Shown one piece after another: positions 1-64,000 of a DNA stretch of 64,000 nt; position 1 is the stretch's first letter, and each line of letters opens with the position of its first letter. A program made the translations under genes and the position numbers. The stretch is from Natrialba magadii ATCC 43099. GTDB taxonomy: Archaea; Halobacteriota; Halobacteria; Halobacteriales; Natrialbaceae. The notes beneath the pieces were generated by a model. That model was not told where the DNA came from, made no database searches, and saw nothing but the letters and a program-made list of their open reading frames with translations. The DNA is taken from assembly GCF_000025625.1 (NCBI RefSeq), contig NC_013922.1, positions 496,001-560,000 of the forward strand, written 5' to 3'.

Positions 1-1801
1 TCCTCGTCGGGGGCCTGGTTCACCGTCGCGTCGGCGACGAAGACGACACGGTTCTTGAACGTGAGCATGTAGACCCCTGCAGCGTAGTCGACGTCATCCG
101 CGGTGCCGATTACCTGCAGCGGCGGGCGCAGCGCGGATGGGTAGTGATAGGAGAGTCCGGTCAGGAGGGCGTCGGCGTCACCCTGTTCGACCATGACGCT
201 CCCGAAGTAGTTCGAATCGCCCTCGATGAGTTCGCCGGCCTCGGTTCGCGTGATTCCCTTTCGAGCGCGCAGTTCGTGCAGTCGGTCGGCGTAGTCCTCG
301 TAGTCACCGACGGCAGGGTCTGCAACCTGGGGCTCGAAGTCCAGGCCGAGACTCGCGGCAGTCTGACGAATTTCGGACTCGTCACCGATGAGGATCGGAA
401 CCGCGATTCCTTGCTCCTGAATCTGGTAGGCCGCCCGAATCATCTTCTCGTTTTCGCCCTCTGCGAGCGCGACCGTCTTCGGATCGCTCTTGGCCTTGTT
501 GAGGACGACGCGCATCATCTCGCGGGACTTGCCGAGGCGGGCCTCGAGTTCCTCCTCGTACTCGTCGAGGTTGAGGTCCGTGCGGGCTGCGCCGGATTCG
601 ATGGCGGCTCTGGCAACTGCTGGTGCGACCTGGAAGAGGACCCGCGGGTCGACCGGCTTCGGGATAATGTAATCCGGTCCGTACTGGATCGGGTCGTCGC
701 CGTAGGCCTTGACGACCGCGTCGGGGACGTCTTGACGCGCGAGGTCTGCGAGCGCTTCGGCACAGGCCACTTTCATCTCCTCGTTGATCTCCGTCGCACG
801 CACGTCGAGCGCGCCGCGGAAAATGAACGGGAAGCCGAGAACGTTGTTGACCTGATTCGGGTAGTCAGAGCGCCCAGTCGCCATGATTACGTCGTCGTCG
901 CGGGCCGCCTTCGCCTCCTCGTAGCCGATTTCGGGGTCGGGGTTGGCCATCGCGAAGATGATCGGATCGCTGGCCATCGACTGGACCATCTCCTGGGAGA
1001 CGAGGCCGCCGATCGAGAGGCCGACGAAGACGTCCGCACCCTCCATTGCATCCGCGAGATCTCCCTCGGGGACGTCGCGGGCGAACTGGCGTTTGTACTC
1101 GTTGACACCGCCATCTTCGGCGCGGGCTTCGGTGATGATGCCCGAGGAGTCACACATCGTGATGTTCTCGGCCTGGCAGCCAAGCGAGACGTAGAAGCGC
1201 GCCGTCGCGATCGCGCTCGCACCCGCACCAGAGAAGACGATCTCCAGGTCTTCGAGGTCCTTGTCCGCGATGTCAGCCGCGTTGAGCAGCGCCGCACCGG
1301 AGATAATCGCAGTGCCGTGCTGGTCGTCGTGAAACACCGGAATGTCGATCTCCTCGCGCAGGCGCTCCTCGATGGTGAAACAGGCCGGTGCTGTGATGTC
1401 CTCGAGGTTGATGCCGCCGAAGGTCGGTTCCATCATCTTGACGGCCTCGACGAACTTGTGGGGGTCCTCCTCGTCGAGTTCGATGTCGAAAACGTCGATG
1501 TCGGCAAAGCGCTTGAACAGCACGCCCTTGCCCTCCATGACCGGCTTCGAGGCCTGTGCGCCGATATTGCCGAGTCCGAGAACGGCAGAACCGTTCGATA
1601 CGACGCCGACGAGATTCCCCTTCGCGGTATAAGTGTAGGCGTCGGTTTCGTCCTCCGCAATCTCCATACAGGGGGCAGCCACGCCGGGCGAGTACGCAAG
1701 CGAGAGGTCTCGCTGCGTGTTCGTCGATTTCGTCGTGGAAATTTCGATCTTACCCGGTGGATCTGTCAAGTGGTAATCTAACGCATCCTCGTCGAGTCCC
1801 A
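1..1801 (-). CDS. maeB: NAD(P)-dependent malic enzyme (MaeB type), 3' end outside the window
   Basis: Oxidatively decarboxylates malate to pyruvate in the cytoplasm, linking the citric acid cycle to pyruvate. Read on the minus strand from an ATG at 1801, the protein begins [12 protein letters not shown]. It has the malic-enzyme substrate region (YSPGVAAPC near residue 38), [13 protein letters not shown], the metal/active-site stretch [10 protein letters not shown] and a Rossmann motif ([11 protein letters not shown]). Beyond about residue 420 it continues into a phosphotransacetylase-like domain ([17 protein letters not shown]), the hallmark of the long MaeB form. That domain is cut by the window edge after about 600 residues. 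A convincing long antisense reading frame exists on the other strand and is a shadow. It diverges from coaD across about 140 bp. Confidence 0.93.
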
Positions 1802-1910
1802 TACCAGCCACAGTGCGGGCGACCACTAAAAACAATGCGAAGGCGGATATCGACAACTGTCGAATATTTCCGTCGTCGACCGGCCCGTTTCCGCGTTCCC
1901 CGATTCGACC

Positions 1911-1919
1911 GTTTTATAC
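1911..1919 (+). promoter_or_regulatory. TATA box for coaD
   Basis: GTTTTATAC is centred about 28 bp upstream of the coaD ATG at 1943. That is the expected spacing for a leaderless haloarchaeal transcript starting at or next to the ATG. It is called from sequence and spacing only. Confidence 0.6.
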
Positions 1920-1942
1920 GGACCGCGCCAGTCAGGTGGGGT

Positions 1943-2464
1943 ATGGACGTCGCGCTTGGTGGGACGTTCGACCCCGTTCACGACGGCCACCGCCGGCTAT
2001 TCGAACGGGCGTTCGAACTCGGAGACGTCACGGTCGGCTTGACCAGCGACGAACTCGCCCCGCAAACACGACACGTAGAGCGACGGGTCCGCCCGTTCGA
2101 CGAGCGACGGAACGACCTCGCGGACGAACTCGAGTCCATCGCGAACGAGTACGACCGCAGTTTCGAGATCCGAACGCTCGAGGAACCAACTGGAATCGCG
2201 ACCGAAGAACCGTTCGACTACCTGGTGGTCTCACCCGAGACCAAAGCCGGCGGGGAACGGATCAACGAGATTCGTCGCGAACGTGGCTACGACCCGCTTG
2301 AGGTCATCGTCGTCCCACACCTCCGCGCCGACGACGGTGACATCATCTCGAGTACCCGTATCGTTCGCGGCGAGATCGACGAGCACGGGAACGTACTCGA
2401 GGCCGAGGGTGACGACGAGGGCAGACCGAACACTGAGACCGACACCACCGGCGGCGCATCCTGA
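1943..2464 (+). CDS. coaD: Phosphopantetheine adenylyltransferase (archaeal CoaD)
   Basis: Transfers AMP from ATP to 4'-phosphopantetheine, the penultimate step of coenzyme A synthesis. The 173-residue protein opens with the nucleotidyltransferase motif: GGTFDPVHDGHRRLFERA carries the T/HxGH-type ATP-binding signature. It ends its core with the ISSTRIV motif (ISSTR) near residue 136 and has a short acidic tail. Length and both motifs fit archaeal PPAT. The frame is open further upstream, but the ATG at 1943 is preferred: it puts the GGTFDPVH motif at the N-terminus as in the family and lies about 28 bp from a TATA box. Confidence 0.93.
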   Translation: MDVALGGTFDPVHDGHRRLFERAFELGDVTVGLTSDELAPQTRHVERRVRPFDERRNDLADELESIANEYDRSFEIRTLEEPTGIATEEPFDYLVVSPETKAGGERINEIRRERGYDPLEVIVVPHLRADDGDIISSTRIVRGEIDEHGNVLEAEGDDEGRPNTETDTTGGAS

Positions 2465-2663
2465 CGTCACTTGCTACTCGTTCGTGACACCCAGTGTCTG
2501 ATAGTCCCTGCGAGCGACTCCCACTCCACGGTCGTCGAAAATCGCTCAACGCCACTGGAACCATTTCCAATGGCAACTACACCCGGATACTAATCCTGCC
2601 TTTCCTCCGCGTATTATACACTTACGACGCACAACAGTCGCCGATGCTGAGACACTGCCGTCC

Positions 2664-2972
2664 CTACCAGCGCGGTGGCTCGAGCCCAGCCGCTTCGAGG
2701 CGATCCTTCCAGCGCGTCTGAATCGCGAGCCTGGAGACGTCCGCGGCGTCGGCGACGGCACCCTGTGTACACCCCTCTCCAGCGATGAGTGCACCGGCGT
2801 AGATGCTGGCAGCGAGGACGGCCTGCTTCGACCGATCTTCGTCCGGCACATCCATGAGAAACAGCTCAGAAGCGCAGGATCGGGCCTCCTGTGAGAGTTT
2901 GAGGCGATCTGCGATCTGCTCGAGTTCGGCCAGCCACGGTTCGTACTCGAGTCGATCGCGGGCGCTGTGCAT
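2664..2972 (-). CDS. Single-cyclin-repeat TFIIB-like protein
   Basis: A 102-residue protein that resembles only the second cyclin repeat of TFB. RSKQAVLAASIYAGALIAGE, followed by TQGAVADAADVSRLAIQTRW, aligns by eye with the C-terminal repeat and HTH of the full TFB at 23511-24500. The N-terminal zinc ribbon, B-reader region and first cyclin repeat are absent, so it cannot replace TFB alone. Small proteins of this kind are known in haloarchaea as TFIIB family proteins of unknown role. A TATA-like GTTTATCC (minus strand, about 2997-3004) lies about 28 bp before the ATG. A role as a modulator of transcription initiation is inference. Confidence 0.8.
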   Translation of the reverse strand: MHSARDRLEYEPWLAELEQIADRLKLSQEARSCASELFLMDVPDEDRSKQAVLAASIYAGALIAGEGCTQGAVADAADVSRLAIQTRWKDRLEAAGLEPPRW

Positions 2973-3351
2973 ACGACGGTGTATCGTGCGATCAGGGATA
3001 AACCTGCGGACGTGCTGTGTGGCTGTGAGGCTGTGAGGGTGTGCTACCGATCGCTGATTCTGCTGTGTGATGGCGAGTGATACAACCGCTTGACTGTCGT
3101 GTCTGGGTGATCAGTAGCTGGCGTCTGGACGCTGTGTAAGCGGTCCCAGTAGTTGTTGAACGCTGTCCGTTTCAGATCGTTGCCGGTCCCAATAGTGCGC
3201 TACTCGGGCCAACGTTCAGCTACGAATATCTCGGCGAATCGGCCGTTCTCCCTGGGTTTCACTAGGAGATAACTACTAAAGCCCAAGACTCACCAAGCAC
3301 TGGGCAACGTCGGGTACCGGTCTCGGCACGGCTGGTGACCTGCGTCACGTC
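2973..3351. other. Intergenic stretch without a recognisable gene
   Basis: It holds the promoter of the TFIIB-like gene at its left end and loose CTGTG-type simple repeats around 3018-3140. No coding frame or structured RNA is convincing here. Confidence 0.5.
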
Positions 3352-3525
3352 ATGAAGGAACCAACCTGCAAGCTCGTCTGTACCGGCTGTGGACTCGAGA
3401 TGCCGTACCGAGACCGATCCTTAGCCGAGCAGGCGGCAGAGCTACACCAACTTCGCGATTCGGAGCACGTGACCTTTATTGTCCCGCCAGACTGGTCGCC
3501 CGAAGAACCGGTCAAACATCAGTGA
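3352..3525 (+). CDS. Small C2H2-type zinc-finger protein
   Basis: A 57-residue frame starting MKEPTCKLVCTGCG. Cysteines at 10 and 13 are followed by histidines at 32 and 39 (C-x2-C-x18-H-x6-H), a plausible single zinc site. The helix between them is charged (DRSLAEQAAELHQLRDSEH), and the tail is short and proline-rich. Small C2H2 proteins of this shape are common in haloarchaea and mostly uncharacterised. It lies 65 bp upstream of tRNA-Leu in the same direction. DNA or RNA binding is inferred from the fold only. Confidence 0.65.
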   Translation: MKEPTCKLVCTGCGLEMPYRDRSLAEQAAELHQLRDSEHVTFIVPPDWSPEEPVKHQ

Positions 3526-3590
3526 CCGGGACAGGGTGCCGTACTGCGGACCGACAACTACTTACTGGACTCGTGAAAAGCGATGGGTGC

Positions 3591-3675
3591 GCGCGGGTAG
3601 CCAAGCCAGGCCAACGGCGCAGCGCTTAGGACGCTGTCCCGTAGGGGTCCGCCGGTTCGAATCCGGTCCCGCGCA
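3591..3675 (+). tRNA. tRNA-Leu, anticodon UAG
   Basis: The 85-nt gene folds as a class II tRNA. The acceptor GCGCGGG pairs with CCCGCGC and is followed by discriminator A. The anticodon stem is CAGCG/CGCTG with loop CTTAGGA, giving anticodon TAG (Leu, CUA/CUN codons). There is a long variable arm (TCCCGTAGGGGT), and the T-loop TTCGAAT sits in a CCGG stem. CCA is not encoded. The 20 bases from the T-loop to the discriminator are repeated four more times downstream. Confidence 0.95.
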
Positions 3676-4117
3676 TTCTCCGCGAACAATACCGTGAGCG
3701 GAGACTGCAGTCAGTGGATTCGAACGAGAGAAGACGCGCGCAGCCCGCGAGCACGTCTTCGCGTTGTTCGAATCCGGTCCCGCGCACTGAACGAACAGAG
3801 TAAGTGAAGGAGCAGGCCGGATTCGCGGCCCAGAGGACGAGCGAAGCGATGTCCTCGCGGTTCGAATCCGGTCCCGCGCATTCTCCGCGAACAATACCGT
3901 GAGCGGAGACTGCAGTCAGTGGATTCGAACGAGAGAAGACGCGCGCAGCCCGCGAGCACGTCTTCGCGTTGTTCGAATCTGGTCCCGCGCATGGTTCTGC
4001 GGCGAGCAAGCCGCGAGCCGCAGGTTCTACATCGAGCCGATACGAACCCGGCAAGTCGCAGCACTCGAGTAGCGCGAGAGTGACCGTCTTCGCGTTGTTC
4101 GAATCCGGTCTCGCGCT
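3656..4117 (+). repeat. Array of five tRNA-Leu 3'-end cores alternating with hairpin spacers
   Basis: The 20-bp core TTCGAATCCGGTCCCGCGCA, the last 20 bases of tRNA-Leu, occurs at 3656-3675 (in the tRNA), 3767-3786, 3861-3880, 3972-3991 (one C to T change) and, degenerate, at 4098-4117. Spacers are 91, 74, 91 and 106 bp. They carry inverted repeats such as CTCCGC...GCGGAG, GAAGACG...CGTCTTC, GAGGAC...GTCCTC and CTGCGGC...GCCGCAG. The T-stem 5' strand is not preserved in the downstream copies, so they are not tRNAs. A repeated core running from the T-loop to the 3' end is the usual archaeal attachment-site core, so relics of repeated integration are one explanation. Another is spread of a structured RNA element. 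Confidence 0.8.
3861..3991 (+). repeat. Near-perfect 131-bp direct duplication of 3656-3786
   Basis: Positions 3656-3786 and 3861-3991 match at a constant offset of 205 bp with a single mismatch (3775 C versus 3980 T), covering core, spacer and next core. The near-identity suggests a recent duplication inside the tRNA-end array. Confidence 0.85.
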
Positions 4118-4397
4118 CGAATCGCTCCCACGGGTACTCGAGTACTCTTCGCTACTCGAGTACAGTGTGCGCGTTTACCCTCGCTACTCGAGTTCCCACA
4201 GCTGTCTCCCGCCTGGTGCGTACTGTTGGTGCTCTCTCCCGGGCCAGCCACTCCTCTCCCTTCACCTTCCCTTCACCTTCCCTTCCCAGACCGCTACTCG
4301 TTCAGCACCCGCTCCGTTTCAACCCACAGCATGTCGTGGCAGCCACACGTCTGACGCTCCATAACGCTTATTCGCGCGCAAACGGCTTGTATGAGCA
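4118..4397. other. Intergenic region with clustered ACTCGAGT palindromes and dacZ promoter
   Basis: ACTCGAGT sits at 4136, 4154 and 4186 (and just upstream at 4063), three of them extended to GCTACTCGAGT or TACTCGAGTA. Short CCTTCACCTTCC repeats lie around 4259-4288. A TATA-like CTTATTCG at about 4368 is roughly 28 bp before the dacZ ATG. No gene is seen. Confidence 0.55.
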
Positions 4398-5210
4398 ATG
4401 GCCGGGTTAGACGACGTGTTCGGGCAACTCTTCTCGAACGCCGATGCAGTCGTTCTCTTTTCACCGAGTAGCTCCGTCTACGAGCGCTGTCGAGAGCTCG
4501 AGGACCTCGATACAGTCGTCGTCGGAACGGACAACGATGTCGGCGCCGATACCTTCGTCGAGCTTCCACTCGAGTTCAAGAACGTCTCGGAGCGGATCGA
4601 CTTCGGTATCGAGGGGGCGCTCGAACAGGGTGTACTCGAGGATGGCGACGAACTCGTCTGTGCGACGAGCGTGTTCAGCGACGAGATGGACACGGTGTCG
4701 CGCGTGCGAGCTATCGCGGATGATCGGACGGGGATCTACGATCTCTTCACGAAATCGCGCGCGGAGCCGTCAGTGATCAAGTCGGTGCTCGAACTGGCGA
4801 TCGAACTCGGGAAGAAAGGGCAGAAGGGCAAGCCGGTGGGCGCACTGTTCGTCGTCGGCGATGCAGGCAAGGTGATGAACAAATCCCGTCCGCTGTCGTA
4901 CAACCCGTTCGAGAAGTCCCACGTCCACGTGGGAGATCCGATCGTGAACGTGATGCTGAAGGAGTTCTCCCGGCTTGACGGCGCGTTCGTCATCTCGGAT
5001 GCGGGCAAGATCGTGTCGGCCTACCGCTACCTCGAGCCGTCCGCAGAGGGGGTGGACATTCCGAAGGGACTTGGGGCGCGACATATGGCCGGCGGTGCGA
5101 TCACACGCGATACGAACGCGATCTCGATCGTGTTGTCGGAGAGTGATGGGCTCGTGCGGGCCTTCAAGGGCGGCGAGCTCATCATGGAGGTCGATCCGGA
5201 GGCGTACTGA
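4398..5210 (+). CDS. dacZ: Diadenylate cyclase DacZ (c-di-AMP synthase)
   Basis: Condenses two ATP molecules to the second messenger c-di-AMP in the cytoplasm. The 270-residue protein has an N-terminal regulatory domain of about 125 residues and a C-terminal DAC domain. The domain contains KPVGALFVVGDAGKV, the LDGA motif (D194) followed by FVISDAGKI, and GLGARHMAGGAIT (R228-H229), which match the DGA and RHR-type catalytic motifs. Length and order fit the euryarchaeal DacZ family. One base separates its stop from the mechanosensitive channel gene, so the two are almost certainly co-transcribed. A probable TATA lies about 28 bp upstream, consistent with a leaderless mRNA. Confidence 0.95.
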   Translation: MAGLDDVFGQLFSNADAVVLFSPSSSVYERCRELEDLDTVVVGTDNDVGADTFVELPLEFKNVSERIDFGIEGALEQGVLEDGDELVCATSVFSDEMDTVSRVRAIADDRTGIYDLFTKSRAEPSVIKSVLELAIELGKKGQKGKPVGALFVVGDAGKVMNKSRPLSYNPFEKSHVHVGDPIVNVMLKEFSRLDGAFVISDAGKIVSAYRYLEPSAEGVDIPKGLGARHMAGGAITRDTNAISIVLSESDGLVRAFKGGELIMEVDPEAY

Positions 5211-5211
5211 C

Positions 5212-5976
5212 ATGGACTGGCAGGCCCTCATCGACGAACCGGCCGTCATAGCCGCGGCAGTGCTTGCACTCGGGATCGTTGTCGGCTATCTGGTTGGACG
5301 ACTCAACAAGGAGTTGCTCTCAGCCTCGGGCGTACCGGACGCCGTCGAGGGGACGCCGTTCGAGCGGACTGCTCAGTCAATCGGCACCTCGTCCGTCGAA
5401 ATCGTTGCGCGATTGAGTTCGTGGTTCATCTACGGCATTGCCGTCCTGACGGCGATTCACATCGCCCAGTTGCTCGACACGGAGGCGTTCTGGATCCGGG
5501 TCGTCGAGTTCATCCCGCAGGTGTTCATCGCGGTCCTCGTGCTCATCTTCGGCTTTATCGTGGCCGACAAGGCCGAACTGGCCGTCAGCGAGTACCTCCG
5601 CGGTGTCAAACTCCCCGAAGTCTCGATCATCCCGAAGGTCGTCAAGTACTCCGTCCTCTACGTCGCCTTCCTCATCGCGCTGGGACAGATCGGCGTCTAC
5701 GTCGCGCCGCTATTGATCCTGCTCGCGGTGTACGCCGTCGGCATCGTCATCGTCGGCGCGGTCGTCTTCAAAGACTTCCTGATCTCGAGTGCGGCGGGGA
5801 TTTACCTGCTGCTCAACCAGCCCTACGGGATTGGCGACCAGATTCGAATCGGCGAGCAGTCCGGTATCGTCCAGGAGGTCGACCTCTTCGTGACGAAGAT
5901 CGAGGACGACTCCGAGGAGTACATCATCCCGAATCGGAAGGTCTTCGAGGACGAACTGGTTCGTGTTCGCGACTAG
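5212..5976 (+). CDS. MscS-family mechanosensitive ion channel
   Basis: A 254-residue membrane protein with hydrophobic segments near residues 11-30, 65-85, 95-120, 143-165 and 165-185. These are followed by the soluble MscS beta-domain entry (LNQPYGIGDQIRIGEQSGIVQEV), in which the family's usual GDxI appears as GDQI. The soluble part is short: the chain stops soon after YIIPNRKVFED, so the C-terminal alpha-beta vestibule is largely missing compared with E. coli MscS. It follows dacZ by one base. c-di-AMP controls osmolyte and ion transport in other prokaryotes, so an osmotic-stress operon is a reasonable inference. Confidence 0.9.
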   Translation: MDWQALIDEPAVIAAAVLALGIVVGYLVGRLNKELLSASGVPDAVEGTPFERTAQSIGTSSVEIVARLSSWFIYGIAVLTAIHIAQLLDTEAFWIRVVEFIPQVFIAVLVLIFGFIVADKAELAVSEYLRGVKLPEVSIIPKVVKYSVLYVAFLIALGQIGVYVAPLLILLAVYAVGIVIVGAVVFKDFLISSAAGIYLLLNQPYGIGDQIRIGEQSGIVQEVDLFVTKIEDDSEEYIIPNRKVFEDELVRVRD

Positions 5977-6069
5977 GGCTGCTGTTCAGTGCTTCATTGC
6001 TGGCGGCCACCGGTGCCGGGCGGTGGACCGCTGGATGACTGTTTTGTTGACTGCTGTAATCCCACACGA

Positions 6070-6153
6070 CCGATAACAAACCACCGTTAACAAGGGTAGG
6101 GGCTCAGAAAACCTCGTTAACCGATTCGGTCTGGTCCGAAACATTGTTATCGG
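6070..6153. promoter_or_regulatory. Spaced inverted repeat upstream of the APC permease
   Basis: CCGATAACAA (6070-6079) and its exact reverse complement TTGTTATCGG (6144-6153) flank a 64-bp stretch containing two CGTTAAC motifs. The right arm ends about 40 bp before the permease ATG. This looks like a pair of operator half-sites. The regulator is unknown. Confidence 0.5.
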
Positions 6154-6194
6154 ATACCCTGCATGGTCCGTACACCCATTGTGATTGTGAACCA

Positions 6195-7577
6195 ATGACA
6201 AAACATCGTCTCATCAACACCGAGGTCGGCGTTCTCGGTGCAACAGTCCTCATCATCGGTAACGTAATCGGTGTGAGCGCGTTCGTCCTCCCGGGTCCGC
6301 TCGCGGGTGACGTCGGTCCCGGCGTCATCTTTGCACTCTTCCTTGCGATGATTCCGCTCCTGTTCGGGATACTCATGTCGCTTCAGTTGGGAAGTGCCAT
6401 TCCGGCTGCCGGTGGCAGCTACGTCTACGCATCCCGGCTCGTCGGCCCCTTCTGGGGCTTCTTGCTCCCCTGGATCACGATTCCTGGCGTCTGGGCGGGT
6501 ATGCTATTCATCGGCTTTGGATTCGCCGAGTACGCCGAGTTCGTCTCTGGAACGGTGGGTGCCGTCCCTGAAATTCCGGAACTCGCGCTCGTCTATGGCC
6601 TGCTCATCCCCTTCATCATCCTCAACGTCCTCGGAATCAAAATGGTCGCGATCATCCAGTTCACAATGGTCTCGCTCATCGTCGTCGGCATGCTCGCGTT
6701 CATCATCCCCGGCGCGTTCGTCGTCGACACGGCGAACTATACGCCAGCCTTCCCCGAAGGCGCTGGCACGGTCATCGTCGCCATCGTCTCGCTGTACTTC
6801 CCGCTTCGTGGCTTCCGACTGGTACTCGAGTTAGGTGAGGAGATGGAAGACCCCGCCAAGAACATTCCACGGGTGCTCGGGCTCTCGGCTGTGATTTCGC
6901 TCACGCTGCTGGTTGGCCTCGTGGTCGTTCTCGTCGGGACGACGAACTGGCAGGCACTCGGCGAGATGGATGCTGCGGTGGCGCAGGTCTCGCTCGACAA
7001 CTTCCCGGCACCCCTGACGGGATTGGTCTTCGTCGCGGCGGCAATGGGTGCGCTCACGTCGATCAACATGACGTATACGGCCTACTCGCGGCTCCTGATG
7101 CGCGCCGGGCGTGATAACATCATCCCGGGCGAACTCGCGCGGATTCACGACCGGTTCGAGTCGCCCCACGTGGCGGTGCTCGTCCTCGGGATTCCGCCGC
7201 TGCTCATCGCACCGGTTTCACCCGGGACGGTCACGCTCTCGGTTGCGCTCTCGCTGACGATTCTGTTCGGCCTCGCCGTCGCGGGCGTCGCGCTCTGGAA
7301 TCTGCCATCGGCGTTCCCGCAGCGCTATGAGTACTCGCTGTACAAGCTCCCGCTGTGGGTGCTCCGGTTCGTCGCTGCGGGCGCAGTGATCTCCGCCGGC
7401 TTCCTCTGGATTCTGGTCTCGACCCAGCTTCCGGCGATGGTCGCCGTGCTCGCCGGCTGGATGGTGCTCGGCTACGGCTTCTACCGGACGCGTCTCTGGT
7501 GGTTCAGCAAGCGTGGTGTGGATCTCAAAGCCAGAATGCGTCGGCTGCACGAGAACGAACAACGGACGGCAGACTGA
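6195..7577 (+). CDS. APC-family amino acid/polyamine permease
   Basis: A 460-residue integral membrane transporter of the APC superfamily with about 12 hydrophobic segments. The N-terminal region VLGATVLIIGNVIGVSAFVLPGPLAG has the unwound-helix glycine motif (GNVIGVSAF) characteristic of APC helix 1. RGFRLVLELGEEMEDPAKNIPR after helix 6 is the classic loop of the family. The substrate cannot be told from sequence. The start at 6195 (MTKHRLINTEVG) places the first helix at the usual distance. An upstream in-frame ATG at 6144 would add an unconserved hydrophilic stretch overlapping the inverted repeat. The gene stands alone, with uridine phosphorylase convergent downstream. Confidence 0.9.
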   Translation: MTKHRLINTEVGVLGATVLIIGNVIGVSAFVLPGPLAGDVGPGVIFALFLAMIPLLFGILMSLQLGSAIPAAGGSYVYASRLVGPFWGFLLPWITIPGVWAGMLFIGFGFAEYAEFVSGTVGAVPEIPELALVYGLLIPFIILNVLGIKMVAIIQFTMVSLIVVGMLAFIIPGAFVVDTANYTPAFPEGAGTVIVAIVSLYFPLRGFRLVLELGEEMEDPAKNIPRVLGLSAVISLTLLVGLVVVLVGTTNWQALGEMDAAVAQVSLDNFPAPLTGLVFVAAAMGALTSINMTYTAYSRLLMRAGRDNIIPGELARIHDRFESPHVAVLVLGIPPLLIAPVSPGTVTLSVALSLTILFGLAVAGVALWNLPSAFPQRYEYSLYKLPLWVLRFVAAGAVISAGFLWILVSTQLPAMVAVLAGWMVLGYGFYRTRLWWFSKRGVDLKARMRRLHENEQRTAD

Positions 7578-7644
7578 GCAGGTGACCGTACTCAGCAGTT
7601 AGCAGTTGGCAGTTCCAGTTGGTCCTCGCTCTCTCAATTTGCGT

Positions 7645-8469
7645 CTACTCCGAAAGCGAGAGTCCCGGATGCCACCGCTCGGCACCCGCCTCGTGCTTGA
7701 TCTCGTCCATTTTCGCGAGCAGGTGCGTTGCGAGCGTCGCCGTCTCAGCCGCTCGGGACTCGCCCTCCGTCCTGAACTCGCCGGTCTGGCGGTTTGCGTA
7801 CACCGAGCAGACCGCGCCGGCGCGCAGCCCGTAGATATTTGCGAGCGTGAAGATGGCGCTCGCCTCCATCTCGATGTTCTTCACGTTGGCCTCGACGAGC
7901 TGATCGACCAGTTCGTCCGCGCCGGCAGCCTCGAACTCGTCGTAGCCAGGGCGGCCCTGGCCCGCGTAGAACGAGTCGGCGCTCATCGTAATCCCGGTGT
8001 GGTAGTCGTAGCCCAGTCGCTCTGCGGCGGCGACGAGCGCAGCGACAACTTCGTAGTCCGCCGTCGCAGGGTAATCCTCCCGCACGTACTCGTCGCTCGT
8101 CCCCTCCTGGCGAACCCCGCCGGTGCTGATCACGAGGTCGCCAACGTCCATGTCTTCCTGTAGCGCACCGCAGGAGCCGACCCGGATGAACGTCTCGGAG
8201 CCGACGCGAGCGAGTTCCTCGACGGCGATCGCGGCCGACGGACTGCCGATTCCCGTCGAGGTGACCGAGATCGGCGTCCCCTCGTAGCTCCCCGTCGCAG
8301 TCCGGTACTCGCGGTGATGGGCGCGAATCTCGTGGTCGTCCCAGTGATCGACGATCTTCTCGAGTCGCTCCGGATTGCCGGGCAGGAGGACGGTGTCTGC
8401 TACGTCCGCTTCGCTGACCTCGAGATGATACTGTACGTCCGCGTTCGGATCTTCACTATCGCCGGTCAT
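7645..8469 (-). CDS. udp: Uridine phosphorylase
   Basis: Phosphorolyses uridine to uracil and ribose-1-phosphate. The 274-residue protein has the NP-I/PNP-UDP family signatures: VLLPGNPERLEKI near the N-terminus, the phosphate-binding GSCGALQEDMDVGDLVIS, and KNIEMEASAIFTLANIYGL, whose glutamate and methionine bind the ribose. The start at 8469 (MTGDSEDPNADVQYHLEV) is chosen because it aligns the VSEADV region with relatives and lies about 30 bp from a TATA box shared with the divergent DUF488 gene. The frame is open further upstream, but that part is antisense to the neighbour. Together with cdd it indicates pyrimidine nucleoside salvage or degradation. Confidence 0.93.
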   Translation of the reverse strand: MTGDSEDPNADVQYHLEVSEADVADTVLLPGNPERLEKIVDHWDDHEIRAHHREYRTATGSYEGTPISVTSTGIGSPSAAIAVEELARVGSETFIRVGSCGALQEDMDVGDLVISTGGVRQEGTSDEYVREDYPATADYEVVAALVAAAERLGYDYHTGITMSADSFYAGQGRPGYDEFEAAGADELVDQLVEANVKNIEMEASAIFTLANIYGLRAGAVCSVYANRQTGEFRTEGESRAAETATLATHLLAKMDEIKHEAGAERWHPGLSLSE

Positions 8470-8497
8470 CGAGTAGCGGCGATTCGTACCGACACCG

Positions 8498-8506
8498 TAT
8501 ATAAAT
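8498..8506. promoter_or_regulatory. TATA box lying symmetrically between udp and the DUF488 gene
   Basis: TATATAAAT lies 28 bp (centre to ATG) from the rightward gene at 8530 and about 33 bp from the leftward start at 8469. Both spacings suit leaderless transcripts, so one AT-rich element may serve both directions. Confidence 0.55.
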
Positions 8507-8529
8507 GCAGGGCGGCCGTACCTGTGGGT

Positions 8530-9003
8530 ATGGCTCGTGATCGGCGCGACGAGTGCGCTACCGAGGGCGACCAGCGCGAGGGCACCCTCACCGACACCTA
8601 CGTCGCCGCCCTCCAGCACGGCCTCGCCGACGTTCCACCCGAGACGACGCTCGTCGGCGTCGTCCGCTCCCCAACCTCGTGGTTCCACGCCGCAGTTGAC
8701 GAAAACGTTCCCGAACTCGGCCCGCCTGCTGCGCTGCTCGACGCTGTCCAAACTGCCGAGGACGACCTGAAGATGCGCGGCATCTGTGACGAGGAAGCCC
8801 ACAACGCCGCCTGGGATCAGGTTGGCTTTGGGGACACCTACCGGAAACACCTTCAGACAGCCGACGACGCAGACCGCGCACTCGAGTCCCTCGCCAATCG
8901 ACTCACCGCCGGCGAGAGTCTGGCGCTCGTCTGCTACGAGAACACCGAGAAGAAGCGGTGCCACCGAACGATTCTGCGCGAGGTACTCGAGAGCCGTCGG
9001 TGA
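8530..9003 (+). CDS. DUF488 domain protein
   Basis: A 157-residue cytoplasmic protein of the DUF488 family. The recognisable signature is at the C-terminus: LALVCYENTEKKRCHRTIL has the conserved Cys-x-Glu then CHR motif near residues 134-147. The family is widespread in archaea and bacteria and its biochemical role is unsettled. The start at 8530 is preferred over the longer frame because it lies 28 bp from the TATA box and avoids overlap with udp. It diverges from udp and may share its promoter. Confidence 0.82.
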   Translation: MARDRRDECATEGDQREGTLTDTYVAALQHGLADVPPETTLVGVVRSPTSWFHAAVDENVPELGPPAALLDAVQTAEDDLKMRGICDEEAHNAAWDQVGFGDTYRKHLQTADDADRALESLANRLTAGESLALVCYENTEKKRCHRTILREVLESRR

Positions 9004-9165
9004 TGGATTGCCCGCCGTCTCAGCCGTCGTTTTAGCCATTTGTGGTAGCCGGCTGTCTCCACATCTACTTCTATCACAGAAATTTATTCTGCCTGATACT
9101 ATCCGAGCCAGTGGGAATCCTCCTGACACTTACGTCGACTCGAGTTGAGTCGCTACCACAGACAC

Positions 9166-9963
9166 ATGACGTACAATCTGGACGGCAAGACGGCCATCGT
9201 CACCGGCGGCGCATCGGGAATCGGCAGGAAAACAGCAGAGCGGTTCGCAGCCGAGGGCGCGAACGTCGTCGTCGCCGACGTAGTTACGGACGGCGGTGAG
9301 GAGACGGTCGAGTCGATCGAGTCGGCTGGCGGATCTGCGACGTTCGTCGAAACCGACGTCACGGATCCGGACGCCGTCGAGGCGATGGTTCAGACGGCGG
9401 TCGACACCTATGGCGGGCTCGACATCGCGCACAACAACGCGGGGATCGAAGGCGAGACCGATCCGGTCGCCGAGCAGACCGAAGCCAACTGGAAACAGGT
9501 CATGGATATCAACCTGACCGGCGTCTGGCTCTGTCTGAAGTACGAACTCCAGGAGATGACGGCGAACGGTGACGGCGACGGCGACAGCGACAGTGACAGT
9601 GACGGCGTCGGCGGCGCAATCGTCAACACGTCCTCGATCGCCGGCCTCTCTGCGGCCGGATCGTCCGCCTACGCCGCGAGCAAACACGGCGTCATCGGTC
9701 TCACTCGAGTAGCCGCCACGGAGTACGCGGAGGCCGACGTTCGGGTCAACGCGGTCTGTCCCGGCGTGATCGAGACGCCGATGGTCGAGCAGTCCGCGGC
9801 GGAGAACCCCGAGGAGATCGAGCAGTTCGTCGGTATGCAACCGCTCAACCGGATGGGGACGCCCGAGGAGATCGCCAACGCTGTCGTCTGGCTCTGCTCG
9901 GACGAGGCCTCGTTCGTTACCGGGAACGCGTATCCCGTCGACGGCGGCTTCACGGCGCTGTAA
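9166..9963 (+). CDS. Short-chain dehydrogenase/reductase
   Basis: A 265-residue Rossmann-fold SDR. It has the cofactor motif TGGASGIG near residue 14, NNAG near residue 91, the catalytic serine in NTSSIAG and YAASK (Tyr and Lys), and the family tail YPVDGGFTAL. An Asp follows the second beta strand (VVVADVV), which favours NAD(H). The substrate is not determinable; relatives are called glucose 1-dehydrogenase or 3-oxoacyl-ACP reductase. An inserted GDGDGDSDSDSDG tract, encoded by a GACAGT/GACGGC-type hexamer repeat at about 9568-9605, interrupts a loop before the active site. The ATG at 9166 (MTYNLDGK) is chosen. Confidence 0.9.
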   Translation: MTYNLDGKTAIVTGGASGIGRKTAERFAAEGANVVVADVVTDGGEETVESIESAGGSATFVETDVTDPDAVEAMVQTAVDTYGGLDIAHNNAGIEGETDPVAEQTEANWKQVMDINLTGVWLCLKYELQEMTANGDGDGDSDSDSDGVGGAIVNTSSIAGLSAAGSSAYAASKHGVIGLTRVAATEYAEADVRVNAVCPGVIETPMVEQSAAENPEEIEQFVGMQPLNRMGTPEEIANAVVWLCSDEASFVTGNAYPVDGGFTAL

Positions 9964-10096
9964 CCGGCCGAGCGTGCTCACGCGAGGGACTTACTCGCTA
10001 CGGCCTTCGCCAGGCTGGCGTACGGGAAGCTGACTACCGGCTCCCGGCTGCTGGCTGCTGACTACCAACTACCCACTGTCCACTACCTACTACCCA

Positions 10097-11065
10097 CTAC
10101 CGAATCTCGTCGAGCTTCCGGTCCAGTTTCGCTTCGAGCCGCGTTTCGGCGTCCGCCGGGGAGACATCGACGAATTCGACCCACTTATCGAAGAATCCAG
10201 ACGTGCCGAGAAGCCGGACCGCGTCGTATATCGGCGTTCGTTCGTCCAACCCTGACGGAAGCGAGCCGGCGCGCCGTTCGTACCCGTCCTCGAGTACGGC
10301 GGCCAATCGCTGTGTGTCCTCGCCGTTGTCCGGCAGCAGTTGGTCTCGCGCTCGGTGGAGTTCACGGGCCGGATCGCCAACATGAGAGAGTTCCCAGTCG
10401 ACGAAGCCGGCCGAGGACCCGCTCCGGAAGCAGTTCGGCCGTGCCGGGTCGCCGTGCACCAGGGTTGCCGGCGCGTCGTTCAACAGGTCTCGATTCGCTT
10501 CGACGGCGGCGATGACGTCGTCAAAATGGTGGTCGAAGCGGTCGGTCGACGCCAGTTCCCGCATCAGCTCGATCCTATCGACGAGGATCTCTGTCCAGGA
10601 ACCGGTCTCGAGATCGAGTTCGGCTCCGTCGCTGCCCACGACGTGTCCGTGTCGTCGGAACGAGCAGGTGTGGATCGCCGCCAGCGCGCTTCCGACTCGC
10701 CGGACTGCACTCGTGCGCTCCGCACTGCTCCAGTCCGACCACCGGGACGCGAGGTTCTGGCCCCGAATTGGGGCGGTGATTAGGTAGGGAACCGCTCCAC
10801 CGGTCTCGCTCGCAACCACCTGTGGGACGGGTACATCGCAGTGTGTGGCCACGTAGTCGATGACAGCACACTCCCGATCGATCCGCGAGCCGTCACCGTC
10901 GGTTGCCACCTTCAGAAAGACGGGTTCGCCGTCGGAAAAATCGACGCGAACCGTTCGGTTTTGGTCGTTCCAGGAGGGGCCAGCGGACCGTACGTCGTTG
11001 ACGGCCCGCTCGGGAACGGTATCGTCGAGCGCCCATCTGATTGACTCGTCTCCAGGGTGCTCCAC
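10097..11065 (-). CDS. Aminoglycoside-phosphotransferase-fold kinase (APH family)
   Basis: A 322-residue protein kinase-like phosphotransferase. The catalytic Brenner motif is LVHGDPARPNCF and the metal-binding motif is FVDWELSHVGDP (in place of the usual DWE/IDWE...GDP). An N-terminal lobe with VFLKVAT supplies the ATP-binding lysine. The substrate is unknown; in archaea such genes usually phosphorylate small metabolites rather than antibiotics. It is convergent with the SDR gene. The intervening 130 bp contains degenerate CACTACC-type repeats (about 10060-10100) that run up to its stop codon. Confidence 0.85.
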   Translation of the reverse strand: MEHPGDESIRWALDDTVPERAVNDVRSAGPSWNDQNRTVRVDFSDGEPVFLKVATDGDGSRIDRECAVIDYVATHCDVPVPQVVASETGGAVPYLITAPIRGQNLASRWSDWSSAERTSAVRRVGSALAAIHTCSFRRHGHVVGSDGAELDLETGSWTEILVDRIELMRELASTDRFDHHFDDVIAAVEANRDLLNDAPATLVHGDPARPNCFRSGSSAGFVDWELSHVGDPARELHRARDQLLPDNGEDTQRLAAVLEDGYERRAGSLPSGLDERTPIYDAVRLLGTSGFFDKWVEFVDVSPADAETRLEAKLDRKLDEIR

Positions 11066-11196
11066 ACGCTGTCAGATATGTAACGATCGGCATATACGTT
11101 CGGATGGTGTGATACTAACTCACAAGAGGCACATCTCCCGTCGCACTTTTCAATCAATGCTGGGACAACAACGGCGAGAAGCGCCCGTACAGTGTG

Positions 11197-11637
11197 TTAC
11201 TCGAGTGTTTCCTCAGAAATCGTGTTCGGGAGGAGTTCCCCGAGGGTGTAGACGGTTGCGCCATCGGCTGCGTCCTCATCCCCATCCTCGTCCTCGTCCT
11301 CGCTCTCGCCCTCGTCACAGAACACTGTGAGGTCGTCGTCACAAAACTCGGCCAGCGTCTGCCGGCACATTCCGCAGGGGGTGACGCCGTCGCGGCGGTC
11401 TGAACTCACGGCGAGCCGCGTAAACTCGCGGTGGCCGTTCTTGACCGCCTCGGCGATGGCGACCTCCTCGGCGTGGAGACTGTTGCTGAAGTTCGCGTTC
11501 TCCAGGTTGCAGCCGACGAAGACCTCGCCGTCGGCCGTCTCGAGTGCGGCCCCGACGCGGTACTCGGAGTAGGGGACGTGGGCCTGCGATTGAATTTCCC
11601 GTGCGGCGTCGATGAGGTCGGCGGCGTCGTCGCTCAT
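11197..11637 (-). CDS. cdd: Cytidine deaminase
   Basis: Hydrolytically deaminates cytidine and deoxycytidine to uridine forms. The 146-residue protein has the zinc site HAEE (His55, catalytic Glu57) and PCGMC (Cys88, Cys91), plus the N-terminal VPYSEYRVGAAL substrate loop. Its length matches the homotetrameric class, yet the first zinc ligand is His where Bacillus-type tetrameric enzymes have Cys. An acidic EDEDEDGDEDA tract (about residues 112-124), coded by a GAGGAC/GACGAG repeat, interrupts the C-terminal segment. The start at 11637 gives MSDDAADLIDAAREIQ, as expected for the family. Confidence 0.92.
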   Translation of the reverse strand: MSDDAADLIDAAREIQSQAHVPYSEYRVGAALETADGEVFVGCNLENANFSNSLHAEEVAIAEAVKNGHREFTRLAVSSDRRDGVTPCGMCRQTLAEFCDDDLTVFCDEGESEDEDEDGDEDAADGATVYTLGELLPNTISEETLE

Positions 11638-11715
11638 GTGAGGAGATTTCTCGGGTGTGAGCAAGAAAGCACCGTCCGCGAACGAAGGGCATGTACCGAC
11701 TGCGGGCACCGTGTG

Positions 11716-11742
11716 GCGAGTGACGAGTGACGAGTGACGAGT
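11716..11742 (+). repeat. Heptamer tandem repeat (CGAGTGA)
   Basis: CGAGTGA is repeated in tandem just over three times (with a final CGAGTAA) in the gap between cdd and the phosphohexomutase. Function unknown; probably a replication-slippage product. Confidence 0.6.
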
Positions 11743-11786
11743 AACAAGCGACGACCGATACGAACAAGTACAGCAAAACAGCGCTC

Positions 11787-13169
11787 TCAGGGCGACTCAA
11801 TGGCCGCAACCGCCGACTCGACGACATCGCGAGCGCTCGCGATCAACTCGTCAACCTCGTCGCTCTCCGCATAAATTCGGACGTAGGGCTCCGTGCCGCT
11901 TGGCCGGACCAGCGTCCACGAGGCGTCCTCGAACTCGAGTCGCACGCCGTAATCCGTGTCGACCGTCGTATCGGGAAAGGCCGCCGGCAGGTCGGACTCG
12001 AGTGCGCCCATCACGGCCGTCTTGTGCTGGTCAGGGCAGTCGACGCTGACCTTCCGGTAGGGACGTTCGGTGACCGGCTCTCGGAGGGCGTCGGTGTCGC
12101 CGGCGTCAGCGACGAGCGCGCTGACGATGGCGGCGCTCGCGACGCCGTCGATCCAGCCGCCGAAGGCGGTGTGGATGTGCTTCCAGGGCTCTGCGGCGAA
12201 GACGACTGCAGTGTCCTCGTCGCCAGCGGCGCGTTCACGGGCGATTCCCTCGTGAAGTGCACCGAGGCGGACGCGTTCGACCCGGCCACCGGCGTTGCGG
12301 ACCTGCTCGTCGATCCGTGCCGAGGCGTTGGGCGTCGTGACGACCACGGGGTCCGCTGCGTCGCTCGCAGCCGTGTAGTGGGCCGCGACGACGGCGAGCA
12401 CCGTATCCTCGTGGATTACCTCGCCGTCAGGATCGAGCGCAACCAGTCGGTCCGCGTCGCCGTCGTGGGCCAGGCCGAGGTCGAACTCGCCGTCGGCGAG
12501 GAAGTTGGTGAAAGCCGACAGCGTCTCCGGGGTCGGCTTACTCTCTCGTGCCGAGAAGTGGCCGTCGACGTTTGCGTTCACCGCGACCACGTCAGCGCCG
12601 AGGGACTCGAGTACCTGCGGGGTCGCGACTGCGCCGACACCGTTGCCACAGTCGACGGCGACGGAGAGGCCGGCGAGTGGCGTTCCATCTGGCCCTAGCT
12701 TGGGGAACTGCGCGCGGACGTAGTCCGCGACGGCGTCGCGATAGGGACCGAGTACGTCGAGGTCGGTGGCGCTGCCCCACTGGTCCCATGCGGGGAGCGA
12801 CGACCCGCCGCTTACGTAGTCCTCGACGGCTTCCTCAGCCTCGCGGTCGAACTCGACGCCGTCGACGAAGAGCTTGATGCCGTTGTCCGTCGGCGGGTTG
12901 TGGCTCGCGGTGAGCATGACGCCCTTGCGGCCCTGCGAGGCGAACGCGAGCGCTGGTGTCGGTACCTGTCCGATGCGGGCGACGTCCGCGCCGGCGCTCT
13001 CGAGGCCGGCCTCCATCGCGGCGGCCAGCGCCGGTCCGGTTTCGCGGCCGTCGCGGCCGACGACGAACGTCTCGCCGGGCTCGCCGGCGGCCTGGCCCAC
13101 CGAGAGCGCGAGCGCGGGCGTGATCTCCTCGACCGGCCCGCGGATTCCTGCGGTCCCGAACAGAGTCAT
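11787..13169 (-). CDS. glmM: Phosphohexomutase family protein (annotated-type phosphoglucosamine mutase)
   Basis: A 460-residue alpha-D-phosphohexomutase. Motifs appear in the family order: N-terminal FGTAGIRG, active-site TASHNPPTDNG (phosphoserine Ser89), metal loop HDGDADR near residue 235, sugar-binding GWIDG region, and phosphate-binding RPSGTEPYVRIYAE at the C-terminus. The family includes GlmM, phosphomannomutase and phosphopentomutase-like enzymes, and sequence alone does not fix the substrate. Its location beside cdd and near udp makes ribose-phosphate mutase activity worth considering. The start at 13169 (MTLFGTAGIRG) places the first motif correctly; the longer frame adds residues with no counterpart. 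Confidence 0.85.
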   Translation of the reverse strand: MTLFGTAGIRGPVEEITPALALSVGQAAGEPGETFVVGRDGRETGPALAAAMEAGLESAGADVARIGQVPTPALAFASQGRKGVMLTASHNPPTDNGIKLFVDGVEFDREAEEAVEDYVSGGSSLPAWDQWGSATDLDVLGPYRDAVADYVRAQFPKLGPDGTPLAGLSVAVDCGNGVGAVATPQVLESLGADVVAVNANVDGHFSARESKPTPETLSAFTNFLADGEFDLGLAHDGDADRLVALDPDGEVIHEDTVLAVVAAHYTAASDAADPVVVTTPNASARIDEQVRNAGGRVERVRLGALHEGIARERAAGDEDTAVVFAAEPWKHIHTAFGGWIDGVASAAIVSALVADAGDTDALREPVTERPYRKVSVDCPDQHKTAVMGALESDLPAAFPDTTVDTDYGVRLEFEDASWTLVRPSGTEPYVRIYAESDEVDELIASARDVVESAVAAIESP

Positions 13170-13298
13170 GTGAGGTCGTTCCGCGAGCAACTACTTATAT
13201 GACGTGACATACGGTCTCTGCTGGCGGTCGCGCTGGTCAGCGTTGAAACCACGATCGAATCCGATGTCGGTGACGCTGACCAGTGACAGCGTCCGCGC

Positions 13299-13697
13299 TC
13301 AGGACCCGATCGCACGCCGATCTGGCTGGTAGCAAAGAACGTACGCTGCAGGGATAGTGATGACTGCCAGTGCCCCTCCGAAAGCGAGGTGGGTGGAGGG
13401 GTCCGGTGGCACGAGGACCGCAGTCAAGGCGTACGCGGAGGTGAAACCGATCCCCATCGTTCCAGCCCAGCGCTCGAGTCGACTCGTCGGTTCGTCTCGA
13501 GTGGGAAGTCGTGTTCGGTAGCCGAGATACACGATCGGTGTCACGGGCGGTAATGCGAGGGTGAACAATCCCCAAATGAGCCCGTTCGATCCGCGAGCAT
13601 CGGCATCGAGACCGACTGCGTAGGCGAGACAGAATCCAGACAGCACGATTGCGACGAGTGCAAGGAAGGCAGCGAACGCAAAGGGAACGGGGGCCAT
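13299..13697 (-). CDS. Small integral membrane protein, function unknown
   Basis: A 132-residue protein with four hydrophobic segments (about residues 5-28, 40-58, 80-96 and 105-122) separated by short loops containing RTRLPTRDEPTSRLERW. I do not recognise the family. It lies between the phosphohexomutase and the proteasome operon, transcribed away from the latter. Nothing in the sequence links it to either. Confidence 0.6.
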   Translation of the reverse strand: MAPVPFAFAAFLALVAIVLSGFCLAYAVGLDADARGSNGLIWGLFTLALPPVTPIVYLGYRTRLPTRDEPTSRLERWAGTMGIGFTSAYALTAVLVPPDPSTHLAFGGALAVITIPAAYVLCYQPDRRAIGS

Positions 13698-13849
13698 TGG
13701 TACTCTCTTTTTCGCGTTCCTCCTGACGGAACAATACGATACCGATCACGTCCTCCGTGCGTATCGTTTCGCTTTCCATCTGGCTCACACGATCACAGCA
13801 GCGTTCCTCACCAGGGTGACGGCGCGAAACGAGTTCGTACGCCCACCGC

Positions 13850-13867
13850 GCTAAAATATATTTTAGC
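13850..13867. promoter_or_regulatory. Perfect 18-bp palindrome overlapping the TATA region of the proteasome operon
   Basis: GCTAAAATATATTTTAGC is a perfect inverted repeat with no spacer. Its AT-rich core is the only good TATA box before the beta subunit gene. TATA-centre spacing predicts transcription starting near 13885, just at the GTG at 13884 and about 26 nt before the ATG at 13911. A dimeric repressor bound here would block TBP. The regulator is unknown. Confidence 0.6.
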
Positions 13868-13910
13868 TAACATACAACTCGCCGTGCCCCGTCGATTCGA
13901 ACGAGCACCA

Positions 13911-14663
13911 ATGGACCAGACGGACTCCACTGAATACATCGAAACCGGCACGACGACGGTTGGACTCGTCGGCGCGGACGGCGTCGTCCTCGCCGCGGAC
14001 ACACGCGCCAGCCTGGGTGGCCGCTTCGTCACGAATCGCACGGCACGGAAGGTCGTCCCGGTCGGCGACCACACCGCGCTCACCTTCGCCGGAAGCGTCG
14101 GCGAGGCCCAGACGTTCGTCCGCCAGTTACGCGCTGAACGCTCGCGCTACGAGCACGCGACCGACCGCACGCCGTCCGTCGAGACGACGGCCACGGTCGC
14201 CGGCGACCTCCTGCGCGGCGGGCCGTACCAGCACCTCGAACTCGTCCTCGGTGGCACGTTCCCCGAGCCAGCCGTCTACCAGGTCGGTCCCGGCGGCGGC
14301 GTGATGGACACACCCTACGCCGCGAGCGGAAGTGGGATGCAACTCGCCTACGGCCGACTCGAGGACGCCTACGAACCGGACCACTCCGTGGACACACTGC
14401 GAGGTCTCGCGACCACAGCCATCCGAAACGCGACCGAGCGCGACACCGCCAGCGGCGACGGGATGACGGTCGCGACGCTGACTGTCGATGAAGACGGAAG
14501 CGAAGACGAACACGACCACGAACGCAAATACAAATACGAACGCAAGTTCGAGCAATTCGTGCAGTTCGAGCAGTTCGAAAGCATCGCCGCCGCCGTCACC
14601 GCAACGACAAACGGGGCCGGCAATGAATCCGGCACCGACGCAGAATCGGGGGTGGCCTCGTAA
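13911..14663 (+). CDS. psmB: Proteasome beta subunit (20S), divergent copy
   Basis: Proteolytic subunit of the 20S proteasome. The 250-residue precursor has a 13-residue propeptide ending ...EYIETG before TTTVGLVG, so autocatalytic cleavage would expose Thr1. Catalytic features are present: Asp17 in AADTRAS, the lysine in ARKVV at mature position 34 (one residue later than the usual Lys33), and the SGSG loop (YAASGSGMQLAYG). The propeptide is much shorter than that of well-studied haloarchaeal PsmB. After VATLTVDEDG the tail diverges into a charged EHDHERKYKYERKFEQF stretch and an Ala/Thr-rich end. A GTG at 13884 would add nine residues. The stop is 2 bp from the alpha gene. Confidence 0.9.
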   Translation: MDQTDSTEYIETGTTTVGLVGADGVVLAADTRASLGGRFVTNRTARKVVPVGDHTALTFAGSVGEAQTFVRQLRAERSRYEHATDRTPSVETTATVAGDLLRGGPYQHLELVLGGTFPEPAVYQVGPGGGVMDTPYAASGSGMQLAYGRLEDAYEPDHSVDTLRGLATTAIRNATERDTASGDGMTVATLTVDEDGSEDEHDHERKYKYERKFEQFVQFEQFESIAAAVTATTNGAGNESGTDAESGVAS

Positions 14664-14665
14664 CG

Positions 14666-15508
14666 ATGGACTCGAGTACCACTCGCCAGCAGGCCTACGA
14701 TCGCGGACACACGATCTTCTCGCCCGACGGCCGGCTCTACCAGGTCGAGTACGCCCGCGAGGCGGTCGAACGCGGCTCACCGAGCGTTGGCGTCGTCACC
14801 GACACCGGTGTCGTTCTCGCCGCGCGAAAGCGCCTTCGCTCACCGCTACTCGAGTCCGAGTCGATCGAGAAAATTCACCGGGTCGACGACCACGTCGCGG
14901 TCGCCACCGCGGGGCATGCTGCTGATGCACGGCAGTTGGTCGAGATGGCTCGAAAGCGCTGTCAGCGCCACCGGCTCCGGTATGCTGAACCGATACCCAC
15001 AGAGACGCTCGCGGAGGCGATTGCGGACCACATTCAGGAACAGACACAGGCTGGTGGAACGCGGCCGTACGGCGCTGCGTTGCTCGTTGCGGGTGTCGAC
15101 GCTGGAAGGGGGAGGAAAAGGAAAAGGAGAAAGGAAAGCGAAAGCGGTAGCGGTAGTGGCAGCGGGAGTAACGCAGCAGGACAACACCCCCAGCCAGCGC
15201 TCTACGAGGTCGACCCCGGCGGCACACACTACGGCTGGCGTGCGACCGCGATCGGCAACGGCACGGCCGACATTAGATCGTTCCTGGAGGGGCAGCTGGC
15301 TGACAGCGGTGCCGAGTGCGAGGCAGGGGTGAGGAAGGACGGCCTCTCGCTCGCACTCGAGTCCCTCGCCGCCGGTACCTCCGAGACCGACACCGAACTC
15401 TCACCCGAGACAGTCGACGGCCTCGTGCTCACACCCGATACCGTGGCTGATCGGGCAGGCGTCGTCGACGGGGCTGAGGTTGCAGACGTACTCGGGGAAC
15501 TCGAGTAG
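14666..15508 (+). CDS. psmA: Proteasome alpha subunit (20S), divergent copy
   Basis: Forms the outer gate rings of the 20S proteasome. The 280-residue protein starts with the diagnostic YDRGHTIFSPDGRLYQVEYA and continues with GVVLAARKRLRSPLLESESIEKI, whose lysine pocket receives ATPase HbYX tails, and TRPYGAALLVAGVD. Between that strand and LYEVDPGGTHYGW, where classic alpha subunits have a short turn, there is an insertion of about 27 residues (KRKRRKE then a Gly-Ser run). It is coded by a purine-rich simple repeat at about 15108-15176. It follows the beta gene by 2 bp, so equal co-expression is likely. Haloarchaea usually carry psmA and psmB genes apart, so this looks like a second, specialised pair. 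Confidence 0.9.
   Translation: MDSSTTRQQAYDRGHTIFSPDGRLYQVEYAREAVERGSPSVGVVTDTGVVLAARKRLRSPLLESESIEKIHRVDDHVAVATAGHAADARQLVEMARKRCQRHRLRYAEPIPTETLAEAIADHIQEQTQAGGTRPYGAALLVAGVDAGRGRKRKRRKESESGSGSGSGSNAAGQHPQPALYEVDPGGTHYGWRATAIGNGTADIRSFLEGQLADSGAECEAGVRKDGLSLALESLAAGTSETDTELSPETVDGLVLTPDTVADRAGVVDGAEVADVLGELE
15108..15176 (+). repeat. Purine-rich simple-sequence tract inside the alpha subunit gene
   Basis: GGAGGAAAAGGAAAAGG-type purine runs pass into GGTAGCGGTAGTGGCAGC. They encode an in-frame basic then Gly/Ser insertion that is absent from classical proteasome alpha subunits. Base composition is unlike the flanking coding sequence. Confidence 0.7.
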
Positions 15509-15519
15509 CGCCGCGGTCG

Positions 15520-16623
15520 CTATTGGGCAGTCGTCTCGGCTGTCTCGCCCGTCCCGTGTGTCCCGCCTCTTTCGTCGGCCTCGGTCGTCTCCGTGGTCTC
15601 GGCGGCCCCGTCACCCTCGGCGGATTCGTTACCCTCGGTGGTCTCGGACACCGACGCTCGCTGCGTTTCGACCACGGTCAGTCGCTCGTCGACGTACAGC
15701 GCGAGTACGTCGTCCTCGAGTTCGACGACGACGCGGACGGCAAGCGGGTCTTCGGAGAGCACTGTCTCGGCCCACTCGTGGCCGATGTTCCAGAGGGGGC
15801 GCTCGCTAACAGCCTGCCCGTGTTCGTAGTAGAACGAGACGACGGCCGGATGCGAGAGCAGTGAGAGCGCGACGGGCGACCGGAGCGTTGTTCCACAGCA
15901 CGAGCAGGTAAACTCGGCCTGAAGGTGTGTGGCGTGTTCTGCAGGGAGTAAATCGTCTGTCGCCGGCGACGGCCGCACGAGTCTGGCGTCGACCTCGCCG
16001 CTGCAGGCCGGGCAGACGCCGTCACGAACGAGTGAGAGTCGGTGTCTGTGGTAGCGGTCGAAGGCCGTGGGGAACGATTCGCCGTGGGACTCGAGTCCAG
16101 CCGGCGGGAGATCGAGTCGGAGCAGGCGGCGTTCACAGTGCCCGCAGGCGACGGTAACCCGGTTGTCGCTGGCCCGAGCTGTGAGCGAGTCGTGCTCGCA
16201 GAACGGGCAGTCGTCCTCGAGTGGGACCGGCGGGTGATCGACGCGCTGGGTGTACGTGCCGGTCGCGATGGCGCGTGCAATTTGCTCGCCGGCGTAGGTG
16301 AGTTCGTAGCCGTCGGCACCGGGATCGGCGTCAGCGTCGGCTGTCGACGCATCGTTCACCTTCCGGAGATACGGCCCCACGAGCTCATCCAGATGGTAGG
16401 CGAACCCGGCTGACGTGTCGACCGCCGAGGCTTCGAAGAGCATCGAGAACGACGGCGTTGCTCGATCGGATTCGACAGCGCCGTCCGTCCACTCGAGCAT
16501 CGTCTCGAGTATCCCCATCCTGACCTCGTTGCCGAGCGCCTGGAAGGCGTCGCTTGGGTCGGAGACGCGGTCGCTCGGCTCGGGCGCGGCGACGGGCGGG
16601 TCCTCACCGTCCTCCGTGGACAT
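15520..16623 (-). CDS. Winged-helix (ArsR-like) regulator with zinc-binding C-terminal domain
   Basis: A 367-residue protein. An N-terminal winged helix begins DAFQALGNEVRMGILETMLEW, the usual ArsR-like haloarchaeal start, and continues FSMLFEASAVDTSAGFAYHLDELVGPYLRKV. The C-terminal domain contains CPFCEHDS...ACGHCERRL, CPACSGEV and CSCCGTTL, enough cysteines for two zinc sites. It is followed by EWAETVLSEDPLAVRVVVELEDD and a low-complexity Thr/Glu tail. This two-domain layout is common in haloarchaeal transcription regulators of unknown target. It is convergent with the proteasome pair, 11 bp from its stop, so a link to the palindrome at 13850 is possible but unproven. ATG at 16623 chosen over TTG at 16632. 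Confidence 0.82.
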   Translation of the reverse strand: MSTEDGEDPPVAAPEPSDRVSDPSDAFQALGNEVRMGILETMLEWTDGAVESDRATPSFSMLFEASAVDTSAGFAYHLDELVGPYLRKVNDASTADADADPGADGYELTYAGEQIARAIATGTYTQRVDHPPVPLEDDCPFCEHDSLTARASDNRVTVACGHCERRLLRLDLPPAGLESHGESFPTAFDRYHRHRLSLVRDGVCPACSGEVDARLVRPSPATDDLLPAEHATHLQAEFTCSCCGTTLRSPVALSLLSHPAVVSFYYEHGQAVSERPLWNIGHEWAETVLSEDPLAVRVVVELEDDVLALYVDERLTVVETQRASVSETTEGNESAEGDGAAETTETTEADERGGTHGTGETAETTAQ

Positions 16624-16672
16624 GCCAGTCAATTCGTGTCGGACGAAAAAGTAGGTTTGGCTAGAGTTGGCG

Positions 16673-17221
16673 CTATGTCTGGCGCTTTTCCTTCTGCACC
16701 ACGCGCACGTTCTCGATTCCTGTCTCGGGGTACTGACCCTCGTCGTCCTTCTCGACTGCCTTGACCATATCCCAGACGACGTTCAGACCGGTCGTGACGC
16801 CCTCGAGCGCCTCCATCTCGCAGCCGGTCTTCCCCGTCGTCTCGACCGCGACCTGGAACTCGACGCGATCCTCGGCCAGCGAGAAGTCGGTCTCGACGTT
16901 CGTGATCGGAATCTGGTGGCACATCGGGATCGTCTCCCAGGTGTGTTTGACGGCCTGCACCGCGCCGATGCGGGCGGTCGCGAGCACGTCGCCTTTGCCG
17001 ATTTCGTCCTCGCGGATGGCGTCGACGGTCGACGCTTGTAAGCGGATCTCACCCGCTGCGACGGCCCGGCGTTTGCTGTCTGGCTTGTCCCCGACGTCGA
17101 CCATCTGTACGTCGCCGTCGTCTGTGGTGTGGGTGAGGTCCTCGGCGGTGGCATCGGCGTCTGTCTCCGCTCCACTGTCGTCCCCGTTCCCCCCGTCCGT
17201 CGAAATCGGTGTCTCGCTCAT
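16673..17221 (-). CDS. moaC: Cyclic pyranopterin monophosphate synthase MoaC
   Basis: Converts the MoaA product to cyclic pyranopterin monophosphate in molybdenum cofactor synthesis. The 182-residue protein has MVDVGDKPDSKRRAVAAGEI, PMCHQIPIT and the active-site KTGCEMEALEGV, all family signatures. It carries an additional N-terminal tail of about 38 residues, acidic and Thr/Asp-rich. Its start overlaps the stop of the nnr gene by 4 bp (ATGA, 17218-17221), so translation is probably coupled. A local supply of molybdopterin would suit the tungsto/molybdoenzyme AOR elsewhere in the window, though that is only circumstantial. Confidence 0.95.
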   Translation of the reverse strand: MSETPISTDGGNGDDSGAETDADATAEDLTHTTDDGDVQMVDVGDKPDSKRRAVAAGEIRLQASTVDAIREDEIGKGDVLATARIGAVQAVKHTWETIPMCHQIPITNVETDFSLAEDRVEFQVAVETTGKTGCEMEALEGVTTGLNVVWDMVKAVEKDDEGQYPETGIENVRVVQKEKRQT

Positions 17222-18699
17222 TCGTTCTCACTCCCCTCACTCTCCCACAGTACCTTGGGGATTTCCTCGAGTACCTCGGAGGCGAGATAGCCGAATCCGT
17301 CGTCCGCCGCGAGCCGTTCGCCGGCGAGTCCGTTGACTTGCGCAGCCGCCGCGGCCGCGTCCAGCGGCTCGGCGTGCTCCAGTAAGGCGGCGACGATACC
17401 GGTGAGCACGTCGCCCGTTCCACCGACTTTCATACCCGCCGTCCCCGAGCGGCTGAGCCGTGTTCGCTCGCCGTCAGTGATCACGTCCGTCGCCCCCTTT
17501 GCGAGGAGGACATCGACGTGCTCCAGCTCCGCTGTGAACGCCTCGATCTCGTCTGCAGCCTCCTGCAGGTCGTCCACGTCGGGGCCGCCCATTCCTGCGA
17601 GCTCGCGCCGGTTCGGCGTACAGACCAGGGTCGCCTCCGTCTCGAGATCCGGCACCGTCTCGAGTGCGTCCGCATCGACGACCGCCGGGCCAGTATACGA
17701 GGTGAGAAACTGGCGGGCAGCCTCGAGTGTCTCGTCTGCAGTGCCGAGTCCGGGGCCGAGGATCACTACGTCGTCGTACCGTTCGGCGGTGTCGACGAGG
17801 TCGTCTACCTGGTCAGGTGTGAGGATCTCGCTCTCGTAGGGCTGGACGATCAGGTCCTGGGCGTAGCTCTGGATCTCGCCGGAAACGGTGTCGGGCGCGG
17901 CGACGAACGAGAGCTCCATGCCGGCTCGGAGGGCGGATTGGGCGGCAAGTGCCGGCGCGCCGGTGTAGGGGCCGCCGCCGATAACGAACGCCCGGCCGGT
18001 TCGGTCGTCGGGCCGTGCGAGTTGTACGTCACCGGGGCCGACGAACCGCTCGGCGGCAGCCGGAATCCCGATGTCGGCGACGGTTACGTCGGCGTCGAGG
18101 TCGTCGAGGCCGGGTTTGGTGTCGTGGAAGGTGACGATGCGGTCGGCCTCGATGGCGTTCGAGGCGAGCAGGTCACCGGGGTCGCCAGGGTCGTCACCGG
18201 CGGACGAACCGCCAGCGTTGGCGTCGAAACCGGATGGAACGTCCACCGAGACAACGGTCGCGTCGGCGTCGTTGATCGCCCGCGCCGCGGTGGCTGCAGG
18301 TTCGCGGAGGTCGCCGCTGATCCCCGTGCCGAGCATCGCGTCGACGATCACGTCGCAGTCGGGGAGAGCGAAGTTTTCGGAGTCGGTCACCTCGCGCGTT
18401 TCGTAGCCCGCGTGCTGGAGCGCGTCCCAGTTCTCGCGAGCGATTTCGGTGCCGATGGTTTCCGCGCGGCCGAGCAAGAGCGTCCGGACGTCGTAGTCGT
18501 CCAGAAAGCGTGCGGCGACGAACGCGTCCCCGCCGTTGTTTCCGCGGCCGGCGACAACGGCGACGGTTGCACCCGGCGCTGTGACCTCCCGGACCGTGCG
18601 GGCGATGGCGTTCCCACTCGACTCCATGAGTTGCTTTTGCGGGACGCCAAGTGCCGCGGCGTTCGCGTCGACGGCGGCCATCCGTTCGCCTGTAATCAT
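17218..18699 (-). CDS. nnr: Bifunctional NAD(P)H-hydrate epimerase / ADP-dependent dehydratase
   Basis: Repairs hydrated NADH and NADPH. The 493-residue fusion has an N-terminal YjeF epimerase domain (GRGNNGGDAFVAARFL; DAMLGTG; SVDVPSGFDANAG) and a C-terminal ribokinase-like dehydratase domain (VIGGGPYTGAPALAAQSALRAG; VILGPGLG; CTPNRRELAGM; and the ATP/ADP site KVGGTGDVLTGIVAALL). Length and order are typical. The start at 18699 (MITGERMAAVD) matches the family start; the longer open frame upstream lies over the promoter of the divergent gene. It is translationally coupled to moaC. Confidence 0.95.
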   Translation of the reverse strand: MITGERMAAVDANAAALGVPQKQLMESSGNAIARTVREVTAPGATVAVVAGRGNNGGDAFVAARFLDDYDVRTLLLGRAETIGTEIARENWDALQHAGYETREVTDSENFALPDCDVIVDAMLGTGISGDLREPAATAARAINDADATVVSVDVPSGFDANAGGSSAGDDPGDPGDLLASNAIEADRIVTFHDTKPGLDDLDADVTVADIGIPAAAERFVGPGDVQLARPDDRTGRAFVIGGGPYTGAPALAAQSALRAGMELSFVAAPDTVSGEIQSYAQDLIVQPYESEILTPDQVDDLVDTAERYDDVVILGPGLGTADETLEAARQFLTSYTGPAVVDADALETVPDLETEATLVCTPNRRELAGMGGPDVDDLQEAADEIEAFTAELEHVDVLLAKGATDVITDGERTRLSRSGTAGMKVGGTGDVLTGIVAALLEHAEPLDAAAAAAQVNGLAGERLAADDGFGYLASEVLEEIPKVLWESEGSENE

Positions 18700-18765
18700 A
18701 CGCGAGCGTTCGACGGGCCAACCGTTGAAGATTGCGGACGATAACCTCAACAGCCTCGAACACCT

Positions 18766-19278
18766 ATGCCCCTCGTGAACGTCTTCTGGCTCGACGAGGA
18801 CCCGCGGCTCGCAGCGCGCTATCACTGCGACCAGCACGTCAACAAGCTGCTGTTAGAGGCCGCGCAGGTCCTCTGTACGGCGGCCCGGGAGAACGGCTAC
18901 GAGGCCGAGTTTCTCTACCAGCCGACCCACGTCAGCCACCCCGTCACCGAGTGGGCCACCGAATCGCGAGCGAACTGGCTACGCCTGCGCGAGCACGCCG
19001 AGGCGCTCAACGCCGAGTTCACCGAGCGCTACGAGAAAGACGAGGACGAGACCCACGCGAGCTGGGAGGTCATCGACCAGATCGACCCTGACCTGATCGA
19101 CTTTCCATCTGCGGAGCCGACGCCGCGGCCGCAGGCGATGCCCGACGAGTACCGGTGTCCGGACGATCCCGTCGCGGCCTACCGCGCCTACTACGCCGGC
19201 GAGAAGGCCGAGTTTGCGACGTGGGAGTATACCGAGGAGCCACCGTGGCTCGCGGAGTATCTGGTCGAAACCGTCTGA
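18766..19278 (+). CDS. Conserved protein resembling a phage-borne family, function unknown
   Basis: A 170-residue cytoplasmic protein that starts MPLVNVFWLDEDPRLAARYHCDQHVNKLLLEAAQVL. The short form of this pattern (D-P-x-A-A-x-x-H-x-D-x-H-V-x-K-x-x-L-E) is one I associate with small proteins of tailed phages and some archaea, without a settled function. Conserved His and Asp residues at 20-24 suggest a metal or catalytic site. The C-terminal half has CPDDPVAAYRAYYAGEKAEFATWEYTEEPPW, again like the phage proteins. It diverges from nnr. Base composition does not stand out from the chromosome, so any transfer is old. Confidence 0.65.
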   Translation: MPLVNVFWLDEDPRLAARYHCDQHVNKLLLEAAQVLCTAARENGYEAEFLYQPTHVSHPVTEWATESRANWLRLREHAEALNAEFTERYEKDEDETHASWEVIDQIDPDLIDFPSAEPTPRPQAMPDEYRCPDDPVAAYRAYYAGEKAEFATWEYTEEPPWLAEYLVETV

Positions 19279-19304
19279 GGATTCTCGAAACAGCTCGCAG
19301 CCAG

Positions 19305-19592
19305 TCAGTACCGAATCTCGAACCCGCTCTCTCCCCCGGGCACCTCGAACTCGGCCTCGACGTTTTCGACCGCCGCCGCCGGACTCCCCGTGTGACACCA
19401 CTCGATCATTGACTCGACGGCCTCGTCGGGGCCCTCGAAGACCGCTTCGACACGGCCGTCGTCGAGATTTCGCACCCAGCCGTCGATTCCCTTCTCCTGA
19501 GCCGTATCGCGGGTATTCGCCCGATAATAGACGCCCTGCACGGTTCCCGAAACGAACACGTGTGCACGCGTTCGGTCTGACTCGTCTGCCAT
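19305..19592 (-). CDS. acyP: Acylphosphatase
   Basis: Hydrolyses the carboxyl-phosphate bond of acylphosphates. The 95-residue protein carries the family's two signatures: GTVQGVYYRANTRDTA (catalytic Arg) and GWVRNLDDGRVEAVFEGPDEAV (catalytic Asn). One-domain size and ending (GFEIRY) are typical. The start at 19592 (MADESDRTRAHVFVSG) puts the first strand at the usual position. It is convergent with the phage-like gene across 26 bp. Confidence 0.95.
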   Translation of the reverse strand: MADESDRTRAHVFVSGTVQGVYYRANTRDTAQEKGIDGWVRNLDDGRVEAVFEGPDEAVESMIEWCHTGSPAAAVENVEAEFEVPGGESGFEIRY

Positions 19593-19661
19593 ACGCGAGC
19601 ACTCGAGTGCGACCGGCAAAAATCCCGGCCTCGGCGCGCCAGCGTCCGTCACACTACCGGC

Positions 19662-19991
19662 TTACTCCCCACGCTCGAATCGCCGCGACCCAACGATCAG
19701 CCAGCCCGTGAGCGCGAACACCACGATCAGAAACCCGATCCAGGCAGCGTCGGTTGCTGCACCGTCTGCCGGCTGGGTGAACTCGAGTACCGCGAGCGCG
19801 AGCAACAGCCCAGCGATGACGAGGATGTTCGTGCCGACGAACGAGGCGAGTCCCGCCTCGTCGGTGACGGTGTCGGGGTCGTAGCCGGCGATGAGTTCGG
19901 TGTGTCCGAAGTATTTGATCGCGATACCGAGTCCGCCGACGAAGATGGCGCTGGAGAGCAGGATGGCAGCTGCGGGGCCGTTCATACGCAT
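19662..19991 (-). CDS. DUF3784-like membrane protein
   Basis: A 109-residue protein with three hydrophobic segments (about residues 7-26, 51-69 and 82-100). The loop YFGHTELIAGYDPDTVTDEAGLASFVGTN resembles the DUF3784 pattern, in which the first helix is followed by an IAGY segment and a second helix. Function unknown. A TATA-like CTTATTTG about 27 bp upstream favours the ATG at 19991; the next ATG at 19985 is equally possible. The C-terminus is short and basic (GSRRFERGE). Confidence 0.7.
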   Translation of the reverse strand: MRMNGPAAAILLSSAIFVGGLGIAIKYFGHTELIAGYDPDTVTDEAGLASFVGTNILVIAGLLLALAVLEFTQPADGAATDAAWIGFLIVVFALTGWLIVGSRRFERGE

Positions 19992-20097
19992 CTAGTGGCA
20001 GTAATACTACAAATAAGTGCCCGGCGAGTTCCGTTGGCTGGATCGATCATCACGAGCGGAGAGAGTGAGAGAGTGAGAGTCTGGACCGAACTCGAGT

Positions 20098-20469
20098 TCA
20101 GGCAGTCAGACGGCGACGGATCCACAGTTCGATCCAGGCACTCACCAGCATCAGTGCGAGTCCGGTCGGTGCCGTCACAAAGACGAACCCGATAAGTGGG
20201 TCACCAGGGCCTGGATCCGCCTCTGACCAGACCCAGACGCCGATAGTCAACACAGCGACGACTGCTGGCGTGAGCACTCGGTTCCGAACGAGAAGGAATG
20301 CCGGCAGCCCACCGAGAGCGAAAAAGACCGCACTCGGCAGCAACTGGACTGGGTGCTCGAACGCGATCAGCGGGTAGTTCAACCCGGCGGCGTACCACGA
20401 AAGCACCGCTGCGCTCACAGCACCGCCGAGGACGAACGCGCTGACGGCGGACCGACGGGCGGTTTCCAT
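20098..20469 (-). CDS. Small membrane protein, function unknown
   Basis: A 123-residue protein with four hydrophobic segments (about residues 8-28, 45-60, 68-83 and 92-115) and few charged loops. I do not recognise a family. The promoter region (20470-20515) is AT-rich and contains the palindrome TGCATGCA and an AAAAG/CTTTT inverted repeat, which could serve as operators. The open frame upstream of the ATG at 20469 is antisense to the ogg gene region and is not used. Confidence 0.6.
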   Translation of the reverse strand: METARRSAVSAFVLGGAVSAAVLSWYAAGLNYPLIAFEHPVQLLPSAVFFALGGLPAFLLVRNRVLTPAVVAVLTIGVWVWSEADPGPGDPLIGFVFVTAPTGLALMLVSAWIELWIRRRLTA

Positions 20470-20614
20470 GACGTGATAGTTGCATGCACAAAAGTTTAAT
20501 CTTTTGAACTGTGTTGACGGCCGATATAGGGGCCAGTACAGGAGCGTCGCTGCTGTCGCCGGGAACGTGGGAGACAGTGCTGGACTGAACGACGACTCGT
20601 TTCGACGGCCCGCC

Positions 20615-21496
20615 TCAGTCGCCAGTCCGCAGGTGATGAAAGACGTACGTCTGTGCATAGCCCGCGTACTCGTCGCCGAACTCCTTGCGGAGCGCTCGCG
20701 ACGTTTCGGTGTACGAGCCACAGTCACAGTGGGGATAGTGCTCCTCGATCGCCGTCTTGAGCCAGGTGTCGAGGGGCACCGCCTCGTCGAACTCGAGTGC
20801 AAACAAGAGCACGCAGTCGGCCACCTTGTCACCGACGCCGACGAACTGACAGAGGTGCTCGCGGGCGGCTTCGTACTCGAGTGGCCGTGCGTCGTCAGGG
20901 TGGGCCTCGCCGCTGGCGACCATCTCGGCGGTTCGGACGACGTAGGGGGCGCGGTAGCCGAGGCCAAGGTCACGGAGTTCGGCTTCGGTTGCGCTCGCGA
21001 GTTGGTCGGGCGTCGGGAAGGCGTGATATGTGTCGCCGTTCAGGGAGACCTCGTTGCCATACTCCCGCGCGAGTGTCGAGACCATCGAGTGGATGCGGCT
21101 GACGCGCATCTGGGCCGAGCAGATGAACGAGATGAGCGTCCCAAACGAGGGGTCCGTGACGAGACGCATCCCACGGTGGGCCTCGTAGGCCTCGTCTAAC
21201 AGCGGGTCGTCGGGTGCGGCGTCGACGATCGCCTCTAGATCGTCGTCCAGACGAAGGAGGCGTCGAATAGTCGACTCGGCGTCCGTCGTGGACTGCCACT
21301 CGAGTACCCCGTCGACTGTCCGCGCGCGGATCACGTCGCCGTCGACGACGGTGACGTACCACTCACCGGGGGCGGGCGTCCCGCTGTACATTTCGCCGTC
21401 TGCGCGCCGCCAGAGGTATGTCTGGCCGCTTTCGAGCGTCCGATACAGATCGAGCCCGCCGGAGAGGTCCTCGAGGCGGATCGTCCCCGTTTCCAT
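20615..21496 (-). CDS. ogg: 8-oxoguanine DNA glycosylase (OGG1 type)
   Basis: Excises 8-oxoguanine from DNA and nicks the strand by beta-elimination. The 293-residue protein has an N-terminal OGG-type domain (LESGQTYLWRR...GEWYVTV), then the helix-hairpin-helix-GPD core. Catalytic Lys224 is in FVGVGDKVADC and Asp243 in VPLDTWLK, the pair expected for the family. SAQMRVSRIHSMVSTL corresponds to the helix before the HhH. Length and order match the eukaryotic-type OGG1 found in haloarchaea. It diverges from the DUF555 gene over about 125 bp. Confidence 0.93.
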   Translation of the reverse strand: METGTIRLEDLSGGLDLYRTLESGQTYLWRRADGEMYSGTPAPGEWYVTVVDGDVIRARTVDGVLEWQSTTDAESTIRRLLRLDDDLEAIVDAAPDDPLLDEAYEAHRGMRLVTDPSFGTLISFICSAQMRVSRIHSMVSTLAREYGNEVSLNGDTYHAFPTPDQLASATEAELRDLGLGYRAPYVVRTAEMVASGEAHPDDARPLEYEAAREHLCQFVGVGDKVADCVLLFALEFDEAVPLDTWLKTAIEEHYPHCDCGSYTETSRALRKEFGDEYAGYAQTYVFHHLRTGD

Positions 21497-21620
21497 TCGG
21501 TGATCCCTACGGGGGCGTCGGCTTGGGCCTTTCGGACTGGCGTCTCTGCCTCCTCAGGCCACCTCGCGCTGTGTGTTACCGGGGCGAACCTTCATACTGC
21601 ATGCGACACAATGTGTGTGT

Positions 21621-22208
21621 ATGAACTGCAGGGTTGTCGTCGAAGCTGCAGTGCCGGTATTCGACGTCGAGACAGAAGATGAGGCGATTCGCATCGCCAT
21701 CTCGAAGACGGGCGAGATGCTGAACCCTGACCTAAATTACGTCGAGATCAACATGGGCGAACGGACGTCCCCGTCCGGTGAAGAGTTACCACCTGCGTTC
21801 ATCGCAGCCGACGAGGCGCTCGTCGCACTCGAACTCGAGATGACCGTATTCAACGTCGAGCGCGAGGAACACGCCTCCCGGATCGCCCGAAAGGAGATCG
21901 GACAGCGACTCGAGAACATTCCACTTGAGGTCGAGCAGGTGGAGGTTATCGAGGATGAGGATGAGGGCGAGGAAGAAGCTGACGATGAAGCGACAGACGA
22001 TGCGGCGGATGCTGACGCTGACGACACCACGGTCGACAATGACGACGCGGACGGACGTGACACGGAGCCGTCAGAAACGGACACAGAATCGGAGTCGTCC
22101 AGCAACGGAGACGAAACTGACGGGGGCGAAAACACGCGAGTCGACGACGACACAGACGAGCAAACCGACGAAGAAATTCTCCCTGAGTTTGAGGATCTAG
22201 TCGAGTAA
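21621..22208 (+). CDS. DUF555 (UPF0212) family protein
   Basis: A 195-residue protein. The first 112 residues (MNCRVVVEAAVPVFDVETEDEAIRIAISKTGEML...IARKEIGQRLENIPLEVEQVEV) match the archaeal DUF555 family, whose role is not established. The remaining 80 residues are an acidic low-complexity tail rich in Asp, Thr, Glu and Ser, much longer than the core needs. A TATA-like element about 28 bp before the ATG at 21621 suggests a leaderless mRNA. Confidence 0.85.
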   Translation: MNCRVVVEAAVPVFDVETEDEAIRIAISKTGEMLNPDLNYVEINMGERTSPSGEELPPAFIAADEALVALELEMTVFNVEREEHASRIARKEIGQRLENIPLEVEQVEVIEDEDEGEEEADDEATDDAADADADDTTVDNDDADGRDTEPSETDTESESSSNGDETDGGENTRVDDDTDEQTDEEILPEFEDLVE

Positions 22209-22639
22209 CAGATCCTTACGGACCTGGCCAGATGCTCTGTTCATGCTGATAGCCAGTGCAGCCAAATAGTGTGGCGCAGGTGCGCCGGAGCGAAGCCTGC
22301 CAGTGTGCTCCACTGGGTCGGTAAGCAGTTCCTATCACAACAGTCGATCACAGTTCAGGGCACTTTCGGCGTTCTCCCGGTTGCCGGAAACAGGACGCAA
22401 ATCCGAATCTCGGGCGTCAAGAGGCGGCTGTCGAGGCAGTCATCCAGCGATCAGCGGTTGACAGTTCGTTCAGCCGAGTTCAAAACCGAGCGTCTGACTC
22501 CGAACAGAGCGAGATGAACTGAGGCAGATCCATGCTAACGAAGGGGGGACTCGAGTTCCACACCAGCGGAGGGCAGCTGGCCTGAGATCAAGTCTCGCCA
22601 GTAGCATGCTTGTGTACCTGAGAGGAGACTTCGTGCGAC
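22209..22639. other. Intergenic stretch without a recognisable gene
   Basis: 431 bp between DUF555 and UPF0058 genes. Short frames here have no family features and no start signals. A small RNA cannot be excluded. Confidence 0.45.
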
Positions 22640-22876
22640 TTAGTCTGCGGTAGCGGCGACGGCTTCCTGTTCGCCCTCGCGCATGTTCATCGTGATTCCG
22701 CCGGCGAGTGCAAAAACAGCAGCCTTGTGATCGGTTTTCGATTTGTGAATTGATGTCGGTCGAATACCAAGCGATTCGTATTCGTCGAGGTCAATTTCGC
22801 AGTTATCCCACTCTGCGCACTGGTTCGATACCTCCGCAAGAAGGCCGTGAAGGTGAATGAGCTCCTGTTTCTTCAT
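22640..22876 (-). CDS. UPF0058 family protein
   Basis: A 78-residue haloarchaeal protein of the UPF0058 family: MKKQELIHLHGLLAEVSNQC at the start and SIHKSKTDHKAAVFALAGGI near residue 43 are its fingerprint. Function unknown. The start at 22876 matches the family start; an ATG two codons earlier (22882) is possible. An AT-rich TTATATTATTA about 30 bp upstream is the likely TATA element. Confidence 0.85.
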   Translation of the reverse strand: MKKQELIHLHGLLAEVSNQCAEWDNCEIDLDEYESLGIRPTSIHKSKTDHKAAVFALAGGITMNMREGEQEAVAATAD

Positions 22877-23121
22877 AACCATGCAATCCTATCCACTGCA
22901 GGGTTATATTATTATCTTGAGTCGCGTTACCATGGGTCCTGACTCAACAGACGTGAAAATCAGTTAGAGACACTATTCGAAAACAGCACCTAGGGAGCTG
23001 AAACAGTTCACAACATTTCGTTGGTTCGGCTGTGGCGTCCGAAAGCTGCTGTTACGGCTGCACTGTTCGGCCGACAGAATCATCTGTTCGTCGCATCTGA
23101 AGCGTTTTCGGTGGAAACGGA

Positions 23122-23301
23122 TCACCCTAGCTGTTTGAGATTCTGAAGGTCACGATCGGTTCGCATAAACTCGGCCGTGCGTCGGGAGGCGTGACAGTTT
23201 GGACAGTGGAACATTTCCGTCGAGGAAGGAAGTGAGCCAGGTGAAGTCTGCCAATCTTTTGCACACTCAGGACACAATAGTTGCACGGTCGTCTCGTCCA
23301 T
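23122..23301 (-). CDS. Small zinc-ribbon protein (DUF7836-like)
   Basis: A 59-residue protein with two CxxC pairs, LLCPECAKDW (Cys10, Cys13) and FHCPNCHASR (Cys33, Cys36), forming one likely zinc site. The C-terminal helix EFMRTDRDLQNLKQLG is charged. Haloarchaeal genomes carry many such proteins; the tail resembles the DUF7836 group. Function unknown, nucleic-acid or protein binding inferred. Confidence 0.7.
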   Translation of the reverse strand: MDETTVQLLCPECAKDWQTSPGSLPSSTEMFHCPNCHASRRTAEFMRTDRDLQNLKQLG

Positions 23302-23510
23302 GTCACGCTAGTACACACCATGTGTGAAAAAGCTTGTCTCGGCTGGTATGCAGTTGTTACTGGATTTGAGACACGTAATAGACGAGTCGGCAGGAATGAC
23401 GCAGGCGAAGAACACGCACACAGTCGTGCATGCAGTTGTAAGCGACGTCGCCGGCGGCGTCATGGACGTCGTCGTCATCGCCACCGTTACCGTCGGTGAA
23501 TCGCTTAGGC

Positions 23511-24500
23511 TTAGGCCGGTGCAGCGGTGTCCGAGGCTTCGAGCAGCTCCTTGTAGCGGTTTCGGATCGTGACCTCGGAGATGCTTGCAACCTCGCTGAC
23601 CTCGTTCTGGGTCACCTTCTCGTTGGTCAGCAGTGCGGCCGCGTAGACGCCTGCTGCGGCGAGGCCGACCGGCGACTTGCCGCTGTGGACGCCTTCCTGG
23701 CGAGCCGACTCGAGTAGTTCGCGGGCCATCCGCTCGGTCTCGTCCGAGAGGTCGAGGTCGCTGACGAACCGGGGGACGTAGTGTTCCGGATCAGCGGGCT
23801 TGACCTCGAGTCCGAGTTCGCGGATGATGTAGCGGTACGTGCGGGTGAGCTCCATCTTGTCGACACGGCTGACGGCCGAGATTTCGTCGAGGCTGCGCGG
23901 CGTGCCGGCCTGCCGGGCCGCAGCGTACAGCGACGACGTCGCGACGCCCTCGATGGACCGCCCTGGAAGCAGGTCCTCCTCGAGTGCGCGGCGGTAGATG
24001 ACCGACGCGGTTTCGCGGACGTTCTCCGGCAGTCCGAGCGCGGAGGCCATCCGGTCGATTTCACCGAGTGCCTGCTTCAGGTTGCGCTCCTTCGAGTCGC
24101 GGGTGCGGAAGCGCTCGTTCCAGGTGCGAAGACGCTGCATCTTCTGGCGCTGGCGGCTGGAAAGGGACTTGCCGTAGGCGTCCTTGTCCTGCCAGCCGAT
24201 GTTTGTCGACAGGCCCTGGTCGTGCATCATGTTTGTCGTTGGTGCGCCGACGCGGGACTTCTGGTCTTTCTCGGCGGCGTCGAAGGCGCGCCACTCGGGG
24301 CCGCGGTCGATCTCGTCCTCTTCGACGACCAGACCACAGTCCTGACAGACCGTCTCTGCGTGTTCGTCGTCCGAGATGAGCCGACCACCACACTCCGGGC
24401 ACTGCTCGCGCTCCTCGGAGCGGGCTGTCTCCTCCTGTTCGGTTTCCGTTCGCTCCTCGGTACGCTCGCTCGAGTAGGTTCGAAGGTTTGTATCAGTCAT
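23511..24500 (-). CDS. tfb: Transcription initiation factor TFB
   Basis: Archaeal TFIIB orthologue that bridges TBP-DNA and RNA polymerase. The 329-residue protein has a charged N-terminal extension (residues 1-30), a zinc ribbon (Cys34, Cys37, Cys52, Cys55), the B-finger/reader stretch RGPEWRAFDAAEKDQKSRVGAP, a linker, and two cyclin repeats (about 125-215 and 220-320). The second ends in the HTH region VTQNEVSEVASISEVTIRNRYKELLEA. Haloarchaea carry several TFBs, so the number of this paralogue cannot be assigned. The promoter region (24501-24620) is very AT-rich. Confidence 0.96.
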   Translation of the reverse strand: MTDTNLRTYSSERTEERTETEQEETARSEEREQCPECGGRLISDDEHAETVCQDCGLVVEEDEIDRGPEWRAFDAAEKDQKSRVGAPTTNMMHDQGLSTNIGWQDKDAYGKSLSSRQRQKMQRLRTWNERFRTRDSKERNLKQALGEIDRMASALGLPENVRETASVIYRRALEEDLLPGRSIEGVATSSLYAAARQAGTPRSLDEISAVSRVDKMELTRTYRYIIRELGLEVKPADPEHYVPRFVSDLDLSDETERMARELLESARQEGVHSGKSPVGLAAAGVYAAALLTNEKVTQNEVSEVASISEVTIRNRYKELLEASDTAAPA

Positions 24501-24665
24501 GGTGTATCGGGTTGGTTACTCGGGGCTCCCGGGTGGGGTAACCAGAAGAAACCCGGTCGCCTCGGCTAACATATAGTTAGGTCGTAAGGCATATAAATGT
24601 TTCGTCCGATTTATAAACTAATCGGGTTTCTGTTTATATGCGTTTCGGATATATACTCATTAATC

Positions 24666-24824
24666 ATGTCCGTTAGCGTCGGTCCGCTGAGCTACACAAG
24701 TATCCAAGATGGCAACACATCCGAGTTCTCTCTACCCGGTGTCGATGTCGAGTTACGCACCCCTGTAGGAGGGGACTACATGGTCGAATACTTTTCGACG
24801 ATGCGCGTAAATGATCGGCTATGA
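24666..24824 (+). CDS. Possible short leader ORF overlapping the MBL gene
   Basis: A 52-residue frame MSVSVGPLSYTSIQDGNTSEF... ending MRVNDRL. Its TGA overlaps the next gene's ATG (ATGA, 24821-24824). A TATA-like TTTATATG centred 30 bp upstream would give a leaderless start here and leave no other obvious promoter for the MBL gene. I recognise no family, so it may be a leader peptide, a real small protein or chance. Confidence 0.35.
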   Translation: MSVSVGPLSYTSIQDGNTSEFSLPGVDVELRTPVGGDYMVEYFSTMRVNDRL

Positions 24825-25528
24825 CCGTTCGATTCAGTGCGCTCACCGTCGATTGGCTCGGTCTCGCAACCGTCCGCCTCGAGGGGCAAACGGGGACCGT
24901 GATCTACACCGATCCGGGGCCCGAACACTACGGAGTACTCGACACTTACGAGCCACGAGACGGTGATCTCGTGCTCGTCTCCCACGGCGACCACTACGAC
25001 CCCGACTCGATTCGCCGCGTCGCCCACGAGGATGCGATCGTTATCGTCCACGAATCCGTCGACGCCGAGGTACTCGAGTGGACCGACGAACAGCCGGAAG
25101 CGCTGCCGTATGAGGTCGAACGTGTGGGGGCGAACGAGTCGTTTATTCTGGGGCCGCTTGATCTCTCGACGACGCCGGCGTACAACGAACCGGACGGGCC
25201 ACACACCGACGAGCAGGGCCGACCCTATCACCCCGAGGGAGAGGGCTGTGGCTTTCTCGTCACCGTCGACGGCGTGACGGCCTTCTGGCCGGGCGATACT
25301 GACGCGCTGGCAGCGCACGAGGATCTCGTCGTTGACCTCTTCTTGCCACCAATCGGCGGCGGAACGACGATGGATCGCCACGAGGCCGCGACGCTGGCAG
25401 AGCGACTTACCCCGGATCTGGTTCTGCCGGTCCATTACGACACGTTCGACGCGATCGCGGCCGACGAAGAGGCGTTTGTCGTCGATGTCGCAACCCGTGG
25501 CGTCCCAGTCGTCACCGACCCTCAATAG
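24821..25528 (+). CDS. Metallo-beta-lactamase-fold metal-dependent hydrolase
   Basis: A 235-residue MBL-fold protein of the UlaG/L-ascorbate-lactonase-like branch: LVSHGDHYDPDSI near residue 51 corresponds to the HxHxDH motif with His-Asp-His preserved, followed by FWPGDTDAL (Asp in the third site) and LPVHYDTFDAI (final His). The substrate is unknown. The start at 24821 overlaps the stop of a short upstream frame by 4 bp, which may couple translation. Confidence 0.85.
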   Translation: MTVRFSALTVDWLGLATVRLEGQTGTVIYTDPGPEHYGVLDTYEPRDGDLVLVSHGDHYDPDSIRRVAHEDAIVIVHESVDAEVLEWTDEQPEALPYEVERVGANESFILGPLDLSTTPAYNEPDGPHTDEQGRPYHPEGEGCGFLVTVDGVTAFWPGDTDALAAHEDLVVDLFLPPIGGGTTMDRHEAATLAERLTPDLVLPVHYDTFDAIAADEEAFVVDVATRGVPVVTDPQ

Positions 25529-25760
25529 TAGCCAATTCTGAACATTCAGGAACAAATCCGTACCTATAAGTGACGAGTCGCGAATCCTCTGACGAGAAAC
25601 CGTGATGGGTATTGACAATCGTACATTTTGGGGTGAGTGGCGGTGACACCGAACACGACACAACAGTGTCGGACCGTAACACGTGGTGAGCGCTGTGAGT
25701 ACTGAGACGGGACCGGATCCAGGACCAGGGCCGGGACAGGGATCGGGTTCAGCGACGGGT

Positions 25761-27089
25761 ATGGATGTCGAGAGCGACGATCTCACCTATCCCTCGCGCA
25801 ACTGGCGGGACTTCTTTACTGATCACTTCGGTCCGTCGATGCTCTGGGCGCTGATCAGCATTGGTGGCAGCCACATCGTCCTCGCACCGACGCTCGGCGG
25901 GACGTTCGGCCTCTTCGCTATCTGGATGTTCGCGATCATCTACCTCGCGAAGTATGGTGGCTGGGAGCTTGGTATCCGGTACAACTACGGCGTCGGGGGC
26001 AACCCGGTCGAAGCCTACGATCAGCTTCCGGGTCCGAAAAACTGGATGCAGTGGTTCACGGTGGGCGTCTTCACCATCATGTACACCGGAATCACCGCCG
26101 CAGTCGGGATGAGCACTGCCTCGTTCGTCCAGGCGATGACGCCGCTGTCGTTCCAGCAGGCGTTCGTCCTCTTCGTCGGTTTCGCCGGCGTACTCGTCTT
26201 GTTGACGCGCTACAGCTTACTCGAGAAGATCCTCATCGGCTTTACGGTCGCGCTGGGATTCCTCGTCGTCCTCGGCGTGCTCGTCGGTCCGCCGTCGGGT
26301 GAGGTCGTCGCCGCCACGACGTTCACCGCACCGGACATCACCGGACCGCTGTTCATCGGCCTGTTCGCCGCGGCGGCCGGCTTCGCACCGACTGGCTTCA
26401 GTACCAGCGTCCTCATCGGCAGCTGGAGCATGGCCAAGGGCGAGGGGGCTGGCGAACTCCGTGAGCGCGACCTCGACCCGAACGACGAGCGCTATCACGA
26501 CTACATCCGTGCGTGGATCCAGACCGGTCGCCGTGACTTCAACATCGGCTACGCGTTCAGCTTCGCGCTGATCGTCGCGATGGTGATTCTCGCCTCGAAC
26601 GTCCTCTATCCGAACCCGCCCGAGGACGCTGATCTCGCCGTCACGATCGGCAACATCCTGAGCCAGTCCTTCGGCGAGTGGTCCTACTACGCGATGATTC
26701 TCGGTGCGTTCGCCGCGCTCTACTCGACCGTCATCACGCTCCTCGACGGCGCAGCCCGTGCAACGGGCGACGTGCTCCCGATGGCACTCGAGCGCGACGA
26801 CCTCGACAGCGAGCGGATTCGGAAACTCGTCGTGGTCGGTATCGTGGCCGTCAGCTGCGGGATCGTACTCACGCTCGGTGCCGTTCCGGTCACGTTCCTC
26901 ATCTGGATCTCGGCGATCCTCGCAGTCACCGAGATCCTGTTCTACCCGGCGAACTGGTACGTCGTCAAAGAAAATCTGCCCGAGGAGTTCCAGCCCTCGC
27001 GGACGTGGGTCATCTACTACGTGGTCAGCCTCATCGCTGTCACCATCTTCGGCCTCATGGGTGCTGCCTACGAGTTCGGCTACATATAG
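25761..27089 (+). CDS. Nramp-related membrane transporter lacking the metal motifs
   Basis: A 442-residue protein with about 11 hydrophobic segments and the overall layout of the Nramp/LeuT-fold group. The helix 1 break, DPGN in metal-transporting Nramp proteins, reads ISIGGSHIVLAP; the helix 6 MPH motif is replaced by GFAPTGFS. Helix 8-9 region ALYSTVITLLDGAARATGDVL is well kept. So the fold is credible, but divalent metal transport is doubtful. The start at 25761 (MDVESDDLTYP) is chosen; a GTG at 25683 would add a Pro/Gly-rich extension encoded by a CCGGGAC-like repeat. Confidence 0.75.
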   Translation: MDVESDDLTYPSRNWRDFFTDHFGPSMLWALISIGGSHIVLAPTLGGTFGLFAIWMFAIIYLAKYGGWELGIRYNYGVGGNPVEAYDQLPGPKNWMQWFTVGVFTIMYTGITAAVGMSTASFVQAMTPLSFQQAFVLFVGFAGVLVLLTRYSLLEKILIGFTVALGFLVVLGVLVGPPSGEVVAATTFTAPDITGPLFIGLFAAAAGFAPTGFSTSVLIGSWSMAKGEGAGELRERDLDPNDERYHDYIRAWIQTGRRDFNIGYAFSFALIVAMVILASNVLYPNPPEDADLAVTIGNILSQSFGEWSYYAMILGAFAALYSTVITLLDGAARATGDVLPMALERDDLDSERIRKLVVVGIVAVSCGIVLTLGAVPVTFLIWISAILAVTEILFYPANWYVVKENLPEEFQPSRTWVIYYVVSLIAVTIFGLMGAAYEFGYI

Positions 27090-27095
27090 ACGGAG

Positions 27096-28226
27096 TTAGC
27101 TCGGACTAGACGCGATCTCCTCACTTCTCGTACTCTTCTTCCGCAACCGAGCAAGCCGACGCCCGAGCGGCGGCCGACTCTTGAACACGACCCAGCGGCC
27201 ACCATCGACGAGTTCGAGGTTCTGTTCTTCGGCGGCGTACTCGAGTGCGCGGACGAGTTCGTCCCGCCCGACCACAGCCGCTGCGTAGTCGTCAGCGCGG
27301 TAGAACGCCCGCCGGGCGGCCCAGAGCGTGGGCAGGGCAAGCACCACGACGAGGAGGATAAAGAGAGTGACGAGCGTCCCGGAGCCGAAGAGTAACACAC
27401 CGACGCCAAGTGCGAGATAGCCGAGTAGGGAATACACTGCGTAGCCGCGGTAGTGAGCCCGTCGCTTGCCGGCGTGAACCGCGAAGATCGCATCGAGTGT
27501 CTCGTCGTCGAACGCCTCCAGCACGCGTTCGGTGACGAATAGCTGTCGACGGCTGGGAACGCCGTAGACGTGGATTTCTGCCGTCTCGGGCATGTCGTCG
27601 AGGATCACGATGGACGAGGCCGAGAGGCCGCTGCGGTCACACCGTTCGCGGAGGCGTTCGCGCTCGGCCGGTGTTGGCTCGCGGGTGTCTCGAAAGACGT
27701 GGGCCAGTACCGGGTTGGCGAGTGCGAGCGCGACCATCGCCCCGAGCAGGAGCAGCCAGTACACCGTGGGGCCGCCCTCAGCGAGTGCCCGGATGAGAAG
27801 GGCGAGCACCGCCGCGAACAGGACACTGAGCGCGAGGGCGTACCGACCGAGGCTTCGAAGCGCGGTTCTCATCGGGAGGTCGATCTCCTGGACGTCTCGG
27901 ATCGCCGGCACGAGCGTCGCGTAGACAGCGAGGGTCACGGCCGCAGTAGTGAGCGCGGCCGTAAGCTGGACGACGAACTCGGCGGCGAGTGAGCTGTCGG
28001 AGATCGGCGTCGCCGCTGCGAGTGTCGTTCGTACGACCAGCCCGTGGCCAAGCGTAAACAGGGTCGCGTACGTGAGCACGGCGACGCCCCACAGTGCGAC
28101 GAGCAGTCGATGGATCCAGCGCGTCGGGGTCGACGAGTGCAACGCACGGCGAGATGCGAGCCAGAACGCCGGCGCGAACACCAGCAGGAGGGCAAGCACG
28201 GCGTTGGCGATAGTTACGGGTGACAT
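27096..28226 (-). CDS. M48-like membrane protein with a degenerate zinc site
   Basis: A 376-residue protein with the architecture of HtpX/CAAX-type M48 peptidases. It has four N-terminal membrane segments, a linker (TREPTPAERERLRERCDRSGL), a soluble core containing PSRRQLFVTERVLEAFDDETLDAIFAVH, two further membrane segments, and RRAFYRADDYAA. The zinc motif HExxH is replaced by HAGKR (His251 to Arg255), and the third ligand Glu in the ExxAD motif is replaced (FYRADD), so the enzyme should be proteolytically inactive. The stop faces the Nramp-like gene. The start is 167 bp from a divergent gene, with a strong inverted repeat between them. Confidence 0.8.
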   Translation of the reverse strand: MSPVTIANAVLALLLVFAPAFWLASRRALHSSTPTRWIHRLLVALWGVAVLTYATLFTLGHGLVVRTTLAAATPISDSSLAAEFVVQLTAALTTAAVTLAVYATLVPAIRDVQEIDLPMRTALRSLGRYALALSVLFAAVLALLIRALAEGGPTVYWLLLLGAMVALALANPVLAHVFRDTREPTPAERERLRERCDRSGLSASSIVILDDMPETAEIHVYGVPSRRQLFVTERVLEAFDDETLDAIFAVHAGKRRAHYRGYAVYSLLGYLALGVGVLLFGSGTLVTLFILLVVVLALPTLWAARRAFYRADDYAAAVVGRDELVRALEYAAEEQNLELVDGGRWVVFKSRPPLGRRLARLRKKSTRSEEIASSPS

Positions 28227-28336
28227 ATTTTCAATGTGTTCAGGAGAGGCACATATATTCCGCGATCTTCTCGGTACTCGAATTCGCCACTCCCCGTTCC
28301 CGGGTTGTTGGCAGACAATACAACGTTCTCAGAACA

Positions 28337-28356
28337 CTGACTGACTAATCAGTCAG
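28337..28356. promoter_or_regulatory. TetR-type inverted repeat between divergent genes
   Basis: CTGACTGA-CTAA-TCAGTCAG is a perfect 8-bp inverted repeat with a 4-bp spacer. It is the length and style of operators bound by TetR-family dimers. It lies 37 bp upstream of the rightward gene at 28393 and about 110 bp from the leftward gene start at 28226. No TetR gene is visible in the window. Confidence 0.6.
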
Positions 28357-28392
28357 CTTAAGGCCGTCCAGCCGTTACCCTGATTCGGGAGG

Positions 28393-28650
28393 ATGGAAAC
28401 ACAACGACCAACGCTGCGAGAAGACCTTGGACGAGCGAGAGAAGAGAGCGCGGTTCACCTCTGGGGAGCGATCGGGTCTGCAATCGTCTCGATGTTCATT
28501 CCGATTCTCGGGCTGATCACGGCCTACAGCGGCTACAAACTGACTGACGTAATGAGCCGGCGCTGGTTCGGACTTCTCTTCGCAGCGTTTGGACTGGCGA
28601 ACGTGATCTCGTGGATTCTGTGGCTCGCAATGCTGGCTGGCTACATCTAA
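28393..28650 (+). CDS. Small membrane protein with two helices
   Basis: An 85-residue protein: a charged N-terminus (METQRPTLREDLGRAREES) followed by hydrophobic segments at about residues 24-46 and 58-82. I recognise no family. It is the first gene downstream of the TetR-type inverted repeat and the divergent partner of the degenerate M48 protein. Confidence 0.6.
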   Translation: METQRPTLREDLGRAREESAVHLWGAIGSAIVSMFIPILGLITAYSGYKLTDVMSRRWFGLLFAAFGLANVISWILWLAMLAGYI

Positions 28651-28653
28651 ACG

Positions 28654-29514
28654 TCAAAGAAAGCCGGTGAGCGGTTCGAACCAGACGGCGGCCACGAGCA
28701 CCGCCAGAAAGACGTACGAGCCGCGAATGAGGAGCATCGTTGCGAGATCTGGCGGTGCTCGTGCAGCGATCATGGCGACCACGGCGAACGCGAGTCCTGC
28801 AACCACTGCTGTCGGTGGAAAGTGTTGTGTGACGACGAATCCGACGACGACGAGCAGTGCTGTCGCCATCAACCCGTAGGCGACCGTGTACGCCCGCTGT
28901 GGGCCGAGGGTTACTGCGACAGTCCGCTTCTCGATCGACCGATCGTAGTCGTAGTCCTGTGCGTCGTCGATTACCTTGATTCCTGAGAGCAGCAGGAGGA
29001 AGACGAGCGCGAAGCCGAGGGGGACGGCCGCGATTGTCGTCGCCTGAACGTAGAAGCCCCCGAGCAGTGACAGCGCGATACCGAGCGGGTAGCCCGTCGT
29101 CGCCGTCACCGGGTTCATATCCAACTGGGGCGCGTGTTGGTAGGCGATGAGCCACGTCGGCACCGTCAGAGCGACGGCGATCCAGTTGACCAGCAACGCC
29201 AGCAGGAGACAGCAGAGAGCGAAAACCGTCGTCGAGAGGGCGAGACCGAACCGACAGCCCCGCTCGGTGAGCGGGTGGTCGTCGTCCTCGTCGCGAACGT
29301 AGAAGTCGACGTAGCCATCCTTGATGTGGGCTGTGTAGACCGCGGCGAACATCGCAACGACGTGGATCGCTGCGAGCACCGGGTCGACGGTCGTCGCGAG
29401 CAGCGCACCGAACAGCGACGCAGCCAGCGGCGGCAACATGAACACTGGGTGCACCTGCGACAGATACGCTCGCGTCGTCGCCTCGGCACCGGCACCGCGT
29501 CTCGCGAGGGCCAT
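28654..29514 (-). CDS. UbiA-family prenyltransferase
   Basis: A 286-residue membrane prenyltransferase with about eight or nine hydrophobic segments. Two Asp-rich motifs are present: KDGYVDFY with Asp66 and Asp70, and VIDDAQDYDYD with Asp183, Asp184, Asp187, Asp189 and Asp191, matching the NDxxD and DxxxD/DYxxD sites for Mg-diphosphate binding. Candidate roles in haloarchaea include ether-lipid (DGGGP synthase), menaquinone or C50 carotenoid (lycopene elongase) synthesis; the sequence does not decide. The start at 29514 (MALARRGAGAEATTRAYLSQVHP) is preferred. The neighbouring small membrane gene is convergent, separated by 3 bp. Confidence 0.88.
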   Translation of the reverse strand: MALARRGAGAEATTRAYLSQVHPVFMLPPLAASLFGALLATTVDPVLAAIHVVAMFAAVYTAHIKDGYVDFYVRDEDDDHPLTERGCRFGLALSTTVFALCCLLLALLVNWIAVALTVPTWLIAYQHAPQLDMNPVTATTGYPLGIALSLLGGFYVQATTIAAVPLGFALVFLLLLSGIKVIDDAQDYDYDRSIEKRTVAVTLGPQRAYTVAYGLMATALLVVVGFVVTQHFPPTAVVAGLAFAVVAMIAARAPPDLATMLLIRGSYVFLAVLVAAVWFEPLTGFL

Positions 29515-29594
29515 GGCATGAGGGACACCGAACGGCCCTATAATACCCGGCCCGGCGTCACACCGGCTGTGAGCGCACGCGTTGGATGAGATAC

Positions 29595-29631
29595 ATTGGC
29601 TGCGTAGAACGGGGATTGGCTGCGTAGAACG
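29595..29631 (+). repeat. Two-copy 20-bp tandem repeat upstream of the ThDP enzyme
   Basis: ATTGGCTGCGTAGAACG occurs at 29595 and 29615 in the 5' region of the following gene. Two more AGATGGG-containing copies of a looser repeat lie around 29649-29675. It may be regulatory or a slippage product. Confidence 0.55.
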
Positions 29632-29801
29632 ACGGAGGATGGGCAGGCAAGATGGGGAAGCAGACAAGATGGGCAAACTGGAAAGCACCGATAGATCAGC
29701 TAGTCTGCACTGTCAGAATCGCGAACTCCAATGTGCGGCACCGCGAGGCCGGAACGACCGGAACACACAGTTTGATGTGGCGTCCCGTACCACGAGCGAC
29801 C

Positions 29802-31499
29802 ATGACAGACACAACCAAGTACACCGGTTCCGACCTCTTCGTCGACGCCCTCGAACAGTACGGCGTCGACTACCTCTTTGGGAACCCCGGCACGACCGAA
29901 CTGCCGCTCATGGACGCCGTCAGTCAGAGCGAACTCGAGTACATCCTCGGATTGCACGAGGACGTCGCTGTGGGGATGGCCGGCGGCTACGCCCAGACGC
30001 GGCGATACCATTCTCATCATGACGAGTCGATTCTGCCGGTCGGTGTAGTGAATCTGCACATCGCACCCGGGCTGGCCCACGGGCTGGGGAATCTCTATGC
30101 CGCGAGCATCACCGGCGCGCCGCTGGTCGTGACGGCGGGCAACCACAGCACGGACTTCCGACACGAGGAGCCGATTCTCTCGGGCGACCTGACCGAAATG
30201 GCCGACCAGTTCTGCAAGTGGTCCGACGAGGTGCTCGACGTCGAGGCACTGCCGACGATGCTTCGGCGGGCGTTCCGCGTTGCGATGACGCCGCCGACCG
30301 GCCCCGTCTTCCTCGGGCTACCGCTCGACGTGATGCTCGCCGAGACGGACGCCGAGCCCGAACGGCTGGGGCCGATCCCGAACGGTGGGAGCGGCGATCC
30401 GGCGCAACTCGAGCACGCCGCCGAGTTGCTGGCCGAGGCGGACGACCCGGTGCTGGTCGTCGGCGATCACATCGCGCGCTCGGGAGCGGACGCGGTCGCG
30501 GCGGCGGTCGACCTCGCGGAGACGACGGGGGCGCGCGTCCACGGGGAGATTCTGGCCTGCGAGGTCGACTTCCCGACAGATCACGAGCAGTGGGTGTCCT
30601 ACATCCCGCCGAACGACAGCCTGGCGTCGATGCTGATGGACACGGATACGATCGCGTTCGTGGGCTGTTCGACGAACACGACGCTGACGCGCTACGAGGA
30701 GACGCTGGTCGATCCGGAGACGACATGTATCCACGTCGGCGACGATGCCTGGCAACTCGGGAAGAACCAGACAGCGGACGCGGCGGTTATCGGCGACCCC
30801 GGGCTGGCACTACAGGAACTCGACGAGCGCGTCTCGTCGAAGGTCTCCGAGGAGACAGTTTCGGAGCGACTCGAGTCGGTCGCCGCAGTCAAGGAGATGG
30901 TCGACGCCAAGATGGCCCAGATGGGCGACGGCGACGCGGAAGACGACCCGCGGGCGTCGAAGGCCGAACTGGTCGACGAGCTAGAGCGGGCGGCCGGTGA
31001 CGCCTACATCGTCGACGAGGGAGTGACCTCGAAGTACGCCATGCTGACTCGCTGGGAGCTCGCGCCGGAGCAGTACATCTCGAACAAGGGCGGCGGGCTG
31101 GGCTACGGATTGCCTGCGGCCGTCGGGGCTGCTGTGGCGGAGGGCCAGCGCGATGAGCCACGGGAGGTCGTGGGCTTCATCGGCGATGGCTCGTACCTCT
31201 ACTATCCGCACTCGATTTACAGCGCGGCGAGACACGACCTCGATCTGACGGTGGTGGTCTCGGACAACCGAAACTATCGGATTCTCAAGGACAACACGCT
31301 GGGACTGCTCGGCGGCGAAGAGGAGGAGTACGACTTCGTCGGGATGGACTTCGAGCCGCCGGTAGATATCGTCCGGAACGCCAAGAGCCACGGGGCGCGG
31401 GCGGAACTCGTGGAGACGCCCGACGAAATCGAGGACGCGGTGTCGGCGGCGATGGAGCGCGAGGGGACGGACGTGCTAGACGTGCTGGTGCACGACTGA
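29802..31499 (+). CDS. ThDP-dependent enzyme (acetolactate synthase/benzoylformate decarboxylase-like)
   Basis: A 565-residue ThDP enzyme. The N-terminal domain has YLFGNPGTTELPLMDAV and the cofactor-activating Glu53 (LHEDVAVGMAGGYA). A central domain follows (VGDHIARSGADAV). The C-terminal domain has the ThDP/Mg motif GFIGDGSYLYYPHSIYSAARHDLDLTVVVSDN. GNPG-type N-termini and the Tyr-rich GDGS segment point to decarboxylase or carboligase relatives, not an IlvB of branched-chain synthesis, but the substrate is unresolved. An open frame starts upstream at 29652; the ATG at 29802 is chosen because MTDTTKYTGSDLFVDALEQYG aligns with the family start. Confidence 0.88.
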   Translation: MTDTTKYTGSDLFVDALEQYGVDYLFGNPGTTELPLMDAVSQSELEYILGLHEDVAVGMAGGYAQTRRYHSHHDESILPVGVVNLHIAPGLAHGLGNLYAASITGAPLVVTAGNHSTDFRHEEPILSGDLTEMADQFCKWSDEVLDVEALPTMLRRAFRVAMTPPTGPVFLGLPLDVMLAETDAEPERLGPIPNGGSGDPAQLEHAAELLAEADDPVLVVGDHIARSGADAVAAAVDLAETTGARVHGEILACEVDFPTDHEQWVSYIPPNDSLASMLMDTDTIAFVGCSTNTTLTRYEETLVDPETTCIHVGDDAWQLGKNQTADAAVIGDPGLALQELDERVSSKVSEETVSERLESVAAVKEMVDAKMAQMGDGDAEDDPRASKAELVDELERAAGDAYIVDEGVTSKYAMLTRWELAPEQYISNKGGGLGYGLPAAVGAAVAEGQRDEPREVVGFIGDGSYLYYPHSIYSAARHDLDLTVVVSDNRNYRILKDNTLGLLGGEEEEYDFVGMDFEPPVDIVRNAKSHGARAELVETPDEIEDAVSAAMEREGTDVLDVLVHD

Positions 31500-31963
31500 G
31501 GATGAGGTGTCAAGCTTTTCGACGATGTTCTTACGAGCGCCGCAGCCGTTGATTCCAGAAGGTGTCTCGTCGTGAGTACGGAGATGTGGCGTCTTGAGGG
31601 TATGTGCGGGGATGTTAGTACGTGTCCTGGGGCCTCATTCTGCGCACTCTTCCACGACTTCGGTCTGGGCTGTTCTCAGTCCAACGTACAAGCACAACCC
31701 CAACACACAGTAGCAACACTCTTCTTACTATTCAACGGTAGAGATAAGTCACTACAAGTCAACAATTAGAGCGGAAGCCACAACGGGGTACGAAAGTGCC
31801 CCGGGTGCTGGCACACCCGAGACGTGGCTTCCAAACGCAGCTCGCGTTGAAGCCATGATTCCATACATCCGACTGGGATATAAACGTCCCGCACGACACC
31901 CGCCACGAAGCGTCCAACTACCCGCTGGACTGCGATTCTCTCACCGCCTCGGAGCTGATCTGC
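31500..31963. other. Intergenic region with a TATA box
   Basis: GGGATATAAACG at about 31875 is a likely promoter for the following gene, giving a leader of about 60 nt. Nothing else convincing is seen; the frame that runs antisense through this area has no family features. Confidence 0.5.
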
Positions 31964-32503
31964 GTGAGTGACGACGATTCGAACGCCGGATCCGAGGCTG
32001 ATGGTGGGAAGGACACTGACACTGTTTCTAACGCTGACACAGCCACCACCAACGGTGATCCCGCTACCGACGACGCCAGAAACGGCCACAACGTAGCCAC
32101 CAACGAATCTGCTGACTCCAGCAACCAACTCAACACCACTCGCGACCTCAGAGTCGCCCTCGGCCTCGACCCCGACTACACCCCCGACCCAGACACCACC
32201 TCGCTGCCCAACTGTCCCCGCTGTGACCACCCCGTCACGCGAACCAGTATGACCAGCCCCACGGAAGCCATCGCCGGCCCCTGCGGCTGTCGCGTCTCGC
32301 CTGGCTTCGCTCGCCGAGCCCAAGACCGGCGACACACCACTCGAGAAGGCTCACAGTCCGATTCCAACTCTGAAGCCGGTGGCGGTTCTCCTAACAACAC
32401 CAGTAACACCAGCACCGGCAACACCAACACCAGCAATACCAGCACCGGCACCACCAACACCACCGGCACCACCAGCACCCAAAACACCTCACAAACCCAA
32501 TAA
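31964..32503 (+). CDS. Zinc-finger-like protein with Asn/Thr-rich tail
   Basis: A 179-residue protein from a GTG start. A Ser/Asp/Thr-rich N-terminal 55 residues is followed by LRVALGLDPDYTPDP and a compact cysteine core, NCPRCDHPVTRTSMTSPTEAIAGPCGCRVSPGFARRAQDRR, with Cys-x2-Cys and Cys-x-Cys pairs able to bind one zinc. The core looks conserved and the rest is low complexity. The last 50 residues are almost only Asn, Thr, Ser and Gly, coded by an AACACCAGCA-type repeat, unlike the acidic tails of its neighbours. Family unknown. Confidence 0.6.
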   Translation: MSDDDSNAGSEADGGKDTDTVSNADTATTNGDPATDDARNGHNVATNESADSSNQLNTTRDLRVALGLDPDYTPDPDTTSLPNCPRCDHPVTRTSMTSPTEAIAGPCGCRVSPGFARRAQDRRHTTREGSQSDSNSEAGGGSPNNTSNTSTGNTNTSNTSTGTTNTTGTTSTQNTSQTQ

Positions 32504-33072
32504 TCTCCTCCACTCGAGTACCCACACATCTCCCACTCGACCCTCACAGTCGACCGACGCTAAAATCGAGCAACCCGACCCGACGTAACCCGGCGGGATT
32601 TGACGTCAGGTAACTCGAGGCGGGTCGATTCGAGTGGACGTGACTCGAGTTGCGGCGGGCCACTGGGTGGGTATGGGCGTGAGTGCTGGTGTGTGTCGGT
32701 GGCGACGTGCTGTCAGTGTGGCAGTCGCGGTGCTGGCAGTCTCGGGGTGGCGACACCTGGGGGTGGCGTTCCCGATTCGACTGTCATTGCCATTGCCATT
32801 GCCATCGCCATCACTGTCGCCGTCGCCGTCGCCGTCGATCTGACTGGCTACTCGGTGCGCCGTGGCGACCGACCACCGAAACCACCACCCACGCGCCAGA
32901 CACCAACCGACGGCAACCACTCCGACTGGCACGCCCACCGTCTCACGCCGGACACTCACACCCCCACATCGCCCGCATGCCACCCAGTCCGAACCCGCAA
33001 CTCGAGTACCGGCCCTCGTGACCTCGACATGGTGGATCTATTAATACTGACAATACCTCCTAAGACGGAGGG
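32504..33072. other. Long intergenic region with hexamer repeats
   Basis: 569 bp without a credible gene. A (CATTGC)n to (CGTCGC)n hexamer tract occupies about 32783-32834 and gives long but unlikely reading frames. A CTATTAATAC TATA-like element at about 33038-33047 precedes the next gene. CCTCC and GGAGG form an inverted repeat at 33056-33071. Confidence 0.5.
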
Positions 33073-33453
33073 ATGCCAACGAAAAATCAAGCAGAAGATG
33101 GCGAGAACCCATTTGATGACAAACTAACTGATCTCGTCGAAGCGCTCAACGACCACGGCTTCGATGATGTAAACATCATGCGAGACTGGCTCGAAGCTGC
33201 GGAAATCGAGCACATCATGGTCACGTTTGGGACGGAACTCGAGGGCCTACCCGATAGCACTGCCAAACGAGGCGGGTTCGAAGCGGGCGAACCTGCGGCA
33301 GCGGTCACGATACGAAGCAATTTCGACGAGTACGGTATCACGGTCGGGTACGGAACCGAACGCGGATACGAGATTACAGAACAGTACGCCGTTGCGGACT
33401 CGTTGGAAGAAACGATCGAGACCGCAACACACTGGTTCGAAAACGAAGCGTGA
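33073..33453 (+). CDS. Hypothetical acidic protein
   Basis: A 126-residue acidic soluble protein (MPTKNQAEDGENPFDDKLTDLVEALNDHGF...). Alternating charged and hydrophobic residues suggest a compact alpha/beta domain: DEYGITVGYGTERGYEITEQY is a probable beta stretch and SLEETIETATHWFENEA a C-terminal helix. I recognise no family. A TATA-like element is about 31 bp upstream. The inverted repeat with GGAGG ends 1 bp before the ATG and could be an operator or RNA hairpin. Confidence 0.6.
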   Translation: MPTKNQAEDGENPFDDKLTDLVEALNDHGFDDVNIMRDWLEAAEIEHIMVTFGTELEGLPDSTAKRGGFEAGEPAAAVTIRSNFDEYGITVGYGTERGYEITEQYAVADSLEETIETATHWFENEA

Positions 33454-33602
33454 TCGACGAGCACCACTCACTGTCGCGCTGTTCGTGGTAATACCCCGTG
33501 CTCTCGACCCACCGTCCAGCACGCCGATTGGACACCTCTGCAGCCACACGGGACGATTACGCGTTGCCACACGATTAACTGGATGCGTGACAGTCTCCCC
33601 CT

Positions 33603-34835
33603 ATGCACACAGCCGAGTCAGTCTGGGAATTTGCGATTACAGATCGAATCAAATTCGGCACGGGAGCGCTCGACGAACTGGGTTCCGAACTGGAAGCGAG
33701 AGCGATCAACAGCCTCGTCGTCGTCACGGATACGGAACTCCGAGACGCCGGCATCGTCGACGACGCACTCGAGTCGGTGCCCGACACAATCACGGTCACC
33801 GTCTTCGACGGCGTCGAACCCGACCCCGACGTCGAGATCTACAGAGCTGCGATAGCCACGGTTGCCAGCCACGACCCCGACGCCGTGGTCGGAATCGGTG
33901 GCGGAAGCTCACTCGACGTCGCAAAAGCGGCCGGTGCACTCGCCGGTTCCGATCAGGACGTACTCGAGTACGTCGCCCCACCAATCGGTGAGGGAGAACC
34001 GGTCCCTGCGTCCGAGACGACCGTCATTGCCGTTCCGACGACCGCAGGGACTGGTTCCGAGAGTTCGCCAGCGGTCGTCGTCTCGCTCCCGGACCGGGAA
34101 CTGAAGGTGGGCATCTCGAGCCGGCATCTCTACCCGGAGCTGGCAGTTGTCGATCCGCTAGTGACCGTCTCGCTCCCGCCGGCGATCACCGCAGCCTCGG
34201 GAATGGATGCACTCACTCACGCGATCGAAGCGTACACGACCCGGCGCTACGACGCAAAGGCTGACCCCGACAGCGCCGGGCAGCGGCCCGATTACGGCGG
34301 CCGGACGCCAGTGACCGATCTCTACGCCGAGAAAGCGATCGATCTGATCGGACAGAACTTGCGTCGGGCAGTCGACAACGGTGTCGACGTGGAGGCCCGG
34401 CGGGCGCTATCGCTCGGCAGTCTCCTCGCCGGCATCGCGTTCACCAACGCGGGTCTCGGGGCGACTCACGCGATGGCCTACCCTGTCGCCGGTGAGAATC
34501 ACACACCACACGGCGTCACCGTCGCCGTCTTGCTCCCGCACGTGATGCGCTACAACGCCTCGAGTGCGTTCGAACGCTACGCACATATCGCCGAACTGCT
34601 CGGCGAGAACACCGACGGGATGAGTGACCGGGACGCTGCCGACCGGGCCGGGGCTGCCGTCGAAGCGCTCAGTTCCGATATCGGCCTTCCCGACGGACTC
34701 TCAGAACTCGGGGTGGCAGAAGACGACATCCCGCACCTGGCCGAGAAGACGACCGATATCGAACGATTACTCGTCGGAAACCCGCGCCGTGTCGATCAGG
34801 CTGCTCTCGAGGAAATTTTCGAAGCTGCGCTTTGA
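33603..34835 (+). CDS. Iron-dependent alcohol dehydrogenase family protein
   Basis: A 410-residue type III (iron-containing) dehydrogenase that oxidises or reduces alcohols/aldehydes with NAD(P). The cofactor motif is GIGGGSSLDVAKA (residues 98-108). Metal ligands appear as Asp202 and His206 (MDALTHAIEAY), His289 (GATHAMAYP) and His303 (HTPHGV), a complete set. An extra segment DAKADPDSAGQRPDYGGRTPV interrupts the loop after the second ligand. The substrate cannot be inferred; close neighbours give no help. The start at 33603 (MHTAESVWEF) is a good family start. Confidence 0.92.
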   Translation: MHTAESVWEFAITDRIKFGTGALDELGSELEARAINSLVVVTDTELRDAGIVDDALESVPDTITVTVFDGVEPDPDVEIYRAAIATVASHDPDAVVGIGGGSSLDVAKAAGALAGSDQDVLEYVAPPIGEGEPVPASETTVIAVPTTAGTGSESSPAVVVSLPDRELKVGISSRHLYPELAVVDPLVTVSLPPAITAASGMDALTHAIEAYTTRRYDAKADPDSAGQRPDYGGRTPVTDLYAEKAIDLIGQNLRRAVDNGVDVEARRALSLGSLLAGIAFTNAGLGATHAMAYPVAGENHTPHGVTVAVLLPHVMRYNASSAFERYAHIAELLGENTDGMSDRDAADRAGAAVEALSSDIGLPDGLSELGVAEDDIPHLAEKTTDIERLLVGNPRRVDQAALEEIFEAAL

Positions 34836-35007
34836 GTCGGTCGCCGCTACCACCAGTTGCGACTCCACGTGACGGCAGGGACGAGACGAAACTCGAGTAC
34901 GGCCCGAACCGAACCAGGTCAGAGCCACGCCGAACGACACTCGGACTCCAGCCCCACCGTCGTACGATTGACAACGGAGCTGTGGCTGAGCGAGAGCAAT
35001 CCCCTCC

Positions 35008-36387
35008 TCAGCGGCCGCCGTACTCCGCGTGAAACGTCTCAACGAGCGTCTTCGTCGCTCGCTTCTTCTCACCGTCGGGGACGAACACGAACGGAATCGG
35101 CGTGTCGAACGCCCGCTCCCCGTACAGTCCCCAGTCGCCCACCGAACGGGTCGTCCCGCCGTAGGCGATCGGAATATCCCGCAACTCTCCCGGCTCGTAC
35201 TCCGGAACGTACGAACGCTCGATCCAGACCTCGTGGGTCGGCACGTCCAGTTCCGACGCGAGCAACGCCTCGAGTCGCGTCGCGTTCCCGACGAGCCACT
35301 GGCCGAACGCCTCCCGGTCTGCATCCACGCGGTCGGCGTAGGCGATCCGGTGCTTCCAGCAGGTTTTGTGAAATCGCCGCGCCCGGAAGCGATCGTACAG
35401 CGCCGCAAGCGTCGACTCCGGCTGTTCGCGAGCCGTCTTTCGGAGGCGCTCCATCAGCGTGTTGTCGTCGATTTCCTCGTCGATCACCTGGTCGATCGTC
35501 ACCGGGCGTACCGCCGTGATCGAATCCAGTTCGGCCAACATCTCCCGAAGCAACACGTTCGCGTACACCGACTTGTGGTGCTGAGTGACCCACATGTACA
35601 GCGCGATCCGTCCCTCGAGATAGTTCCCGATGGTGCTCAGGGCCTTTTCCGAGAGCGCGAGCCCTTCCTCCGGGTGGGCGGTGTAGGCGTCGACCATCCG
35701 ACTCGTATCGAAGCTCAGCACGTCTGCGCCGGTCATCCGATTGTCCCGCGTGATGTAGTCGAGCCGGTCGACGTCGATCGGCGAGTGCAACAGTTGCGCC
35801 CCGAGACCGTACTGCCAGGGGCCGCCACGTTCGAAGACGAGACTGTAGCCGAGCACGTAGCCACAGACCTCGTACGGATCCACGCCGAGTGCCTGTAGCG
35901 CCTCGCCGAACTCCTCGATGATGATGAGACAGCCGAGCAGTTCGTGCGAACTCGCCGTTCGAATCGCTCCCTCGTCGAGCCCCGCTTCCGCAAACGCACC
36001 GACGAGTCCCGCATCCTCGAGTCGGTCGTACAGCTCCTCCCGGTCGAGGAACTGCTCCGCCAGATGCGAAAACGGCGGGTGGCCGACGTCGTGGAGCAGG
36101 CAGGCGCACTCGAGTGTCCGCTGGATTTCGTCCAGACTGTCGGTGTCGGTGTTGCGGGTGAAGTACGACTGGCCGCGGAGCTTTTCGAAGACGGTGCGCC
36201 CGAGGTGGTAGACGCCGAGGCTGTGCTCGAAGCGGGTGTGATTCGCGCCGGGGTAGACGAGGTGAGTTGCCGAGAGCTGGCGGACGTAGCGCAGGCGCTG
36301 GAACGCGCGGGTGTCGACGATGCGGTCGACCAGCGGCTGGTCGAGTTCGATGTAGCCGTGGACTGGGTCTTTGATCTGTGTGGCCAT
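35008..36387 (-). CDS. HD-domain phosphohydrolase (SAMHD1/dGTPase-like)
   Basis: A 459-residue metal-dependent phosphohydrolase: IKDPVHGYIELDQPLVDRIVDT at the N-terminus is the conserved start of the HD family near SAMHD1. Metal ligands include His55 (TRFEHSLGVYHLG), His99-Asp100 (LLHDVGHPPFSH) and Asp in LDYITRDNRMTG. Relatives hydrolyse dNTPs or other nucleotides, but the exact substrate is unknown. The ATG at 36387 (MATQIKDPVHG) is chosen; there is an alternative upstream frame only on another phase. The 5' region holds the 22-bp tandem repeat array. Confidence 0.88.
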   Translation of the reverse strand: MATQIKDPVHGYIELDQPLVDRIVDTRAFQRLRYVRQLSATHLVYPGANHTRFEHSLGVYHLGRTVFEKLRGQSYFTRNTDTDSLDEIQRTLECACLLHDVGHPPFSHLAEQFLDREELYDRLEDAGLVGAFAEAGLDEGAIRTASSHELLGCLIIIEEFGEALQALGVDPYEVCGYVLGYSLVFERGGPWQYGLGAQLLHSPIDVDRLDYITRDNRMTGADVLSFDTSRMVDAYTAHPEEGLALSEKALSTIGNYLEGRIALYMWVTQHHKSVYANVLLREMLAELDSITAVRPVTIDQVIDEEIDDNTLMERLRKTAREQPESTLAALYDRFRARRFHKTCWKHRIAYADRVDADREAFGQWLVGNATRLEALLASELDVPTHEVWIERSYVPEYEPGELRDIPIAYGGTTRSVGDWGLYGERAFDTPIPFVFVPDGEKKRATKTLVETFHAEYGGR

Positions 36388-36494
36388 AGGTGGTGAGCGT
36401 GCCGCTGGCGGGACAACGGCGAGAGATGTGGAGACAACGTGGGCGCCCTTTCTGGCACTTTCGGTCTGTGTCAGTACTGCGGTTGTGGTGTTGT

Positions 36495-36648
36495 GATGTG
36501 GCGGTGGTGGTGTTGTGATGTGGCGGTGGTGGTGTTGTGATGTGGCGGTGGTGGTGTTGTGATGTGGCGGTGGTGGTGTTGTGATGTGGCGGTGGTGGTG
36601 TTGTGATGTGGCGGTGGTGGTGTTGTGATGTGGCGGTGGTGGTGTTGT
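36495..36648 (+). repeat. 22-bp G-rich tandem repeat, seven exact copies
   Basis: Units start at 36495, 36517, 36539, 36561, 36583, 36605 and 36627 and appear identical. Each begins GATGTGGCGG and contains GGCGGTGGTGG, four GG runs with single-base loops, able to form a two-layer quadruplex. Degenerate copies flank it (about 36480-36494 and 36649-36745). It occupies the gap between the TRIC channel gene and the HD hydrolase gene. The length 22 is not a multiple of three and no gene is read through it. The surrounding 36388-36761 has no other feature. Confidence 0.92.
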
Positions 36649-36761
36649 GTTGCTGCGGAGGTGGTGTTGTGATATGGCGGTGTGGTAGTGTCGTGGGGGA
36701 GGGTGATAGTGACGTGTTGTAGGGTGATAGTGTTGTGATGTTGTGATATCGTGACCAGACG

Positions 36762-37421
36762 TTACCGGTTGCCCTGTCGACCCAGGTGGTGGACCGTCGG
36801 GAGACTCCAGCTGTACGTCACCGCAGCCAACCGAGTCACGACGGTCACTGCCGCACAGGCCACGGCGGCTAGCCCTTCGGCACCACCGACCGTTCCGACG
36901 AGCCAGTAGGCGCTGCCGCCCAGAACCGCACAGCTCGCGTAGAAGTCCTCGAAGAGGATGAACGGGGCGCGATCGAGGAGAATATCCGCGAACGCGCCGC
37001 CGCCGACGGCGTTGATCGTTGCGATTGCGACGACGCCGAACGCAGAGACACCGGCCTCCGTCGCGACGATTGCACCGGTCGTCGCGAAGGCAGCCAGCCC
37101 GATCGCGTCGGAGACGATGGTGATTGGATGTTGTTCGGGCGACGACAGAACGACGCTCAGCGCGATTGCCAGCCCAACACCGAGCAGGCCCAGACCGATT
37201 TCTATCGGTGACTGGAGCGCCAGCGGGACGCGTGTGACGAGCAGGTCCCGGGTGACGCCACCGGCGAACGCCATCGCCAGGCCGACGATGGCGATTCCAA
37301 ACACGTCGAACTCCTCACGGATCGCCTTCGACGAGCCGACGAGGGCGAACGCGACGAGTCCGATCGTGTTCATGACGGCGAACGGATCGCCGAACAGTAC
37401 CGTGATGGCGTCCTGACTCAC
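36762..37421 (-). CDS. TRIC-family (UPF0126) cation channel
   Basis: A 219-residue membrane protein with about seven hydrophobic segments, in two internally repeated three-helix bundles: MNTIGLVAFALVGSSKAI ... GLAMAFAGGVTRDLL and IVSDAIGLAAFATTGAIVA ... INAVGGGAFADILL. The repeated glycine-rich SS/TGA and GGG-x-x-RD/AD motifs are the family mark. Members conduct monovalent cations. The gene is downstream of the HD hydrolase gene on the same strand, separated by the repeat array. Confidence 0.9.
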   Translation of the reverse strand: MSQDAITVLFGDPFAVMNTIGLVAFALVGSSKAIREEFDVFGIAIVGLAMAFAGGVTRDLLVTRVPLALQSPIEIGLGLLGVGLAIALSVVLSSPEQHPITIVSDAIGLAAFATTGAIVATEAGVSAFGVVAIATINAVGGGAFADILLDRAPFILFEDFYASCAVLGGSAYWLVGTVGGAEGLAAVACAAVTVVTRLAAVTYSWSLPTVHHLGRQGNR

Positions 37422-37499
37422 TGCGCTGGCTTATGGGGGAGAGTGTCTTGAGTGCTCCGTCTCTTGGCTTCACCGCGAGCAGTGTAGTCTCCAGAACGC

Positions 37500-38912
37500 C
37501 TACCGACCCGCTTCCTCGTCGCTCTCCGCTGGGAAAACCTTCCCAGGGTTCAGCGTCCCCGTCGGATCGAGTGCCCGCTTGACCCGACGCATTGCGTCTA
37601 CCCCACCAGCTCCGTGCTCGGGCTCGAGATACGCCTGCTTGCCCTGGCCGATACCGTGCTCACCGGTCGCCGTACCGCCCATGTCCAGCGCGAGTTCCAC
37701 GAGCTCTCGGTACGCCTCCTCCCCACGTTCGACGAACCCGGGGTCCTCGGGGTCGACGAGGACGGTATAGTGGAGGTTCCCGTCACCCGCGTGGCCGAAG
37801 CAGGGGATCAAGAGGTCCGTCTCTCCCGCGATCCGCTTGGCTTCGCGGACGATTTCGGGGTAGGAGCTGATCGGTACCGTCACGTCACCTGGATGGATCG
37901 GCGTCAGCTCCGGATCGTAGTTCACCTCGGCGTAGGCCAGTTCCCGGCGTACTTCCCAGAGCTCGGCCATCTCGGCGTCGTCCGAACTCAGCTCGAACTG
38001 CACCACGTCGTGGTCCTCGAAGATCATTTGACAGAGATCGATCTCCTCCTCGATGCCGTGATTCGCGTGGAACTCGAGAAAGACCATCGGCGCGTCGGGC
38101 AAGTCCGAGCCGAGATACTCGTTTGCCATGTGGGCACTCAACTCGTCGACGAGTTCGATCCGCGCCACGTCGACGTCCGTCCGAATCGCGTCGAAGATAG
38201 CTTCAGCCGCATCGTCAAGCGTCTCGAAGATGGCTCGCCCGCCGCGAATCTGCTGTGGCCGGCCGGCCAACTCGAGTGTGGCCTCGGTGATGACGGCGAG
38301 GGTGCCCTCGCTCCCGACGAGCAGGTCGGTGAGGTTGTAGCCGCTTGAGGTCTTGCTCGCCCGCGAGCCGGTCTGAATCACGGTGCCGTCGGCGAGGACG
38401 GCCTCGAGTGCGAGCACCCAGTCGGCTACCTCGCCGTACTTGACGGTCTGCATGCCGCTCGCGTCGGTCGCGATCATGCCGCCAATCGTCGAGATGTCGC
38501 CCGAGGAGGGCAGCGGCGGGAACCAGAGGCCGTCGCCCGCGACGTACTCGTCGACGGCGTCGCCGATGATGCCCGGCCCGACGTCGATCTGGAAGTCGTC
38601 CGGTCGGTAGTCGATCACGTCGTCCATTCGCGTCAGATCGAGGCTGATGCCGCCCTCGGCCGGAACGGCGTTGCCCTCGAGTCCCGTCCCCGCCGCGTAG
38701 GGTGTGACCGGGACGCCGTGTTCGGTGGCCGACTCGAGTACGGCGGCTACGTCAGCAGTCTCTTCCGCCCAGACGACCGCGTCCGGAACGACGCCCTCGT
38801 CGGTCTGCTGTGCGCCCCAGTCGGCTGCGTGCGTCTCTCGTCGTCCCGTCGCGAACGAAACCTGGTCGTCGGCCAGGGAGAGGTCCGCGAGAAACGAGCA
38901 GTCGTGTGTCAT
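37500..38912 (-). CDS. glcD: FAD-binding oxidase (glycolate oxidase GlcD / D-lactate dehydrogenase type)
   Basis: A 470-residue FAD-linked 2-hydroxyacid dehydrogenase. The N-terminal PCMH domain includes PYAAGTGLEGNAVPAEGGISLDLTRM and PPLPSSGDISTIGGMIATDASGM with GYNLTDLLVGSEGTLAVIT, the classic flavin-binding segments. The C-terminal cap contains LIPCFGHAGDGNLHYTVLVD and ATGEHGIGQGKQAYL, which bind the substrate carboxylate. The electron acceptor is not evident. Glycolate, D-lactate or another 2-hydroxyacid are all possible. It ends with LNPGKVFP, as in the family. Confidence 0.92.
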   Translation of the reverse strand: MTHDCSFLADLSLADDQVSFATGRRETHAADWGAQQTDEGVVPDAVVWAEETADVAAVLESATEHGVPVTPYAAGTGLEGNAVPAEGGISLDLTRMDDVIDYRPDDFQIDVGPGIIGDAVDEYVAGDGLWFPPLPSSGDISTIGGMIATDASGMQTVKYGEVADWVLALEAVLADGTVIQTGSRASKTSSGYNLTDLLVGSEGTLAVITEATLELAGRPQQIRGGRAIFETLDDAAEAIFDAIRTDVDVARIELVDELSAHMANEYLGSDLPDAPMVFLEFHANHGIEEEIDLCQMIFEDHDVVQFELSSDDAEMAELWEVRRELAYAEVNYDPELTPIHPGDVTVPISSYPEIVREAKRIAGETDLLIPCFGHAGDGNLHYTVLVDPEDPGFVERGEEAYRELVELALDMGGTATGEHGIGQGKQAYLEPEHGAGGVDAMRRVKRALDPTGTLNPGKVFPAESDEEAGR

Positions 38913-39096
38913 ACGCTCGCATTAGCGACGAGCCGTATCAACGTTTCTTCCGCGGTGGCGCTTACGGGGTACCGCGGCGACCCTGTCGGGAACGCTGAAT
39001 TTTATGCCAATCGGTCACGCGGTAGGTGGTGATGGGAGTACTCGTGCCACACGAACCGACTGAATCGATCGAACGACGAGCGCGGAGGGGACCAGC

Positions 39097-40122
39097 GTGA
39101 CAGAACACGTAGACGCCGAACTCGACCTCCTGATCGGGCTCAACGACTACGAGCGGCCACAGGACGTGGCCGACCGCGCCGTCCAGGCCGAAGAACTCGG
39201 CTTCGACCGGATCACGACGGGCGAGACGACGGGCTGGAACATCGTCCCGCCGCTGACGCTCGCAGCCGACCGGACTGACGTACTTGGCCTCTCGAACGAC
39301 GTAGTCTCGCCGTACGGGCGCTCGCCTGCGATGCTCGCCCAGACGGCGCTCACGCTTCACGACGCCTCGGACGGGCGCTTCCGCCTCGGAATCGGGCCGA
39401 GTTCGCCCGCGATTACCGAGCGCTGGCACGGAGCCGAGTTCGACCGCCCGCTGCGTCGTACCCGTGAGACCATCGAAATCATCCGCAACGTCTTCGAGAC
39501 CGGCTCGCCCGCCTACGAGGGCGACATCTTCGACATTCCCGGCCTCGACTACGAGCGCGACGTTCCCGACACGCCGCCGGCGATCGATGTCGCCACTCTC
39601 GGCCCGAAGGCAACCGAGATGGCCGGCCGCTTCGGTGACGGCTGGGCACCGCAACTGTTCACCGCGGACGGCCTGCGAGACCGTCTCGAGGACTTACAGC
39701 GCGGCGCGGAACTCGCGGACACGAGTAAGAGTCTCGACGACCTCCGTGTTGCGCCGATCGTCCGCGGCGTCGCCTCCGAGGACCGCGAGCGGGCGCGCGA
39801 CCTTGCCCGCAGCACGACGGCGTTCATGCTCGGGGCCTACGGCCCCTACTACGGCGATTCCGTCGCCGAACAGGGCTACGAGGACGTCGTAAGCGAAATC
39901 CGAGCCGCCTGGGAGGACCGCGACACGGACGCGATGGCCGCGGCGCTCCCAGACGACGTACTCGACGACCTCGCGCCGGCCGGCACCCCCGCGGAGGTCC
40001 GCGAGTGGGTCGAAGCGTACGCCGCCATCGACGGCGTCGACGCGGTCCGCGTCGGCTTCGTCAGGGGTGTCTCCGAGGAGGAGAAGGTGACGACGATGGA
40101 GTCAGTCACCGGCGCACTGTAG
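39097..40122 (+). CDS. F420-type LLM flavin-dependent oxidoreductase (mer-like)
   Basis: A 341-residue TIM-barrel oxidoreductase of the luciferase-like/methylenetetrahydromethanopterin-reductase group. Motifs: GFDRITTGETTGWNIVPPLTLAA, DGRFRLGIGPSSPAITERWHG, PPAIDVATLGPKATEMAGRFGDGW, characteristic of the family. Related haloarchaeal proteins are predicted to use coenzyme F420. The substrate is unknown. The GTG at 39097 gives MTEHVDAELDLLIGLNDYERP; it is the best-placed start because the first beta strand follows directly. Confidence 0.85.
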   Translation: MTEHVDAELDLLIGLNDYERPQDVADRAVQAEELGFDRITTGETTGWNIVPPLTLAADRTDVLGLSNDVVSPYGRSPAMLAQTALTLHDASDGRFRLGIGPSSPAITERWHGAEFDRPLRRTRETIEIIRNVFETGSPAYEGDIFDIPGLDYERDVPDTPPAIDVATLGPKATEMAGRFGDGWAPQLFTADGLRDRLEDLQRGAELADTSKSLDDLRVAPIVRGVASEDRERARDLARSTTAFMLGAYGPYYGDSVAEQGYEDVVSEIRAAWEDRDTDAMAAALPDDVLDDLAPAGTPAEVREWVEAYAAIDGVDAVRVGFVRGVSEEEKVTTMESVTGAL

Positions 40123-40212
40123 CTGAGCGCCGATATCTGATCGTACCACGTCGCGCCAACGTCCCGACCCCAATCCGAACGTTGATTGCCCACTGGTCGG
40201 AACCACGCCGCC

Positions 40213-40236
40213 ATGGACATGGACATGGACATGGAC
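40213..40236 (+). repeat. Hexamer repeat (ATGGAC)4 forming multiple in-frame start codons
   Basis: ATGGAC occurs at 40213, 40219, 40225 and 40231, followed by ATTGAC. Slippage by six bases changes only the number of Met-Asp pairs and never the reading frame. Confidence 0.85.
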
Positions 40237-40659
40237 ATTGACATCTACTTCGCCGGCTCCATCCGCGGCGGCCGCGACGACGCGGCCCTCTATCGTGAGC
40301 TCATCGCACTACTGGAGTCTCACGGCACCGTTCTCACTGAACACGTTGGAACCGACGGCGTCGAAGCAAACGAAGCTGCTGCGAACCTCACCGACACCGA
40401 CATCTACCAACAGGACCTGGCATGGTTGCGTCAGGCCGATGTCGTCGTCGCCGAAGTCACCACTCCCAGTCTCGGCGTCGGCTACGAACTCGGTCGCGCC
40501 GTCGCCCTCGAGAAACCCGTCTGCTGTCTCTACCGCCCGGACTCGCCCCACGAGCTTTCGGCCATGATCCGCGGCAACGACAGCATCCGGGTACTCGAGT
40601 ACGATTCTCCCGACACAATCCGACCGGAACTCGAGGCGTTTCTGGAGCGCGAGGGCTGA
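40213..40659 (+). CDS. DNPH1/RCL-like 2'-deoxynucleoside 5'-phosphate N-hydrolase
   Basis: A 148-residue member of the nucleoside 2-deoxyribosyltransferase superfamily, with the closest resemblance, from memory, to animal DNPH1 (RCL), which cleaves the N-glycosidic bond of deoxynucleoside monophosphates. The DNPH1 marks are present: IYFAGSIRGGR near residue 11-21, VLTEHVG, QQDLAWLRQADVVVAEVTTPSLGVGYELGRAVAL with Asp69 and catalytic Glu92, and LSAMIRGN. The N-terminus reads MDMDMDMDIDI, coded by four ATGGAC units then ATTGAC, so four in-frame starts are available. Nucleotide pool sanitation is a sensible role; a haloarchaeal demonstration is unknown to me. Confidence 0.82.
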   Translation: MDMDMDMDIDIYFAGSIRGGRDDAALYRELIALLESHGTVLTEHVGTDGVEANEAAANLTDTDIYQQDLAWLRQADVVVAEVTTPSLGVGYELGRAVALEKPVCCLYRPDSPHELSAMIRGNDSIRVLEYDSPDTIRPELEAFLEREG

Positions 40660-40719
40660 AGCGAGCTACGGTGGTCCGGACCCGGAGTTTTATTCGCCAC
40701 GCACGCCCAGTCAGAGCAG

Positions 40720-41439
40720 ATGCGATTCGTCGAGGTGACCGTCGAGGGAGATGACTGGGGCGAGGAGAGTGCTGCTGAAGGCGACAACGAAAGCGGGGAC
40801 AGTGAGGAGGACGAAACGACTCCCGCAGACACCCGCTCGTTCGACGCGCGGATCGCCGCCGAAGACGCCATCGTCCGGGAGGAACTGCTCAACTGGCGAA
40901 TGAGTCGGAACGACGTGCTCAACCAGCTCCTGTTCGTCGTCGGCGACCGGACAGTGTACGAGGCGGCACTCGAGTCGGCTCCCGAAATCGTCGGCTACGA
41001 ACTCAAAGCGGTCGACGACGAGCGGTTCTACGCGTACGTACAGGAGGACTCGCCCGACGCCGACCAGTCGTGGTGGGCCGCCTTCTTCGGCCACGACTTC
41101 ATCCACGTGCCGCCCGTCGTCATTGAGGACGGCGTCGTTCGGCTGACGCTGCTCGGCGAGTTCGAGGCGCTGCGCGAGGTCGTCGACGACCTCTCGGCAA
41201 CAGTCTCCGTCGAAATCGAGGAGATCGGTGACTACCGCGGTCGCGGGCCACGGGTTACGGATCAACTGACCGCCAGACAGTACCGGGCGCTTCGCCAGGC
41301 CGTCGACTGTGGCTACTACGAGATTCCGCGCGAGGGGAGTCTCGCCGATATCGCGGCGGCACTCGAGTGTACCGAGAGTACGGCCTCGGACCTGCTTCGA
41401 CGGGCGGAGCGAGCGGTGATGCAGTCAGTGCTATCGTAG
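40720..41439 (+). CDS. Bat-type HTH transcription regulator
   Basis: A 239-residue regulator of the haloarchaeal bacterio-opsin-activator HTH type. The final 55 residues, LTARQYRALRQAVDCGYYEIPREGSLADIAAALECTESTASDLLRRAERAV, form the diagnostic HTH_10 domain. The N-terminal region contains about 20 acidic residues in a Glu/Asp-rich insert near residue 9-40 and a sensor-like domain of unknown ligand. The gene lies downstream of the DNPH1-like gene in the same direction, about 60 bp away, and convergent with the CPBP gene. Its target is unknown. Confidence 0.85.
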   Translation: MRFVEVTVEGDDWGEESAAEGDNESGDSEEDETTPADTRSFDARIAAEDAIVREELLNWRMSRNDVLNQLLFVVGDRTVYEAALESAPEIVGYELKAVDDERFYAYVQEDSPDADQSWWAAFFGHDFIHVPPVVIEDGVVRLTLLGEFEALREVVDDLSATVSVEIEEIGDYRGRGPRVTDQLTARQYRALRQAVDCGYYEIPREGSLADIAAALECTESTASDLLRRAERAVMQSVLS

Positions 41440-41495
41440 CGCCGGCAAGCGGTCGACGACAGCAGGGTGACAGCCGACACCATCTTCACAGTCCC

Positions 41496-42245
41496 TCAGC
41501 TCGCGAGGACAGCGATCACGACGTAAGCGTACAGATTATTGAGCAGGTGCAACAGCCACGCCCCCGCGAGGTTGTCAAACCGGAAGCGCAGAATTGTCGG
41601 AAAGATAGCCCAGCCCGCGATGGCGAAGACGCCCGCGACACCGAGCGCAAACACGTGGTAACCCGCGAAGAGGCCGACCGACACTGCTCCAGCGAGCACG
41701 ACGGAGCCACGGGACTCGAGTACCGCGCCGACGAGTGCGCCCCGAAAGAGCAGTTCTTCGGCGAGCGGTGCGACGAGAACAGCACCGAGGACGACACCCA
41801 GCGCGGTCGTGGGGTCGGTCAGGTCGTACGCGTAGAACGTGGGGAGGTCGAAGCCGAGCAGCGCCGCGACCTGCTCGCCGGCGAGAAAGCCGCCGATACC
41901 GAGCGGCAGGAAGACGAGCGTCCAGCCGAGTTCGGCCCGACTGGGTCGCGAGAGCGGGAACGCAGCCCGCCGCTCTGCCGCATCGAACTGCCACCAGCAG
42001 AGCCCCACTCCGGCAAGTAAGCCGACCGCGCTCGCGCCGTAGATCAGACCCGGGGCCGGTTCGGCGGACGGACCGCCCGTTACACCTAGTGCGATGGTAG
42101 TCGCGATCAGCATCGACGTGACCACCACGACGAGCGCGCTCGCACCGAGAACGAGCCACAGTCGCTCGTCGAGTCCGGCCGTCGGCACGCGGACGTCCCA
42201 TCTGGTTTCTGCGCTACTCGAGTGGCTGCCAGTGTCAGTCGCCAT
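41496..42245 (-). CDS. CPBP-family intramembrane metalloprotease
   Basis: A 249-residue membrane protein with about eight hydrophobic segments. The CPBP/Abi active site is intact: LAEELLFRGALVGAV (Glu-Glu and Arg), followed by VGLFAGYHVFAL and LLHLLNNLYAYV, whose His and Asn/His complete the motif set. Haloarchaeal members are thought to process prenylated or secreted proteins, but no substrate can be named. The start at 42245 (MATDTGSHSSSAETR) is preferred over the upstream ATG at 42290, which lies in the promoter. Confidence 0.88.
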   Translation of the reverse strand: MATDTGSHSSSAETRWDVRVPTAGLDERLWLVLGASALVVVVTSMLIATTIALGVTGGPSAEPAPGLIYGASAVGLLAGVGLCWWQFDAAERRAAFPLSRPSRAELGWTLVFLPLGIGGFLAGEQVAALLGFDLPTFYAYDLTDPTTALGVVLGAVLVAPLAEELLFRGALVGAVLESRGSVVLAGAVSVGLFAGYHVFALGVAGVFAIAGWAIFPTILRFRFDNLAGAWLLHLLNNLYAYVVIAVLAS

Positions 42246-42350
42246 CAGTAGCACGTACGCCTCAGCCGTCGATGGCCGTTCGTACTGCACAGTTGGATCA
42301 CTTATATACTCGCGAAAAGTGGACCGGACCGAACGGAAGCCAGCGTGTCG

Positions 42351-43472
42351 CTACCGAACTGCGCTCGTCGCGTCGTCCATGATCTCGAGTGCGTCCTTCA
42401 GGTCTTCCATGCTGGTTGCATACGAGAGACGGGCGTAGCCCGCGCCGTTCGCGCCGAAGGCGTCGCCGGGGACGACGACGACGCCGCGGTCGAGCACTTC
42501 CTCACACCAGCCGTCGGGGACCTTCGGCATGGCGTAGAACGCACCCGACGGCGTCGGGACCTCGAGACCGGCGTCCACGAGGCCGTCAACGACCACGTCA
42601 CGGCGTTCTTCGAACGCAGCGACCATCTCGTCGACCGGATCCTGTGGCCCTGTCAGCGCCGCCTCAGCGGCGAACTGCGCCGGGGCGGAGGCACAGGCCT
42701 GGGCGTACTGGTGGATCCGAACCATGCGATCGATTCGGTCGCCGGAGCCGACGAGCCAGCCGAGTCGCCAGCCGGTCATCGAGTACGTCTTCGAGCAGGC
42801 GCTGACGACAATCACGTTGTCCGTCTCGGCGAATTTCAGCGGTGAGTGGTGCTCGCCCTCGAAGACGATGTGTTCGTAGACCTCGTCGGAGATGCAGAGC
42901 ACGTCGTGTTCGTCGGCGATCCGCGCGAACTCCCGCATGTCGGCTTCGCTCTGGACGGCCCCCGTCGGGTTCGACGGACTGTTGACGATGAACGCCGCTG
43001 TCTCGTCGGTGATGGCCTCCTCGACGGCCGCCGGATCGAGAGTGAGGTCCTCGCGCAGTGAGAGCGGTTTCGGTGTGCCACCGGCGAACCGCGTCAGCGC
43101 GTCGTAGGAGACGAAGCCGGGATCTGGGAAGATAACCTCCTGGCCTGGATCGACGTGGGCTTCGAGTGCAAGGTGGAGTGCCTCGCTGCCGCCCGAGGTA
43201 GCCATCGTATGCTCAGGGTCGACCTCGATGCCGTAGTCGCGGTCGTACTTCGTTGCGATGGCTTCTCGAAGTTGGCTGATCCCCTTGTTCGACGTGTAGG
43301 CGTCCACCTGCCCCGATTCGATAGCCTCGATCGCCGCCTGGCGGACGTGATCCGGCGTCGGGAAATCGGGTTGGCCGATGCCGAGATTGATCGCGTCCTC
43401 GCCCGCGGCCTCGAACACTTCGCGGATGCCACTGATCGACACGTCCTCGACCCGGGTTGCAAACTCGGTCAT
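42351..43472 (-). CDS. aspC: Class I PLP-dependent aminotransferase (aspartate aminotransferase-like)
   Basis: A 373-residue fold-type I aminotransferase. Motifs: NLGIGQPDFPTPDHVRQA at the start, AYTSNKGISQLREAIA, the PLP-phosphate loop and SKTYSMTGWRLGWLVG with Schiff-base Lys228 and the neighbouring arginine. NSPSNPTGAV and ISDEVYEHIVF supply the Asn and Asp/Tyr contacts to the ring. The amino-group donor cannot be fixed; haloarchaeal members are usually called aspartate aminotransferases. The gene stands alone, 105 bp upstream of the CPBP gene in the same direction. Confidence 0.92.
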   Translation of the reverse strand: MTEFATRVEDVSISGIREVFEAAGEDAINLGIGQPDFPTPDHVRQAAIEAIESGQVDAYTSNKGISQLREAIATKYDRDYGIEVDPEHTMATSGGSEALHLALEAHVDPGQEVIFPDPGFVSYDALTRFAGGTPKPLSLREDLTLDPAAVEEAITDETAAFIVNSPSNPTGAVQSEADMREFARIADEHDVLCISDEVYEHIVFEGEHHSPLKFAETDNVIVVSACSKTYSMTGWRLGWLVGSGDRIDRMVRIHQYAQACASAPAQFAAEAALTGPQDPVDEMVAAFEERRDVVVDGLVDAGLEVPTPSGAFYAMPKVPDGWCEEVLDRGVVVVPGDAFGANGAGYARLSYATSMEDLKDALEIMDDATSAVR

Positions 43473-43638
43473 ACCTACATGGGTGCGGGCGACCCCGATA
43501 ACTCTTGATGTGTTTCTCGGTCACACGATAGCGATCTTTCGACCGGGGCTAGCACTGGGTTCCACTAGCCACTATCCTGAATTATTCGAAACGCGGACTG
43601 AACGGTGATTCAGGGCCTCACACCGGACCACAACGACT

Positions 43639-44445
43639 ATGGTGTTGGTTTCGAACACTGTGATGATGGCTGATTCGTCACCGAATCGTGACAGTCACTC
43701 GTCCAGTACGGACGTGACTCGCGATTCTACGCGCGCCTACGACGACAGAGCAGCGACAGTACGAGCAGAATCGTCGACGAGTACCCCTTCACGGCGGTCG
43801 CTACTCGCCGCAGGCGCCACCGCCTCGCTCGCACTGACCGCCGGCTGTCTCGACTTCGCGCTCGGCAACGGTCCACTCGAGTTCAGCGCCGACAGAGTCG
43901 CCCCCCACGACGACGCACTCGAGGAGACCGGCTACGCTGAGGAGTCCGTCGAGGAGCAGGCACTCGAGGAGTCCGTCGATGTCGGCGCGGGTATCGAGCG
44001 TGAGATCCGGGCCGGCTTCTGGCAGTCGACGTACGTGAAAGATGTCGACCTCGCTCCCGTCGGTGAGGAGGAAGCCGCGCTGTTTACGGCACTCTCGATG
44101 CCGGCAGTCGAGATTCTGGGTCGGTCGTTCAACCCGCTCGAGGATCTGGGGAACAACGAACTGGTCGAGCGCCTCCTCGAGGAGGTCGACAGCGAGGCGG
44201 GCCAGATCGAGGACATCGAGCACCGGGAGTCGTTCGGCCTGGAGATTCTCGGCGACGGCCGCGACGTGGACACGTTCGTCGGGGAGTCGACGTTCGACGG
44301 CGAGGAGATCGAGATCGAACTAACGCTGACCTCGTTCGTCAACGAGGACGACCTGCTCGTCTTGCTCGGAACACACCCCGAAATGCTGGCCGAGGAGTCG
44401 GCGAATATCGAGGAGTTACTCGAGTCGGTCGACCATCCGGTCTGA
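43639..44445 (+). CDS. Tat-exported lipoprotein (DUF6517-like)
   Basis: A 268-residue surface lipoprotein. A long Ser/Thr/Arg-rich N-terminus (about residues 1-50) precedes the twin-arginine signal SRRSLLAAGATASLALTAGC, whose cysteine sits in the lipobox TAGC at about residue 69. The remainder is acidic and extracellular in character: AGFWQSTYVKDVDLAPVGEEEAALFTALSMPAVEILGRSFNPLEDLGN looks like a family core, consistent with DUF6517. No ligand or enzyme motif is seen. Start choice among 43639, 43663 and 43666 is uncertain. Confidence 0.78.
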   Translation: MVLVSNTVMMADSSPNRDSHSSSTDVTRDSTRAYDDRAATVRAESSTSTPSRRSLLAAGATASLALTAGCLDFALGNGPLEFSADRVAPHDDALEETGYAEESVEEQALEESVDVGAGIEREIRAGFWQSTYVKDVDLAPVGEEEAALFTALSMPAVEILGRSFNPLEDLGNNELVERLLEEVDSEAGQIEDIEHRESFGLEILGDGRDVDTFVGESTFDGEEIEIELTLTSFVNEDDLLVLLGTHPEMLAEESANIEELLESVDHPV

Positions 44446-44535
44446 GTTGTTCGCGTTGTCGCTGTCTGTAGCGGTGTGCTGAATACAGCGCGCGGTATAT
44501 CACATATCGCTAAGAAAACCGATCAAAGGGGTAGA

Positions 44536-44766
44536 CTACTCCCTTTCTTCTACTCGCTCGGTGGTATCCATTCCGACCACCCCATTGATAGGGCACTTTT
44601 GCGTCGCCCCCGTCACCAGGAGAATAATTCCAAGGACGAGTGCCACAGCGCCGGCAATGGGACCAACGGCCCAGAATCCACCGAGAGCGGCTATGCCAGC
44701 GATAGCTAGAATAGCACCGATGAGAAGCCGCCCTTGACGATCGATACCGCCTACGTTCTTTTTCAT
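44536..44766 (-). CDS. DUF2892-type small membrane protein
   Basis: A 76-residue protein: NVGGIDRQGRLLIGAILAIAGIAALGG, then IAGAVALVLGIILLVTGATQKCPINGVVG. Two membrane helices linked by a short turn, with a C-terminal TQKCPINGVVGMDT, are typical of the inner-membrane DUF2892 (YgaP-like) family. The cysteine in KCPIN is conserved in this group. Function unknown. The start at 44766 (MKKNVGGIDRQ) fits the family. Confidence 0.87.
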   Translation of the reverse strand: MKKNVGGIDRQGRLLIGAILAIAGIAALGGFWAVGPIAGAVALVLGIILLVTGATQKCPINGVVGMDTTERVEERE

Positions 44767-44913
44767 GATTCTGTCACCCCATGTCATTCATTTGCACCCT
44801 ACTACTGTTAATGATGGGGTCACAACTGTAGGATAGTCTTCATGAACAGAGAGGGCGAATTACAGATTTTCCTGTGAAACAGTTATCATGTTGATCGGCG
44901 TGCGTAGTGGTGC

Positions 44914-45972
44914 ATGTCAATGAAAGCGTTCGTAATGGACGGGATCGGTGAGACTGGGCTAACGGAAAAAGATCGCCCCGAGTTCGGGCCCAGTGACGCG
45001 ATCCTCAAGCCCACGAAGGGCCTCATCTGTACGTCAGACTGCCACACGGTTCACGGTGCAATCGGGGATCGGGAAAACCTCACTCTTGGGCACGAAGTAG
45101 TCGGTGTCGTTGATACAGTCGGCGAAGCTGTCTCTGATTTCGAACCGGGAGACCGCGTGGCTGTCGGTGCGATTACGCCGGATTGGAGCTCCGAAGCGGC
45201 ACAAGACGGCCATCCATCCCAGTCAGAAGGCGCGTTGGGCGGGTGGAAGTTCGCAAATGTAAAAGACGGGACGTTCGCGGAGTACGTCCACGTGAACGAC
45301 GCCGATGGGAACCTTGCACACATCCCTGATGAGGTAAGCGATCACGAGGCGTTGTACACGACGGACATGATGACCACCGGATTCGCAGCGGCGGAAAACG
45401 CAGCCATCCCAATCGGTGGGACAGTCGCGGTATTTGCGCAGGGGCCGGTTGGGTTAATGGCAACGAAAGGGGCGTCACTACAGGGAGCAGGAACGATCAT
45501 CGCCGTCGAAACCGTTCCAAAACGACAAGAACTCGCTCGAGAGTACGGTGCCGACCACGTCGTTGATTTCGGAGAAACAGATGCGGTAGAAGAGATCATG
45601 GAGATGACTGATGGAGTGGGCGTCGATGCCGCTATTGAAGCACTCGGCAGCGATACAACGTTACAGGATGCGATCAAGGTCGTCAAACCAGGTGGCACTG
45701 TCTCAAACGTCGGCTACCATGGTGACGGTGAATATCGACATATTCCACGTGAGGAGTGGGGAGTTGGGATGGCCGAAATCGATATCGTGACCGATCTCTG
45801 TCCAGGAGGGCGATTGCGTATCAAGCGGCTTCTGCGACTTCTGGCAAACGACCGCGTTGACCCAACGAAGATGACGACACACGAGTTCGAGTTCGACGAG
45901 ATTGAGGAGGCGTTCGAAATGATGGACGAAAAAGAGGACGATATAATCAAACCGTTAATTCACTTCGAGTAA
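44914..45972 (+). CDS. Zinc-dependent secondary alcohol dehydrogenase
   Basis: A 352-residue medium-chain dehydrogenase whose core order resembles the Clostridium/Thermoanaerobacter secondary ADHs that oxidise isopropanol and reduce ketones. The catalytic zinc ligands are kept: Cys39 (CTSDCHT), His60 (GHEVVG) and Asp151 (TTDMMTTG), and VNDADGNL and SNVGYHG are family-specific. The NADP-type GSRP loop of those enzymes is replaced by IAVETVPKRQ, with Glu199 at the end of the second strand, which suggests preference for NAD. The coding sequence is visibly less GC-biased than its neighbours (third positions with A or T), consistent with acquisition by transfer. Start may be 44914 or 44920. Confidence 0.88.
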   Translation: MSMKAFVMDGIGETGLTEKDRPEFGPSDAILKPTKGLICTSDCHTVHGAIGDRENLTLGHEVVGVVDTVGEAVSDFEPGDRVAVGAITPDWSSEAAQDGHPSQSEGALGGWKFANVKDGTFAEYVHVNDADGNLAHIPDEVSDHEALYTTDMMTTGFAAAENAAIPIGGTVAVFAQGPVGLMATKGASLQGAGTIIAVETVPKRQELAREYGADHVVDFGETDAVEEIMEMTDGVGVDAAIEALGSDTTLQDAIKVVKPGGTVSNVGYHGDGEYRHIPREEWGVGMAEIDIVTDLCPGGRLRIKRLLRLLANDRVDPTKMTTHEFEFDEIEEAFEMMDEKEDDIIKPLIHFE

Positions 45973-46016
45973 CCGCTGACCGCCGTGGGACGGAGGGCGG
46001 CTGACCGCAGTCGCAG

Positions 46017-46889
46017 TTAGTAGAACTCGCGGACGAGATCCATCGCGTCCTCAGGAGCGCCGTCCGGAATGTCGGACATGTCCTCGGTGACGCCGTGCTG
46101 TTCGTGGTACGGCACCGAGTTTTCGTCCTGATACATGACACCCTGGAACTCCTTATCGCCGTCGAGGATGACCTCCTTGGCGTCCTCGTAGTCGTGGCGG
46201 TCGTGGTCCTCGTCTTCTTTCAGGTCAACCAGCGAGTCGCGGAAGTAGTCGTAGGTGTCGACGTCGTTGAACGTGACACACGGGCTGAAGACGTTGACGA
46301 AGCCGAAGCCGTCGTGCTCGATGGCCTCCTGGATAATCTCCTGGTGGCGCAGTGCATCCGAGGCGAAGGACTGCGCGATGAAGGTCGCACCCGAGGCGAG
46401 TGCGAGCGCGAGCGGGTTGACCGGCGGCTGCTGTGGCCCCTCCGGCGTCGTCGAGGTCTCGAAGTCAGAGCGCGAGGTCGGCGACGCCTGGCCCTTCGTC
46501 AGGCCGTAGATGCGGTTGTCCATGACGACGTAGGACATGTCGACGTTCCGGCGAACGGCGTGAACGAAGTGACCGGCACCGATCGAGTAGCCGTCACCGT
46601 CACCGCCGGCGGCCATCACTTCGATGTCCGGGCGCGCCATCTTGACACCGGTTGCGACCGGCAGTGCGCGGCCGTGGACCCCGTGCAGCGCGTAGCTGTG
46701 CATGTAGGTCCCGATCTTACCGGAACAGCCGATCCCGGCGACCACGAACGTGTTGTCGGGGTCGTTGCCGGTCTCGGCGAGGGCTTTCATCATGCCGTTC
46801 ATCGTCCCGAAGTCACCGCATCCGGGACACCAGGTTGGCTGCTTGTCGGACTTGAAGTCAGTGAATCGAACGTCGGATTGGGAACTCAT
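46017..46889 (-). CDS. korB: 2-oxoacid:ferredoxin oxidoreductase, beta subunit
   Basis: Catalytic ThDP/[4Fe-4S] subunit of the haloarchaeal 2-oxoacid:ferredoxin oxidoreductase. The 290-residue protein has TWCPGCGDFGTMNGMMKAL, in which the CxxC pair binds the cluster, IGCSGKIGTY, HGRALPVATGVKMA, and the ThDP/Mg segment MAAGGDGDGYSIGAGHF with MDNRIYGLTKGQ. Substrate (pyruvate or 2-oxoglutarate) is not fixed by sequence. The stop of the alpha gene and the ATG at 46889 overlap by one base (TAATG), so the subunits are co-translated. Confidence 0.93.
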   Translation of the reverse strand: MSSQSDVRFTDFKSDKQPTWCPGCGDFGTMNGMMKALAETGNDPDNTFVVAGIGCSGKIGTYMHSYALHGVHGRALPVATGVKMARPDIEVMAAGGDGDGYSIGAGHFVHAVRRNVDMSYVVMDNRIYGLTKGQASPTSRSDFETSTTPEGPQQPPVNPLALALASGATFIAQSFASDALRHQEIIQEAIEHDGFGFVNVFSPCVTFNDVDTYDYFRDSLVDLKEDEDHDRHDYEDAKEVILDGDKEFQGVMYQDENSVPYHEQHGVTEDMSDIPDGAPEDAMDLVREFY

Positions 46890-48640
46890 TATGCTGGTAC
46901 CTCCTGGGAGAGCTTCTCGGTAATTTCCTCGGCAAGTTCGTCCGCCTTGAAGCGAACGCCGGTGTACTTGTTGATGCGCTTGACGCGTTCGAGCACGTCG
47001 TGTTCGATCACGTCGGCGAACTGTCCGGTGGCGTTACACTCGACAACGATCGTCTCCTCGGCGGCCGCAATCTCGTCGCTCAGGTCGGGTCGTGGGAAGA
47101 TGTACGGCACCGAAATGACGCGCACGTCGACACCATCGTCCTCGAGATAGTCGAGTGCTTCGACGAGTGCACCTTCGTTCGAACCCCACGAAATGATGAG
47201 GTTGTCGGCGTCTTCGTCGCCGAATTCGCGGTAGTCCCACTCTTCTTGTTCCTTTGCGGTCTCGACCTTTCGGTTTCGCTTGTCGACTTGCTGGACGCGG
47301 ACGTCCTGCTCTTCGGTTCGGCGACCGAGTTCGTTGTGCTCGAGTCCGGTCGACATGTGTGCGCCGTCGGTCATGCCGGGGATCGCACGGGGGCTGACAC
47401 CGTCCTCGGTGTTGGCGTGGGCACGGAAGCGGCCCTGCGAGTCGAGCCACTCTTCGACCTCGTCTTCGTCGACGAGTTTCCCACGGTCGATCTCGACAGC
47501 GTCCATGTCGAACGTGTCCGGTTCGAAGGTCTGTTCGGTGACCGACATTGCGAGGTCAGACACCAGGAAGACCGGCGTCTGGTACTTTTCGGCGAGGTTG
47601 AACGCCTCGATCGTCTTCCAGAAACACTCGTCGATCGAGGTCGGGGTGACGACGAAGCGTGGAATTTCGCCGTGGCCGCCGTACAGAGTCATGTTGAGGT
47701 CGCCCTGCTCCTGCTTGGTCGGCATCCCGGTCGAAGGACCAGAGCGCTGAACGTCGGTGATGACGAGCGGCGTCTCGCTCGTCGCGACCAGGCCGAACGT
47801 CTCGGTCATCAGGTCGATCCCGGCACCAGAGGTTGCCGTCATCGCTCGCGCACCAGCGCGCGCCCCACCGAGAGCCATGTTGATCGCCGAGAGTTCGTCC
47901 TCGGCCTGCACGACGTGACCACCGTACTCCTCGATACGACCCGTCAGGTACTCCATGATAGAGGTCGCTGGTGTGATCGGATAGCCAGCGTAGAATCGGC
48001 AGCCAGCAGCGATTGCCCCCATCCCGATCGCTTCGTTGCCGTTGAGCAGGACGTAGTCGTTGTCAGTCGTTTCGAGATCGGAGTCGAGATCGAGATCGTA
48101 GTTCTCTTCGACGTATTCCTGACCCAGACGGGCGGCTTCCTTGTTGTTCTCGACGATCTTCGAGCCCTTTCCACCGAAGCGCTTCTCGAGTGCTTCGTCG
48201 AGATACTCGACGTCGAAGCCGGTGATCTCACACGCGGCACCGAGTGCGACGATGTTGCGCATGATTGCGCCACCTGCGTCCTCGGCGAGCGATTTCAGGG
48301 GGACGTCGACGCCGGACATCTCCTCGGGGATATCAGCTTCCCAGGAGCGTTCGCCGTCGTAGATGATTGCACTCCCCTCGTGGAGTTCGTCGAGGTTCTC
48401 GTCGATGGTGCGCTGGGTGAGCGCGACGAGAATGTCGAGGCGGTCGACGACGCTCTGAATGTTGTCGACCGACGTGCGAATCTTGTAGGCTGTGTAGCCA
48501 CCGCGGATTCGCGACGCGAAGTCTTTCGACGTGAATACATGCCGTCCGGCTCGGGATAACGCCTGGGCGAAGATCTTCCCAGTGGAGTCGATGCCATCGC
48601 CAGCCTCGCCCCCGACTGCCCAGTTGAGGTCCTCAGCCAT
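46889..48640 (-). CDS. korA: 2-oxoacid:ferredoxin oxidoreductase, alpha subunit
   Basis: A 583-residue fused gamma-alpha subunit. The N-terminal gamma part starts NWAVGGEAGDGIDSTGKIFAQALSRAG and contains SRIRGGYTAYKIR. The alpha part contains GNEAIGMGAIAAGCRFYAGYPITPATSIMEYL, EDELSAINMALGGARAGARAMTATSGAG and TEQTFEPDTF, all marks of the family. Electrons pass to ferredoxin. The start at 48640 gives MAEDLNWAVGGEAG; an in-frame ATG upstream (about 48688) adds an implausible leader. A CTTTTTATT TATA element about 30 bp upstream supports a leaderless mRNA. A long antisense frame across 47000-48559 is a shadow. Confidence 0.94.
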   Translation of the reverse strand: MAEDLNWAVGGEAGDGIDSTGKIFAQALSRAGRHVFTSKDFASRIRGGYTAYKIRTSVDNIQSVVDRLDILVALTQRTIDENLDELHEGSAIIYDGERSWEADIPEEMSGVDVPLKSLAEDAGGAIMRNIVALGAACEITGFDVEYLDEALEKRFGGKGSKIVENNKEAARLGQEYVEENYDLDLDSDLETTDNDYVLLNGNEAIGMGAIAAGCRFYAGYPITPATSIMEYLTGRIEEYGGHVVQAEDELSAINMALGGARAGARAMTATSGAGIDLMTETFGLVATSETPLVITDVQRSGPSTGMPTKQEQGDLNMTLYGGHGEIPRFVVTPTSIDECFWKTIEAFNLAEKYQTPVFLVSDLAMSVTEQTFEPDTFDMDAVEIDRGKLVDEDEVEEWLDSQGRFRAHANTEDGVSPRAIPGMTDGAHMSTGLEHNELGRRTEEQDVRVQQVDKRNRKVETAKEQEEWDYREFGDEDADNLIISWGSNEGALVEALDYLEDDGVDVRVISVPYIFPRPDLSDEIAAAEETIVVECNATGQFADVIEHDVLERVKRINKYTGVRFKADELAEEITEKLSQEVPA

Positions 48641-48793
48641 GTTAAGGCGAACCTTGCTGCCAGCCAATAAAAAGGCTTCTGAAAGCATAATCCGGCCGTT
48701 CGAGGGGTGGGCAAATCTGTACGTTTGGTCGGTGTTTCCCGACTGGAGAGTCGGAACGGAACGCCTTTTCGACCACCGGCCGAACGTCCCGGT

Positions 48794-49438
48794 ATGGAAG
48801 GTACGCCAGTCGCTGTCGAATCGGTACGTGAGGTTGGATCAGACACCGTCGCACTCGAGCTCGAAACACCCGAGGAATTCGACGCGCTCCCCGGCCAGTT
48901 CGTGCTCGTGCGAGCCGAACCAGACGGCGTCGACGAGGAACTCGCCCGCCACTACACGCTCTCCTCGCCGTCGGTCGAGGACACCTTCGAGATCACCGTC
49001 GGTATCGACCCCGACGGCGACCTCTCGCCGTGGCTCGCTGATCTCGAGTCCGGCGCGACGATCCACATCGACGGTCCGTTCGGGAACATTACCTACGAGG
49101 GCGACCAGGACATCGTCGCCATCGCCGGCGGGCCAGGTGTTGGCCCTGCTATTTCGATTGCCGAAGCGGCCCACGCTGCCGGGCAGGACGCCGTCGTCAT
49201 CTACCAGGACGACGCGCCCGCCCACCGCGAGCGACTGGATGTACTCGAGAACGACGGCGCGCCAGTCACGGTCGTCGAGGACGATGCGGACGACGAGTTG
49301 GCGGCTGCAATCGAGGCGCAGTTGGACGAGGGACAGGTCTATGCCTTCGGCTTCGAGGAGTTCGTGACACTCGTCTCTGAGACGATCGAAGAGGCAGGCG
49401 GCGATTCGGACGAAGCGCTGATCGAGAACTTCGGGTAA
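48794..49438 (+). CDS. Ferredoxin-NADP reductase-like FAD-binding protein
   Basis: A 214-residue protein of the ferredoxin-NADP reductase superfamily. FAD-binding segment: GQFVLVRAEP and RHYTLSSPS, the latter matching the RxYS/T signature. NAD(P)-binding domain: IVAIAGGPGVGPAISIAEAA and a short C-terminal end. The usual C-terminal aromatic that stacks on flavin is not seen; the tail ends LIENFG. A ferredoxin partner is likely from the adjacent korAB, though an Fe-S domain is absent. Divergent from korA over about 150 bp. Confidence 0.85.
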   Translation: MEGTPVAVESVREVGSDTVALELETPEEFDALPGQFVLVRAEPDGVDEELARHYTLSSPSVEDTFEITVGIDPDGDLSPWLADLESGATIHIDGPFGNITYEGDQDIVAIAGGPGVGPAISIAEAAHAAGQDAVVIYQDDAPAHRERLDVLENDGAPVTVVEDDADDELAAAIEAQLDEGQVYAFGFEEFVTLVSETIEEAGGDSDEALIENFG

Positions 49439-49462
49439 GCGGTCTGTAATCGGAACCTGCTG

Positions 49463-49852
49463 TTACGCGCCGTCGTCGGTCTGCTCTGTGTCCTCGGATT
49501 CGGCTTCAGTAATGAGTGCTCCTGGATCGTCGGACTTCTCGAGTGGTGTGTCCGCTGGGTCTGATTCGGAGTCCTCCTCAAAGTCAGCGGTAGAGTCAGT
49601 GCTGTGGTCTGTCTCGGGGCTGGGTCCGGCTCCGGACTCTGAATCGGATGCAGACGCACTGTCCCCCTCGGATGCTGCCACGTCCTTTCGAACCGCGAGC
49701 TGCTCGCTCCCGCATGCGGGACACGTCTTCTGTGCCTGGTGGAACCGTTCGCCACAGTCACGACACAGATACGGCGCACTGTCGTCTCGTGCGTCTTCGG
49801 CCTCCTGTTTGAACTCTTCGACCTTCTCTCCGAGACGCTCGAACAGGCTCAT
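49463..49852 (-). CDS. Zinc-ribbon protein with acidic tail
   Basis: A 129-residue protein: a basic/acidic helix (MSLFERLGEKVEEFKQEAEDARDD), a zinc ribbon CRDCGERFHQAQKTCPACGS with Cys30, Cys33, Cys44 and Cys47, then a 75-residue acidic Ser/Asp/Glu-rich low-complexity tail. It is a common haloarchaeal protein type with unknown role. It is convergent with the FNR-like gene. Confidence 0.75.
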   Translation of the reverse strand: MSLFERLGEKVEEFKQEAEDARDDSAPYLCRDCGERFHQAQKTCPACGSEQLAVRKDVAASEGDSASASDSESGAGPSPETDHSTDSTADFEEDSESDPADTPLEKSDDPGALITEAESEDTEQTDDGA

Positions 49853-49966
49853 ACGCCACCTACTCGAACGATTCTGATAAGCATTTGTTACAGTTGCGAG
49901 CACGTGAGTCGCGACTCACCGCCGCGTCGCTCGCGGCCAGCAAAAAACGCGAAAAGCGAAGACCGG

Positions 49967-51874
49967 TCAGTTGTGCCAGCGTGCCAGTCCAAGCGCCGAC
50001 AGCATCGCGACCAGCGCCGCAACGGCACCGAAGCCTGGCAGGCCGTCGTCCTCAGACTCCGTCTCGGAGTCCGTTGCGTCGGTACCGAGGAACTCAGTCA
50101 CCTGTCCCATGTCGAGTCGTGGGTGCTCTTCGTCCCACTCACCGGGCATGTGGACAGTCGTTGCGTCGTCGACAATCGCGTGCTCGCGCACGTCGTCTTC
50201 GGTCGCATCAGCGTCAACCATCCCGGTTGCGTAGACGTACGCCGCTTCGTCGTCAGTGTCGGCGTAGACGTGCTCGACGGTGAGCCCGTGGTACGCATCG
50301 GAGAGGTGCGATTCGAACGCGCTAATGTCGTCGAACGTCGCTCCGGCTTCCATCGTAATCGTGCCGTCGTCCATATCGAGATCGAACTTCGCGAGTTCGA
50401 GTTCCGCCTCTTCGAACGCCGTTGCGAGCGCAACCGCCTCGTCATCCATCATCGGATCGTTCTGGAGGTCCTGCACCATCGCGTTGATCGCGGTCTCGAG
50501 GAACTCCTCCTGGGTGAACTCGAGTGCCATCTCGACACTGACTTCGTCGTCGTCAGTCGTCGCCGTGGCGTCGATGGCGAACGCAGGCGAGTCGATGTCG
50601 CGCTCTGCGAGTTCGTCCGTGTACTCCTCCCAGTTCTCTGCGTTGGAGGCGTAGTCGAAGGTGAGCGTCGCCTCGTTCGCGCCGGAGGCCTCGTATCGGA
50701 GGTCCCAGGTCGAGGTCTGCGTGAGGTCCGCTTCGACCTGTGCCTCGTACATCTCTGCGTAGTCGTCGAACTCGTCATCGAACCCCTCGTCCATCTCGTC
50801 GACGGCGTCGACGAGGTCGAGGACTGCCATTGCGGTCGTCTCGAAGTTACTGAACGCGATGTCCCACTCCGCGTCGACCGTGTTCTCACCGATCGCGTAG
50901 GAGAACTCGAACGCGTCGAGTTCGGCGGCGAGGATGTCAGCTGCGACCTCCTCGGCGTCGGACTGGCTGATGTCGAGTTCAGGGTCGTTCGTGAGTTCGT
51001 CCGCGATTAGCTGTTCGAGACCGTCTTTGACGTTCTCGAGTTCGATCGTATATTCGACGTCGATGTAGCCGCCACCGGCCGTGTCGGCGTCGAACTCGTG
51101 GTCGTGGATGGTGACCGTTGCGTCGCCGCCGAGTTCCTGTGCGATTGCGCCGTACTCGGCTTCGAGTGCTGCCTTCGCGTCGGCCTCAGTTTCCCACTGG
51201 TCGACCTCGAACGGCTGGAGGGTGTCCTGCTGACTGACATCGACTGCGTAGCTGCCGTCAGTCTCGGTGATCGTCAGGTCGAGACCAGTCTCGGAGCCCT
51301 CGGCGGGCATGATGTGTGAGACGCTGAGGTCGCCTTCCATGGCGAACTCGTCTGCACTCGAGACCATCTCACCGGAGGAGGTTGCCGACTGGACGAAGTC
51401 CGCTTCGGGGAACTCCTGGGTGTCGAGGACGAGTTCGAGATCCGCGTCGAGTTCGTTCGTCTCCTCGTTCTGCTCGCCGTCGGCGTTCATCGAGAAGTCG
51501 TTGATCGCGTCCGGCCGGTCGGCGACGAACGAGCCGTCAGATTCCATGCCGTCCTCACCGAGGGCGAACGAGAACGCCGCGTCGATGTCCTCTTCGATGT
51601 CGTCGGAAATCAGCGCGTAGACGACCGATTCACTCGCGTCGAGGCCGAACTCGGCACTCCCGTCGAGATCGTCGTCCTCGTCCTCGTCCTCGTAGAGGAG
51701 GACGGCGTCACCGTCGTCGGTAACGAACACTTCGTCCGCTGGGTCTGCCTGGTCGATACCCGTCTCAGAGCCGGCAACAGCAGTGCCAGCAATACCTGAG
51801 GTGATCAATACCACTGCCATAACAAGTGCCGCGAACCGCTGGAGGGACAGTTCGCGCGGAGGTTTCCTTCCCAT
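49967..51874 (-). CDS. Secreted surface protein with PGF-CTERM sorting signal
   Basis: A 635-residue exported protein. The Sec signal peptide runs through LSLQRFAALVMAVVLITSGIAGTAVAG. The mature part is strongly acidic, with repeated motifs such as DVEYTIELENVKDGLEQLIADEL and AMEGDLSVSHIMPAEGSETG, consistent with a long extracellular domain. The C-terminus GLPGFGAVAALVAMLSALGLARWHN has the PGF-CTERM signal (PGF, hydrophobic helix, basic end) that archaeosortase A removes for lipid anchoring. Low-complexity EDEDEDDDLD near residue 56 is Asp/Glu-rich. Family not recognised. Confidence 0.85.
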   Translation of the reverse strand: MGRKPPRELSLQRFAALVMAVVLITSGIAGTAVAGSETGIDQADPADEVFVTDDGDAVLLYEDEDEDDDLDGSAEFGLDASESVVYALISDDIEEDIDAAFSFALGEDGMESDGSFVADRPDAINDFSMNADGEQNEETNELDADLELVLDTQEFPEADFVQSATSSGEMVSSADEFAMEGDLSVSHIMPAEGSETGLDLTITETDGSYAVDVSQQDTLQPFEVDQWETEADAKAALEAEYGAIAQELGGDATVTIHDHEFDADTAGGGYIDVEYTIELENVKDGLEQLIADELTNDPELDISQSDAEEVAADILAAELDAFEFSYAIGENTVDAEWDIAFSNFETTAMAVLDLVDAVDEMDEGFDDEFDDYAEMYEAQVEADLTQTSTWDLRYEASGANEATLTFDYASNAENWEEYTDELAERDIDSPAFAIDATATTDDDEVSVEMALEFTQEEFLETAINAMVQDLQNDPMMDDEAVALATAFEEAELELAKFDLDMDDGTITMEAGATFDDISAFESHLSDAYHGLTVEHVYADTDDEAAYVYATGMVDADATEDDVREHAIVDDATTVHMPGEWDEEHPRLDMGQVTEFLGTDATDSETESEDDGLPGFGAVAALVAMLSALGLARWHN

Positions 51875-52151
51875 CGTTCACGTATATTGAAATCTCCGCC
51901 ATATGTAGGTTTCGAGAATGTAGCCGATCGTTAAATGGTGTTGCCGGCCCGTCGTTCGATACCACCTCTTGGTCTCAATTTACAGGCGCGAGCCGAACTC
52001 GAGTGCCTACTGATCCAAGAGAGTGGTTTCTTCAGGCCGCTGAGTCCCGATATGCTGGTGGCTTCGAATTTGTCGGCGTACACAGCCAGGTGTGTTCGCT
52101 CGACTGCCTTACGGAACGCTTATCAGTGTGACGCGCTTCTCTTGAAAAGCA

Positions 52152-52346
52152 ATGGCGAAAGGAACTGTCGATTTCTTTAACGACACAGGCGGCTACGGAT
52201 TCATCGAAACTGAGGATGCGGACGACGACGTGTTCTTCCACATGGAAGACGTTGGCGGCCCGGACCTCGAAGAAGGACAGGAGCTCGAGTTTGACATCGA
52301 GCAGGCCGACAAGGGCCCACGAGCAACCAACGTCACCCGACTGTAA
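52152..52346 (+). CDS. cspA: Cold-shock domain protein (CspA family)
   Basis: A 64-residue single cold-shock domain that binds single-stranded nucleic acids. GGYGFIETED (RNP1-like) and DVFFHMEDVGG (RNP2-like) are present; the protein is acidic compared with bacterial CspA. Sequence MAKGTVDFFNDTGGYGFI starts directly with the first strand. An AACGCTTATC TATA-like motif is about 35 bp upstream. Confidence 0.95.
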   Translation: MAKGTVDFFNDTGGYGFIETEDADDDVFFHMEDVGGPDLEEGQELEFDIEQADKGPRATNVTRL

Positions 52347-52586
52347 TACGGCTGACCGCGGCGTATTTCGATTTTTTCGGACGATAGCTGGTGAGTGACG
52401 ACGTTCTGCTGTAGTCTCACTGCTGAGTGAGTGGAGCGACAGCACCTATAGTAGCCACTGCAAGTCAATGCACACCTGATCACCAGACAGTTCGGCGATC
52501 AGTGTGTGAATAGTTGCAGTTGTTACTATAACAGCCACGCACAGCTACACACTGACAGCGAGCAAGCCAAACAGTCACCAGCCAGC

Positions 52587-52970
52587 CTAATGCTCGACGA
52601 GCTCCAGCAAAATGCCACCAGTATCCGACGGGTGCAGGAACGCCACCGTATGGCCCCACGCACCCGGGCGCGGCTCTTCGTCGATCAGGCGCACGTCGTG
52701 TTCGCGGGCCGTCTCGAGTGCCCCCTCGATATCGTTGGTCCGGAGCGCGAGGTGATGGATACCCGGTCCGTTTTGCTCGAGGTACTGTGCGATAGTGCCG
52801 TCCTCGAGTGGCTCGAGGAGTTCGAAGTAGCCGTTCCCACAGTCGAGGAAGATGATTCGCATGCCGTCGAACTCCTCCTCGTGGACGTTCTCGATGCCGA
52901 AGAGGTCGGTGTACAAGTCGGCGAGTTCGCGCGCGTTCTCGGTCGCGATGCCGGCGTGTTCGAAGTGCAT
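52587..52970 (-). CDS. mce: Methylmalonyl-CoA epimerase (VOC fold)
   Basis: Interconverts (S)- and (R)-methylmalonyl-CoA. The 127-residue vicinal-oxygen-chelate protein has MHFEHAGIATENARELADLYTDLFG, GYFELLEPLEDG and PGIHHLALRTNDIEGALE, giving the metal ligands (His5, Glu near 53, His near 72 and the final Glu in GILLELVEH). The start at 52970 matches the family start. Together with the mutase subunit about 1.6 kb away it indicates propionyl-CoA and methylmalonyl-CoA interconversion. Confidence 0.92.
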   Translation of the reverse strand: MHFEHAGIATENARELADLYTDLFGIENVHEEEFDGMRIIFLDCGNGYFELLEPLEDGTIAQYLEQNGPGIHHLALRTNDIEGALETAREHDVRLIDEEPRPGAWGHTVAFLHPSDTGGILLELVEH

Positions 52971-53064
52971 ACGCGGAGTTGTCGGCCGGCAACGGCAAAT
53001 ATAGCGGGGGTTCGGGCGAATCTCTCGCCGTGACGTGTCGGTCGCGCTCGTCGAAACCGACCGC

Positions 53065-53898
53065 TCAGCGAAGTCCGAGCGCCGTTGCCAACTGCGACCA
53101 GACGCCGTCGCCAACGGCAGTCACCGCTTCCATGTCGTCCTCGGAAAGCTCGAAGTCGAAAATAGCTGCGTTGGCCGCGATGTGCTCGTGACTCGCCGCT
53201 TTCGGAATCGCCGCGACGGTCGGCTGCTGGACCAGCCACCGCAGGGCGACCTGCGCGGCCGACTTGCCGTAAGGCTCGCCGACCGCCCCGAGCCGGTCGT
53301 CACCCGGCACCGCACCCTCCGCGAGCGGGCTGTACGCAGTCAGGCAGATGTCGTGGTCGACGCAGTGCTCCAGCAACTCGTCCTGGTGATGATACGGGTG
53401 GTACTTCACCTGGTTCGTCACGATCGGCGTCTCGGAGTGCTCGCGGGCGGACTCGAGTTGCCCCACCGAAAAGTTGCTGACGCCGATGTGATCGACGACG
53501 CCCTCCTCCTGCAGTTCGTTCATCGCGCCAAGCGTTGCCGACAGCGGTGCCTCGTCGCTCGGTGCGTGAAGCAAGAGCAGGTCGACGGCGTCGAGGCCGA
53601 GCCGGTCGAGACTCGCCCGTGTCGTCTCGTGGACGGCTGCGGGTGCGGCGTTGTCGGGGTGGACTTTGGTGACGACGAAGATGTCGTCACGATCGACGGA
53701 ACTTTCCGAAATCGCAGCACCAACGGCTGCCTCGTTGTCGTACATCTGTGCGGTGTCGATGTGCCGATAGCCAGCGTCGAGTGCGGCGTCGACGGCTCGC
53801 TGGCACTCCTCGCCGGTCATCCGTGCGGTGCCGAAGCCGAGGACGGGGATTTCAGCGCCGCCAGCGCGAATCGTCTCGGTTGGACGTTCAGGGTCCAT
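53065..53898 (-). CDS. Aldo/keto reductase
   Basis: A 277-residue (beta/alpha)8 oxidoreductase. Motifs: IPVLGFGTARMTGEECQRAVDAALDAGYRHIDTAQMYDNEAAVG (catalytic Asp and Tyr), VTKVHPDNAAP (Lys), VDLLLLHAPSD (His), GVSNFSVGQL and VTNQVKYHPY. The C-terminal IPKAASHEHIAANAAIFDFELSEDDM holds the phosphate-binding KxxxxxR/H region, giving NADP preference. Substrate unknown. The start at 53898 (MDPERPTETIRAG) is preferred; an open frame upstream lacks homology. Confidence 0.9.
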   Translation of the reverse strand: MDPERPTETIRAGGAEIPVLGFGTARMTGEECQRAVDAALDAGYRHIDTAQMYDNEAAVGAAISESSVDRDDIFVVTKVHPDNAAPAAVHETTRASLDRLGLDAVDLLLLHAPSDEAPLSATLGAMNELQEEGVVDHIGVSNFSVGQLESAREHSETPIVTNQVKYHPYHHQDELLEHCVDHDICLTAYSPLAEGAVPGDDRLGAVGEPYGKSAAQVALRWLVQQPTVAAIPKAASHEHIAANAAIFDFELSEDDMEAVTAVGDGVWSQLATALGLR

Positions 53899-54092
53899 GC
53901 GTCTGGCGTCATCAGCAACTGTCTTCAATCTCCTCCTGGCTTGGTGTCCACCGTCCGTTCTCACTTTCTCACTGTGCGTTCCCGCGCTACTCGCTTCGCT
54001 CGCATCCGACAAACAGGGCTGTGACGTGGTTCGTGTCGCGGGATGGTACTCGAGTACCAACGCCTATGTACCGACCGCGGGATGGTCGTGGT

Positions 54093-54512
54093 ATGTCCCC
54101 GTCACGACGACGCTTCCTCCTCGGCGCGACCGGGCTCACCGGTGCGACTGCAGGCTGTCTCTCGTACGTCAGGCGCGTCAGTCCGGGTCTCTCTATCGCC
54201 AGTAGTTATCCGGACGAAATAGCACTCGAGATCGAAATCGCGCCCGACTACGGAGAGGACCCCGTCTTCACGGACCGAATCGTGATCGACGGCGAAGAGA
54301 GCCGAATCGAACGGGACGAGGTCGTCACCGGCTGGTACGGCGACGAGTTCTTCGTCTCCGTCGAGTCGGAACCAGCGCCTGAGTTGCTCGACGACGTGTT
54401 CCACACCTACTGGGAACTGACGTGCGTTGGAAACGGCCGCATCGAGGACCACCTGCGGATTCTCGTTACCGAGTGGAAGGAGATTCGGCTTCGGCCGAAC
54501 CGCTGTAGCTAA
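54093..54512 (+). CDS. Small Tat lipoprotein
   Basis: A 139-residue protein beginning SRRRFLLGATGLTGATAGC, a twin-arginine signal ending in a lipobox cysteine (TAGC, about residue 21). The mature domain is acidic, mostly beta-rich by appearance (PDEIALEIEIAPDYGEDPVF, RLRPNRCS at the end), and has a second Cys near residue 112 plus one in the tail, possibly a disulfide. Family unknown; small lipoproteins like this are abundant in haloarchaea. Confidence 0.75.
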   Translation: MSPSRRRFLLGATGLTGATAGCLSYVRRVSPGLSIASSYPDEIALEIEIAPDYGEDPVFTDRIVIDGEESRIERDEVVTGWYGDEFFVSVESEPAPELLDDVFHTYWELTCVGNGRIEDHLRILVTEWKEIRLRPNRCS

Positions 54513-54570
54513 CGCAAACCTCGTTCACACCTTCCCAAACCGCTCAGCCCGCTCAAGCCGCTCAGACAGC

Positions 54571-56253
<1,683 letters not shown>

Positions 56254-56352
56254 TATGAATACCGATGACCGGCCGGGGCTTGAAGGTTGATGAACGTGCC
56301 CGTGTTGCCACCGGCTGTCACTGGTACGTCCTGCGGTCGTACGGTGACTCCC

Positions 56353-56412
56353 CGCCATTGGAGATGATCAACCGCCCCTCCACGCCATTGGAGATGATCA
56401 ACCACCCCTCCA
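56353..56412 (+). repeat. Two tandem copies of a 30-bp repeat
   Basis: CGCCATTGGAGATGATCAAC begins at 56353 and again at 56383, with copies differing mainly by one base (CCGCCCC versus CCACCCC). It sits in the gap between the mutase and the next gene on the minus strand, about 100 bp before the mutase ATG, so it may be regulatory or a slippage product. Confidence 0.7.
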
Positions 56413-56461
56413 TCGGAGGCGACCCCGCATCCCACCATCCACGTATCCAACCATCAGGCGA

Positions 56462-56872
56462 TCAAATCGTGTCGTCTGGATCGTGACGTGCCGCTACTCG
56501 AGTTGCTTCGCTCGCGTACCGGTCTTGTGTGACCTGGTCGTCGACCGTGCCGAGGTCGTCGTGCGAGACGATCAGACTCGCTTTCGTCTCGCGTTCCGGG
56601 CCCGTAAAGCTCGTGAGCGCGCGTTCGCGACGGTGGTAGTAGCGGCCGTCCGTCGTGGCGTACACGAGGATGATCAGGTTCAGTTCGTCGTCGCCGTATG
56701 TTCGTTCGACGAGCCAGACGCGGGTTTCGGCTTCATCGGTATCGGTATCGGTATCGGTATCAGTGGTATCCCCATTACCATCACTGACACCGTCACCAGC
56801 CATTTGTTCGACTGACGCGTCGAGCGTACTCGAGTCCTGGGCATCGCGGGCGTCGGGATTGTCGTTACACAT
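56462..56872 (-). CDS. Hypothetical acidic protein with Thr-Asp repeat
   Basis: A 136-residue protein with an acidic N-terminal half containing a TDTDTDTDTDE run coded by an (ATCGGT)n repeat at 56735-56764 of the + strand. The second half, TRVWLVERTYGDDELNLIILVYATTDGRYYHRRERALTSFTG, is compact, basic/hydrophobic and looks conserved, with no recognised family. Its ATG (56872) lies at the edge of the 13-bp tandem array, so slippage of the array could move its promoter or start region. Confidence 0.6.
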   Translation of the reverse strand: MCNDNPDARDAQDSSTLDASVEQMAGDGVSDGNGDTTDTDTDTDTDEAETRVWLVERTYGDDELNLIILVYATTDGRYYHRRERALTSFTGPERETKASLIVSHDDLGTVDDQVTQDRYASEATRVAARHDPDDTI

Positions 56873-57023
56873 TGTCGTTACACATTGTCATCACACATTG
56901 TCATCACACATTGTCGTCACACATTGTCATCACACATTGTCATCACACATTGTCGTCACACATTGTCATCACACATTGTCGTCACACATTGTCGTCACAC
57001 ATTGTCATCACACATTGTCGTCA
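56868..57023 (+). repeat. 13-bp tandem repeat, about twelve copies
   Basis: CACATTGTC(A/G)TCA recurs at 13-bp intervals from 56868 (first copy CACATTGTCGTTA) to 57011, with a truncated copy at 57024. Variation is almost restricted to the single A/G. The reverse complement TGATGACAATGTG holds ATG codons in all three phases across the array, since 13 shifts the frame by one. It lies between GNAT and the hypothetical gene, both on the minus strand. Confidence 0.93.
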
Positions 57024-57086
57024 CACATTAGTGTGGATCAGGCCGCGGACAGAGAGTACCAAGTAACTAACGAGGGTATCCTGCAC

Positions 57087-57743
57087 TCAGCGACCGGTAT
57101 CGTACTTGTACGTCGCCGATTCGGTGTCGATGCCGAAATCCTCCGGACTATCCTCGTCGGCCACACCTGCGTCGCGGTCGGACGCCTGTTTGAACGCCTC
57201 TCGGAGCCGATCCGGCATCCGGAACCGATCGATCTCGAGTGCGTGGGCGACGGCGTCGGGGTCGGTTTGGTCGCGTTTCGCCTCGAGTCGGTGCTGGAGC
57301 GCTGGGGGCAGCTTCGATTCCTCGATTCGGCGGAAGCCAAACTGTGCGAGGTACTCGCCCTCGCTCGTCAGCGAGTAGACGGTGTCGAAGCCTTCGTCGC
57401 TCGCGTATTCGATGAGCCGTTCGATGATGTGTGCACCGACGCCCTGGCCGCGCCAGTTATCGAGGACGCCGATACTGGTGAGTTCGCAGACGTCGGTTTG
57501 CTGGTCGGCCGAGTCGTCGCCGTTCTCGCTGCCCTCACCAGCATCGCCACTGTCGCTTGCCTCACCACCGCTCCCACCATCCTTGTGGATTCGAATCCGA
57601 CCGAATCCAGCCTTCTCGCCGGATTCCTCGTCGACTGCGATGACGTAGTCACGGGACCGGAACGCCGTGTCGTCGAGCTCCATCGACTCGATGTGGTCGA
57701 GTAACCAGACCTCCTCCCGGTTTTTCGCGTCCCGTACGTACAT
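57087..57743 (-). CDS. GNAT-family N-acetyltransferase
   Basis: A 218-residue acetyltransferase. The acetyl-CoA motif A is SIGVLDNWRGQGVGAHIIERLIEYA (R/QxxGxG/A present as RGQGVG), with TVYSLTSEGEYLAQFGFRRIEESKLPPAL forming motif B. A GGSGGEASDSGDAGEGSENGDDSAD insertion (about residues 57-82), coded by a repetitive AGCGACAGTGG-like sequence, splits the domain before motif A. Target substrate unknown. The start at 57743 gives MYVRDAKNREEVWLLDHIESM, typical of the N-terminal strand. Confidence 0.85.
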   Translation of the reverse strand: MYVRDAKNREEVWLLDHIESMELDDTAFRSRDYVIAVDEESGEKAGFGRIRIHKDGGSGGEASDSGDAGEGSENGDDSADQQTDVCELTSIGVLDNWRGQGVGAHIIERLIEYASDEGFDTVYSLTSEGEYLAQFGFRRIEESKLPPALQHRLEAKRDQTDPDAVAHALEIDRFRMPDRLREAFKQASDRDAGVADEDSPEDFGIDTESATYKYDTGR

Positions 57744-57854
57744 GATTCGATATTCGACCCGAACGGCCAAAAGGGTTTGTGGGGCGGTAGCGACTGCGTC
57801 CCGAGGACCACCCGAGGTTCGAATTCCCGAATACCTATAACATAGGCATGTGAC

Positions 57855-59870
57855 ATGTCTCCAATGGCCGCGACAGACGATCTCGATACCGAGACAGCGG
57901 ACGTACTCGAGTCCCTCGCATCGCTTCCGACGATCGCGCATCCGACTATCTCACCCGACGGCTCGGAGATTGCGTTCTACTACGACGAGACGGGGCGCAA
58001 CGAACTCCACGTACTCGACGTAGAGACGGGGACACTCGAGCAGTGGTCCGACGGCGACGTACCGCGAAATGCGCGCTGGTTCCTCCGCTGGGACGCGGAC
58101 GGAGACCGCGTGTTCTTCCACCAGGACGAGGGTGGCGACGAGCAGAACGACATCTACGCGCTCTCGCGAGCGGGAGCGGTCGAATCCGTCGTCGAAATCG
58201 ATGGCCAGGCGGTTCTGAACGACGTGAGCGACGACGGGGAGTCGCTGCTGTTTACCTCGAACCGCGACGGCCAGATGAACGCGTATCGGTACGACTGCAC
58301 GAGCGAGGAGGTGACCAAACTTACCGACTACGAGCGCGCCGTTGGCGCGCTGTCGTTCTCGCCGGACGGGGAACGGATCGCCTATGCGACGAACGAGACG
58401 GACGACTTCGACAACATCGACGTCTACGTCGCGAACGCCGACGGCTCGGAGCCGCGAAATCTGTCGCTCGGCGAGGTGGGTGCGGAGTCGGCACCGATGG
58501 ACTGGGGGCCCGACGGAGAGCGGTTACTGGTCACGGACAATACGACGGATCTCAGCCGCGCAGGTGTCGTCGATCTCGCTGCGCTGGACGAGATTGCCGT
58601 CGAGGCCGATGACGACACCGAAAGCGACGCTGGCGACACCGACGCCCGGGCAGCAGCCGACGACGCCGTCACCTGGTTCAGCGACAGCGATTTCGAGGAG
58701 TCCCCCACTGGATTCCTGCCCGGTGGCGAGCGCTTCTTCACACTGCGCGATCGTGCGGCCCAGTCCATCCCCGTCGTTTACGACATCGAAACCGGTGAGA
58801 GCCGCGAACTCGACGTTCCCGAGGGGATGACCACCGTCGGCCGAATGGGACCGAGCGACGTCGCCATCGACGAGAATCGCCTCCTGCTTCAGCACACGAG
58901 TCCGACGACCCGACCGGAACTGCTCGTCTACGATCTCGCAACCGACGAGTACGAGACGCTCCTCGAGGCTGAGTACGGCCCGTTCTCGCCCGAGGACTTC
59001 GCCGACGCGGAGTACCTCACAGTACAATCCGACGGCGTTCCGGAGACGCCCGCCGAAGCAGTCGACCACGAGCCAGCCGACGAACTCGAGATCGGTGCGC
59101 TACTGTACGACTCCGGTGAGCGCCCGTCACCGCTGCTCGTCAAAGTCCACGGGGGGCCGCGCGCTCGGGATACCAAGGGATTCAACCTCTACACGCAGAT
59201 GCTGGTTATGCAGGGCTTTTCGGTTCTCGAGGTTAACTACCGCGGCTCGACCGGCCGCGGCCGCGAGTTCGTCGAGGAACTCCTCGAGGACTGGGGCGGC
59301 GCAGAGCAGGGCGACGTGGCGACGGCCGCCGAACACGTCCTCGAAACGCGCGACTGGCTCGACGAGGACCGCGTCGTCGTCTTCGGCGGCTCCTACGGCG
59401 GCTACTCGGCCTACTGGCAGACGGTACAGTACCCCGACCTGTACGACGCCGGTATCGCCTGGATCGGCCTCACGGACCTCGAAGAGCAGTACGAGACGAC
59501 GATGCCCCACTACCGGATTGAACTCATGGAGAAGTACCTCGGCACGCCCGAGGAGAACCCGGACCTCTACGAGGAGCGCTCGCCGATCACGCACGCCAAG
59601 AACCTCACCGCGCCGCTGCTCATGGTTCACGGCGTCAACGACACCCGCGTCCCCGTCTCACAGGCCCGGCGCTATCGCGAGGCACTCGAGTCCCTCGGCT
59701 ACGAGTTCGGCCCCGATGGCGATGTCGAGTACGAAGAACTTGGAGAGGAGGGCCACGCGTCGACCGACCAGCGCCAGCAACTGCGGACGTTCGAGTTGCT
59801 CGCGGACTTCCTCGACCGACGGGTTGACAACGAGCCTGCGGATGCTGCCGAGCACGCGGCAGACGACTAA
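57855..59870 (+). CDS. S9-family prolyl oligopeptidase-like serine peptidase
   Basis: A 671-residue serine peptidase/hydrolase. An N-terminal seven-bladed beta-propeller of TolB/DPP-type repeats (PTISPDGSEIAFYYDETGRNEL, LSFSPDGERIAYATNE, etc.) covers residues 1-400. The alpha/beta-hydrolase catalytic domain has GGSYGGYSAYW (Ser513), VNDTRVPVSQARR (Asp596) and GHAS (His634), a full triad. It cleaves short peptides, probably in the cytoplasm since no signal peptide is seen. A TATA-like CCTATAAC lies just upstream. It faces the next gene with a 3-bp gap. Confidence 0.93.
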   Translation: MSPMAATDDLDTETADVLESLASLPTIAHPTISPDGSEIAFYYDETGRNELHVLDVETGTLEQWSDGDVPRNARWFLRWDADGDRVFFHQDEGGDEQNDIYALSRAGAVESVVEIDGQAVLNDVSDDGESLLFTSNRDGQMNAYRYDCTSEEVTKLTDYERAVGALSFSPDGERIAYATNETDDFDNIDVYVANADGSEPRNLSLGEVGAESAPMDWGPDGERLLVTDNTTDLSRAGVVDLAALDEIAVEADDDTESDAGDTDARAAADDAVTWFSDSDFEESPTGFLPGGERFFTLRDRAAQSIPVVYDIETGESRELDVPEGMTTVGRMGPSDVAIDENRLLLQHTSPTTRPELLVYDLATDEYETLLEAEYGPFSPEDFADAEYLTVQSDGVPETPAEAVDHEPADELEIGALLYDSGERPSPLLVKVHGGPRARDTKGFNLYTQMLVMQGFSVLEVNYRGSTGRGREFVEELLEDWGGAEQGDVATAAEHVLETRDWLDEDRVVVFGGSYGGYSAYWQTVQYPDLYDAGIAWIGLTDLEEQYETTMPHYRIELMEKYLGTPEENPDLYEERSPITHAKNLTAPLLMVHGVNDTRVPVSQARRYREALESLGYEFGPDGDVEYEELGEEGHASTDQRQQLRTFELLADFLDRRVDNEPADAAEHAADD

Positions 59871-59873
59871 GCG

Positions 59874-60809
59874 CTACCCGCCCGCCAGCGCCGCCTCCAA
59901 CCGCGACTCGATCTCGGCTAGCTCCTCGCGCAGCGCCGCTCCCTCCTCGCCCTCGAGTGCATCGAGTTGATCGACGAGCCCCTGCAGCCGTGAGTATTTC
60001 TCCTCCTCATCGACGCCGGTCTTCTGGACGTAGACGCTCTCGTCGGTCTCGTAGACCTCGTCCTCGGTGAGATCCGTCACTGAGAGGACGACGTCCAGTT
60101 TCTCCCGGTCGACGCCAAGGACCCACTCGCGGGGCACGTCGTGCTCGTCTAACGCCTCGAAAATCGTCTCCTCGTCCATCGGTCGCCGCCGTTCGCGAAC
60201 CGTCCGCCGAACGGTGCCGTACCGACCGTGCAGCTCCTGATCCGGGCCGAGCCGATCGAGCAGCGCGTTCCGCGCCGACTGACGAAGCCGGTCCGCACCG
60301 TGCTGGACGTCCGAGGCGAGGACGTAGAGATCCGTGAGGGAATCCGTCTCGAGTACCCCTGGTTCGGTCGCGTTCTCGAGTCCGTCGAGCAACGCGGCGA
60401 GCAATAGCCCATCGTCGTGGACGCGCTCGGGCTGGGTGCGCGCCTCGGCTGCGGAGACGAGGTACGGGCTCTCGCCGGCTACGGCCTCGTCATCGTGACG
60501 GATGGTGTTGTCCGTGACTGTGTACGTTCCAGAGAGCGTCAATAGCACTGCGTAGGGCTCGACACTCGGCTGGAGGGTTTCGACGCCGAGTCCGTCCTGG
60601 TCGTCATCCGCGAGTTGCGCTGTGAGTACGTCGAACTGCTCGCGCCAGAGGCTGTGCGTCTCCCCGCTGTCGGCGTATCGGACAACAATCCGGTCGTCCG
60701 CGGACCGCACGATATCGAATCGCCGCTCGGAGACTGGCGTCTCGAGGACGGCCCCGGACTCGAGTTCGGTACACGCTGTCCGAAGGTCGCTCCAGCGGTC
60801 GTCGTTCAT
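59874..60809 (-). CDS. Conserved hypothetical protein (haloarchaeal)
   Basis: A 311-residue acidic cytoplasmic protein. The N-terminal half is beta-rich (FDIVRSADDRIVVRYADSGETHSLW, LLTLSGTYTVTDNTIRHDDEAV). A central helical region follows, with RRTVRERRRPMDEETIFEALDEHDVPREWVLG, a possible HTH or helical bundle. A C-terminal stretch of about 60 residues, DEEEKYSRLQGLVDQLDALEGEEGAALREELAEIESRLEAAL, is probably coiled coil. I recognise no family with confidence. ATG at 60809 is preferred. Confidence 0.65.
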   Translation of the reverse strand: MNDDRWSDLRTACTELESGAVLETPVSERRFDIVRSADDRIVVRYADSGETHSLWREQFDVLTAQLADDDQDGLGVETLQPSVEPYAVLLTLSGTYTVTDNTIRHDDEAVAGESPYLVSAAEARTQPERVHDDGLLLAALLDGLENATEPGVLETDSLTDLYVLASDVQHGADRLRQSARNALLDRLGPDQELHGRYGTVRRTVRERRRPMDEETIFEALDEHDVPREWVLGVDREKLDVVLSVTDLTEDEVYETDESVYVQKTGVDEEEKYSRLQGLVDQLDALEGEEGAALREELAEIESRLEAALAGG

Positions 60810-60968
60810 GCCGGTCACTCCACGAGCGGCGGGCAAAAAGCGGTGGCAAGCAGGTGCGCGGATCGTCTTACTGTTTCCCACTGTTACCTGCCGTTCCTTG
60901 CCTCCGTTCTACTCCAAAATTATATTCCAAATCAACAAATTCATACACACGGTGACAGACTACCGCGT

Positions 60969-61367
60969 ATGGAACGGCGAGCCCTCCTCACGTCGCTCTG
61001 TTTCCCACTGTTCGTTTCTGTCTCCGGCTGTCTGGCACGAGAGCAGTCTCCGCGTCTGTCCCGTGTGGCCGTCGCCAACTTCACTGCCGAACCGGTCCGC
61101 CTCGAAGTGCGCCTCACAGACGGCAGCGAAACCGCGTACGAAGACGCCGTCAGTCTCGACGCCAACACCGAAGACAGGGTCGTCCCATCGACGGTGATTG
61201 AAGACGAACTTCCCGAAGATCACGGCGCGTCCGTACTCGAGTACGGCCTGGCTGGATCGCCACTCGAGACGCTGGAGCTGTCGGATTATGTCGAGTCCGA
61301 TTGCGGGAAAGTCAATCTCAATGTTCGGGAAGAGACAGTCGAGGCGTTCGTTTCCTCGGGGTGTTGA
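60969..61367 (+). CDS. Small lipoprotein
   Basis: A 132-residue exported protein. MERRALLTSLCFPLFVSVSGCLAREQ has a short N-terminus, hydrophobic core and lipobox-like VSGC at about residue 21. The N-terminal charge pair is RR, so Tat export is possible but the motif is short. The mature domain, SRVAVANFTAEPVRLEVRLTDGSETAYED, looks like a beta-sandwich, and the end is ...FVSSGC. Upstream AT-rich sequence (about 60915-60940) holds a TATA-like AAATTATATTCC about 50 bp before the ATG. Confidence 0.7.
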   Translation: MERRALLTSLCFPLFVSVSGCLAREQSPRLSRVAVANFTAEPVRLEVRLTDGSETAYEDAVSLDANTEDRVVPSTVIEDELPEDHGASVLEYGLAGSPLETLELSDYVESDCGKVNLNVREETVEAFVSSGC

Positions 61368-61473
61368 TCGTTCGGCTTCGTGGTGTTGATCGTTCGGCAC
61401 TCGAGTTGACTGTGACTGTGTAGTGAGTTGCCAGCGAGGTACAACCGTCGTTTGGGACACGGGGCCATCGACG

Positions 61474-61848
61474 CTACGAGTCGCTCGGATACGCAATCGT
61501 CGAGAGCAGCGCGTTCTCGGCCTGTCGCGAGTCCAGCCGGGTGTGCTGGCAGACGACCGGCACGTCGGATTCGATCACGCTGGCGAATGGCGTTCCCGTC
61601 GGGATTTCTTCCGGCTCTTCGAACTCGTTGAACCGCAGGTGTTTGGTCCGTTCGGCCGGCACCGTCTTCTCGAACGGCCCCACTGGTCCGCGGTCAGTGA
61701 AGTAGACCGTGATCTCGACGCTGGCGTCCTCGTCACTCGTATTCAAAATGCAGATTGATTCGTGACTCAGCATCTCAGGTTCGGGACCGTTGCTCCCTTC
61801 GGGGATGTATCCCTCAGGAATCGTCCAGGTGGTCTTCCCTGTGGCCAT
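61474..61848 (-). CDS. Sensory-rhodopsin-transducer-like protein (ASRT family)
   Basis: A 124-residue soluble beta-rich protein. KTTWTIPEGYIPEGSNGPEPEMLSHESICILN and PAERTKHLRFNEFEEPEEIPTGTPFASVIESDVPVVCQHTRLDSRQAENALLSTIAYPS match, from memory, almost the full pattern of Anabaena sensory rhodopsin transducer, a small beta-sandwich tetramer. Members outside cyanobacteria often occur without any rhodopsin and may bind carbohydrate or protein. No rhodopsin gene is present in the window. It diverges from the aldehyde oxidoreductase gene, suggesting a shared regulatory region of about 177 bp. Confidence 0.85.
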   Translation of the reverse strand: MATGKTTWTIPEGYIPEGSNGPEPEMLSHESICILNTSDEDASVEITVYFTDRGPVGPFEKTVPAERTKHLRFNEFEEPEEIPTGTPFASVIESDVPVVCQHTRLDSRQAENALLSTIAYPSDS

Positions 61849-62025
61849 CGTGTCTTCTTCTGTGCCACGAATCGGCCTGAAACGAGGGCCTGTATGGGCA
61901 GGTATGTCCTCTCGATGGGGCCGAACGAGAGAGTGGACTCGGTTTGTACTCGAACTGTACTCGAGTACCCAGACGAACTGGCTCGGTGGCTTACAGCTAA
62001 GGCCCCGGACGAACAACTGTGGGCT

Positions 62026-63720
62026 ATGCTTCACGCAAAGGGGCCGCTGCTGACCGTTGACGTCGGTGAGCGAACGGCCACTGAGACCGAAATCGACGAC
62101 CTGCTCGCCGAAACCGTCGGCGGGCGGGCGACCGCGACCGCACTGGCACACGAGCGAATTCCGTTCGATGCGGAGCCGTTCGGACCCGAGAACCGCGCCT
62201 ACCTCTCGACGGGGCCGCTCCAGCAGTCCCAGATGTCCTTTACGGGTCGGATGAACATGACCGGCCTCTCACCGTTGACAGAGGGACTCGTCTCGACGAA
62301 CGCTGGCGGCTATCTCTCGCGCAACTTCGTGGAGGCTGGCATCAGCGTTTTCGAGGTCGTCGGCGAGAGCGACGAACTGCTCGCCATCCACGTCACCGAC
62401 AGCGGCGTCGAGTTCGAAGAAGTACCGGAACTCGAGGGCGCGACGGTTCCCGAGACCTCCGACTACATGGCCGACCACCACGACCTCGGCCCCGAACACT
62501 GCATCGCCATCGGCCCGGCGGGCGAGAACCTCGTTCGCTTCGCGTCGGTGATGACGTTCGACTCGCGGGCGTTCGGCCGTGGTGGCCTCGGTGCAGTTCT
62601 CGGCTCGAAGAACGTCAAGTGCGTCACCTTCGAGGGTGACAGCGATGCAGCACCCGAGGTCGACGTCGAGATTCCGAACCCACCGGAGATGGACATCCAC
62701 CGCGAGGCGGCCACCTCGGACGACCGGATGCGTCGCCAGGGGACCACCGGCGGGACGGAGTTCATCAACGACAACTTCTCGCTGCCGACGCGCTATTTCG
62801 AGGGATACGAGTTCGAGGACGCAGATCAGATCGGCGGCAACGCCGTTGAGGAGAAGAAGTACAAGAAAGGATCCTGTTCGGCCTGCGCCTACGCCTGCAA
62901 ACTCCCGACGCGGGACGAAGAGCGCGGCGTCGAGACGGAGGGCCCGGAGTTCGAGACCGTCTACGCCTTCGGCTCGATGCACGGTGTCGGCGACATCGTC
63001 GACGTCATGCAGGCGAACGAACTCTGTGACAACTACGGGATGGACACCATCTCCGCGGGCGTCACCGTCGCGGCCTATCTCGCGAGCGAAGACGAGTTCG
63101 GGAACGCAGAACTTGCCCAGGAGATTACCGAGAAAATCGCCCGCCGCGAGGGCGTCGGCGACACGCTCGCGGAGGGGGTCGCTCGCTGTCACGACGACCT
63201 CGGCGTCGAGAACCTCACCGTGAAGGGCATGGAGTTCGCCGCCCACGACGGCCGTGTTCTCCACGGACAGGGCCTGTCCTACGCCGTCGCGAATCGCGGT
63301 GCGGACCACATGTACGCCGGCATGCTGAGTCTCGAGTACGCCGGCGAACTCGATCCGGAAGGTACCCTCGGCAAGGCCGACGTGCTGGTCGACCAGGAGA
63401 ATCACAACGCCTTCCGCGACACGGGTATCGTCTGTGCCTTCGGCGGCGATTACGTCACCGAGGAGCGTCTGGGGACGCTGTTCGACGCCGACTACGAGGA
63501 CCTCCTCGAGGTTGGCAAGCGAACGATCGAGCGCGAGCGACACTTCAACAATCAGCGCGGCCTCGACAGCGCGGACGACGTGCTCCCCTACGAGATTCCG
63601 GATCTCGAGGAAGCGGTCGCGGAGTACTACGAGGCTCGCGGCTGGAACGACGACGGAACGGTGCCGGAGACGACGGATGCGGTCGCGGCGGGCGAGACGG
63701 CGGTTCCGTCGGACGACTGA
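62026..63720 (+). CDS. aor: Aldehyde:ferredoxin oxidoreductase (tungsto/molybdoenzyme)
   Basis: Oxidises aldehydes to acids and passes electrons to ferredoxin, using a pterin cofactor. The 564-residue protein has the family order: LTVDVGERTATETEI, GPLQQSQMSFTGRMNMTGLSP, NAGGYLSRNFVEAGI, AFGRGGLGAVLGSKNVK. The [4Fe-4S] motif is CSACAYAC (Cys284-x2-Cys287-x3-Cys291), with later pterin/active-site segments NYGMDTISAGVT and GIVCAFGGDYV. The start at 62026 (MLHAKGPLLTVDVG) is chosen because it aligns with relatives; the open frame continues 88 codons upstream, into the promoter and the divergent gene. Electron flow would join the korAB/ferredoxin pool. Confidence 0.92.
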   Translation: MLHAKGPLLTVDVGERTATETEIDDLLAETVGGRATATALAHERIPFDAEPFGPENRAYLSTGPLQQSQMSFTGRMNMTGLSPLTEGLVSTNAGGYLSRNFVEAGISVFEVVGESDELLAIHVTDSGVEFEEVPELEGATVPETSDYMADHHDLGPEHCIAIGPAGENLVRFASVMTFDSRAFGRGGLGAVLGSKNVKCVTFEGDSDAAPEVDVEIPNPPEMDIHREAATSDDRMRRQGTTGGTEFINDNFSLPTRYFEGYEFEDADQIGGNAVEEKKYKKGSCSACAYACKLPTRDEERGVETEGPEFETVYAFGSMHGVGDIVDVMQANELCDNYGMDTISAGVTVAAYLASEDEFGNAELAQEITEKIARREGVGDTLAEGVARCHDDLGVENLTVKGMEFAAHDGRVLHGQGLSYAVANRGADHMYAGMLSLEYAGELDPEGTLGKADVLVDQENHNAFRDTGIVCAFGGDYVTEERLGTLFDADYEDLLEVGKRTIERERHFNNQRGLDSADDVLPYEIPDLEEAVAEYYEARGWNDDGTVPETTDAVAAGETAVPSDD

Positions 63721-63753
63721 GTTGGCTGAATACGCGCTTTTCGGTGCCTTCGA

Positions 63754-64000
63754 TTAGGCCAACACGAGCAGTGAGACTGCAATCACGAGTGCAACTGCCG
63801 GGAAAATCGCAAGGATCGCGAACAGGACGCCCATCCCGCCGTAGGTGAGCGCAATGCCGGCGATCGAAGCCCCCGCCGCGCCGATGCCGAAGACGCCGAG
63901 GTAGGTGTAGCCGAACGAGAGGCCGTGCACGTCGGCCGCGACGTACTTGCCGATCAGCGCCTGGTGAATCGGCGCTTCCATGTAGACGAAAAAGCCGAGC
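63754..64000 (-). CDS. MFS transporter, C-terminal end (5' part outside window)
   Basis: The frame is open to the window edge. The visible part, ...LGFFVYMEAPIHQALIGKYVAADVHGLSFGYTYLGVFGIGAAGASIAGIALTYGGMGVLFAILAIFPAVALVIAVSLLVLA, carries the last two or three membrane segments of a major facilitator and a hydrophobic end. The glycine-rich helix (GVFGIGAAGASIAG) fits helix 11. Substrate and start are unknown. Confidence 0.75.
   Translation of the reverse strand, partial: LGFFVYMEAPIHQALIGKYVAADVHGLSFGYTYLGVFGIGAAGASIAGIALTYGGMGVLFAILAIFPAVALVIAVSLLVLA

Follow-up and report, generated by a model that had tools for sequence, protein, structure and literature searches.

The proteasomes of archaea are commonly seen as housekeeping machines that come in a few subunit subtypes. 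In the vertebrate immunoproteasome, alternative catalytic subunits are made under control beside the constitutive ones, and in haloarchaea the regulators of the GvpE type act on an upstream activating site that is palindrome-like, lies beside the BRE/TATA and is read by one regulator. In Haloferax volcanii the 20S core draws on alpha1 (PsmA), alpha2 (PsmC) and a single beta (PsmB), and its subtypes depend on growth phase (PMC2910475). The genome paper of Natrialba magadii lists a proteasome operon, Nmag_0515-0514, together with the separate genes Nmag_3313 and Nmag_3351 and two PAN genes (PMC3403918), and the existence of the gene pair has thus been known since 2012. In the available excerpts of that paper the pair is listed only, without a promoter element, regulator, phylogeny or distribution, and our literature search found no further paper naming these Nmag loci.

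Here we analysed this gene pair and its surroundings in N. magadii and its relatives. We propose, with a probability of roughly 0.68, that the locus is an accessory 20S proteasome cassette under regulation, and that a dedicated regulator, the product of a neighbouring gene referred to here as R, would bind a palindrome in front of the pair.

The beta-alpha gene pair and its paralogues

The genome of N. magadii ATCC 43099 has 4.44 Mb in four contigs, and the window, i.e. the whole stretch of 64,000 nucleotides that was analysed, corresponds to C1:496001-560000 (C1 is 3,751,858 bp). The features discussed below are, in window positions:

13833..13844, + strand: GTTCGTACGCCC element just 5' of the palindrome, seen in upstream sequences; candidate second binding site
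13850..13872, + strand: operator-like promoter element GCTAAAATATATTTTAGCTAACA, 23 bp, of which 13850-13867 is a perfect 18-bp palindrome
13873..13880, + strand: TATA-box-like position directly 3' of the 23-mer; T-rich in most genera, weaker here (TACAAC)
13911..14663, + strand: psmB2 (Nmag_0514), accessory 20S proteasome beta subunit (beta2), ATG 13911, stop 14661-14663, 250 aa; catalytic residues intact, 12-residue pre-T1 segment
14666..15508, + strand: psmA2 (Nmag_0515), accessory 20S proteasome alpha subunit (alpha2), ATG 14666, stop 15506-15508, 280 aa; gate and ATPase-docking residues kept
15520..16623, - strand: R, predicted dedicated regulator with winged-helix DUF7347 and DUF7351, convergent with psmA2, 11 bp between the stop codons

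The coordinates of the open reading frames bore out the earlier note, which had described a beta gene and, 2 bp behind it, an alpha gene. Its statements that the beta subunit has intact catalytic residues and a very short propeptide also held, as T1, D17, K33, S129, D166 and S169 were all found and the 12-residue segment before T1 is real. An in-frame GTG at 13884 is formally possible as an alternative, earlier beta start; there is little room for such a start because the promoter element ends at 13872. Both genes are called proteasome subunits by Pfam and NCBIfam, with scores under the NCBIfam equivalog cut-offs for the standard archaeal alpha and beta. PF00227 was matched with E values of 1.2e-41 for beta and 5.4e-45 for alpha, which also matches PF10584; the beta subunit reached 173.8 bits, below the equivalog cut-off of 224, and the alpha subunit passed the subfamily model NF003075 (253.9, cut-off 219) and failed the equivalog TIGR03633.

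As the earlier note had suggested, we looked for other psmA and psmB genes in the genome and built trees of both subunits. The whole-genome PF00227 search found two further subunit genes only, both solitary, an alpha at C1:3447077 and a beta at C1:3480996, the remaining matches being the beta and two pieces of the alpha in the window, and the pair fell outside the ordinary haloarchaeal single copies in both trees. Each of these checks could have refuted the earlier note, and both came out for it. Of the 61 relatives surveyed, 21 carry a beta-then-alpha pair and 10 an alpha-then-beta pair. The alpha tree has the beta-then-alpha group as one side of a branch (99/97), and in the beta tree 20 of its 21 rows fall together (91/81), with a Natrialbaceae core at 100/99; the standard copies are elsewhere in both trees. 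Beta2 and alpha2 represent deep, fast-evolving paralogue lineages. The gap between them is -4 to +2 nt in 21/21 loci, where stop and start codons touch or overlap. The dN/dS ratios (0.08-0.35 for beta2, 0.16-0.29 for alpha2 and 0.13-0.17 for R) indicate that all three genes are under purifying selection; beta2 evolves several times faster than the standard beta (beta1), a rate that also fits relaxed use. The alpha-then-beta pairs of other genomes were considered as the same system and rejected, as they belong to a different lineage in the trees. These operons (L056, L057, L058, L062, L065, L068, L069, L074, L076 and L078) are closer to the standard genes, and some of them coexist with lone standard copies. 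Outside the cassette, very divergent beta-like proteins on extreme branches were seen at L059 (genome G020) and L107 (genome G049).

The six catalytic residues named above are invariant in 47/47 beta2 orthologues, and beta2 is predicted to be an active threonine protease with a cleavable pre-T1 segment. At position 45 of the S1 pocket, the beta2 of the Natrialbaceae core has F where standard beta has M or L, which is suggestive of a changed S1 pocket and an altered specificity. In all 21 alpha2 sequences the residues for gating and ATPase docking are present (the YDR gate, P17, E25, K66 and G80), and alpha2 also keeps the AGH motif. In the AlphaFold2 (AF2) model, alpha2 adopts the usual fold and the insert forms a disordered loop at residues 146-175. 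This insert of about 27 residues and the charged tail of beta were described in the earlier note as unusual additions; both are real, but they are features of the genus and do not define the pair. The tail is present in 4/7 Natrialba and varies in length, and the insert lies at the same site in 7/7 Natrialba with a hypervariable sequence that is basic only in some. Being restricted to Natrialba and variable in length and composition, tail and insert were ruled out as functional hallmarks.

Promoter element and predicted regulator gene

The 23-bp element at 13850-13872 consists of the palindrome GCTAAAATATATTTTAGC plus TAACA. This element and R, neither of which the earlier note mentions, make up the strongest part of the case. 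The element or a close variant of it lies upstream of all 21 pairs and is degenerate only in G032, and in the N. magadii genome it has exactly one site at up to three mismatches. Among 100 relatives searched at up to two mismatches it was found in 30, always once, with 0 matches for a reverse-pattern control; among 391 genomes of the class (haloarchaea) at up to three mismatches it was found in 63, from 32 of 86 genera, with one match for the control, and each genome had one site, apart from palindromic double reads of one site. With one genome taken per genus (33 genera), the mean relative entropy is 2.0 bits per position over the 23 positions, compared with 0.16 upstream and 0.31 downstream. 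The GTTCGTACGCCC element is common to many, not all, Natrialbaceae cassettes and is not seen in other families. An exact 20-mer search of IMG/VR found no virus carrying the element. Membership of the element in a wider regulon was considered and rejected, since this genome has no second site at up to three mismatches and the one site away from a cassette, in G227, is no more than the control would lead one to expect. The latter (L208, at C2:63219) is a copy with three mismatches located away from proteasome genes, before a 41-aa frame, and is probably a chance match.

The ATG of beta follows the 23-mer by 28-38 nt in 57 of 58 loci (median 31), and from this spacing the T-rich stretch after the 23-mer is likely the TATA box. 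With the usual TATA spacing of 25-27 bp, transcripts would be leaderless or nearly so. We favour an upstream activating site as the role of the palindrome because it would lie directly upstream of the likely TATA box, with its centre near -43; the alternative is a repressor operator that would overlap or block the BRE.

The gene R is convergent with alpha2 and occupies the same place 3' of it in 18/18 loci compared; no other neighbour is so general. Its product matches PF24038 (E 2e-20) and PF24042 (E 3e-50), and the invariant residues include eight cysteines arranged as four CxxC pairs. The AF2 model of R (pLDDT 82.5) has a helix-helix-helix-helix-strand-strand-helix order at residues 23-120, the layout of a winged helix, with pLDDT there mostly at 75-95. 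A Foldseek search with the full-length model gave no significant match, a profile search of R against the PDB gave weak matches only, and our literature search found no paper on the DUF7347/DUF7351 family. Given the predicted winged helix, on which DNA binding rests, R would be a DNA-binding regulator from a large paralogous family.

Among the 100 relatives, an R orthologue was present in 33 (E ≤ 1.4e-57), always beside the pair; leaving aside second fragments of these genes, the nearest paralogues had E values no better than about 2e-45. These 33 genomes are the 30 that bear the element, two with three mismatches in it (G015 and G016) and G032, whose element is degenerate. In a quick tree, the 57 linked R proteins group into a single clade (SH-aLRT 100), to the exclusion of 20 paralogues. 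Family f12 retains only the winged helix of R, with a perfect element in G120 and G257 and three mismatches in that of G399 (loci L213, L214 and L215); this truncation points to the winged helix as the part of R that would be relevant for the element. Co-occurrence, joint loss, single-site specificity and the retention of this domain together suggest a link between R and the palindrome.

Distribution of the cassette and alternative explanations

The full cassette of element, beta2, alpha2 and R was found within the fetched stretch in 53 of the 61 loci with the element or a degenerate form, in seven families. The survey of downstream genes covers all but about four of the 63 element-bearing genomes of the class, and these genomes are related, not independent, so that the co-occurrence counts overstate the number of events. 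In all motif loci examined beta2 lies directly downstream, except in two, one a remnant and the other in G227, where an intact pair and R are on another contig with a degenerate element. R is located farther downstream in G305 and G210, at about 7 and 13.6 kb. The locus of G066 (L221) is a cassette remnant, with the element and fragments from the N-terminal part of beta, the C-terminal part of alpha and the C-terminal part of R. In four genomes of family f5 (G259, G289, G148 and G221; L216, L217, L219 and L220), the element, beta2 and R are kept and alpha2 is absent from the cassette. Among the relatives, at least seven genera contain members with and without the cassette (g5, g6, g7, g8, g10, g14 and g19), and in these R and the element agree. 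The distances of R, beta2 and alpha2 show correlations of 0.83-0.85 with one another, with a maximum of 0.21 under permutation, as is expected from joint inheritance. On the sequence evidence the element, beta2, alpha2 and R are gained and lost together. Two individual loci are of note. In G385 (L238) the beta2 frame seems broken early, possibly by a frameshift or an assembly error, with a perfect element and R present. In Halomontanus rarus the cassette (L254) is on a 402-kb plasmid (NZ_CP119800.1), where both subunits are annotated as alpha and R as a regulator of the ArsR family.

According to the preferred reading of a regulated accessory cassette, one promoter with a dedicated palindromic operator would drive the beta2-alpha2 operon for a second 20S core, a dimer of R would bind the palindrome via DUF7347, and the second core would be produced only under some condition. 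As alpha2 keeps the gate and the pocket for the ATPase tail, the PAN or Cdc48 ATPases already in the cell should be able to work with the particle. What is said here of the binding of R, the sign of regulation, the condition, the composition of the particle and its altered specificity is inferred. A link to a particular ATPase was considered and rejected, as nearly every genome examined has two PAN-type genes regardless of the cassette, and none lies inside it.

The composition of the particle is where a different reading has most weight, namely that beta2, with or without alpha2, exchanges into standard cores to give mixed subtypes, like the alpha1/alpha2 cores of H. volcanii or the immunoproteasome, and makes no particle of its own; we put this at somewhat short of even odds. 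The four f5 genomes without alpha2 have other alphas that fall on the standard or psmC-like side of the alpha tree, which argues that beta2 can work with another alpha and that the cassette does not have to supply a whole particle. The earlier note had considered a separate 20S particle made in a fixed 1:1 ratio, for which these four genomes are a difficulty. Subtypes of the H. volcanii core differ in subunit composition and are modulated by growth phase (PMC2910475), a precedent in the same direction. In nearly all other genomes, however, beta2 and alpha2 are translationally coupled, and they diverge in step (Mantel r 0.845 compared with at most 0.13 when permuted), which suggests mutual contact, although shared history alone is also expected to produce a correlation. 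Thus the tight coupling of beta2 and alpha2 argues for a separate core, and the loss of alpha2 in some f5 genomes for exchange into standard cores.

R itself could be a mere syntenic neighbour that controls something else, with the palindrome bound by a general factor, and indeed R is convergent rather than divergent, its own promoter lacks the element and the class holds many DUF7347/DUF7351 paralogues. We think this unlikely, as R follows the cassette across seven families and is lost with it, its winged-helix half alone survives in f12, and for a general factor one would expect further sites in each genome. The element might also be no more than a strong core promoter (BRE/TATA) that no specific regulator reads: it is A+T-rich, it lies at promoter distance and BRE/TATA sequences can be conserved. 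An 18-bp palindrome with nearly every position fixed, however, goes far beyond the requirements of a core promoter, and in none of the genomes examined does this string stand at a second promoter, which makes this explanation improbable. The patchy distribution, the G066 remnant, the truncated beta2 frame in G385 and the long branches could also indicate a redundant duplicate on its way out, evolving fast and with little function. This we regard as improbable in view of the invariant catalytic residues, the dN/dS values well below 1 and a promoter element that is near letter-for-letter the same across 33 genera.

Comparison with other proteasomes and regulators

If the reading of a regulated accessory cassette is true, conditional use of the proteasome in archaea could be tested directly on a repeatedly lost, perhaps mobile, cassette with its own single-target regulator, through one deletion and one operator, and the large haloarchaeal DUF7347/DUF7351 family would have its first predicted target. 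A broader idea, which we hold tentatively and at clearly less than even odds, is that the cassette is an archaeal counterpart of the inducible proteasome, i.e. a second 20S core with altered cleavage that would be switched on by a single-target sensor-regulator, made of the winged helix and an eight-cysteine domain that is likely a zinc ribbon or redox-sensing, and would be spread and lost as a unit among haloarchaea.

The cassette resembles the vertebrate immunoproteasome in its likely changed S1 pocket and in the predicted control of alternative catalytic subunits beside constitutive ones, and differs from it in co-encoding an alpha partner and in having no homologous regulator. With the GvpE systems it shares a palindrome beside a TATA-like position, predicted to be read by one regulator, whereas R belongs to another family (DUF7347-DUF7351). 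We also considered whether the alpha2 of the cassette is the second alpha of the Haloferax type and rejected this, as the alphas of f5 that resemble psmC lie with the standard genes in the tree, apart from alpha2 (the tree was built without H. volcanii PsmC itself). H. volcanii duplicates alpha only, whereas this cassette duplicates both beta and alpha, and the excerpts available of the work on the H. volcanii 20S subtypes describe no linked regulator or operator (PMC2910475), both of which are predicted for the cassette.
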